The notes below the pieces were generated by a model, which was not told the origin of the DNA, ran no database searches, and worked only from the letters and a program-made list of their open reading frames with translations. Positions 1 to 38,437 of a DNA stretch of 38,437 nt are shown here, piece by piece. The position numbers and the translations under genes were made by a program. Source of the stretch: Gammaproteobacteria bacterium (lineage in GTDB: Bacteria; Pseudomonadota; Gammaproteobacteria; PS1; Pseudothioglobaceae); NCBI GenBank assembly GCA_030739975.1, contig JASLYC010000012.1:1-38437 (forward strand), read 5' to 3'. Position 1 is the stretch's first letter. The number at the start of each line of letters is the position of its first letter.

Positions 1-1
1 A

Positions 2-241
2 ATAATAGAGACCGGTCGTACTCATCAAATAAGGGCACACGCAAAATATGCAAACCATTCAATTGCAGGTGACGATAAATATGGAGACAAAATATTTGAG
101 GAAAAGGTACACAATAAAGGCTTAAAAAGATTATTTCTACACGCTCATCAAGTTATATTTACTAACCCTATGTCTAATAAAATAGAAAAGGTTAAAGCTC
201 CCCTAACCAAAGACTTAATTGCCTTTTTGGACAAGCTATGA
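2..241 (+). CDS. rluC: 23S rRNA pseudouridine synthase, C-terminal part (RluC-type)
   Basis: This is the last 79 codons of a gene whose start lies before the window. The visible protein holds the conserved TGRTHQIRAHAKY segment of the RluA/RluC/RluD family, followed by GDDKYGD and a KRLFLHA segment, which match the C-terminal part of the catalytic domain. E. coli RluC has very similar text at this position (GRTHQIRVH, then RLFLHA and an AP-rich tail), so RluC is preferred over RluD. The enzyme isomerises specific uridines in 23S rRNA. The stop codon overlaps the ubiA start by 4 bp (ATGA), implying translational coupling. The aspartate-containing catalytic motif lies outside the window and cannot be checked. 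Confidence 0.85.
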   Translation: MIETGRTHQIRAHAKYANHSIAGDDKYGDKIFEEKVHNKGLKRLFLHAHQVIFTNPMSNKIEKVKAPLTKDLIAFLDKL

Positions 242-1080
242 ACCCATATATACGCTTGATGAGGCTTGATAAACCCATAGGAATATATTTACTATTGTGG
301 CCAACACTTTGGGCATTGTTTTTAGCTGCAGAAGGATTACCAAGCATTGCATTACTAATTATTTTTATTAGCGGCGTTGCGATAATGAGGACTGCTGGTT
401 GTGTTATCAACGATTATGCAGATAGAAAAATTGACAAATTTGTAGAGCGCACAAAGACAAGACCAATAACATCTGGAGAGATTACCCCAAATTCCGCAAT
501 AGCTATATTCTTTGGATTGATCGCAGTTGCATTTATATTAGTCCTAATGACTAACTGGCTTACCATTAAACTTTCATTCATTGCAGTTTTTATAGCAACT
601 CTTTATCCTTTTACCAAGCGTTGGACAAACTTTCCACAAATTGTTCTGGGAATAGCTTTTGCAATGAGCGTTCCTATGTCGTTCGCTGCTACCAATAATT
701 ATGTACCTAATTCAGCATGGTGGCTATTTATAGCTACAATTGTATGGACATTTATTTATGACACAATGTATGCCATGGCTGATAGGGATGATGACCTAAA
801 GATTGGCATTAAATCATCAGCAATAATATTGGGCAAGTACGATATATATATAATTGCAATTCTGCAGATAATTTTATTGTTATTATTATTGAAGATTTCT
901 GAAATATATAGTTTGGGATATTTTTTCTACTTATCAATAATCGTTTGTGGATTTATAATGATTTATCATCAATCACTAATAAATAAGCGTGAAAAAGACC
1001 AATGTTTCAAGGCTTTTTTAAATAACCATTATATTGGTATGGTTATTTTTCTTGGAATCGCCTTTTCTGTTGCAATATAA
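238..1080 (+). CDS. ubiA: 4-hydroxybenzoate polyprenyltransferase UbiA
   Basis: This 280-aa multi-pass membrane protein attaches the polyprenyl tail to 4-hydroxybenzoate, the first membrane step of ubiquinone synthesis. The first Asp-rich prenyl-diphosphate/Mg motif is at residues 58-66 (NDYADRKID, pattern NDxxDxxxD). The second lies at about 174-186 (YDTMYAMADRDDD). Hydrophobic segments occupy most of the rest, with helices near 13-30, 36-54, 85-120, 135-155, 160-176 and three more towards the C-terminus. Length is normal for the family (E. coli about 290). The start ATG overlaps the rluC stop (ATGA). A ubiquinone pathway fits an aerobic respiratory chain receiving electrons from sulfur oxidation. 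Confidence 0.95.
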   Translation: MNPYIRLMRLDKPIGIYLLLWPTLWALFLAAEGLPSIALLIIFISGVAIMRTAGCVINDYADRKIDKFVERTKTRPITSGEITPNSAIAIFFGLIAVAFILVLMTNWLTIKLSFIAVFIATLYPFTKRWTNFPQIVLGIAFAMSVPMSFAATNNYVPNSAWWLFIATIVWTFIYDTMYAMADRDDDLKIGIKSSAIILGKYDIYIIAILQIILLLLLLKISEIYSLGYFFYLSIIVCGFIMIYHQSLINKREKDQCFKAFLNNHYIGMVIFLGIAFSVAI

Positions 1081-1165
1081 GTTTTATTCTGTAGTAATAA
1101 TACAACAATAATGGCTATATTGTGTTATTTATACCACATTTTTCCAATATTTCCTCAATAATAAC

Positions 1166-1218
1166 TTGACAGACCATTAAAAAAGGGTAAAAAGTCCACT
1201 AACCAACAATTAAGTTGG
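1166..1218 (+). promoter_or_regulatory. Candidate promoter and leader hairpin of the 72-aa membrane protein gene
   Basis: A consensus -35 hexamer TTGACA lies at 1166-1171. The AT-rich stretch about 17 bp further on has only a weak -10 (TAAAAA-like). A perfect 5-bp inverted repeat CCAAC-AATTAA-GTTGG at 1203-1218 could form a small leader hairpin, about 30 nt before the start codon. The whole block is inferred from sequence pattern only. Confidence 0.35.
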
Positions 1219-1248
1219 GGTTTTGTCAAACAAAAAAGGGGAAATACT

Positions 1249-1467
1249 ATGTTAGATTCCGTAATAGGTTGGATAAAAAAAGCAACAGAGGCAGGTGTAG
1301 CACTTATAGCACTTGCAGTAGTTGTTCAAGTAATATTTGGTAATACTGCGGCATTCCTTCCAGGAGATGTCATTGCACGTATCACAGGAATAGTTGGGGA
1401 ATTAGGCAGTGCTAACTTAGTTGGCTTGGTTGCAGTTGCTCTACTATATTCACTTTTCAATCGTTAA
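1249..1467 (+). CDS. Small two-helix membrane protein, unknown function (72 aa)
   Basis: I do not recognise this family. The protein starts with a short amphipathic, Lys-containing stretch (residues 1-14), followed by a hydrophobic helix at about 15-37 (AGVALIALAVVVQVIFG). A polar/Gly-rich linker comes next and a second helix spans about 53-70 (ANLVGLVAVALLYSLF), ending in a short basic tail (NR). There is no signal-peptidase site and no cysteine. A strong Shine-Dalgarno-like AGGGGAAA lies just upstream of the ATG, and a near-perfect intrinsic terminator follows within 30 bp. It is therefore a single-gene transcript that looks built for high expression. Proteolipid-like or coat-like roles are possible from size and topology alone, but nothing in the sequence proves one. 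Confidence 0.75.
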   Translation: MLDSVIGWIKKATEAGVALIALAVVVQVIFGNTAAFLPGDVIARITGIVGELGSANLVGLVAVALLYSLFNR

Positions 1468-1495
1468 GTTAATTAACATAAAGTAATTCGTGACA

Positions 1496-1524
1496 AAAAA
1501 ACCCGCCGTGAGGCGGGTTTTTTT
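1496..1524. terminator. Strong intrinsic terminator, bidirectional
   Basis: The stem CCCGCC (1502-1507) pairs with GGCGGG (1512-1517) around a GTGA tetraloop. It is extended by seven A's on the left and seven T's on the right. The A-run/T-run symmetry lets it serve both the 72-aa protein gene and the convergent dapD. Confidence 0.95.
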
Positions 1525-1547
1525 AGTTTAATTAGCAGAGTATTTAA

Positions 1548-2363
1548 TTATATCCCTCTTAATAGTTCATTAATACCTACTTTGGATCTAGTTTTGGCAT
1601 CAACCTGCTTAACTATTACAGCACAATATAACGAGTAAGAACCGTCATCTGAGGGCAAGTTTCCTGATACTACAACAGACCCAGCAGGTATACGGCCATA
1701 GCTAACTTCTCCAGTTTCACGGTTAAATATTCTTGTAGACTGGCCAATATATACTCCCATAGAAATAACAGCTCCTTCTTCTACTATTACCCCCTCGACT
1801 ACCTCTGATCTAGCACCAATAAAGCAGTTATCTTCAATTATTGTTGGGCTAGCTTGAAGCGGTTCAAGAACTCCACCTATTCCAACACCGCCAGAAAGAT
1901 GGACATTTTTTCCAATCTGTGCGCATGAACCAACAGTCGCCCAAGTGTCAACCATAGTTCCAGAATCAACAAATGCACCAATATTTACATAGCTTGGCAT
2001 GAGCACAGTGTCAGGCGCAATAAAGGAGCCCTTACGAGCGCTAGCAGGAGGGACAACTCGGACACCTGTTGATTTGAGTTCATCTGCGCTCATATTGCTA
2101 AATTTAGATGGAACTTTATCATAATACTGTGTAAATCCACCAGGCATTGGTTTGTTATCTTCAAGCCTAAAAGATAAAAGTACAGCTTTTTTAAGCCACT
2201 CGTTTACGGTCCAATCTCCAATTCCTTTTTGCTCAGCAACTCTTTGTTTGCCAGAATCTAATAATTGAATTGCCTCTTCTACTGCTTGCTTTATTTCAAT
2301 ATTCGCAGATTTTGGACTGATGTTTGCTCTATCTTCAAAGGCTGCTTCAATAATATCTTTCAT
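1548..2363 (-). CDS. dapD: Tetrahydrodipicolinate N-succinyltransferase DapD
   Basis: DapD uses succinyl-CoA to acylate tetrahydrodipicolinate in the succinylase branch of lysine and meso-diaminopimelate synthesis in the cytoplasm. The 271-aa length agrees with the family (E. coli 274). The N-terminal helical domain (about 1-100) is followed by a left-handed beta-helix of hexapeptide repeats (about 105-235), seen as runs such as [38 protein letters not shown] and [26 protein letters not shown]-terminal strand region follows. The gene is read towards the shared terminator at 1496-1524 and is separated from znuC by 129 bp, so it may have its own promoter. Confidence 0.96.
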
Positions 2364-2492
2364 AATAAATTATTTTAAAAAAAGGCATATTATATCAGAG
2401 AGATAATTATTGCCCCATATATACTATATATAAGATAAACGATAAAGCATATAGTTTTGAATTGCTCTACTAATATTTGCTGTAATTTATTA

Positions 2493-3212
2493 CTAGTGAT
2501 TGTGATTGTGATGGTGTTCGTAAGTTGCCATCAGCTCATCCATTTGGTCTGCAAATAAGTCATTGAATTTAGAGTCTTTCAGAATTGACTCAGGCCTTCC
2601 CATACAACATATATGATGATATAAGCACAGAACTTGTGTCGACTCTTTCATAACCCTGTGCAGGTCATGTGAAACCATAAGCACCGCACAATCTTGCTCC
2701 TGATGAATTTCCTGTATAAGTTTATATAACTGCATTTGCCCATCTACATCAAGATTCTGAGCAGGCTCATCAAGTATTAACACATTTGGCTTTGCAAGCA
2801 ATGCACGAGTTAGGAGAACTCTTTGAATTTCACCGCCAGAAAGGTCTTTTAGAGAAGACTGTAATATTGGCTGTACTCCAGTTAGTGTTGCAGTAGTACT
2901 TAAAAAACTCAAATCAACTTTCTGATTTAAAGTTAAAAAATCAACTACTGTGATAGGGATAAATTCATTTGCACTAAATTTCTGAGGAGTGTAGCCGACC
3001 TTAAGATTATCAGACTTTATGACGTTCCCGCTATCAGGTTTAATTAACCCTAACAAAACCTTTATAAGTGAACTCTTCCCCGCGCCATTTGGCCCTATTA
3101 GTGTTATAAATTCGCCCTGCCTTAGTTCAAAACTTATATCATCAAGAACTTTTTTGCCTTCATGATTTAGATTTATATTATGGCTACTGAGAAGTACTTT
3201 TTTATTGTGCAA
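2493..3212 (-). CDS. znuC: Zinc ABC transporter ATP-binding protein ZnuC
   Basis: This is the 239-aa ATPase of a high-affinity Zn(II) importer. Walker A is GPNGAGKSS at residues 40-48, the ABC signature is LSGGEIQR, Walker B is VLILDEPA, and the switch histidine is in VSHDLHR. The C-terminus is His-rich (HHHNHNH), typical of zinc-handling proteins in this family and a good argument for Zn rather than another substrate. The partner permease (znuB) and binding protein (znuA) are not adjacent: dapD lies downstream and polA is divergent upstream. This is unusual and suggests they are elsewhere. A weak Zur-like site lies in the upstream spacer (see 3233-3247). Confidence 0.88.
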   Translation of the reverse strand: MHNKKVLLSSHNINLNHEGKKVLDDISFELRQGEFITLIGPNGAGKSSLIKVLLGLIKPDSGNVIKSDNLKVGYTPQKFSANEFIPITVVDFLTLNQKVDLSFLSTTATLTGVQPILQSSLKDLSGGEIQRVLLTRALLAKPNVLILDEPAQNLDVDGQMQLYKLIQEIHQEQDCAVLMVSHDLHRVMKESTQVLCLYHHICCMGRPESILKDSKFNDLFADQMDELMATYEHHHNHNH

Positions 3213-3232
3213 TTTATTAACAGGTAAATAAA

Positions 3233-3247
3233 GTGCATTTTATAACA
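3233..3247. promoter_or_regulatory. Weak Zur-box-like site upstream of znuC
   Basis: On the minus strand this reads TGTTATAAAATGCAC. It matches about 10 of 15 positions of the gammaproteobacterial Zur core TGTTATAATATAACA, the left half being perfect. It lies 21-35 bp before the znuC start, a sensible operator position. The right half-site is degraded and the background is AT-rich, so this is only a candidate. Confidence 0.3.
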
Positions 3248-3293
3248 ATTAAGACTTTAATGATAAGTACTAAAAAAGGTAAAATTTAAATCT

Positions 3294-6041
3294 ATGTCGT
3301 ATAAGCTTATCTTGATGGATGGCTCGGCCTTTTTGTTCCGAGCTTATTTTTCCACACTTTCGCAAAATCTAACTAACCAAGATGGGTTTCCTACTGGTGC
3401 AATGTTTGGAGTAATAGGCGCTATAAAGCGCCTACAACATCAATACCCTGAAGCCAAAATTATTACAATATTTGATGATAAAGGGAAAAATTTTAGGCAC
3501 GATATTTATCCAGAATATAAAGCCCACAGGAAGCCAGCGGATAGCGAATTGATAATGCAGATAGAGCCACTATATGAAATTATTAGAGCTATCGGGATTG
3601 AATTTATTTGTGCACCTGGGGTTGAGGCAGATGACGTAATTGCAACGCTAAGCAAACAAGCTGAAATTAACAATATAAGCACCATTATAGCTAGTAGCGA
3701 TAAGGACTTAATGCAGCTAGTTAGTAACAATATAATCCAACTCGATATGAAAGGCAATTTATTGGATTATCAAGGAGTTGTTGATAAAATGGGAGTGCCT
3801 CCTGAAGGGATAATGGATTTATTAGCTTTAACAGGGGATAGTGCGGACAATATTCCAGGAGTACCAAGTGTTGGCCCAAAAACAGCAATAAAGTGGTTGC
3901 AACTGTACACCAATATATCTGGAATCAAGTCTAATGCAGAAAAAATTAAGGGCAAGGTGGGAGAAAAGCTGCGTGAAAATATTGATCTTTTGGATCTATC
4001 TCGTAAATTAGTAAAGCTTAAATTTGATGTTCTATTGCCTGACGATATAATTGAAAATAAGCCAAATCAAGATAAAGATAAGCTTTATAAGTTATACAAA
4101 AAGTTCGGTTTCTCTATGTGGCTAAACCAACTAGGTAATCTTGACTTAAAAGCAAAAGACAGTTATAACAATTCTGACATTGTTGAGTCGGTAGAGGCAA
4201 AAGAAATAATCAGCAAAAAAGCCAATATTATTGATAAATATTCTCAAACATTAGTTCTAGAAATAAGTGCCCTTGAGGATATGATCGAGAACCTAATTAA
4301 GTGTAGAACTTTTGTTTTTGACCTAGAGACAACATCACTTGATTATATGAATGCTGCAATTGTTGGCTGGGTTTTTTTGATTGAGAATGATAGTTATTAT
4401 GTGCCTGTTGGGCACGACTATATAGACGCACCAAAACAACTGGATTTCAATAAGGTAATGGATGTAATTAAGCCAATTTTAGAAGATACAAAAATCGGTA
4501 AGATTGGACATAATTTAAAATATGACAGTCATGTCTTGGCAAACTATGGTATTCGCCTTAATGCAATAAAAGAGGACACTATGGTGAAGTCATACTGCTT
4601 AAATTCAGTTATTTCAAGGCATAATATGGATGATTTGAGCGAATATTATCTTAACCATAAGACCATTCATTTTGTTGATATTGCTGGGAAAGGTAAAAAT
4701 CAAATTACTTTCAATCAGGTTAGCTTAGAGCATGCATTTCCATATGCCTGTGAAGACGTTATTATTACCTCTGAGCTTAATAAAGTTCTCAATGAAAATA
4801 TTGCACAGTATCCAAAATTAGTAAGGCTTTATCAAAACCTAGAATTACAATTAATTCAAACATTAGTTATTATGGAGCGTAATGGAGTTAAGCTAGATGT
4901 TGACTATTTGTATGCTCAACATAAAGACATTACAGTTCAAATGGACAGCATAAAGAAAAAAGCTTTCGATATGGCTGGGGATGTATTTAATTTAGACTCT
5001 CCAAAACAAATACAGCAAATACTGTTTAGCAATGAAGGGCTAGGCTTAGATGTTATAAAAAAGACACCTAAGGGCCAACCATCAACCAATGAAGAGGCTT
5101 TAAAGTTACTCGACCACCCGCTGGTTGATTTAATTCTGAGTTATCGCACATTAACTAAGCTAAACTCGACATATCTTGAAGCATTACCAAAGCAGATTGA
5201 TGACAAAACTGGTAGATTGCATACCTCTTACCATCAAGCTGTGACTTCTACAGGAAGGTTGTCATCATCTAACCCAAATTTACAAAACATTCCTATACGA
5301 TCAGAATTAGGGGCCCGAATAAGAGGCGCTTTTATTGCAAATAATGGGAACGTTATAGTTGCAGCTGATTATTCACAAATAGAATTAAGAATTATGGCCC
5401 ATATTTCAAAAGATGAACAATTATTAGCTGCATTTAGAGATAATAAGGATGTTCATACAGAAACGGCGTCAATGATGTTTAACATCCCAATTGAAGCGGT
5501 GACTAAGGAGCAAAGAAGAAACGCTAAAGCAATAAATTTTGGACTTATCTATGGAATGAGTGCTTTTGGGTTGGCAAAACAATTAGAAGTTTCTAGAACA
5601 GAGGCCAAGCAATATATCGACGCTTATTTTAACAACTATATTGGTGTTCTAAAATATATGGATAACATTAAGGAATCAGCAAAGGCCCAAGGTTATGTTG
5701 AGACTGTTATGGGAAGAAGGCTATACCTTCCACAGATTAATGCCAATAATAAAATGTTGCAGCAGCACGCCTTAAGAACTGCAATAAATGCACCTATGCA
5801 AGGATCTTCAGCCGATATCATAAAAAATGCAATGATCGATGTTAACAAGTGGATTGGAGATAATAACAAAGACATCAAAATGATTATGCAAGTTCATGAC
5901 GAGTTAGTTTTTGAAGTTAATTCATCAAAAGCAGATTTATTGACTAATAAAATACAAGAATTAATGCAGAATACATATAAACTTGATGTTCCATTAGTTG
6001 TTGATGTTGGAGTTGGCGACTCTTGGCAGCAGGCTCACTAG
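3294..6041 (+). CDS. polA: DNA polymerase I
   Basis: This 915-aa polymerase fills gaps during repair and removes RNA primers on the lagging strand. The 5'-3' exonuclease domain spans about 1-290 ([14 protein letters not shown] at the start; [18 protein letters not shown] helix-hairpin-helix near 182-200). The 3'-5' proofreading domain is present with intact acidic residues: D343 and E345 in FDLETTSLD, then KYDSH and YACED. In the polymerase domain motif A has D692 ([10 protein letters not shown]), motif B has K745, F749 and Y753 ([12 protein letters not shown]), and motif C has H868, D869 and E870 (QVHDELVFE). All catalytic residues are therefore present. AAAGGT-like bases precede the ATG. 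The start of argS follows 23 bp after the stop. Confidence 0.98.
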
Positions 6042-6064
6042 AATTAAATTATTATAAATTCAAC

Positions 6065-7774
6065 ATGAAAGAACAAATACAAATACTAATTAACGATAGC
6101 CTAAAAGCGCTCCTAAATGAAAAGGTAATCACTGAGATTCCTAAGTCTATCCGTATAGATCATTCTAAAGAAAAAGATCAAGGAGATTTCGCTACTAATA
6201 TTGCATTGGTTTTATCAAAGCAAGCCAAATGCTCTCCAAAGATATTAGCTGAAAAAATCTTAGCTAATTTGCCAGTTTGTGATGCAATTGAGAAAACTGA
6301 GATTGCAGGTCCTGGCTTCATTAATTTTTTTATGTCACAGGAATCAAATACTTCCATCATTGAAAATATTATTGCTGAGGGAGATAATTATGGATTGTCA
6401 GATACAGGAAGTGGGCAAAGAATATTGCTAGAATTTGTTTCTGCTAATCCAACAGGGCCACTGCATGTCGGTCATGGTAGAGGCGCTGCTTACGGAGCCA
6501 CACTATCAAATCTACTGCGTGCAGTTGGATTTGAGGTTGATAACGAATACTATGTTAATGATGCCGGAAGACAAATGGATATCCTTGCTACTAGTGTATA
6601 TCTTCGCTATATAAATACTGATAGCTTCCCAGATAATGGATATAAGGGCGAATATATTAATTCTATCGCTGATCAAATTTCAGGTATTGAAAAAATAAAT
6701 ATTCTTGTCGGTGCAAGTGCAGACGAGAGGGATGGAGGAGACAAAGAAAAGCATATTGACGATTTAATATCTAATTGCAAGAAAGCACTTAATGACGACT
6801 ATAAAGTGTTGTTTGATGTTGCAATTAATAGTATTTTGGAGGGCATTAAAAAAGACCTGTCAGATTTTGGAGTTGATTACCAGAAGTGGTTTTTTGAGCA
6901 ATCATTAATTGATAGTGGACTATCTGACAACACAGTCAAGGCACTTAAGGACTCAGGCTATATATATGAGAAGGGCAATGCGCTTTGGTTTAAAACAACT
7001 AAATTTGGCGATGAAAAAGATCGAGTGGTTGTACGAGAAAATGGCATTCACACTTATTTTGCATCAGATATTGCATATCATCTAGAAAAACTTGAGAGAG
7101 GGTATGACAAAATTATCAACATTTGGGGTGCCGATCACCACGGCTATATAGCTAGAGTGAAAGCATCTATTGAGGCTCTAGGCTATGATCAGAATAAGTT
7201 AGAAATATTATTGGTACAATTTGCTAATCTATATCGTAACGGCAGAAAGGTTTCAATGTCTACTCGCAGTGGATCCTTCGTGACTTTAAAGGAGCTTTGT
7301 GATGAAGTAGGTAATGATGCTGCAAGATTTTTTTATGTATTGCGTAAGTCAGAACAGCACATGGACTTTGACCTAGATTTAGCAAAATCTAATACTAATG
7401 AAAATCCAGTTTTTTATATTCAGTATGCACACGCAAGAATTTGTTCTGTACTTAAGCAGGCTAAAATTAAATTTAAAAGCCCAACTTTAGTAGATTTGTC
7501 ATTGTTAAATAATGAGGCTGAGGTTTTATTATTAAAATCTCTCAACAGATATAAAGGCGTCTTGAAATCTTCTGCAGTTAATTATGAACCACACGTATTA
7601 GCGTATTATTTACGAGAATTGGCTGCTAACTTCCATAGCTACTACAATAGTAGCGAATTCTTAGTAGGCGATGACACATTGAGAGGCTCAAGACTAATGC
7701 TTATTAAAGCAGCTAGACAAGTATTGTCAAATGGATTGAATTTACTTGGTGTTGGTGCGCCTGAGTCAATGTGA
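6065..7774 (+). CDS. argS: Arginyl-tRNA synthetase
   Basis: This class I synthetase charges tRNA-Arg with arginine using ATP. I choose the ATG at 6065 (569 aa, starting [11 protein letters not shown]). The frame can be extended to a TTG at 6023, but that would overlap polA and add 14 residues not expected in the family. The N-terminal Add1 tRNA-recognition domain covers about 1-110. The HIGH motif is HVGHG (134-138) preceded by SANPTGPL. The KMSKS-equivalent is KVSMS (395-399), reflecting the degenerate motif usual in ArgRS. The anticodon-binding helical domain ends in the expected LGVGAPESM-type C-terminus. The stop overlaps the next gene by 4 bp (GTGA). Confidence 0.96.
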
Positions 7775-10700
7775 ATGACAAAGATAACAGAAATTTAGCT
7801 TTAAACGAAAACGAATCTTTTATTATTCAAGCTCCTGCTGGCTCTGGAAAGACTGAATTATTAACACAGCGATATTTAAAACTACTATCTGTCTCGCATA
7901 ATCCAGAAAATGTCATAGTCATGACATTTACAAAAAAAGCAGTCAATGAATTAACCAAGCGCGTTATTGATTCATTAATGTTAACCAAATATCCACGACC
8001 AAAAGAGCCGCACAAGCAGCAAACTTTTGACTTGGCTTTTGCCGTTATGCAGAAATCATCCAAAGAGCAATGGCAACTATTAGAGATGCCACACCGCCTT
8101 AAAATATCTACCATAGATAGCCTATCTAATTTAATTACCAACAGATATCCCGTTATGGGGGAGATAGCTTCAAAGCGAATTATGGAGCAACAGTGGGAAA
8201 GATACAAGTCATATAAACAAGCTGCAGAACAAACTCTATTAGCAATTAATGACGACGAATATAAACAAATTATAGAGTCTGTTCTTTTACATTTGGACAA
8301 CAATATTGAGAAGTTTTATCGACTAGTAATTCAAATGTTATCAAAGCGAGATCAGTGGTTATCGCGTTTATATAAAGGTGAAACTTTAGACCCAAAAATT
8401 CTAAAAGAAAGTTCAAGTAGAATTATTATCCAGCATCTAAGCGCCTTGGAAAAAGAGGCAAAGAAATGTATAAATGCAGACTTTTTTGATGCAATTAGCC
8501 TGAATTCATTTAAAGAGTATTCACAAATTAAAGCTATTCCTGGCGCAAGATTGGACGACCTGAGAAATTGGAAAAGTATTTGCTCACTTTGCTTGACTGG
8601 GGATAAATGGCGCAAAACAGTTAACGTTAATAATGGCTTTGCAAAGGAGCTTAAGGAGAAAAAAGATAGTTTTATCTTGGTATTAGATGAGTTAAGATCT
8701 AATGACATATTAAGGCAGCTACTATATGAATTATTACTATTGCCAGATATAGAATTACAAAATGAACAGGCAACAATAATGCATGATATATCTCAAGTAT
8801 TAAAGTTGTGTGTTGCCCAACTGCAGATTATATTCAAGAATGAACAAGCCTGTGACTACATCGAGATTGCATTGCAGGCTGACAATGCCTTAGATGACAG
8901 AGAAAGCATTAGTGATATCGCGTTATACCTAGATTACAAAATAAACCATATACTAATTGATGAATTCCAAGACACTTCGTCTACACAATTCTCTCTTATT
9001 GAAAGGTTAATAAATAATTGGCAAAAAAATTCTGATAAAACTATTTTTTTAGTAGGTGACCCAATGCAATCTATTTATAGATTTAGAGAGTCACAGGTAG
9101 GCCTATTTTTACAAGTAAAAGAGTTTGGCATTGCAGATATAAAACCTAAATTTTTGCAATTAGATGCCAATTTTAGGTCAACAAAAAGCTTAGTAGATGA
9201 AAATAATAAAATTTTCTCTCATATATTCCCAAAACTTGAAAACATTTACAATGGAGCTATAAGTTACTCTTATGCATATGCAGATTCAAAGGTTGTAGAT
9301 GACTGTCCAGTTGAGATGCATTTATTTAGTTTGCATCAACAGCACAAAGAGGCACAACAAGTTGTTCAAATCATAAAAGACACTATTAATTTATATCCTT
9401 CTAATGAAGTCGCTGTTTTAGTAAGAAATAGATCACATTTAGGTGATATTGTTCCAATGTTAACAAATCAAGGTATAGATTTTGAGGCATTAAAAACAAC
9501 GCCATTAAGGGATCATTTGTTTACTAGAGATTTACTTTCTCTTACAAGGTCAATACTCCACTTAGGGGATAAATTAGCTTGGCTAAGTGTTCTTAGAGCG
9601 CCATGGTGTGGCCTATTGCTTGAGGACTTATTGATTCTTTCAGAGAATAAAGATAAGGTAATTTTTGAACAATTATTTGATGAGGAAATTATTGGCAAAT
9701 TGTCCGTGGACGGTCAACCTAGGGCTAGACATATTGCTGCAATAATGGGCAATGTTATAGACAATATTGGAAGGTTTAACTTTGTAGAATTGCTAGCATT
9801 TGCAATTGACAGGTTGATTCCTGATAACTCAACAAATATACAAGAGTCAATGATAAAAGAGCAATATATTCAAATTATCAATGACTGCGAATCTACACAA
9901 TCACTCGACATTGAAAACATTAAATCGATGTTGGATGAGTTGTATGCACCCAGCATCGAGTCTAAAGTGAAGCTAATGACAATACATCAGGCTAAAGGTT
10001 TAGAGTTTGATACTGTCATTATTCCTGGGTTGGGAAGGAGGCCCCAATACGATAAACCACCAATAATATATATTAAAGAATTTGCAGACAACTCATTATT
10101 ACTAGCACCTACAAAATCATATCTAGCAAGAGACGATAATAACACCTATAGCTATTTAAAACATATAGACTCTCAGCAAGATAAACACGAGATAATGCGC
10201 TTACTTTATGTTGCAATGACTAGAGCTAAAAGGAAAGTACATTTGTTGGGCAGTACAAATAAAAGCAATAACGCTAATTCAAAAACTTTTTTAGAGTTAT
10301 TGATGTATTTTTTTATAGACAAACATGAATCAGTATCCGGCTTAGTTGAAAATATTACAATCACGAAAAAAGAAGCGCCAAAATTGAAACGCTATTCTAT
10401 GTTTCAAGATATTGATAATTTGGTTGAAAATGATTATGAACAAATAAATTATCAGTTCACTCTTGATAGAATATATAAAAGTCTTATTGGAACACTTGTA
10501 CACCAATATCTTGAGTTAGGTAATTTCAACCCAGATAAGAGAGTGATCAATATAGATTTGATGCGAATTGGTATTCCACCTAATAAAATTAATGAAAGTA
10601 TTGATTTTATAATTGACATGCTAAACAATACCAAACAGGATCCAATATTCAATTGGCTATTTAAAGCAAGAGATTCAACACTGGTTGAGGCAGAGTTTGT

Positions 10701-10941
10701 TGCTCAAAGCAACAACATTATTATTGACAGGCTGTTTGTTGAAAATGATATTTTATGGGTTATTGATTATAAAACAGCAGCACCTTTTGATGGAGAGTCG
10801 TTGTCAATGTTTGAGTCAAGACAAAAGAAAGAGCACGCTAAGCAATTATCAGTATACAAAAAGACACTTGCGGGTATTTATAAAAATGAAATAAAGTGTG
10901 CCATATATTGTCCAGCAACTCAGCAATTGATTGAAGTTTGA
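7771..10941 (+). CDS. UvrD-family helicase-nuclease, AddA/RecB-like
   Basis: This 1056-aa superfamily 1A helicase carries a C-terminal PD-(D/E)XK nuclease, the architecture of AddA-type double-strand-break repair enzymes. Helicase motifs: Walker A APAGSGKT (21-28), Walker B/II IDEFQDT (395-401), motif [15 protein letters not shown] (428-439), motif [11 protein letters not shown] (737-746), motif [11 protein letters not shown] (813-821). The nuclease core shows an EAEF segment, then IDRLF and VIDYKT with D999 and K1001. Start is GTG at 7771, overlapping the argS stop. No AddB/RexB-like partner is next to it, so the partner is either elsewhere or the protein acts alone. It could equally be labelled a RecB-like exonuclease V subunit, but a RecC partner is also missing here. 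Confidence 0.85.
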
Positions 10942-10963
10942 TTGTATCTTTTACTGTAAATAA

Positions 10964-11548
10964 TTAGCCCCTCTTGAATAAAGCATTAACCATAGCTACT
11001 GAGTCACATCCAGCACCATATGCAATTTGCATATTATTAAAGTTTATACCACCAATACCAACAATCGGAATCCGTAGAGCCTCTTTTGCCTTGGAAATTA
11101 TTTCTAGCGGACACCTTTGCGCATTAGGTTTTGTGGTTGAATCAAATAAAGATCCAAATGCAACGTAGCTAGCGCCATTATCTTGCGATTTGATCGCAAG
11201 CTTTGTGTCATTATAGCAAGATACACCTATAACAGCTCTTTTACCTAGTACCTTCCTAGCTGTTGTTATTGATGCATCTTTTATTCCTAGATGAACCCCA
11301 TCAGCAACTACTTTTTCAGCAAGGTTGATGTCATCGTTAACAATAAATAAAGTATTATGTATTGAGCACAACTTTTGAAGGCCTTTTGCCTCTTCATATT
11401 TCAAGTTTTCATCAGTTGTTTTGTGTCGATATTGAAAAATATTAACCTTATATTTGATTATGACCTTTTCAACTAAATCAAAATTTACTGGCTCATTGGG
11501 AGTAATGGCGTATATGCCATTAATTTTTTTCTCAAAAGATTGCTTCAT
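10964..11548 (-). CDS. thiE: Thiamine-phosphate synthase ThiE
   Basis: ThiE joins HMP-pyrophosphate and thiazole phosphate to form thiamine monophosphate and PPi. The 194-aa protein is slightly shorter than usual (about 210). It has the expected TIM-barrel landmarks: YAITPNEP near the N-terminus, QYRHK for pyrimidine binding, IVNDD, GVHLGIKD, IGVSCYN, VAFGSLFDSTTKP, and the phosphate-binding VGIGGI followed by SVAMVNALF. Only 22 bp separate it from the convergent helicase-nuclease gene. Its start lies 18 bp from the divergent lptC start, leaving no space for a TPP riboswitch and no visible Shine-Dalgarno. No other thiamine genes are in the window. Confidence 0.93.
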   Translation of the reverse strand: MKQSFEKKINGIYAITPNEPVNFDLVEKVIIKYKVNIFQYRHKTTDENLKYEEAKGLQKLCSIHNTLFIVNDDINLAEKVVADGVHLGIKDASITTARKVLGKRAVIGVSCYNDTKLAIKSQDNGASYVAFGSLFDSTTKPNAQRCPLEIISKAKEALRIPIVGIGGINFNNMQIAYGAGCDSVAMVNALFKRG

Positions 11549-11557
11549 AAGTAACTA

Positions 11558-11563
11558 TATAAT
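11558..11563 (+). promoter_or_regulatory. lptC: -10-like TATAAT between thiE and lptC
   Basis: A consensus TATAAT is the only promoter-like element in the 18-bp gap between the two divergent start codons. Transcription would begin about 7 bp on, at or next to the in-frame ATGs at 11567 and 11570, so lptC mRNA may be leaderless. The -35 region would lie inside thiE and is not recognisable. Confidence 0.4.
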
Positions 11564-11566
11564 TTA

Positions 11567-12712
11567 ATGATGAAAAATCTGCAATTAATTAATACAATTA
11601 AAATAACTATATCCATTATAGTTGTTATTGGTGTAATAGGGTTTTTGATAAGCAAGACCCCATTATCATTGTATTTTTTTCAAAATAGCGAGTTAAAAAC
11701 AGACAATAGAATTAGCCCAGAGGTGGAGTCAATTTCTTATACTGAAAAAATTGATAACTTTGCCTTGCAAGAATTTAATGAAAGTCAGGAATTAACCCAA
11801 CACACAAAAGCAAAAACATATATTAATTATAAAAATTCACCAACTACCCTTCTGTTGCCAGTTATAACAACCTACGATAAAGATGGATTACCTGAATATC
11901 AAATTAATTCAGAGAGCGCTAATTATTTAGATGAAGGGAATATTAAATTTATAGGCAATGTGATAATAAAACCTATTACTGGAGATGGTCATCATGTTGA
12001 GACAGAGGAGCTTTTTGTAAGCCCTAAAAACAATAATTTGCATAGCAATAGCAAGGTTAATTATTACGACAAAAGGACCCATATAGAGTCCAAAGACGGC
12101 ATGAAAATGAATACTAAAGACGAAAAGATGGATTTATTTGGTTATACAGATATTAAATTAGATAACGACCAAACACTTAAGACAAAGAATCTTTCAATAG
12201 ATAGATCTAAAGGCAATGAACGTTACCATTCGAAATTTGCCACTACCTATATTTCTGGCGATAACAGGGTTAATTCTGAGGCAATGGATTTAGATATGCA
12301 AGAAAACATACTCAATCTAATTGGAAAGGCAAAAATTGAAAATAAGGATGTATTGATCAATACCACTAATCTAGTAATTGACCAATCCAGTGGACAAGAG
12401 AGGTACTACTCAAAACATAATACTGAGTACCTCACTCAAAATGACAAAATTTATTCTGAAGCGATTGACATAGATATGAAGGGCAATATCAGTTACCTAT
12501 ATGGCAAAGTTAAAATTTTACAAAGCTCAGGCACTATAATTGATACAAATAATTTAGAGATAAATAAATCTAATGGCATGGAGGTTTATAAAACAAATGA
12601 CAAGATACACTATAAATCTAGAACTGTAGACTTAAAAGCTACGGGAATGCATTACGACGTATCAAGGCAAATAATGGAACTTAATGGAGGAGTATTTGGA
12701 GTTTATGAATAA
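11567..12712 (+). CDS. lptC: Enlarged LptC-like LPS transport protein with OstA-type repeats
   Basis: LptC is a bitopic inner-membrane protein that passes lipopolysaccharide from LptBFG to LptA. An N-terminal anchor is visible at about residues 9-30 (IKITISIIVVIGVIGFLIS), followed by a periplasmic domain with the LptC-typical SESANYLDEGNIKFIGNVIIKP-like strand pattern. At 381 aa it is about twice the usual length (around 190). The extra length consists of further beta-jellyroll modules of about 60 residues, with matching Asn-Leu positions at 208, 268 and 329. The lptA gene follows with overlapping reading frames, which supports the assignment. The start may be the ATG at 11567 or 11570. The usual upstream kdsC/kdsD partners are absent. 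Confidence 0.8.
   Translation: MMKNLQLINTIKITISIIVVIGVIGFLISKTPLSLYFFQNSELKTDNRISPEVESISYTEKIDNFALQEFNESQELTQHTKAKTYINYKNSPTTLLLPVITTYDKDGLPEYQINSESANYLDEGNIKFIGNVIIKPITGDGHHVETEELFVSPKNNNLHSNSKVNYYDKRTHIESKDGMKMNTKDEKMDLFGYTDIKLDNDQTLKTKNLSIDRSKGNERYHSKFATTYISGDNRVNSEAMDLDMQENILNLIGKAKIENKDVLINTTNLVIDQSSGQERYYSKHNTEYLTQNDKIYSEAIDIDMKGNISYLYGKVKILQSSGTIIDTNNLEINKSNGMEVYKTNDKIHYKSRTVDLKATGMHYDVSRQIMELNGGVFGVYE
12176..12709 (+). repeat. lptC: Three tandem ~60-residue OstA/LptC-type modules in lptC
   Basis: Modules begin near residues 204, 263 and 324. Shared positions are TKNLSID / TTNLVID / TNNLEIN, then ERYHSK / ERYYSK / EVYKTN, then SEAMDLDM / SEAIDIDM, then LNLIGKAKI / SYLYGKVKI. The third unit is the most diverged. 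The segment before them (about 145-203) looks like the ancestral LptC module, giving four in all. The relation is visible in protein but weak in DNA, so the duplication is old. Confidence 0.75.
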
Positions 12713-13262
12713 AGAACAACACAATTATCCTTCCAGTAAAAAGAATACCGCTATATTTTGTGTGAAATACTTTCTGGTTATTTTGTTTATGAGCTTTAAC
12801 AGTGCCCATTCGTCAGTTGGGGATGCTGAAAAACCTATCGAAGTTAGTGCAGATAGTGTTGTAATGGACGAATCAAAAGGTCTAAGTATTTTTTATGGAG
12901 ATGCAGTAATTACCCAAGGCTCTCTATTACTTAAAGCAGAAACAATAGAGCTATACACAAACAAGAAAGAGGTAACCAAAGCTGTAGCCAAAGGGTCAAA
13001 AAATATTAGGGCATACTATAAACAAAACCAACCTAACCAGTCAAGATTTGTTGAGGCAACAGCTATCACTATTACTTATTCACTAGACAAGCAGTACATA
13101 TACCTAAATGGTGACGCAAATTTTGTACAGGGCTTTGATTCTTTTAGCGCAGGAACGCTTGAATATGACATAGATAAAGATAAAGTTATAGCAGAAAAAT
13201 CAAAACAAATCCCAGGAATAGACGAACCAGTTAAAAGAGTTAAATTTAAAATAAGCTTTTAA
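12705..13262 (+). CDS. lptA: LPS transport periplasmic bridge protein LptA
   Basis: LptA forms the periplasmic bridge carrying LPS from LptC to LptD. Starting at the ATG at 12705 gives 185 aa with an N-terminal signal segment (about 16-38, AIFCVKYFLVILFMSFNSAHS). An OstA domain follows: IEVSADSVVMDESKGLSIFYGDAVITQGS, then LLLKAETIEL, and later AITITYSLDKQYIYLNGDANFVQG. A start at 12684 is also possible. I prefer 12705 because GGAG at 12698-12701 sits closer to it, although the spacing is short. The gene overlaps the end of lptC by 8 bp. The expected next genes lptB and rpoN do not follow: a 323-bp spacer and sat come instead, so the export ATPase must be encoded elsewhere. Confidence 0.87.
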   Translation: MNKEQHNYPSSKKNTAIFCVKYFLVILFMSFNSAHSSVGDAEKPIEVSADSVVMDESKGLSIFYGDAVITQGSLLLKAETIELYTNKKEVTKAVAKGSKNIRAYYKQNQPNQSRFVEATAITITYSLDKQYIYLNGDANFVQGFDSFSAGTLEYDIDKDKVIAEKSKQIPGIDEPVKRVKFKISF

Positions 13263-13585
13263 TTTTGCCATAAATATGTGCTTGGCCTAAATTCTTAGAT
13301 ACCTAAAAGCCTATTCGATTAATTAATTAAATACCGATAAAGTCAATCACATTATTTTTTTTATATTAATGTATTTTTTTATAAATTATTAAACATATAT
13401 ATGATATAATATACTTTAGTAGATATATGTTATTAGTTTTTACATGTTCGTATTATTTATACCAAAGTAAGACAAACTTTACCTGTGTATCTCTTAGGTG
13501 GTATAGGGCTATACCACCATCTGGACCTTATTAAACAATTGGCGGTTGGTATAATTCATTCATTTTTCTAATTATTTAAATTTTC
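13263..13585. other. Only gene-free stretch over 300 bp: sat control region
   Basis: No start-to-stop reading frame of useful length lies here. The left half is extremely AT-rich. It contains TATAAT at 13405-13410 enclosed by a 9-bp inverted repeat AACATATAT/ATATATGTT (13392-13400, 13423-13431). The right half contains the TGGTATA-type repeats and the likely sat promoter, described in a separate entry. No clear terminator for lptA was found. Confidence 0.8.
13457..13555 (+). promoter_or_regulatory. sat: Nested inverted repeats and -10 element upstream of sat
   Basis: A perfect 10-bp inverted repeat with a 2-bp centre, GGTGGTATAG-GG-CTATACCACC, spans 13497-13518. Outside it, TTATACCAA at 13457-13465 and TTGGTATAA at 13546-13554 form a second perfect inverted pair using the same TGGTATA core, placed nearly symmetrically (about 45 bp each side). 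The right outer copy runs into TATAAT (13550-13555), the probable -10 of sat. No good -35 exists. This suggests that a dimeric regulator binds at about -54 and may also cover the -10. Confidence 0.6.
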
Positions 13586-14794
13586 ATGTCAAACTTAGTC
13601 CCTCCTCATGGTAGTAATATTCTGAATCCACTTGCTCTATCTGGCGACAGACTAAATACAGAAGTAGACAAGGCCAATTCTTTGCCAACAATTACTTGTT
13701 CATCAAGAGAGGCTGGAGATATTATTATGTTGGGGATTGGTGGTTTTACTCCTCTAGATGGTTTTATGAATAAGGCAGATTGGCAGGGTGTTTGTGATAG
13801 CATGACAATGTCGAACGGCCTATTCTGGCCAATACCTATAACTTTATCTACAGACGATGAAGATATTATTGAGGGAGATGAGATAGCTATAGTTAGCCCT
13901 AAAAACAATAAAATTATTGCCACAATGAAGGTAAGTGAAAAGTACACAATAGACAAGGAGCATGAATGTAATAAAGTCTATAAAACAACAGATTTAGAAC
14001 ACCCCGGTGTTGTTATGGTTATGTCACAAGGCAAGTACAATCTTGCAGGACCAGTAAAGGTATTGTCAGATGGTGGCTTCCCAGGACAATACGGTGACTT
14101 GTACATGACTCCAATGCAGACTCGATCTTACTTTGAGGAAAAGGGATGGAAAACTATTGCAGCATTCCAAACAAGGAACCCTATGCATAGGTCACATGAA
14201 TATTTAGCTAAGGTTGCTGTAGAAATTTGTGACGGAATAATGATTCACTCTGTTTTAGGAGGCCTAAAGCCAGGCGATATACCTGCTGATGTGCGCTCAG
14301 AGGCGATTGCAAAATTAATTGAAAATTATTTTGTAGATAATACAGTTCTCCAGTCTGGTTATCCTTTGGATATGCGTTATGCAGGCCCTAGAGAAGCCTT
14401 GCTTCATGCTTTATTTAGACAAAATTACGGTTGCACACATTTAATTGTTGGACGTGACCATGCAGGAGTAGACGATTATTACGGGCCATTTGATGCTCAC
14501 AATATTTTTGATGAAATTGCAGAAGATGCTTTGATTACCAAAGCGCTAAAGATTGACTGGACTTTTTGGTGCCATAAATGTGGTGGAATGGCTTCTATGA
14601 AGACTTGCCCTCATACTGCAGATGACCGTGTCCTATTGTCTGGTACAAAAGTTAGAAAGATGCTTTCTGATGGCGAAGACCTTCCAGATACATTTAGTCG
14701 ACCAGAGGTCGCCAAAGTATTACAAGCATACTACGCCGACATAAAGGATGAAGATAAAGTAGAGGTTCAGCTAAAAGGACACTCTGCAAAGTAA
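13586..14794 (+). CDS. sat: Sulfate adenylyltransferase (ATP sulfurylase), dissimilatory
   Basis: In sulfur oxidisers this 402-aa homo-oligomeric enzyme runs in the direction APS + PPi to ATP + sulfate, giving substrate-level ATP. Visible landmarks are the nucleotide-binding [11 protein letters not shown] motif near residue 195, [17 protein letters not shown] near 290, and [10 protein letters not shown] near 350. Four cysteine/histidine residues in WCHKCGG and TCPH probably bind zinc, as in this Sat type. It is the single-domain form without an APS kinase extension. No Shine-Dalgarno is visible before the ATG. The aprM gene follows after 81 bp, so sat and apr probably share regulation. Confidence 0.97.
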
Positions 14795-14860
14795 CGATAG
14801 TTTAGAAATAGATTTTTATAAAAAATAAAGAAAACAATTATTTGTGATTTAATTTAATTT

Positions 14861-14867
14861 AAGGAGG
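14861..14867 (+). promoter_or_regulatory. aprM: Very strong Shine-Dalgarno before aprM
   Basis: A full AAGGAGG lies 8 bp before the aprM ATG. It is the best ribosome-binding site I found in the window and contrasts with the SD-less sat start, suggesting high translation of the apr genes. Confidence 0.85.
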
Positions 14868-14875
14868 CTCATACC

Positions 14876-15691
14876 ATGATCACTACAAACCCATTTGCTG
14901 AAATTTCAGCAACTATTTCACCAGAAGTGATGCAATATTACATTATCGCTATGGTAGTTCTTGTTGTAGGGGGTACAGTCATAGACATGTGGCATAAGAA
15001 GAGCGCTAAGTTCTTCTTTAATAATGCAAAGAAAGCCCAAGAAAATGCTACAAGGACTGTCGATGGAGGAGAAAAAATCTCAATTGCAGTTAAGACTGCT
15101 GTTGAAGATGTTGCTCTTTCAGGCGAGTTTTGCAATACTAAACGTAGAATAGCGCACCTTTTAACTATGTACGGTTTTGTTATATTTGTTGCAACCACCG
15201 TCATTATGATTTTTAATCCTCCTGTAGAAGGTGACGATATGTTGCCACAACTGTGGCACATAGGCGCAATTATGCTAGCTATTGGAAGTTGGTGGTTCTG
15301 GCTATTTATCAGAGTTGATGTTGCTGCAGAGGGTAATAAATGGTACAACATTGAGCCAATGGATTTGTTTAGCCTTTCCTTAATGGCAACTTCAGCATTT
15401 GCTTTATTATGGTCTTATGCAGGTGGATGGATACTGTTTGCTCTGTTCATTGCATCTAGCACAATTCTATTTGGCGGCGTGTTATGGTCTAAATTTGCCC
15501 ATATGTTTTTTAAACCAGCTGCTGCATACAATAAACGTATGATTAAAGCTGACGGCTCAAATGAAAACTTGCCGCAACCTGCTGACAGACAGAATCCTGC
15601 AGATAGAGACAGGCATTCTATGGAATTACTAAAAGACGCACCGTTAGATATGGGGCTTGGAATTAAGCGTGACGCTCCAAGGCACTACTAA
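14876..15691 (+). CDS. aprM: APS reductase membrane anchor AprM
   Basis: AprM is thought to tie AprBA to the inner membrane and pass electrons to the quinone pool. The 271-aa protein has five likely helices at about 20-40 (YYIIAMVVLVVGGTVIDMW), 88-110, 124-146, 160-180 and 184-210. It also has a long cytoplasmic loop after helix 1 and a polar C-terminal tail with DRQNPADRDRHS. Histidines within or near helices (HLL near 89, LWHIGAI near 127, KFAHMF near 209) are possible haem ligands, which is my inference. Its place directly before aprB and aprA is the main support for the name. This arrangement marks the AprM-type rather than the QmoABC-type system. Confidence 0.88.
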   Translation: MITTNPFAEISATISPEVMQYYIIAMVVLVVGGTVIDMWHKKSAKFFFNNAKKAQENATRTVDGGEKISIAVKTAVEDVALSGEFCNTKRRIAHLLTMYGFVIFVATTVIMIFNPPVEGDDMLPQLWHIGAIMLAIGSWWFWLFIRVDVAAEGNKWYNIEPMDLFSLSLMATSAFALLWSYAGGWILFALFIASSTILFGGVLWSKFAHMFFKPAAAYNKRMIKADGSNENLPQPADRQNPADRDRHSMELLKDAPLDMGLGIKRDAPRHY

Positions 15692-15726
15692 TAATATTTA
15701 ATAACTAATAATAAGAGGAAAAGAAA

Positions 15727-16203
15727 ATGCCTACTTTTGTATATATGACTCGTTGTGATGGTTGTGGACATTGTGTTGATATCTGCCCATCAGACATTAT
15801 GCATATCGATAAAAAATATCGTCGTGCAGTTAATATTGAACCTAACATGTGTTGGGAGTGCTACTCTTGCGTAAAAGCTTGCCCACAGAATGCTATTGAT
15901 GTTCGTGGATACGCTGATTTTGCTCCACTAGGACATAGTGTGCGTGTATTACGTGAAGAAGAGAAGGGGACAATTGCCTGGAAAATTAAGTTTAGGGATG
16001 GACGTGAAAAGAACTTCTTGTCTCCTATAACTACCAAACCATGGGGTAAAGCAATCCCAGAACTTGCCAAGCTTCCTGTTCCTACAAAGGAAGACCACGA
16101 TGGTGATTATCTTTGCTTTGAGCCCGCGGCATTCAATCAAGACGAAGGAATGCATACGTTGGCTACAAACGGTTTGAAATTTAAAGAGGGAGTTTACTAC
16201 TAA
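15727..16203 (+). CDS. aprB: Adenylylsulfate reductase beta subunit AprB
   Basis: AprB is the ferredoxin-like electron-transfer subunit. Two [4Fe-4S] cluster motifs are complete: C10, C13, C16, C20 (CDGCGHCVDICP) and C42, C45, C48, C52 (CWECYSCVKACP). The remaining part (about 60-158) is the beta-sheet and tail that wraps around AprA. Length (158 aa) is normal. A purine-rich RBS (AAGAGGAAAAG) precedes the ATG. The stop codon TAA overlaps the aprA ATG by 1 bp (TAATG), indicating tight translational coupling for a 1:1 complex. Confidence 0.97.
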   Translation: MPTFVYMTRCDGCGHCVDICPSDIMHIDKKYRRAVNIEPNMCWECYSCVKACPQNAIDVRGYADFAPLGHSVRVLREEEKGTIAWKIKFRDGREKNFLSPITTKPWGKAIPELAKLPVPTKEDHDGDYLCFEPAAFNQDEGMHTLATNGLKFKEGVYY

Positions 16204-18047
16204 TGGGATACAAGACAATATATGAGAACGACATCGATGTTTTAGTAGTCGGTGCTGGAATGGGCGGTACTGGTGCCGCTTATGAGGCTAGATACTGGGG
16301 CCGTGATATGAAAATTGTAATTGCCGAAAAGGCAAATATAAATCGTTCTGGTGCTGTTGCACAGGGTTTATATGCGATTAACTGTTATATGGGTACCTCC
16401 TGGGGCGAAAATAATCCAGAGGATCATGTGCGATATGCTCGCAATGACTTAATGGGTATGGTACGTGAGGACTTAGCCTATGACATGGCTCGACATGTGG
16501 ACTCTGCAGTACACAAGTTTGAAGAGTGGGGATTGCCACTTATGAAAAATGAAAAAACTGGCGCTTATCAGCGTGAAGGGAAGTGGCAGATTATGATTCA
16601 TGGTGAAAGCTACAAGCCTATTGTTGCTGAGGCTGCACGTAAATCTGCGGATAAGATCTACAATCGCATCATGGTGACCCACTTATTAATGGATGAAAAT
16701 AAAGAAAATCGTATCGGCGGAGCTGTTGGATTTAATTGCCGTACTGGGGACTATCACGTATTTAGAGCTAAGACAGTTATTGTTGGTGCTGGGGGTGCTT
16801 CGCACATATTTAAACCAAGATCAGTTGGCGAAGGTATGGGTCGTACATGGTACGCTCCATGGAGCTCAGGCTCAGCATATGCATTAACTATAGAGGCAGG
16901 CGCTAAGATGACACAAATGGAGAACCGTATAGTTCTGGCTCGTTTCAAAGACGGTTATGGTCCAGTTGGAGCTTACTTCTTGCACCTTAAGACTTACACA
17001 CAAAATGCTTATGGTAACGAGTACGAAACGACTTGGTATGAACACACTAAAGAAATTGTTGGTGAATATATTGACCATATCCCGACTCCTACATGTCTAC
17101 GTAATCATGCATTCATTAATGAAGTTGCAGCAGGCAGAGGTCCGATACATATGGTTACAATGGAAGCATTTCAGGACCCTCATCTAGAAGAAGTTGGATG
17201 GGAAAATTTCCTAGGAATGACAGTAGGGCAGGCTGTAGTATGGGCATCTCAGAATATTGACCCTAAATACATTAACCCTGAATTAACAACATCTGAGCCG
17301 TATGTTATGGGCTCTCATGCAACTTGTTCGGGTGCTTGGTGTTCTGGCCCTAAAGACATATCTCCAGATGAATACTTCTGGGGTTATAACAGGATGATGA
17401 CTGTTGAAGGGTTATTTGGTGCAGGAGACGCTGTTGGCGGTACTGCACACGCATTCTCTTCTGGTTCATTTACTGAAGGTCGTTTAGCTGCTAAAGCTGC
17501 AGTGCAATACATCAATGATGGCATGGCAGACAATATGAACGTTTCTGACAAGCAGGTTGCAGACCTAAAGGCAAAAATTTATAAACCACTAGATAATTAC
17601 ACTATAGGTCGTAATGAAATAGTTGGAGGCACAGTTTCTCCTAGCTATATTCTTCCTATCCAAGGTCTTCAGCGTTTAGAAAAGATTATGGATGAGTATT
17701 GCGGAGGCATTGGCGTTAACTATATGACTAATGATAAGCTTTTAAACATAGGCGTTGAAAAACTTAAGATTTTTGAGGAGGACCTTGAGAATATTGGCGC
17801 AGAAGATTTGCACCAATTAATGCGTGCATGGGAATTAAAGCACCGTCATCGCACATCTGAAAGTGTAATGCAGCATACATTGTTCCGAAAAGAAACTCGC
17901 TGGCCAGGTTATTACTATCGTGGAGATGCCTTGAAGCTGGATGACGAGAATTGGCATGCATTAACTGTTTCACATCGTAATCGTGATACTGGTGAGTACA
18001 CTATGGAAAAAGCTCCTGTTTATCATATAGTTGATGAAGATGAGTAG
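16203..18047 (+). CDS. aprA: Adenylylsulfate reductase alpha subunit AprA
   Basis: This is the FAD-containing catalytic subunit, which in sulfur oxidisers forms APS from sulfite and AMP while releasing two electrons. The 614-aa protein starts with the dinucleotide motif GAGMGG (17-22). Further FAD- and substrate-site segments follow: NRSGAVAQGLYAINCYMG, MIHGESYKP, VIVGAGGASHIF, and GLFGAGDAVGGTAHAFSSGSF with EGRLAAKAA. The C-terminal helical domain has ELKHRHRTSE and LFRKETRWPGYYYRGD. It is the last gene of the sat-aprMBA block and is followed within 40 bp by a strong terminator. Sequence quality and spacing suggest high expression. Confidence 0.98.
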   Translation: MGYKTIYENDIDVLVVGAGMGGTGAAYEARYWGRDMKIVIAEKANINRSGAVAQGLYAINCYMGTSWGENNPEDHVRYARNDLMGMVREDLAYDMARHVDSAVHKFEEWGLPLMKNEKTGAYQREGKWQIMIHGESYKPIVAEAARKSADKIYNRIMVTHLLMDENKENRIGGAVGFNCRTGDYHVFRAKTVIVGAGGASHIFKPRSVGEGMGRTWYAPWSSGSAYALTIEAGAKMTQMENRIVLARFKDGYGPVGAYFLHLKTYTQNAYGNEYETTWYEHTKEIVGEYIDHIPTPTCLRNHAFINEVAAGRGPIHMVTMEAFQDPHLEEVGWENFLGMTVGQAVVWASQNIDPKYINPELTTSEPYVMGSHATCSGAWCSGPKDISPDEYFWGYNRMMTVEGLFGAGDAVGGTAHAFSSGSFTEGRLAAKAAVQYINDGMADNMNVSDKQVADLKAKIYKPLDNYTIGRNEIVGGTVSPSYILPIQGLQRLEKIMDEYCGGIGVNYMTNDKLLNIGVEKLKIFEEDLENIGAEDLHQLMRAWELKHRHRTSESVMQHTLFRKETRWPGYYYRGDALKLDDENWHALTVSHRNRDTGEYTMEKAPVYHIVDEDE

Positions 18048-18085
18048 TATAAATAATAGACCTTAAACAATCTATATTTAGATCT

Positions 18086-18123
18086 AAAAAGACCAACAGA
18101 CTTCAGTGTGTTGGTCTTTTTTT
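18086..18123 (+). terminator. Intrinsic terminator after aprA
   Basis: A 13-bp stem, AAAAAGACCAACA (18086-18098) with TGTTGGTCTTTTT (18109-18121), closes a 10-nt loop and runs into T's. It ends the sat-apr transcription unit. Confidence 0.95.
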
Positions 18124-18169
18124 ATTATAATACAGATTGTTAAATTACCAATTATTGTGAGTTAAAAAG

Positions 18170-18520
18170 ATGAATTTATTAGACAAAACAGATGATGAGA
18201 TACTAGAGATTGCTAACCCCATGTGGAAAGACCTCAAGAAATACTCTAATAATCAGAACTACATTGGATTTACAAAGAATTTTTGTAAAGAAATGATGCG
18301 CGGCGCCAATGAGATTGAAATTGGTAAACAATGGGCCAGAAATGAGCTAACAAAAAACCTAACAGCTGAAAGTGAAGTCCTAGGGATCTTAAGGCGAGGC
18401 GAACATGTTAGTATCCTTTATAAGCAAACTAACAATAAAATTAAAGGAGAGTACCTTGGTAGATTGGTACTTGGCTATGAAGATGGAGAAGTAAAAATTT
18501 TCGGTGCAACAATTTTTTAA
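18170..18520 (+). CDS. Uncharacterised 116-aa protein, possibly NTF2-like
   Basis: I do not recognise this gene with certainty. The soluble protein starts with an acidic helix region (DKTDDEILEIANPMWKDLKKY), then FTKNFCKEMMRG. A strand-rich second half follows (VLGILRRGEHVSILYKQ, GEYLGRLVLGYEDGEVKIFGATIF). The helix-helix-then-curved-sheet pattern and size are like NTF2/SnoaL-type alpha+beta cones. This is a shape argument only. There is no signal peptide or membrane helix. It lies right after the aprA terminator, with a TATAAT at 18126-18131 that could start its own transcript. The ATG at 18170 follows AAAAAG, a weak RBS. Confidence 0.7.
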   Translation: MNLLDKTDDEILEIANPMWKDLKKYSNNQNYIGFTKNFCKEMMRGANEIEIGKQWARNELTKNLTAESEVLGILRRGEHVSILYKQTNNKIKGEYLGRLVLGYEDGEVKIFGATIF

Positions 18521-18581
18521 TTTTTTTTTGCTAATATATAACTATAAAACTATCTAATAAACATAAATAAGGCATTTCAAA

Positions 18582-19082
18582 GTGAAAGAATTTATTACAG
18601 ACAATAAATTTGTCGAATTAACTTACAAAATTCTTGATAAATCAAATGGAGACATTGTTGCCCAAGTAGAAATACCTCTAGGATATGTTCACGGTGAAAA
18701 CTCACAGCTTTTTGAGCAGGTAACTGTTGAGCTTGAAGGAAAATCTGTCGGAGACACTGTGAAAGTTCCTATAGACTGTAATGATATGTTTGGTGAGAGA
18801 GATGAAAGTTTAACTTTTACAGATGACATTGATAATGTTCCAGAGGAGTATAGACAAGTTGGCGCTAAAATAACTATGGAGAGCGATAGTGGCGAGCCTA
18901 GAGATTTTTATGTTTCTAAGATTGAGAATAGCAAATTAACAATAGACGGCAATAACCCTCTTTGCGGAAAGAAAATAATATTTATACTTGAAATTTTATC
19001 TATACGTGATGCAACTGATGAAGAAATTGAAGCTGGAGGATCTGTTGAAGCAGAGCCAGACTTGAATGGTATTGTCCATTGA
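18582..19082 (+). CDS. FKBP-type peptidyl-prolyl isomerase, SlyD-like
   Basis: This 166-aa cytoplasmic protein has the SlyD layout: an FKBP half at the N-terminus (VELTYKILDKSNGDIV, PLGYVHGENSQLFEQVTVELEGKSVGDTVKV), an inserted chaperone (IF) domain (about 75-125), and a return to the FKBP fold (GNNPLCGKKIIFILEILSIRDATDEEI). It would speed prolyl isomerisation and assist folding. The His/Cys-rich metal-binding tail of E. coli SlyD is missing; the tail is acidic (GGSVEAEPDLNG). Start is GTG at 18582. The next gene begins 17 bp after the stop, so the two are probably cotranscribed. A role in assembling the neighbouring metal-cofactor enzymes is possible but unproven. Confidence 0.85.
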   Translation: MKEFITDNKFVELTYKILDKSNGDIVAQVEIPLGYVHGENSQLFEQVTVELEGKSVGDTVKVPIDCNDMFGERDESLTFTDDIDNVPEEYRQVGAKITMESDSGEPRDFYVSKIENSKLTIDGNNPLCGKKIIFILEILSIRDATDEEIEAGGSVEAEPDLNGIVH

Positions 19083-19099
19083 TTTATTGAAACAAGAGA

Positions 19100-19450
19100 A
19101 TGTCTAGCGATTTTAATGCAACAGAATTAAATATTATTAAAGATGCTACTAGCAAGCGCTGGAAAGACGTTGATATTCATTTAGCTGATATTGAAATAAC
19201 CCGAACCGCTAAAGACGAAAAGACAACGTTGTGTCCTGCAGCAGTATGGGAAACTGCAGATTGCACATTTGTAGTTATTAAGGTCGATGAGTTTGTCTAC
19301 AAGAGTGTTTTTTACTACTTAGGAACTAAGCAAATTGATACTGGAATAAGTGAATACAATGATCTAAGTGATTGTGTACTTACTTTGATGAAAGTTCAGG
19401 CTAATTTTATGTTATCTAATAGCAGCAGTATAAATGTAGAAAATACCTAG
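19100..19450 (+). CDS. Uncharacterised 116-aa protein
   Basis: I do not recognise the family. The soluble protein has an acidic N-terminal helix (NATELNIIKDATSKRWKD) and a central strand-rich part (VDIHLADIEITR, CPAAVWETADCTFVVIKVDEFVYKSVFYYL). A helix near the end contains DCVLTLMKVQANFMLSN. There is no signal peptide, membrane helix or metal motif; three cysteines (in TTLCPAA, TADCTF and SDCVL) are not arranged as a known site. It follows the SlyD-like gene by 17 bp, with a GAGA-type RBS before the ATG, and is convergent with the gene ending at 19478. Confidence 0.65.
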   Translation: MSSDFNATELNIIKDATSKRWKDVDIHLADIEITRTAKDEKTTLCPAAVWETADCTFVVIKVDEFVYKSVFYYLGTKQIDTGISEYNDLSDCVLTLMKVQANFMLSNSSSINVENT

Positions 19451-19477
19451 ATTTTATACCTTATAGAAGCCATTCTA

Positions 19478-20641
19478 TCAATTGACCTTGGAATTTGTAT
19501 TAATTACCCTACCTAAATCTGCCTCAACAAGCCTTGATCTAAGCGCCAACAATTTATTTATTAAAGCCGGCTCTTTTTCTTCATAAGCTGATGCATCAGG
19601 CGAACGCTTTACTACAACTCCAAGAAGCTCAGTTATTGCATTTCCAATCGAATTTTGAGAGATTGTAACGATTAGCTTGCCCTGATCATTTCTAAATATT
19701 AATTGTTTAAATGCAGGTTGCCAACGAATTGCTGATGCGTATTTAGCATCATTAATGCATTTATCACGAACTTTCTTAGCTGCCGATAAAAAACAATTAT
19801 TAAACAGTAAAGTTTTTTCTATCTCTTTAGGGAAATAAGAGTCATTAGGAACTCCGGAGTTCCTACTCGATACTTGTGCAAAAAAAGCTCTATAGAAATC
19901 AATAAAACCCTTTAATATATTGTCATATTCTTTCCAAAAGTCAATATTTTTTAAGCTATCTATGCCCCCTTGAACCTCCCAGCTAGGCAATCCTTGCGGG
20001 TAACCAGTTAGAGAAAGACTTGCAGATTCACCTTTTATTGGTTTAAGAATTTGCAAATCTAAAGAAGATAAAAAATCAGAGTATACATTGCGCATATAGG
20101 CTGCAAATAGTGAATGTTGGCCACCATCTGTTAGATTTGGGTCATTTACGTCAGCCAGATTTGCGCATGCTAAATCCTTCTTATCAAAAACAATAAAATG
20201 GTTATGCAGCATCCTTATGCTTGGTACTCCTGGAGAAGCGATAGGCCAAGTTGCATCTAATGAAGCTTCACCTGCAAGAACAAGAAATCTGTCTGGATCA
20301 GGGTACAGATTCAACATGAAATCAAAAATAATCTGATTCATTCTATTCCACACGCCTCTCACTTTTCTTGGCAGTTGAGTTCTTCTTACTGGTCGACCAA
20401 GAGGATTGAGAATGCTTTGAGACGTATTATAAATAATTGAACAGTCAAACTCATTTGAATGACCTAATGCTTTCCTATAAAGCAATAAATCTTCGTCATT
20501 AATTAAAAGACCATTATTTTCAGCAAGGTCTTTTAGATTTTCTGGTGAGTTAAAAAACTCATTAGGCTTCATTCCTTCAGGCACTTCCAAAGGAATTGGT
20601 CTGAAAGGAATGTTGATTTCTCTTGGGCCGATATTGTCCAA
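19478..20641 (-). CDS. Uncharacterised 387-aa protein in the pfp-adk unit
   Basis: I do not recognise this soluble protein. It has no signal peptide or membrane helix. Features that may be conserved are LGRPVRRTQLPRKVRGVWNRM, DRFLVLAGEASLDATWP, an HNH-containing strand LHNHFIVFDKKD near residues 145-156, LTGYPQGLPSWEVQGG, and a C-terminal strand pair (KQLIFRNDQGKLIVTISQN). The LHNHFIVF strand recalls His-x-His motifs of HIT/GalT-like nucleotidyl transferases, but the match is too short to assign. Translation may start at TTG 20641, only 7 bp after adk, or at ATG 20572 (24 codons later). Its tight link to adk hints at nucleotide metabolism. Confidence 0.7.
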   Translation of the reverse strand: MDNIGPREINIPFRPIPLEVPEGMKPNEFFNSPENLKDLAENNGLLINDEDLLLYRKALGHSNEFDCSIIYNTSQSILNPLGRPVRRTQLPRKVRGVWNRMNQIIFDFMLNLYPDPDRFLVLAGEASLDATWPIASPGVPSIRMLHNHFIVFDKKDLACANLADVNDPNLTDGGQHSLFAAYMRNVYSDFLSSLDLQILKPIKGESASLSLTGYPQGLPSWEVQGGIDSLKNIDFWKEYDNILKGFIDFYRAFFAQVSSRNSGVPNDSYFPKEIEKTLLFNNCFLSAAKKVRDKCINDAKYASAIRWQPAFKQLIFRNDQGKLIVTISQNSIGNAITELLGVVVKRSPDASAYEEKEPALINKLLALRSRLVEADLGRVINTNSKVN

Positions 20642-20648
20642 TTAAATC

Positions 20649-21320
<672 letters not shown>

Positions 21321-21366
21321 TTAACAATTCGAAATTGAATTTTCTTAGAGCTTGTTATAGTTAAAT

Positions 21367-22611
21367 TTAAACTTCAAATGGAGGCAACTTTTTATTTACC
21401 ATTTGTTTTTTCATAACGACATAGTCAGGCAAGCCATTTTTATAAGGGGGATAGTTCTCACCCTCAATTAAAGGTCGTAGGTAATCCCTACAAGAGTCAG
21501 TTATTCCAAAGCCATCATCAGATATATAATCTGCAGGCATCATCTTTTCAACATTAGCTATATCCTTAAGCTCACCCAAACCTATTTCCCATTTATATGG
21601 ATTGTTTGATGTGCGAATTATGGCAGGCATAACAGAGTTTTTACCTTCAACAGCCATATTTACAGCAGCCTCTCCAAGCGCATAGGCTTGTTTAACATCT
21701 GAATCAGAAGAAAGATGACGAGCGGCACGCTGAAGGTAATCAGCAACTGCCCAGTGATATTTATAACCTAAAGAATTTTTTATAAGGTTAGCTACAACTG
21801 GTGCTGCTCCACCAAGTTGCGCATGCCCAAAGTCATCTCTTGTTCCTTGCTCAGCAAGGAACTTTCCGTCAGGCCATTTTGTACCTTCTGAAACAACAAT
21901 AGTGCAGTACCCAAACTCTTTAACGTTACTATCTACTTTTGTTAAAAACTTCTCTTCATCAAAGTCGACTTCAGGAAACAGTATAACAACAGGGATTGAT
22001 TCATCAACTAAACCACCCGCTGCAGCTATCCAGCCCGCATGACGACCCATTACTTCAAGCACAAAAATCTTTGTTGAAGTTGCCGCCATTGAAGCGACAT
22101 CAAAGCTTGCTTCCATGGTAGACACGGCTATATATTTTGCAACTGACCCAAACCCAGGGCAATTATCAGTAACGGGCAAATCATTATCAACAGTTTTAGG
22201 AATGTGAATCGCTTGGATTGGGTAACCCATTGATTCAGATAGTTGAGATACTTTTAAGCATGTATCTGCAGAGTCGCCACCACCATTGTAGAAAAAGTAG
22301 CCAATATTATGAGCCTTAAATACCTCAATTAGCCTTTCATATTCTGCCTTATTTGCTTCCAAAGATTTCATCTTATAACGACAAGACCCAAAACCACCTG
22401 AAGGGGTGTGTTTTAAGGCTGCTATGTCTGTATCAGATTCCTTGGACGTGTCAATTAAGTTTTCAGTTAACGCCCCAATTATGCCGTTTTGTCCAGCAAA
22501 CACTTTGCCAATCTTATTTGAGTGTTTTCTTGCTGTTTCGATTACTCCGCAGGCGGAAGCATTAATTACAGCTGTCACTCCACCGGACTGTGCATAAAAA
22601 GCATTTTTCAT
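21367..22611 (-). CDS. pfp: PPi-dependent 6-phosphofructokinase
   Basis: The enzyme reversibly phosphorylates fructose-6-phosphate with PPi. The 414-aa protein shows the phosphate-donor signature of the PPi class: in GGGDS (110-114) Asp113 replaces the Gly of ATP enzymes, and PKTVDND (138-144) has the Lys typical of PPi users. Other PFK landmarks are NGGGDSADTC, EVMGRHAGWIAA and LGGAAPVVANL. RBS AGGAGA precedes the ATG. It is the first gene of the pfp-adk-unknown unit. In autotrophic sulfur oxidisers such enzymes have been proposed to act on both fructose- and sedoheptulose-bisphosphate in a modified Calvin cycle, saving PPi. The gene name follows that use. Confidence 0.92.
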   Translation of the reverse strand: MKNAFYAQSGGVTAVINASACGVIETARKHSNKIGKVFAGQNGIIGALTENLIDTSKESDTDIAALKHTPSGGFGSCRYKMKSLEANKAEYERLIEVFKAHNIGYFFYNGGGDSADTCLKVSQLSESMGYPIQAIHIPKTVDNDLPVTDNCPGFGSVAKYIAVSTMEASFDVASMAATSTKIFVLEVMGRHAGWIAAAGGLVDESIPVVILFPEVDFDEEKFLTKVDSNVKEFGYCTIVVSEGTKWPDGKFLAEQGTRDDFGHAQLGGAAPVVANLIKNSLGYKYHWAVADYLQRAARHLSSDSDVKQAYALGEAAVNMAVEGKNSVMPAIIRTSNNPYKWEIGLGELKDIANVEKMMPADYISDDGFGITDSCRDYLRPLIEGENYPPYKNGLPDYVVMKKQMVNKKLPPFEV

Positions 22612-22731
22612 ATTATCTCCTGAAATTTATTAATAAATTGAGGCTAAATATTTTACAGCGTTTAATCATAACCTTTAAGCTTTAAATTGCAAGGTGTATT
22701 AAGTTATATTGATAATATCTCTAATGAGATA

Positions 22732-23208
22732 TTAATTAAATTTATGTGACTTAATGTCCCATTCCTCTGGACTTTTGATGTGTATAGTTAAGCACTTAGC
22801 ACTACCATAGTTGCGAATTTCTCCAGCAGCACCAGGATTAATTACTAGTGGCTTTTTTGACTCATCTATGATTTGTTTATGTGTGTGTCCGTAAACAATA
22901 ATTCTTGCATCTGGATATGTCGATCTTAAAGAGTCATGACACGGTTCATGATGACCATGTCTGTGACCATGCTCAACAACTAATTTACCGCCCGGAAGGT
23001 CTAAAGTTTCAACCTCATCGAAGCATTCCATATGGCCATCATTGTTTCCTTGAACAGCTACAACTTTTTGAAGTGGATTGAGTTTTTTAATAACCTGCAT
23101 ATCTACAATATCCCCAGCATGTATTGCAATATCACACTTATTAATCAGTTCTACAATTTCTGGGTGAACTATCCCATGTGTATCTGAAATTATTCCAATT
23201 TTTATCAT
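22732..23208 (-). CDS. Metallophosphoesterase, YfcE/MJ0936-type
   Basis: This is a small (158 aa) binuclear-metal phosphodiesterase. Metal ligands are visible in order: SDTHG (8-12), GDIVD (32-36), GNND (54-57), EHGHRHGHH (78-86) and YGHTHKQ (about 109-115). The product probably hydrolyses phosphodiester substrates, as shown for YfcE and MJ0936 in vitro; the physiological substrate is unknown in the family. It is shorter than E. coli YfcE (about 184). It is separated from its neighbours by 120-145 bp and probably forms its own transcription unit. Confidence 0.85.
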   Translation of the reverse strand: MIKIGIISDTHGIVHPEIVELINKCDIAIHAGDIVDMQVIKKLNPLQKVVAVQGNNDGHMECFDEVETLDLPGGKLVVEHGHRHGHHEPCHDSLRSTYPDARIIVYGHTHKQIIDESKKPLVINPGAAGEIRNYGSAKCLTIHIKSPEEWDIKSHKFN

Positions 23209-23353
23209 AAACTAGTCAATTCAATAATAACAACCAAAGTAAGAAAAAAGAATATGCTTATAGCCTTTTATATTGGCGTATTTTTATATTAGTAAATTCT
23301 AATTATTATACCCTAACTATATAATTTTATTTATTCAGACCGCTTTAGAAATA

Positions 23354-24007
23354 CTATATTGACAATAAATTATTAAAGTTTTCAATGTTTATAAAACCAT
23401 TGACATTTTTTGGCTCAAGTTTTGTACTTGGTTTACTTATAGCTATTATGTGCTTTATTCCAAAAATTTTCGCGGACTCTAGGACATCTAAAGAGTCATC
23501 AAAAAAAATAGCCCTATTCTTATTTAAATTAATTTCATTCTCTAATTGAGTCCAAAACTTTTGTTCCTGCTTTGCAACACCAAAATCATGCGAAGAAATA
23601 ATCCCATCAAAATAACTTTCAAGATGAACAATGTCCATCTTTACTCGTATGGTCTTTCTATGTGCATTGGTGGCTAAAAATATCTTTTTGTTATTTATTT
23701 TAGCATTCTTAAGAAAGTTTTCTGCATGCGGCAAAATTTGTATCATATGAGACATATTTTGTTTGAGCTTGATTATATCTAGGTCGAATCTATTACCCCA
23801 ATAATCAGGGCAATACCAATTTAACTTGCCCATTTGTGATTTTAGAATTGGAATAATTTTTTCTTTAGCTGATTGAAGGCTTATGTTGTTATTATTTGAG
23901 TATATCAAGGGTAAATATTCCAGCCAAAAATGTAAGTCGTAATTTAAATCAAGAATTGTTCCATCTAAATCTAAAAGAACAGTATCAATTTCATCCCAAT
24001 TAATCAT
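23354..24007 (-). CDS. yrfG: HAD hydrolase, GMP/IMP nucleotidase YrfG
   Basis: This 217-aa haloacid-dehalogenase-type phosphatase closely resembles E. coli YrfG. Motif I is DLDGT with nucleophile D13 and acid/base D15 in LLDLDGTILDL. The family-specific LNWYCPDYW segment (E. coli LNWYCLDYW) is present. Motif II is in FLATNAHRKT, and motifs III/IV are FGVAKQEQKFW and FFDDSLDVLESA. YrfG dephosphorylates purine mononucleotides such as GMP and IMP. The gene lies 40 bp upstream of the gntR stop in the same direction, so it may share the gntR transcript. Confidence 0.9.
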   Translation of the reverse strand: MINWDEIDTVLLDLDGTILDLNYDLHFWLEYLPLIYSNNNNISLQSAKEKIIPILKSQMGKLNWYCPDYWGNRFDLDIIKLKQNMSHMIQILPHAENFLKNAKINNKKIFLATNAHRKTIRVKMDIVHLESYFDGIISSHDFGVAKQEQKFWTQLENEINLNKNRAIFFDDSLDVLESAKIFGIKHIIAISKPSTKLEPKNVNGFINIENFNNLLSI

Positions 24008-24047
24008 AGTGCAGCAAGATTAACAAATTTGCACAAAAAGTCTACAA

Positions 24048-24773
24048 CTAACTATCATCTGGATTGCCAATTGTTGTAGTATAGCTAAACATATCTGCTC
24101 TACCTGTTGTAATCCTAAACTCAACCAAGCCCTTGCCAGTAGCATACGAATGCCTATGAAGAATTACCACAGGAGATCCTGGCTTAATGTTTAATATTTC
24201 AGAATTCTTTTTATTGGCGATACCAGCAGTCAAAACTTCTTTAGATGATGTAATATGGGTATTAAATTGCTTAGAGATTAAAGCATACAATAGGTCAGGA
24301 ATATGAAGATTAGTTTGTTGTAAGCCCTCTACAGTGTCTGCAATCCACCAAGATTTTTCTATCATGACAGGGCTTTTTTTGTCAATATAGCCTCTTCTTT
24401 CTATATAAATTACATCATCTCCATTCTTGATGCCAAGTTCATGGCTTATCTCGCTATTTGCTTTAATTTTCTTTCTTACAGGGGTTGTTTTATGTATTCT
24501 AATTGATGAGCCGGTGCCACTACCATAACTAACAAAGTTGAACATACTATTGTCAAAGTTATAGTCAGAAACATAAGTTCCCTTGCCGTGGTGCCGATAC
24601 AAGAGTTTAGTATTTTCAAGTTTGTCAATAGCCTTTCTGACAGTTCCAATACTTACATTTAGTTTTTTAGATAATTGAGATTCAGAAGGAATCAGGTCCC
24701 CAATTGTTAGGCTTCCATTAGCAATTTGCTCATGTATAAAGTCGATAACAGTTTCATAGAGTTTCTTTTTCAT
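24048..24773 (-). CDS. GntR-family regulator, HutC/UTRA type
   Basis: The protein (241 aa) has a winged helix-turn-helix DNA-binding domain at about 5-75 (IPSESQLSKKLNVSIGTVRKAIDKLE, then the wing RHHGKGTYV). A UTRA effector domain spans about 95-235 (YIERRGYIDKKSPVMIEKSWW, PGSPVVILHRHSYATGKG). UTRA regulators bind small metabolites and usually repress adjacent genes. It is divergent from the tctA-type transporter operon, with a perfect 16-bp palindrome on the transporter promoter. I infer that it controls the transporter and the downstream fusion enzyme, the inducer being the imported acid or a CoA/aldehyde product. Confidence 0.92.
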   Translation of the reverse strand: MKKKLYETVIDFIHEQIANGSLTIGDLIPSESQLSKKLNVSIGTVRKAIDKLENTKLLYRHHGKGTYVSDYNFDNSMFNFVSYGSGTGSSIRIHKTTPVRKKIKANSEISHELGIKNGDDVIYIERRGYIDKKSPVMIEKSWWIADTVEGLQQTNLHIPDLLYALISKQFNTHITSSKEVLTAGIANKKNSEILNIKPGSPVVILHRHSYATGKGLVEFRITTGRADMFSYTTTIGNPDDS

Positions 24774-24966
24774 ATTTAATTCAGATTAAAGTATGTGTCA
24801 TAAAAAACTATTGCTTATATATATGTGTAAGTTATATTTAATACTTTATTATAACCAGCAAATTTATTGATTTTAATTAAATATATGCCTATTTATGGTC
24901 ATATTGTTTCTTTATATATAAGTGTTTTTATTATTAATACATTTTTTTTACAGATAATAAAATTAT

Positions 24967-24996
24967 TTGACAGATGTAATATTGTCATGGTAATAT
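24967..24996 (+). promoter_or_regulatory. Sigma-70 promoter of the tripartite transporter operon
   Basis: Consensus TTGACA (24967-24972) and TAATAT (24991-24996) are separated by 18 bp, one of the best promoters in the window. Transcription should start near 25003, giving a leader of about 60 nt before the tctA ATG. Confidence 0.75.
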
Positions 24997-25001
24997 GAGC
25001 A

Positions 25002-25017
25002 ACTCATATATATGAGT
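25002..25017. promoter_or_regulatory. Probable GntR operator, perfect palindrome
   Basis: ACTCATATATATGAGT is a perfect 16-bp palindrome covering the predicted transcription start of the transporter operon. Its symmetry and AT-rich centre fit HutC-type GntR binding sites. Imperfect relatives (CTTATATATATGTGTAAG at 24814-24831, TTATATATAA at 24912-24921) lie in the same divergent region and may be secondary sites. Binding here would block transcription. Confidence 0.65.
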
Positions 25018-25064
25018 AATGTGTCAGTATGGCGTTATTTTATTTTTACGTATAGGGCTCTTTA

Positions 25065-26558
25065 ATGGAATTTTTAGATTATTTTGCAAACGTATTTACT
25101 CTTTACCACATAGCATTACTTGTGGGAGGGACCTTTGTTGGAATTATTTTGGGGGCATTACCTGGACTAAGCCCAACAATGTCGGTTGCATTGTTAATTC
25201 CTTTTACTTTTCATATGGAACCAGAAAGCGGTTTAATATTGTTAGGGGCAATGTATACGGCTACTGTTGCTGGTGGAGCAATTAGCGCAATTCTGGTAAA
25301 TGTTCCTGGTGCTCCTGCTAATATTGCAACTGCCATGGATGGGCATAAAATGGCGAAACAGGGCAAATCAAAAGAAGCCCTACACTATTGCTTCATAAGT
25401 TCCTTTGTTGGGGGGATATTTGGCGTTGTAATTTTAATATTTTTTACCCCGCCATTGGCAGAACTATCATTGAAATTTGGGACTACTGAGCTGTTCTGGA
25501 TTGCAATTCTTGGTATTACAATTATTGCAACAATTGATTCTAAATCAGTTATTAAGGGTCTTTTGTCTGGTTTATTTGGGTTGATGCTTGCAACTATAGG
25601 GGATAACCCTGTTCTAGGCGTAGAGCGTTTTGTTTTTACTGAGCACCTTACAGGAGGTGTAAATATTGTAGTCGGACTGATCGGACTTTTCGCAATGCCT
25701 CAAGTTTTAAACCTAATGGAAAACTACTATAGCCAGAAAAACGCTGCTTTGAGTGCAGTAGGTTCATCAACTTTAATGAGCTCTTTTCGTTATGTTTTTG
25801 GAAGAGCTAAAGCTTTATCTATAGGTTCAATGATAGGCTCTATTATTGGCATTATTCCCGGAGCTGGCGGGCAAATAGCCGGCCTTGTATCATACGACCA
25901 AACTAAAAAGTTTAGTAAGAATAGTGATAATTATGGCAAAGGAGAACCAGAAGGAATTGTTGCAGCTGAAAGCGCAAACAACTCTATGGTTGGGCCTTCA
26001 CTTATTCCTTTACTAACACTAAGCATTCCTGGTAGCCCTACTGCTGCAGTTCTTCTAGGCGGATTACTGATACATGGCATTTTTCCAGGACATGAAATTT
26101 TTGAAACCAATAAAGAAGTTATATGGACATTCATTGACTCTTTAATTCTTGCACAATTTTTAATGCTGTTTATCGGTCTTTTCTTGAGTAGGCATAGTGG
26201 CTGGATTATGAAGGTTCCTGATAACTATATGGCAGTTGGAATATTTGTATTAGCAGTATTTGGAACTTACAGTATTGGAAATTCATACTCAGACGTATTA
26301 ATCATGGTTTCTTTAGGCACCATTATGTTTTTTGCTAGTAAGGCCGGCTTTAGCGCAGTACCAGTTGTATTGGGGATTATTCTTGGACCCATTGCAGAAA
26401 ACAATTTCCTTTTAGGAAAACTTATAGGCGGCGCTAGATTTGATGGTAATTGGATATTGTATTTCACTACTGGAACAATAAATATTACACTCATTTCAAT
26501 TTGCATAATTTCTATTACTTATGGTGTTTACTCAAATCGTAAATCTAAAAATAAATAA
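25065..26558 (+). CDS. tctA: Tripartite tricarboxylate transporter, large permease TctA-type
   Basis: This 497-aa, roughly 12-helix permease is the translocating subunit of a TTT uptake system driven by an ion gradient. Family landmarks are GTFVGIILGALPGLSPTMSVALLIPFTF (about 23-50, with the Gly/Pro-rich signature), GAMYTATVAGGAISAILVNVPGAPANIATAMDGHKMAKQGK, and the repeat GSIIGIIPGAGGQIAGLVSYDQ in the second half. These halves reflect the family's internal duplication. An AGGG lies 7 bp before the ATG. It is first in the operon tctA-tctB-tctC-fusion enzyme. TTT systems import di/tricarboxylates, sulfonates and other small acids; the substrate here is inferred from the downstream enzyme. Confidence 0.95.
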   Translation: MEFLDYFANVFTLYHIALLVGGTFVGIILGALPGLSPTMSVALLIPFTFHMEPESGLILLGAMYTATVAGGAISAILVNVPGAPANIATAMDGHKMAKQGKSKEALHYCFISSFVGGIFGVVILIFFTPPLAELSLKFGTTELFWIAILGITIIATIDSKSVIKGLLSGLFGLMLATIGDNPVLGVERFVFTEHLTGGVNIVVGLIGLFAMPQVLNLMENYYSQKNAALSAVGSSTLMSSFRYVFGRAKALSIGSMIGSIIGIIPGAGGQIAGLVSYDQTKKFSKNSDNYGKGEPEGIVAAESANNSMVGPSLIPLLTLSIPGSPTAAVLLGGLLIHGIFPGHEIFETNKEVIWTFIDSLILAQFLMLFIGLFLSRHSGWIMKVPDNYMAVGIFVLAVFGTYSIGNSYSDVLIMVSLGTIMFFASKAGFSAVPVVLGIILGPIAENNFLLGKLIGGARFDGNWILYFTTGTINITLISICIISITYGVYSNRKSKNK

Positions 26559-26559
26559 C

Positions 26560-27015
26560 ATGAGGCAATACTTAAAAATTTCGACTTTATTAGTAATAGT
26601 AGTTGCATTAACTTTGCTAAGTATTTCATTCGAAGAGGTGATAAATCCAAAGCCTTGGGTTGATAATGAAGATTATCTTTTTCCAAGGTTTATATCTGGA
26701 GGAATTGCAATCTTGGGATTCTTGTTATTTTTTGAGAAGGACGTTCTTGGAAAGACAACCAATTATAAAGACTTACTTCCAGGACTAGGATTATTACTTG
26801 TCTACATTTTAACTATGAAGTATATAGGTTTTTACCTAGCTTCAATGATTTTGTTCTTCGCGGTAGTTATGATATATAAAAAACCCGAAGAATCTACCGA
26901 CTTTTGGCGTGTTTGCATATTTAAATTAGGTATTGCAGCACTTTTTACATTAGCATTGTATGGTCTGTTTACCGAAATGTTGCATGTGCAACCGCCAAAG
27001 GGTATGTTTTTTTAA
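26560..27015 (+). CDS. tctB: Tripartite tricarboxylate transporter, small subunit TctB-type
   Basis: The 151-aa membrane protein has four predicted helices at about 6-26, 45-63, 74-105 and 118-142, matching the weakly conserved TctB family (DUF1468). An earlier in-frame ATG at 26521 overlaps tctA by 38 bp, but the ATG at 26560, 1 bp after the tctA stop, gives the expected N-terminus (MRQYLKISTLLVIV). No clear Shine-Dalgarno is present, so translation is probably coupled to tctA. TctB is a poorly understood partner of TctA. Confidence 0.88.
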   Translation: MRQYLKISTLLVIVVALTLLSISFEEVINPKPWVDNEDYLFPRFISGGIAILGFLLFFEKDVLGKTTNYKDLLPGLGLLLVYILTMKYIGFYLASMILFFAVVMIYKKPEESTDFWRVCIFKLGIAALFTLALYGLFTEMLHVQPPKGMFF

Positions 27016-27037
27016 CAACTAAATGAAGGAGAAATAA

Positions 27038-28024
27038 ATGAAAATTAAATATATAACTAAGTCAGCTTTCCTTGCAATTGCATCATTGGTGCTATTACAA
27101 GTGCAAGCTGCAGGAATAAAGTATGCTAGTGGTGAGTACCCAGGAGGCAAACCGATAGGTGCTATGGTAGCTTATGGACCCGGAGGTGCAACAGACTTCC
27201 AAGCTAGAATTGCAACTTTGGCTTCCGGAAAAGATGCATTTATTGGTGCGCCAATCTATATCATAAATAAGCCAGGTGCTGGCGGTAGGACTGGTTGGAA
27301 CTGGTTTGCTAGCGAGGCTCCTGCAGACGGATATATGATGGCTGCATACAATGTGCCTCACTTTATAGCCCAGTCTATTGTTTTTGATACTAAATACAAT
27401 ATCAATAACTTAGAACCTCTAGGAAACTGGGGCGCCGATCCAGCTGTACTTATAGTAAGCAAGGATAGCCCATTTAATACTGTTGAGGAACTTCTTGCTC
27501 ATGCTGAAGCTAATCCTGGTGCGGTTACAATTAGTGGCGCAGGAAAGTTCGTAGGACACCATATTGCTTTCTTACAGTTTGCTAAAGCGTCAGGTAAAAA
27601 ACTTACATATATACCAGCTAAAGGCGGTGTAGATGCTTTAAGGTTAGTTAAAGCTGGTGAAGTTAGTGCAGGGTTTAATAACTTGTCTGACTCAGCAAGA
27701 AGTGCAGCAGACTTGAAGATTTTAGCTGTAGCAGATAATCAGAGGCATTCATATCTTCCGGATGTTCGTACACTTAAAGAAGCAGGAGTTGATGTTGATG
27801 ATTCTAGTGTTAATTTTAGAGGTTTAATGGTTCCCAAGGGCACCCCTCAAAACATTGTTGACTATTTAGCAAGTAAAGTTCCTGCAATGTTTAATGATAA
27901 GAAAACACAAAAAAAGATGAAATCTACAAACTCACCTTCAAGGATTTTGACAAGAGATGAAGTCCTAACTATGTGGAAAGAAAGACAAACTTACTTGACA
28001 GGCCTGCTTGCAGGGCTTAAGTAA
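27038..28024 (+). CDS. tctC: TTT-system periplasmic substrate-binding protein, TctC-type
   Basis: The 328-aa protein has a signal peptide at 1-24 (KYITKSAFLAIASLVLLQVQA). The mature part has TctC/BugT landmarks: IGAMVAYGPGGATDFQARIAT (ligand loop), IYIINKPGAGGRTGWNWFA, GNWGADPAVLIVSKDSPF, and VTISGAGKFVGHHIAFLQF. It would capture the substrate in the periplasm and hand it to TctAB. An AAGGAGA site precedes the ATG, stronger than for tctB, which fits the need for excess binding protein. A stable hairpin follows the stop and may limit readthrough into the enzyme gene. Confidence 0.95.
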   Translation: MKIKYITKSAFLAIASLVLLQVQAAGIKYASGEYPGGKPIGAMVAYGPGGATDFQARIATLASGKDAFIGAPIYIINKPGAGGRTGWNWFASEAPADGYMMAAYNVPHFIAQSIVFDTKYNINNLEPLGNWGADPAVLIVSKDSPFNTVEELLAHAEANPGAVTISGAGKFVGHHIAFLQFAKASGKKLTYIPAKGGVDALRLVKAGEVSAGFNNLSDSARSAADLKILAVADNQRHSYLPDVRTLKEAGVDVDDSSVNFRGLMVPKGTPQNIVDYLASKVPAMFNDKKTQKKMKSTNSPSRILTRDEVLTMWKERQTYLTGLLAGLK

Positions 28025-28037
28025 ATAATTACCTATA

Positions 28038-28068
28038 TCATTCAGGGAGGTTAAACTTCTCTGAATGA
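28038..28068 (+). terminator. Intercistronic hairpin between tctC and the fusion enzyme gene
   Basis: TCATTCAG (28038-28045) pairs with CTGAATGA (28061-28068). The stem is extended inward by five more pairs including two G-U, with a TTAAA loop. The following bases are TTTATTC, a poor T-tract, so it may act as a partial terminator or mRNA 3'-end stabiliser rather than a full stop. Confidence 0.6.
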
Positions 28069-28086
28069 TTTATTCTAAATTAACAA

Positions 28087-31008
28087 ATGAGTAATAAAAA
28101 GAACATTATCGATAATCTAGTTATCGATTCAAGATTGGCACAGTCAGTTATCAATAACTATAGTCAAGAAAAGGTTGACGAAATGATACTTGCCGTTGCT
28201 TGGGAAGTTATAAGGCCTGAAAATAACAAGACTTTGTCTGATCTTGCTGTTAAGCAGACCGGCCTTGGCAATGTTGAAGACAAGATGCTTAAGAATAAGC
28301 GTAAAACTATTGGCTTATTAAGAGACTTAAAGAATTTAAAAACGGTAGGCATTATAAATCATAATGCTGAAAAAGGTTTGACTGAAATTGCAAAACCTGT
28401 TGGAGTTATTTGTGCTATCACGCCGTCAACTAACCCAGTTGCTACTCCACTTAATAAAGTAATTAATGCACTTAAATGTAGGAATTCAATAATTTTAGCG
28501 CCCTCTCCTAAAGGGGCTTTAGTTTGTAAAAAGGTGGTTGAATTAATGCAACAGGCTATACAAAGAGTCGGAGCGCCTACTAACTTAGTGCAAGTTTTGC
28601 CTTCGCCAATAACAAAAGAGAGCACAATAGAGCTAACAAAGCAAGTTGATTTAGTTATCGCAACTGGTTCACAGAACAATATTCTTAGGGCCCTTCAAAC
28701 AGGAACTCCGACTATTGGAGTAGGAGTAGGCAATGTGCCATCGATTATTGATGATAGTGCCGACATATTAGATGCCTCAAAAAAAATAAAGGCATCCAAA
28801 ACTTTTGATAACGCAACAAGTTGTTCGTCTGAAAACAGCCTAATTGTAATTAATAGCATATATAACAAGACAATTTCAGCCCTAGAAGGGCAGGGAGGTG
28901 TTTTGCTTAATGATTCTGAGAAGGCAGAATTGCAAAGAACTATGTGGGATAAAAATCGCGTAATAAATCGTAAAGTTATTGCTAGAAAAGCAAATGAAAT
29001 AGCTAATATTGCGGGCCTTAATGCAAAAAAATATAATGAATCTGAATTTCTTATGGTTGAAGAGTCAGGCGTAGGATACGATTATCCTTTTTCATTAGAG
29101 AAGCTATCTCCAGTGTTAACAATATATAAGGCGAATAACTTTGATCATGCGTTAGATATAGCGTTAAAACTTTTAAAAAACCAAGGACAGGGGCACTCCT
29201 GCAGCGTTCACAGCAACAATGATGATAATATAGCACGTTTAGGCCAAGAGCTTCCCGTCTGTAGAGTGATTGTTAATCAGGCACACACATTTGCCACTGG
29301 AGGAAACTTTAATAATTCCTTGCCTTTCTCACTTTCAATGGGTTGTGGAACTTGGGGGAATAATGTAGTTGGAGACAACCTTAATTATAAGCAATACTTA
29401 AATATAACCAAAGTTGTAAGAACTATAAAGAATGCTTACGAGCCAACTGAACTTGACATATTTTCAGATTACTGGAAAAAATGGGAGAATTATGGAGTTA
29501 TTAATTCAACAACAATTACAAGCTTTATTGATAATTTTGCCAGCCAAACACCAGACAAGATTTTTTTAATTGAGGCCGAATCTGATTTACATATTTCATA
29601 TAAAAGGCTCCATTCAGATATTAATAAGCTAGGCTTATTATTCCAAGAAAATAATATTAAACATGGCGATAAAGTCGGCTTCCTGTTGGACAACAGTTAT
29701 GCCACTACATTGTTATTTTTAGGTGCCATGTATCACGGTGTAGTTGTGGTTCCAATAAATGTAGTTGCTGGTAACCAACAGATAGAGTACACCATAGCGC
29801 ATTCAGAATGTAGTTTACTTTTTGCTTCGCAGAAATATATAGACAAGTTCGGCAATATCCTTGGCAATTCTGATGCTAAAGTATTGCTGTTTGAAGATTC
29901 ACAAAGTTTACAAAAATTAGATGGCAAGATAACAAAATCTTCTGTTTTGCCAGAAACACCTGCAGTATTAATTTACACTTCAGGAACAACTGGCACGCCT
30001 AAGGGGGTTTTGCTTTCTCATAGTAATGTCCTTGCGGGGGGCGAAAACACTGCTATTGCCCATCAAGTTAAAGGTGAAGATGTGTCACTATGCGTACTGC
30101 CACTTTACCATATAAATGCTGAAATGGTTTCTGTAGCTTCAACTTTGTATAGCAATAGTTGTGTTGTTATGATGGACAAGTTTAGTGCGTCTAATTTTTG
30201 GCAAACAATAGAAAAATATAAGTGTACTTGGTTTAGCATTGTTCCTACAATAATCAATTACCTTATTCATGAAAATTTTGATATTTCTAAGCTCAACCTT
30301 AGTAAACTAAGATTTGGCAGATCAGCCTCTGCACCATTGTCACCCGAAGTTCATAAAACTTTTGAAAAGGTTTTTAATGTAAATATAGTTGAAACAATGG
30401 GGCTTACTGAAACTTCAGCACAGATACTTTCAAACCCTTTAAATAAACGTAAGCACGGGTCTGCAGGGATTGCTTATGGAAACGAAGTTAAGATAATTAA
30501 TGATCAAGGCGACTCAGTAAGTAATGGTGAGGTGGGAGAGTTAGTAATTAAAGGCAAAAATGTAATGAAAGCATATTACAAAAATGAATCTGCCACAAAA
30601 TCAACATTTACTGATGACGGCTACTTGCTAACTGGAGACCTGGGTTTTGAAGATGAAGATGGATTCTTTTTTATAACTGGAAGAAAGAAAGATTTAATAA
30701 TAAAGGGTGGAGAGAATATATCACCAAGAGAGATAGACGATACCTTGTATACCCATGATGCCATCCTAGAAGCTTGTACTTTTGGCATATATGATGTAAA
30801 TTATGGCGAAAATATATCCTCGTGCGTATTATTAAAAGAAAATTGTAAAACAGACGAAGACGAACTTAAAAAACTATGCTTAGATAATCTTGGAGAGTTC
30901 AAAACTCCAAGTAGAATATTTTTTGCAAAAGAGCCTTTGCCGAAGGGACCGTCAGGCAAGATTCAAAAATTTAAAATTGTTGAGCAGTACAAGCAAAAGA
31001 TAAATTAG
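28087..31008 (+). CDS. Fusion: CoA-acylating aldehyde dehydrogenase + AMP-forming acyl-CoA synthetase
   Basis: The 973-aa protein joins two enzymes. Residues 1 to about 455 form an acylating aldehyde dehydrogenase like SauS (sulfoacetaldehyde dehydrogenase) and the AdhE/EutE group: PVGVICAITPSTNPVATP, then FDNATSCSSENS with catalytic Cys246. Residues from about 475 form a class I adenylating ligase: LIYTSGTTGTPKG (628-640), GLTETSA, TGDLG, GRKKDLIIKGGENISPREID (from 864) and the catalytic lysine K958 in PSGKIQK. Together they would turn acid + ATP + CoA + NAD(P)H into aldehyde + AMP + PPi. Sulfoacetate is a likely substrate by analogy to SauT/SauS; oxalate or malonate are alternatives. There is no Shine-Dalgarno. 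The gene is last in the GntR-controlled transporter operon. Confidence 0.85.
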   Translation: MSNKKNIIDNLVIDSRLAQSVINNYSQEKVDEMILAVAWEVIRPENNKTLSDLAVKQTGLGNVEDKMLKNKRKTIGLLRDLKNLKTVGIINHNAEKGLTEIAKPVGVICAITPSTNPVATPLNKVINALKCRNSIILAPSPKGALVCKKVVELMQQAIQRVGAPTNLVQVLPSPITKESTIELTKQVDLVIATGSQNNILRALQTGTPTIGVGVGNVPSIIDDSADILDASKKIKASKTFDNATSCSSENSLIVINSIYNKTISALEGQGGVLLNDSEKAELQRTMWDKNRVINRKVIARKANEIANIAGLNAKKYNESEFLMVEESGVGYDYPFSLEKLSPVLTIYKANNFDHALDIALKLLKNQGQGHSCSVHSNNDDNIARLGQELPVCRVIVNQAHTFATGGNFNNSLPFSLSMGCGTWGNNVVGDNLNYKQYLNITKVVRTIKNAYEPTELDIFSDYWKKWENYGVINSTTITSFIDNFASQTPDKIFLIEAESDLHISYKRLHSDINKLGLLFQENNIKHGDKVGFLLDNSYATTLLFLGAMYHGVVVVPINVVAGNQQIEYTIAHSECSLLFASQKYIDKFGNILGNSDAKVLLFEDSQSLQKLDGKITKSSVLPETPAVLIYTSGTTGTPKGVLLSHSNVLAGGENTAIAHQVKGEDVSLCVLPLYHINAEMVSVASTLYSNSCVVMMDKFSASNFWQTIEKYKCTWFSIVPTIINYLIHENFDISKLNLSKLRFGRSASAPLSPEVHKTFEKVFNVNIVETMGLTETSAQILSNPLNKRKHGSAGIAYGNEVKIINDQGDSVSNGEVGELVIKGKNVMKAYYKNESATKSTFTDDGYLLTGDLGFEDEDGFFFITGRKKDLIIKGGENISPREIDDTLYTHDAILEACTFGIYDVNYGENISSCVLLKENCKTDEDELKKLCLDNLGEFKTPSRIFFAKEPLPKGPSGKIQKFKIVEQYKQKIN

Positions 31009-31035
31009 TTACATAAGAATAATGCAACAATTTTT

Positions 31036-31063
31036 ATAATTAACTACTATTAATTATTTTTTT
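31036..31063 (+). terminator. AT-only hairpin terminator after the fusion enzyme gene
   Basis: ATAATTAA (31036-31043) pairs perfectly with TTAATTAT (31050-31057) around CTACTA, followed by six T's. The stem contains no G or C, so it is weak, but its position directly after the operon fits. Confidence 0.5.
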
Positions 31064-31066
31064 AAG

Positions 31067-32455
31067 TTAAGTTTTGCGCCATGTTGTACCATCTGCATTG
31101 TCTTCTAGCACTATTCCAATATCTGCAAGTTCATCTCTAATTTGGTCTGATAGAGGGAAATCTTTGTTATTTCTTGCTGTATTACGTTGTTTAATTTTAT
31201 CCTCAATTTCTTTATCTGACATTTTGGCGCCCTGTTTCAAATATTCCTCTGAGTCACTTTCCAAAATACCTATGTAGCTACCAAGTTTTTTCAGTAGTTG
31301 AGACAAAGCCTTGGCGAGATCTGTGTCGTTATCTCTTTCAGTGTTTATAATTTTTACAATCTCAAAAAGAATGCTAAGAGCTATTGGTGTGTTGAAGTCA
31401 TCATCAAGCGCTGAATTAAAACGACTCTCAAAGTCAAACCTCATTGAAACTTGGTTCATGGCAATCTCAGTCGAACTTAATCCACGAATAGAGGTGTATA
31501 TGCGTGTCAGTGCTGATTTAGCATTGTCTAGATTTTCATCACTAAAATTGAGTGGAGATCGATAATGGCTACTCATTATGAAATAGCGAAGAGTTTCACC
31601 ATCGTATTTTTTTAGTACTTCACGAATAGTGAAAAAATTATCAAGAGACTTGCTCATCTTTTCATTATCAAGATTAACAAAACCTAGATGCATCCATGTA
31701 TTTACAAATTTACAGTTATTTGCACCCTCAGATTGAGCAATTTCATTTTCATGATGAGGGAAAGATAAGTCAGCCCCACCACCATGGATATCAAAATGAT
31801 TACCTAGATGGTGAGTTGACATTGCAGAGCATTCAATATGCCAACCAGGCCTGCCATCTCCCCATGGAGATTTCCAGCTAGGTTCATGTGGTTTTGCCAT
31901 CTTCCATAGAACAAAATCTAGCGGGTCACGCTTATCAGACTCAACGTCAATTCTGGCACCAGCTGCTAATTCATCTAAATTCTTTCCACTAAGTTTGCCA
32001 TAACTTTCAAAATTTCTTATAGAGTAATATATATCACCATTATGTCCTTGATAAGCAATATCTTTTTCCATCAATGACTCTATCATATAGAGCATCTGGT
32101 CAATTGATTTTGTAGCACGTGGCTCTATATCAGGAATCAAGTTTCCAAGAGATTTTTCGTCTTCATGCATAGCAGAGATAAATCTTTCAGTAAGACTAGA
32201 TATTTCTTCTTGATTTTCAATAGCTCTGTTAATGATTTTATCGTCAATATCGGTAATATTTCTAACATAGTTAACGCTCTTAAAATTCCTTCTTAGGTGC
32301 CTCGTGATAACATCAAACATAACTAGCACTCTAGCATGACCCATATGGCAATAGTCATAAACTGTCATGCCGCAAACATAGATTCCTACATGGTCTTTAT
32401 TTATAGGTTTGAAGACTTCTTTTTTCTTGCTTAGAGTGTTGAAAATTTTTATCAT
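31067..32455 (-). CDS. cysS: Cysteinyl-tRNA synthetase
   Basis: This class I synthetase charges tRNA-Cys. The 462-aa length equals E. coli CysRS (461). The zinc ligand C28 and the HMGH motif (37-40) are present at the N-terminus. Further zinc ligands appear in [10 protein letters not shown] and the HHENEIAQ segment; KMSKS is exact in [10 protein letters not shown]. The C-terminal anticodon-binding part ends in [12 protein letters not shown]. It is convergent with the fusion enzyme gene (58 bp) and divergent from the peroxiredoxin gene, so it is an isolated transcription unit. Confidence 0.98.
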
Positions 32456-32590
32456 AGCGATATTTTACACTTTCTCATATTAGATACATAGAAACACAAA
32501 GCCTTATTATTTGTGAGATATATTCATATGCCAACTAAAATATTTTTTGTATAATGTATTCTTTTAATAACTATATTATTGGAGAGTGTT

Positions 32591-33190
32591 ATGAGCGTTC
32601 TAGTAACAAAACAAGCGCCTGATTTTTCAGCTTCAGCAGTCTTAGCAGACGGCTCAATTGTGGACGATTTTCAGTTATCAAGCCTAAAGGGTAAGAAAAT
32701 TGTAATTTTCTTTTACCCTCTTGATTTTACTTTTGTTTGCCCTTCTGAGATTTTAGCGCATCATCACAGAGTAGCTGATTTCAAGGAGCGTGGGGTAGAA
32801 TTAGTAGGAATTTCAATTGACTCTAAATTTACGCATAATGCATGGAGAAATACTGCCATCAATGATGGCGGAATTGGTCAAATTGATTTCCCTTTAGTGG
32901 CAGATGTTGATCACTCAATTATGGAGTCTTATGGTGTAGTACACCCAGACAGTCTAGCTCTTAGAGGGTCTTTTCTTATTGATGAAGAATTCACAGTTAG
33001 ACATCAGGTTGTAAATGACTTGCCTCTTGGCAGGAATGTAGATGAAATGCTACGTATGGTTGATGCATTAGAATTTCACACTCAGAATGGCGAGGTTTGT
33101 CCTGCGGGCTGGAATAAAGGCGACGATGGAATGAAAGATACACCAGAAGGGGTTGCTGAATATTTATCTAAGAACGCCGACAATCTGTAA
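32591..33190 (+). CDS. Typical 2-Cys peroxiredoxin (AhpC/TSA family)
   Basis: This 199-aa thiol peroxidase reduces H2O2, organic peroxides and possibly peroxynitrite. The peroxidatic Cys50 lies in FYPLDFTFVCPSEI and the resolving Cys170 in GEVCPAGWNKG, the pattern of the Prx1/AhpC class. I choose ATG 32591 because GGAGAG lies 4 bp upstream; the frame also opens with a TTG at 32579. A TATAAT at 32550-32555 is the likely -10. A rubredoxin gene follows after 56 bp, suggesting a shared redox function. Confidence 0.94.
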   Translation: MSVLVTKQAPDFSASAVLADGSIVDDFQLSSLKGKKIVIFFYPLDFTFVCPSEILAHHHRVADFKERGVELVGISIDSKFTHNAWRNTAINDGGIGQIDFPLVADVDHSIMESYGVVHPDSLALRGSFLIDEEFTVRHQVVNDLPLGRNVDEMLRMVDALEFHTQNGEVCPAGWNKGDDGMKDTPEGVAEYLSKNADNL

Positions 33191-33246
33191 CAAGCTAGTT
33201 AACAAATAAAAAGTACCTTTATACAAGTTTATATGGCAATATATAA

Positions 33247-33411
33247 ATGAAAGAATATCAGTGCATAGTTTGTGGGTGGGAATACCAAGAGGAAATAGGT
33301 CTACCAGAAGATGATATCAAACCAGGAACTAAATGGGATGATGTGCCAGACGATTGGGTTTGCCCTGATTGCGGAGCATCTAAGTTAGAGTTTGAAATTT
33401 TACAGGCTTGA
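33247..33411 (+). CDS. Rubredoxin (54 aa)
   Basis: This short gene encodes a complete rubredoxin. Four cysteines hold one Fe: C6 and C9 (CIVCGW) and C39 and C42 (CPDCGA). The family's conserved Pro-Gly-Thr-x-Trp (PGTKW, 26-30) and [12 protein letters not shown] lie between and around them. It is a one-electron carrier in the cytoplasm. The gene sits between peroxiredoxin and leuB. There is no alkane hydroxylase or rubredoxin reductase nearby, so its partner is not clear; peroxide detoxification is a possible link. Confidence 0.95.
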
Positions 33412-33516
33412 TATATAAGCATTAAGATGCCTGTATTATTTGTGTATTGTTATTGTTTATATTCACTGTTTAGGTATCAAGTATAATGCATTTTTTAGAT
33501 TCTGATATGGAGCATT

Positions 33517-34587
33517 ATGTCTAAAATCTTAGTTTTGCCAGGTGACGGCATTGGGAAAGAAATTATCGCTCAAGCGTTAAAAGTTATTAATCGCTTGAAT
33601 GATGAATTTAACCTCGATATGGAGCTTATTAAGGGCTTAATTGGCGGTGCTGCTTATGATGAAACCGGCTCTCCCTTGCCACAGGAAACAATAAATTTAG
33701 CCCATGATTGTGACTCTATTTTATTGGGCGCTGTCGGCGGTTACGAATGGGAGTCTTTGGAAAGAGATTTAAGGCCAGAGAGAGGCTTGCTAGGCTTAAG
33801 AGAAGAGATGGATCTGTATGCAAACCTTCGTCCAGCAATCTTATACCCTCAGCTTGCAAGTGCTTCTTCATTGAAAGAAGAGTTAGTCTCAGGCCTTGAT
33901 TTAATGATTGTGCGCGAACTAGTTGCAGGAATTTATTTCGGTAGTCCAAGAGGCGTAATTGAAAAAAATGGACAAAGTTTTGGATTTAATACTGCCACTT
34001 ACTATCAGTCAGAAATTGAAAGGATAGGCCATTCTGCATTCCAAATAGCACAAAAACGCGACAAGAGAGTATGCTCTGTAGATAAGGCTAACGTATTAGA
34101 GGTATGTGAATTATGGCGAGAAACTATGGAAAATGTAGCGAAAAGCTATCCTGACGTTGAGTTGTCTCATATTTATGTAGATAATGCAGCGATGCAACTT
34201 GTCAAAGAGCCAAAGCAATTTGATGTTATGGTAACTTCTAATTTGTTCGGCGACATACTTTCAGACTGTGCAGCTATGCTGACTGGATCAATTGGCATGT
34301 TGCCTTCTGCATCCCTAAATAAAGATAACTACGGTATGTACGAACCTATTCATGGCTCAGCTCCTGATATTGCAGGGAAGGATATAGCTAATCCTTTGGC
34401 AACTATATTATCTGTGGCTATGATGTTGCGTTACTCGTTGGGTCAAGCCAAAATTGCAGATAAAGTCGGTATGGCAGTAAATGTTGTGCTTGATCAAGGA
34501 TACCGAACCAAAGATATAGCGGCAGATGGCGACAAGGTTGTAGGAACAGAAGAAATGGGCGATTTAGTAGTTAGCGCACTGCAATGA
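33517..34587 (+). CDS. leuB: 3-isopropylmalate dehydrogenase
   Basis: LeuB performs the NAD-dependent oxidative decarboxylation of 3-isopropylmalate in leucine synthesis. The 356-aa protein has the family's [10 protein letters not shown] start, [72 protein letters not shown] and the NAD-binding [28 protein letters not shown] lies before the ATG, and a TATAAT at 33482-33487 is the likely -10. The usual leuA, leuC and leuD neighbours are absent. The stop overlaps the glutaredoxin start (ATGA). Confidence 0.97.
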
Positions 34588-34826
34588 TGATTGAAGTATA
34601 CTCAACTAGTACCTGTCCAATTTGTGACAAAACTAAAGATCTTCTTACCAAGTGGAATATGCCTTTTGAAGTCAAGATGATAGATAATGACAAAGCATTA
34701 TTGGCTGAATTCACGAAAGTAACCAATGGAGCAAGGACTGTACCTCAAATTATAATTGACGGCAAATGCATTGGCGGTTTTAGTGAACTTACAGAGCTTC
34801 ACATGGACGGGTTCTTCGACTCATAG
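34584..34826 (+). CDS. grxC: Glutaredoxin 3-type (GrxC)
   Basis: This 80-aa dithiol glutaredoxin would reduce disulfides with glutathione. The active site is CPIC (residues 11-14) rather than the common CPYC. The glutathione-binding [18 protein letters not shown] is intact. The start ATG overlaps the leuB stop by 4 bp; a second in-frame ATG at 34587 is equally possible. The tie to leuB is probably just compaction. Confidence 0.93.
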
Positions 34827-35021
34827 TAATAACTCTAAATTGTTCGCTATACATTTTCAATTCATTATATTTTGCAGTACTGATTTAATTGTCCAATAAA
34901 TCATATACTGAATTTAATTCTAATAATTAGTTAAGTTCAAGTTGATTTGATTATAATTTGCAATATTTTGTGGTCTATAAGGTATATTGCGACCAATAAA
35001 ATTATCAGCTAAATACCATTG

Positions 35022-35040
35022 CTTTAATAGTCTTTAATAG
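35022..35040 (+). repeat. Two tandem copies of CTTTAATAG upstream of hppA
   Basis: CTTTAATAG occurs at 35022-35030 and again at 35032-35040, a 10-bp period, and is followed by a partial third copy (TCTTA). It lies about 35-50 bp before the hppA start. One helical turn of spacing could suit a binding protein, but it may be chance in AT-rich DNA. Confidence 0.35.
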
Positions 35041-35073
35041 TCTTACGGTATTTGCTTTACTCGGGGGTATAAA

Positions 35074-37065
35074 GTGGGAAATGAAATAAATTTAATAGCA
35101 CCAGGTCTTGGTGTACTAGGCATAGTTGTAGTAATAGCTATTTATCATTGGATTAAAAAACAGCCCGGCGGTAGTGGTGACGTACAGAAAATTGGTGAAC
35201 AAATACACATTGGCGCAATTGCCTTTATGACACGTGAATATAAAATGCTGAGTGTTTTTGCATTATTTTTGTTAGTTTTAATGTATATATTCTTAGGATT
35301 TGAAAGTGCATTGTGTTTTGTTATAGGAGCTATTGCTTCTGCAACAGCTGGATACATAGGTATGAATACTGCAACACTTGCAAACGTTAGAACAACACAA
35401 GCTGCTCATGATAAAGGTAGCTCTGCTGCACTTAAAGTAGCATTTTTTGGTGGCTCTGTTATGGGGCTGTCTGTAGCAGCTCTAGGTCTTTTAGGATTAG
35501 GCGGACTCTACTATTTCTTTGGAGATACTCACTCTCATGCACTACATGGATTTGCTATGGGCGCATCAGTTGTGGCTCTTTTTTCTCGTGTTGGAGGCGG
35601 TATATTTACAAAAAGTGCTGATGTTGGAGCAGACCTAGTTGGAAAACTTGAAGCAGGCATCCCTGAGGATGATCCGCGTAATCCTGGTGTTATTGCTGAC
35701 AATGTGGGCGATAATGTAGGAGATATTGCGGGTATGGGGTCTGATATCTTTGAATCTTACTGTGGTTCAATGATCGCTACAATCGCTATTGCTGCAACTA
35801 TAACAGGCGATGCACTAGGGGCAAAGTCTGAACTTATGTTTTTACCTTTGGCTCTTGCATCATTAGGGCTTATTTGTTCAATTATAGGTATTATTGTTGT
35901 TAAATTGTTTTCCAACAACTCACCAGAATCTGCACTAAGAACAGGCACCATAGGTTCTGCTATCTTGTTTATCATAACCTCTTACTTTTTGATCGATAAA
36001 CTTGATGTTGTTAATGATATTTGGGCTGCTGTACTCATGGGAAGTATTGGTGGCATTATTATCGGTCTAGTTACTGAATACTACACTGCTGGCCAACCTA
36101 TTAAAGATATCGCAAAGGCTGGCGAAACTGGCCCTGCAACAGTAATGATAAAAGGCTTAGCGATAGGTATGCAGTCTGTTGTTGTGCCTGTATTGATGAT
36201 TTGTTTGATTATTTATGTCGCTAATCACTTTGTAGGTTTGTATGGCGTTGGTATCGCCGCAATTGGGATGTTAGCAACAGTCGGAATGACTATGGCTATA
36301 GATGCCTATGGCCCTATAGCAGACAATGCAGGTGGAATTGCAGAAATGGCTGGCTTGGGTGAGGATACTCGTAAGATTACTGACTCACTTGATGAATTAG
36401 GTAATACAACGGCTGCGATTGGTAAAGGTTTTGCTATTGGAGCAGCGGCTCTTGCTGCTCTTGCGATTATCACCGCATATGTTGAAACTGTAAGCGCTAA
36501 CAAAGAAGACTTTTTACTTCAGTTAAACAGTGCAAATGTTCTTATCGGCATGTTTATTGGAGGAACTATACCTTTCTTAATATCTGCCATCACAATGACT
36601 GCTGTTGGTGATTCTGCTTTTGAAATGATAAAAGAAATAAGAAGACAGTTCCGTGAAATTCCTGGTTTGTTAGAAGGCAAGGCTGAACCTGATACAGCAA
36701 AATGTGTAGATATAGCTACAGCTGCAGCACTCAGGAAAATGATATTACCTGGCGTTATAGCAGTTGCCACACCAGTAGTTGTAGGTTTTGTTATTGGAGC
36801 TGAAGCTTTGGGCGGCATGTTGGGTGGCGCACTACTAGGATGTGTACTAATGGCTCTAATGATGGCAAATGCTGGTGGGGCATGGGACAACGCTAAGAAA
36901 CACGTTGAAAAAGGCAACTTTGGTGGTAAGGGTTCAGATACTCATGCAGCAGCAGTTGTTGGAGACACAGTTGGAGACCCATTCAAAGACACATCAGGCC
37001 CTTCAATGAACATCTTAATTAATGTTATGGCAATCGTAAGCTTGGTTATTGCACCTTTGCTATAG
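35074..37065 (+). CDS. hppA: Membrane-bound ion-translocating pyrophosphatase
   Basis: HppA couples PPi hydrolysis to pumping H+ (or Na+) across the inner membrane, and can run backwards to make PPi. The 663-aa protein has about 16 helices. The catalytic loops are complete: [23 protein letters not shown] from D183, [38 protein letters not shown] and the C-terminal [29 protein letters not shown] (443-456) carries Ala where K+-independent pumps have Lys, so the enzyme is expected to need K+. H+ versus Na+ specificity cannot be read with certainty. Start is GTG at 35074 after a GGGGG RBS. It fits a PPi-based economy with pfp and sat. Confidence 0.96.
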
Positions 37066-37082
37066 TAGTAGCAATCATTTTT

Positions 37083-37113
37083 ATCCAGCTCTCATGTTAT
37101 ATTTGAGCTGGAT
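37083..37113 (+). terminator. Hairpin after hppA, probable terminator
   Basis: ATCCAGCTC (37083-37091) pairs perfectly with GAGCTGGAT (37105-37113) around a 13-nt loop. The tract after it (ATATCAC) lacks a run of T's, so termination could be inefficient or Rho-assisted. Confidence 0.55.
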
Positions 37114-37209
37114 ATATCACATTTATAGTTAAATATTATTTGATTATCTCATTTATCGATAGAGTTACTTATTGACGTATAATTCTAGCTAAGCTATAAG
37201 TCAAATTAA

Positions 37210-38100
37210 ATGATGGTTAAAAGAATCAAAGTAAGCTTTGTTGGTCTAGGCGTTATGGGCTACCATATGGCTGGACATCTTTGCAAATCTAATAAATTTG
37301 AGTTACAGGTTTATAATAGAACATCGGAAAAATCCCTTGCCTGGGAAAAAGAGTTCGGAGGTAACGTTGTTCATTCTTTAGAAGAAGCAGCATCACAAGC
37401 AGATGTAGTTATCATTTGTTCTGGAAGGGATGAAGACATGGAAGAAATTGTATACTCAGATGGAGGGATATACAAATGCCTAAATAAAGGCGCTATTGTT
37501 ATTGACCACACAACAACATCTTTCAAATTAGCAAAAAAGCTAAGTAAATCATTCAAAGAAATTAATATTGAATTTGTCGACGCCCCTGTCAGTGGAGGTG
37601 AGGCTGGAGCTATTAACGGTGTTTTGAGTGTTATGGCTGGGGGTGATAGGAAAGTATTAAACTCTGTTAAACATATTATTGAAGAATACTCTAAGAGTAT
37701 TAATTATATGGGCGGTGCTGGATATGGACAACTAGCTAAAATGGTTAATCAAATATGTATTGCTGGAGTATTGCAGGGACTTTCAGAAGGTATTTTATTT
37801 GCTGAGTCTGAGGGTGTAGACATGGAAAGCCTACTCTCTGCAGTATCTGGAGGGGCTGCACAGTCTTGGCAAATGGTTAATCGTGCAGATACAATGCATA
37901 ATAGAGAGTTTGATTTTGGATTTGCAATAAAGTGGATGGTAAAAGATTTAGGGTACTGTTTAGAAAGGGCAGAAGATAATAAAACTAAACTACCAATTGC
38001 TAAAGAGGTTTACGACCGTTATGTTTATCTTATGAATAAAGGGCACGAACGTAGTGACACATCAGCACTCATGCTATATGACGAACTAAGTAATACTTAA
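37210..38100 (+). CDS. NAD(P)-dependent beta-hydroxyacid dehydrogenase (3-hydroxyisobutyrate dehydrogenase family)
   Basis: The 296-aa cytoplasmic oxidoreductase has the N-terminal Rossmann motif GLGVMG (12-17), with YNRTSEK following the second strand; Asn-Arg there suggests NADP(H). The substrate loop is DAPVSGGEAGA (about 123-133), and the catalytic lysine K177 with N180/N181-region residues is in GQLAKMVNQ. The C-terminal part is the all-helical domain. The family includes 3-hydroxyisobutyrate, tartronate-semialdehyde, 4-hydroxybutyrate and sulfolactaldehyde enzymes; the sequence alone does not decide. The next gene is a GNAT acetyltransferase starting 28 bp after the stop. Confidence 0.88.
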   Translation: MMVKRIKVSFVGLGVMGYHMAGHLCKSNKFELQVYNRTSEKSLAWEKEFGGNVVHSLEEAASQADVVIICSGRDEDMEEIVYSDGGIYKCLNKGAIVIDHTTTSFKLAKKLSKSFKEINIEFVDAPVSGGEAGAINGVLSVMAGGDRKVLNSVKHIIEEYSKSINYMGGAGYGQLAKMVNQICIAGVLQGLSEGILFAESEGVDMESLLSAVSGGAAQSWQMVNRADTMHNREFDFGFAIKWMVKDLGYCLERAEDNKTKLPIAKEVYDRYVYLMNKGHERSDTSALMLYDELSNT

Positions 38101-38128
38101 ATGACTGTTTAATTAAAAAGCACACTAC

Positions 38129-38437
38129 ATGTTAATAGATAAGCTAAATAAAGAAGATTACTTACATTGGAAAAAGCTTTATATAGGCTACGCTGATTTT
38201 TATAAGATGCCAATGAATGAAAAGATCCTTAATCAAGTATGGGGCTGGATTTTTGATGAACATATGCAGTTTTATGCGTTAAGCGCCAAAACAAATGAAG
38301 GAAATTTGATTGGAATTATGCATTACCGTCAAATGCCATCACCACTAAGAGGAATAATGGTAGGCTTTTTAGATGACCTTTTTGTTCAGCCAGAATATCG
38401 AGGCAGTGGAGCTGTTCAAGCCTTATTTAAAGCTTTA
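38129..38437 (+). CDS. GNAT-family N-acetyltransferase, N-terminal part
   Basis: The gene runs off the window after 103 codons. The visible part shows the GNAT fold: LIDKLNKEDYLHWKKLYIGYADFY at the start, a strand pair with GNLIGIMHYRQ, then DDLFVQPEYRGSGAVQALF, which contains the acetyl-CoA pyrophosphate-binding loop (RGSGAV, a variant of Q/RxxGxG/A). This is typical of small-molecule or amino-acid acetyltransferases. The acceptor cannot be told. It may be cotranscribed with the dehydrogenase before it. Confidence 0.85.
   Translation, partial: MLIDKLNKEDYLHWKKLYIGYADFYKMPMNEKILNQVWGWIFDEHMQFYALSAKTNEGNLIGIMHYRQMPSPLRGIMVGFLDDLFVQPEYRGSGAVQALFKAL

Follow-up and report, generated by a model that had tools for sequence, protein, structure and literature searches.

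The block of inverted repeats upstream of sat, the ATP sulfurylase gene, in the window (the whole stretch of 38,437 nucleotides analysed here) is likely to be an activator site of the sat-apr promoter, bound by a NarL-like response regulator shared across a regulon. The predicted functional unit, as judged from sequence comparison, is a set of three heptamers within 31 bp, located upstream of the promoter. Comparison of genomes shows a site that is conserved, keeps a spacing to the promoter that is either constant or displaced by roughly one turn of the helix, has shared targets and is restricted to one family.

The three-heptamer element and the promoter of sat

The features of the window, with coordinates and strand where assigned, are:
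13457-13465, minus strand: left outer copy, TTATACCAA, absent at the equivalent place in relatives
13488-13494, plus strand: heptamer 1, TATCTCT, first arm of a NarL-type 7-2-7 site, conserved as TAYCCCY
13497-13503, minus strand: heptamer 2, TACCACC, second arm of the 7-2-7 site, whose centre is 13495.5, predicted to be -66.5
13497-13518: inner palindrome, GGTGGTATAG-GG-CTATACCACC, equal to heptamers 2 and 3
13512-13518, plus strand: heptamer 3, TACCACC, 8 nt past heptamer 2, conserved as TAYCMCY
13546-13554: right outer copy, TTGGTATAA, overlapping the extended -10
13547-13555, plus strand: extended -10, TGGTATAAT, containing TATAAT at 13550-13555
13586-14794, plus strand: sat, ATP sulfurylase, TIGR00339 and PRK04149 (NCBIfam) above cut-off, the first gene under the putative control
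14876-15691, plus strand: membrane protein encoded downstream of sat at the aprM position, a name taken from gene order
15727-16203, plus strand: aprB, TIGR02060 above cut-off
16203-18047, plus strand: aprA, TIGR02061 above cut-off

Re-reading of the window bore out all the repeat sequences and positions given in a preliminary description, including the overlap of the right outer copy with the TATAAT -10, which follows from their coordinates, and the lack of a regulator gene adjacent to sat (a candidate lies on another contig). The inner palindrome stands as described; the third conserved heptamer, heptamer 1, which is the most informative part of the element, had been missed. The proposal that four copies work by looping is unsupported: relatives have nothing equivalent to the left outer copy at that place, which is also why looping between the two outer copies was rejected, and the right one amounts to the extended -10. 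The left copy probably lies outside the element; cooperative binding is possible. The related copy at 1129-1137 is one lone 7-mer, no more than chance predicts, and the claim that no spacer of the window other than that of the block is long was not established: a crude ATG-only picking of open reading frames leaves other gaps of 326, 400 and 558 nt.

Over 29 promoters the heptamer consensus is TAYCMCY, with 7-2-7 spacing for heptamers 1 and 2, and none of the three heptamers varies at T1, A2 or C6, an invariance that is descriptive and not a test because these promoters were selected for carrying the element. Written as a dyad, the palindrome is 8-6-8, GGKGRTAT-N6-ATAYCMCC, with a further half-site upstream. 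It occurs once in its own genome with up to 3 mismatches allowed. Three more perfect inverted repeats (10-bp arms, loops of at most 6) are present in the window at 1497-1521, 19846-19865 and 21842-21862. For the protein in the aprM position, NCBIfam gave no more than weak matches, to TcuB and QmoC.

In most sites, 60 or 61 bp separate heptamer 1 from GTATAAT, a sequence invariant in the promoters of sat, dsrA, pfp, soxB and the DsrC-like operon; the second aprM site and the dsrA sites of several genomes have a spacing of about 70-73 bp, larger by about one helical turn. Assuming TATAAT at -12 to -7, the 7-2-7 site at sat is centred at -66.5, and those of other promoters at -65.5 or between about -75.5 and -78.5; transcription of sat is predicted to start near 13562. 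A simple promoter scan returned no site using the conserved -10, i.e. no recognisable -35. Such a layout would be that of an activator contacting the polymerase from upstream.

The geometry and sequence of the element resemble those of NarL sites, and it was the 7-2-7 arrangement that suggested NarL, ahead of the regulator search. Dyad 1 (TACCCCTTAGGGGGTA, TATCCCCTAAGGGGTA) is nearly identical to the site of the NarL co-crystal, TACCCCTAAAGGGGTA (PMC4549865). The agreement with the NarL heptamer consensus TACYYMT (PMC4886647) in 7-2-7 arrangement is close and not exact, position 3 being often T and position 5 sometimes A; the latter, disallowed in TACYYMT, is found in heptamers 2 and 3 of the window. 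In Escherichia coli ogt variants a single 7-2-7 site at -66.5 or -77.5 is enough for activation by NarL (PMC9314961), and the sites described here lie at -66.5 and about one turn further.

Conservation of the element and its targets

The upstream regions of sat from the window and 21 relatives (22 Thioglobaceae sequences) give a nearly gap-free alignment from the element through the -10, and the element is kept before sat in 20 of the 22, 61 bp upstream of the invariant GTATAAT, with the spacing off by one base in L019 and L082. The inner element is conserved in SUP05/Thioglobus relatives, a check that the preliminary description had proposed. The element is lost and the -10 retained in L016 (Thiodubiliella) and L081 (Gsub); the regulator and a dsrA site are still present in the Thiodubiliella genome G049. 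Upstream of sat in Pseudothioglobus and near relatives (L022-L028) neither element nor promoter was found. A Shine-Dalgarno-like AGGA/GAGG before sat, present in 18 other relatives checked, is missing from the window (13562-13585) and from its sole congener L004, a genus-specific loss.

A pattern search of 83 Thioglobaceae genomes returned mostly sat at equal distance, plus one perfect match before soxB, and a profile of the sat elements found more sites, at genes identified as DsrA, pyrophosphate-dependent phosphofructokinase (PFK), a DsrC-like protein and SoxB. With a second profile comprising element and -10, the best match was below 1e-5 in 52 of the 54 non-Pseudothioglobus genomes, although some of the searched genomes supplied training sequences and their matches are partly by construction; 21 dsrA sites were found by this profile only, in genomes outside the dsrA training set, and are free of this circularity. 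The same profile gave nothing better than 0.006, which is chance level, in 29 Pseudothioglobus genomes, and in 365 gammaproteobacterial genomes outside the family it had no match at 1e-3.

Among 40 sites that were read out, dsrA is the most constant target, in nearly every genome and in that of the window itself, where the profile search located sites at sat (E=2.6e-9) and dsrA (E=3.3e-12). Further targets are pfp, sat, phosphoribulokinase (L266, L270) and SoxX (L287); the SoxX site, from the genus to which the window belongs, is weak (E=0.004). The soxB, soxX and prk sites come from one or two genomes each. The element also precedes the DsrC-like operon, and aprM appears as a second site, several relatives having a second copy at the aprM-position gene. 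The recurrence before sox or dsr genes that had been proposed as a check is found before dsrA, soxB and soxX; together with the conservation in relatives, it supports the earlier suggestion that the sat promoter has a site for a dedicated regulator. A putative regulon of sulfur-oxidation and carbon-fixation genes is well supported by these comparisons.

Some further observations concern individual sites. The dsrA promoters of genus g9 (L154, L158, L161) have a fourth heptamer between the element and the -10, which forms a second inverted pair, ATATCACT-N7-AGTGATAT. In the DsrC-like operon of the same genus the first gene past the element encodes a 55-aa protein, MANGITKGNRP... (L155:2129-2293; L151 from 2173), that belongs to no Pfam family. 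The pattern match in L095 (G046:C16) is a chance one inside a CRISPR-like array whose repeat contains GTTGTGATTTGCGTTTAGGTGATAGTCGGTTACAAT. Strict versions of the element had 0 matches in viral contigs, giving no sign of carriage by SUP05 phages.

A candidate regulator and its rivals

A NarL-like response regulator was the only GerE protein found by a GerE search in the 1-Mb Vesicomyosocius genomes G035, G036, G039 and G044. It is encoded in a conserved gene order of mnmE (named by eye), sensor kinase, regulator and rhodanese, located in the window's own genome at G000:C72, where the regulator gene spans 1168-1806 on the minus strand. The protein combines a receiver domain (PF00072) and a GerE domain (PF00196), both above cut-offs, as a NarL-type regulator does; its closest solved relative is NarL (1a04, E=1e-40; next 1.5e-24), and its recognition helix is NarL-like (TVKLHVKSILKK vs TVKVHVKHMLKK in NarL). 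With 209.4 bits against a cut-off of 250 for the NCBIfam NarL equivalog, it is NarL-like and not NarL proper. The kinase similarly scores 167/553 bits (score/cut-off) for NarQ and 125/578 for NarX, with a match that starts at the central module, and is neither of them proper. No sensor domain was found by Pfam in its N-terminus, where two hydrophobic stretches lie side by side with a very short loop (by eye), and a CxC-x17-CxxC motif in its GAF region (L193-L211) is present in all 20 family kinases inspected. The cysteine cluster and the rhodanese gene after the regulator hint at possible Fe-S, zinc or persulfide sensing.

Orthologues of the regulator with at least 69% identity are present in 44 genomes, the next matches having 29-31%. 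In G070, G072 and G076 the regulator is seemingly absent, with the kinase beside a contig end or masked gap. Regulator or kinase was found in 48 of the 52 genomes with sites vs one of the 31 without, a co-occurrence that rests on few independent losses, so that a Fisher p-value overstates it; the four exceptions with sites (G001, G048, G068 and G069, drafts of 66-92% completeness) have no visible kinase or regulator. Both the element and the kinase/regulator pair are missing from the Pseudothioglobus genomes examined. Relatives of the regulator (45-59% identity) exist in about a third of the other Gammaproteobacteria sampled, several of them adjoining a rhodanese gene; these come without the element, and therefore their targets are at least not identical.

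We infer that the NarL-like protein would bind the element and activate the promoters behind it. In the mechanism that we propose, a dimer of the phosphorylated regulator would bind heptamers 1 and 2, the inverted pair of the 7-2-7 site (centre -66.5), further protomers would probably occupy heptamer 3, and the bound regulator would recruit RNA polymerase to a promoter that has an extended -10 and no recognisable -35. This module is found before dsrA, sat, the pyrophosphate-PFK gene, the DsrC-like operon, soxB, soxX and phosphoribulokinase, so that a single two-component system would switch sulfur lithotrophy in concert with parts of carbon fixation.

The rival that deserves most attention, although we regard it as unlikely, is that a different transcription factor (e.g. 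a LysR-type one such as CbbR, or Rrf2, Crp or ArsR) binds the conserved site while the NarL-like system controls something else. The regulator-family searches covered GerE and CsoR only, and the four draft genomes that have sites with no visible kinase and regulator would be compatible with another factor; on the other side, the 7-2-7 geometry, the heptamer sequence, the -66.5/-77.5 positions and the phylogenetic distribution jointly fit NarL. CsoR/CstR operators also resemble TACCCC..GGGGTA, and dyad 1 looks like such an operator, so that a persulfide-sensing repressor of this type might be imagined at the site. A CstR-type protein, YrkD, does control sulfide oxidation genes in Bacillus licheniformis (PMC9918477). 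However, a CsoR-family protein was found in none of the 83 Thioglobaceae genomes, the control genomes being positive, which excludes this operator at the sensitivity of the search, and a site upstream of the promoter is less expected for a repressor; the probability left to it is negligible.

Very improbable, too, is that the palindrome acts as an RNA hairpin, either a terminator of lptCA or an attenuator in the sat leader. The centroid fold does contain a 9-bp stem capped by a four-base loop, but its energy is no better than that of shuffles (z 0.41), neither a T tract or terminator-like site nor an Rfam match was found, and the element is upstream of the conserved -10 and so would fall outside the sat transcript. 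Moreover, the arms keep the heptamer consensus in relatives, and the element also precedes dsrA and pfp in other contexts. A chance palindrome in AT-rich spacer DNA would agree with the frequency of the TGGTATA 7-mer in the window (7 seen vs 6.9 expected), by which the core is not enriched. Four such copies inside 100 bp were seen in 0 of 300 random windows, and the 323-bp spacer is expected to hold about 0.004 inverted repeats whose arms are 10 bp long and whose loop does not exceed 6. Gap-free conservation across genera, recurrence before genes of one pathway and absence outside the family speak against chance, to which we give hardly any weight.

Relation to known systems and significance

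The proposed NarL-like system has in common with NarX/NarQ-NarL of E. coli the inverted heptamers 2 bp apart, a site centred at -66.5 or roughly one helical turn beyond, a NarL-type regulator with NarL as closest solved relative and a HisKA_3 kinase closest to NarQ/NarX. It differs in its putative targets, which are sulfur-oxidation and carbon-fixation genes instead of those of nitrate respiration, in a kinase that has a GAF domain with an invariant cysteine cluster and no periplasmic nitrate-sensing part, in the co-encoded rhodanese and the conserved third heptamer, and in that both proteins fall below the NCBIfam cut-offs of NarL, NarQ and NarX proper.

Two-component control of sulfur oxidation is known from other bacteria. 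NreBC of B. licheniformis activates sulfur-oxidation genes in response to sulfide (PMC9918477) and is likewise a two-component system for such genes, but it is Gram-positive, has a PAS sensor kinase, controls sqr-pdo and not rDsr/Apr/Sat, and works under the repressor YrkD. RsrS-RsrR and TspS-TspR govern sulfur-oxidation clusters of Acidithiobacillus caldus (PMC5093147), where RsrR also has its site upstream of the promoter; RsrR is, however, OmpR-like with the site AACACCTGTTACACCTGTT, TspR is sigma-54 dependent, and the clusters are tetH and sox. SoxR and sHdrR regulate sulfur-oxidation genes in Hyphomicrobium denitrificans (PMC10451225, PMC12423496) and differ in being ArsR-type repressors, one-component systems whose signal is sulfane sulfur. 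A NarX/NarL homologue has been named in another vent gammaproteobacterium with no link to sulfur genes. In the literature searched, which included few subscription papers, there was no report of a NarL-type regulator of rDsr/Apr/Sat genes, no transcription factor was named for these genes in SUP05/Thioglobus or in clam and mussel symbionts, and a search combining Thioglobus, two-component and sulfur oxidation returned nothing.

More tentatively, and with somewhat less than even confidence, the NarXL-derived system could be a cytoplasmic sulfur/redox sensor, in which the GAF cysteine cluster, with the rhodanese as sulfur carrier, would sense persulfide or thiol/redox state and set sulfur lithotrophy together with carbon fixation as a single regulon across SUP05/Thioglobaceae, the 1-Mb clam symbionts included. 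SUP05/Thioglobus bacteria rank as major sulfur oxidisers, as do the thiotrophic symbionts living in deep-sea clams and mussels, and the outcome of the present study is a cis-element, a list of targets and one candidate regulator that persists even in 1-Mb genomes. How sulfur oxidation is controlled can thereby be tested on one protein and a few promoters, and this regulator, the most likely binder of the element, would act as a master switch of sulfur-based energy metabolism in SUP05-type ocean bacteria and in the symbionts of clams and mussels.
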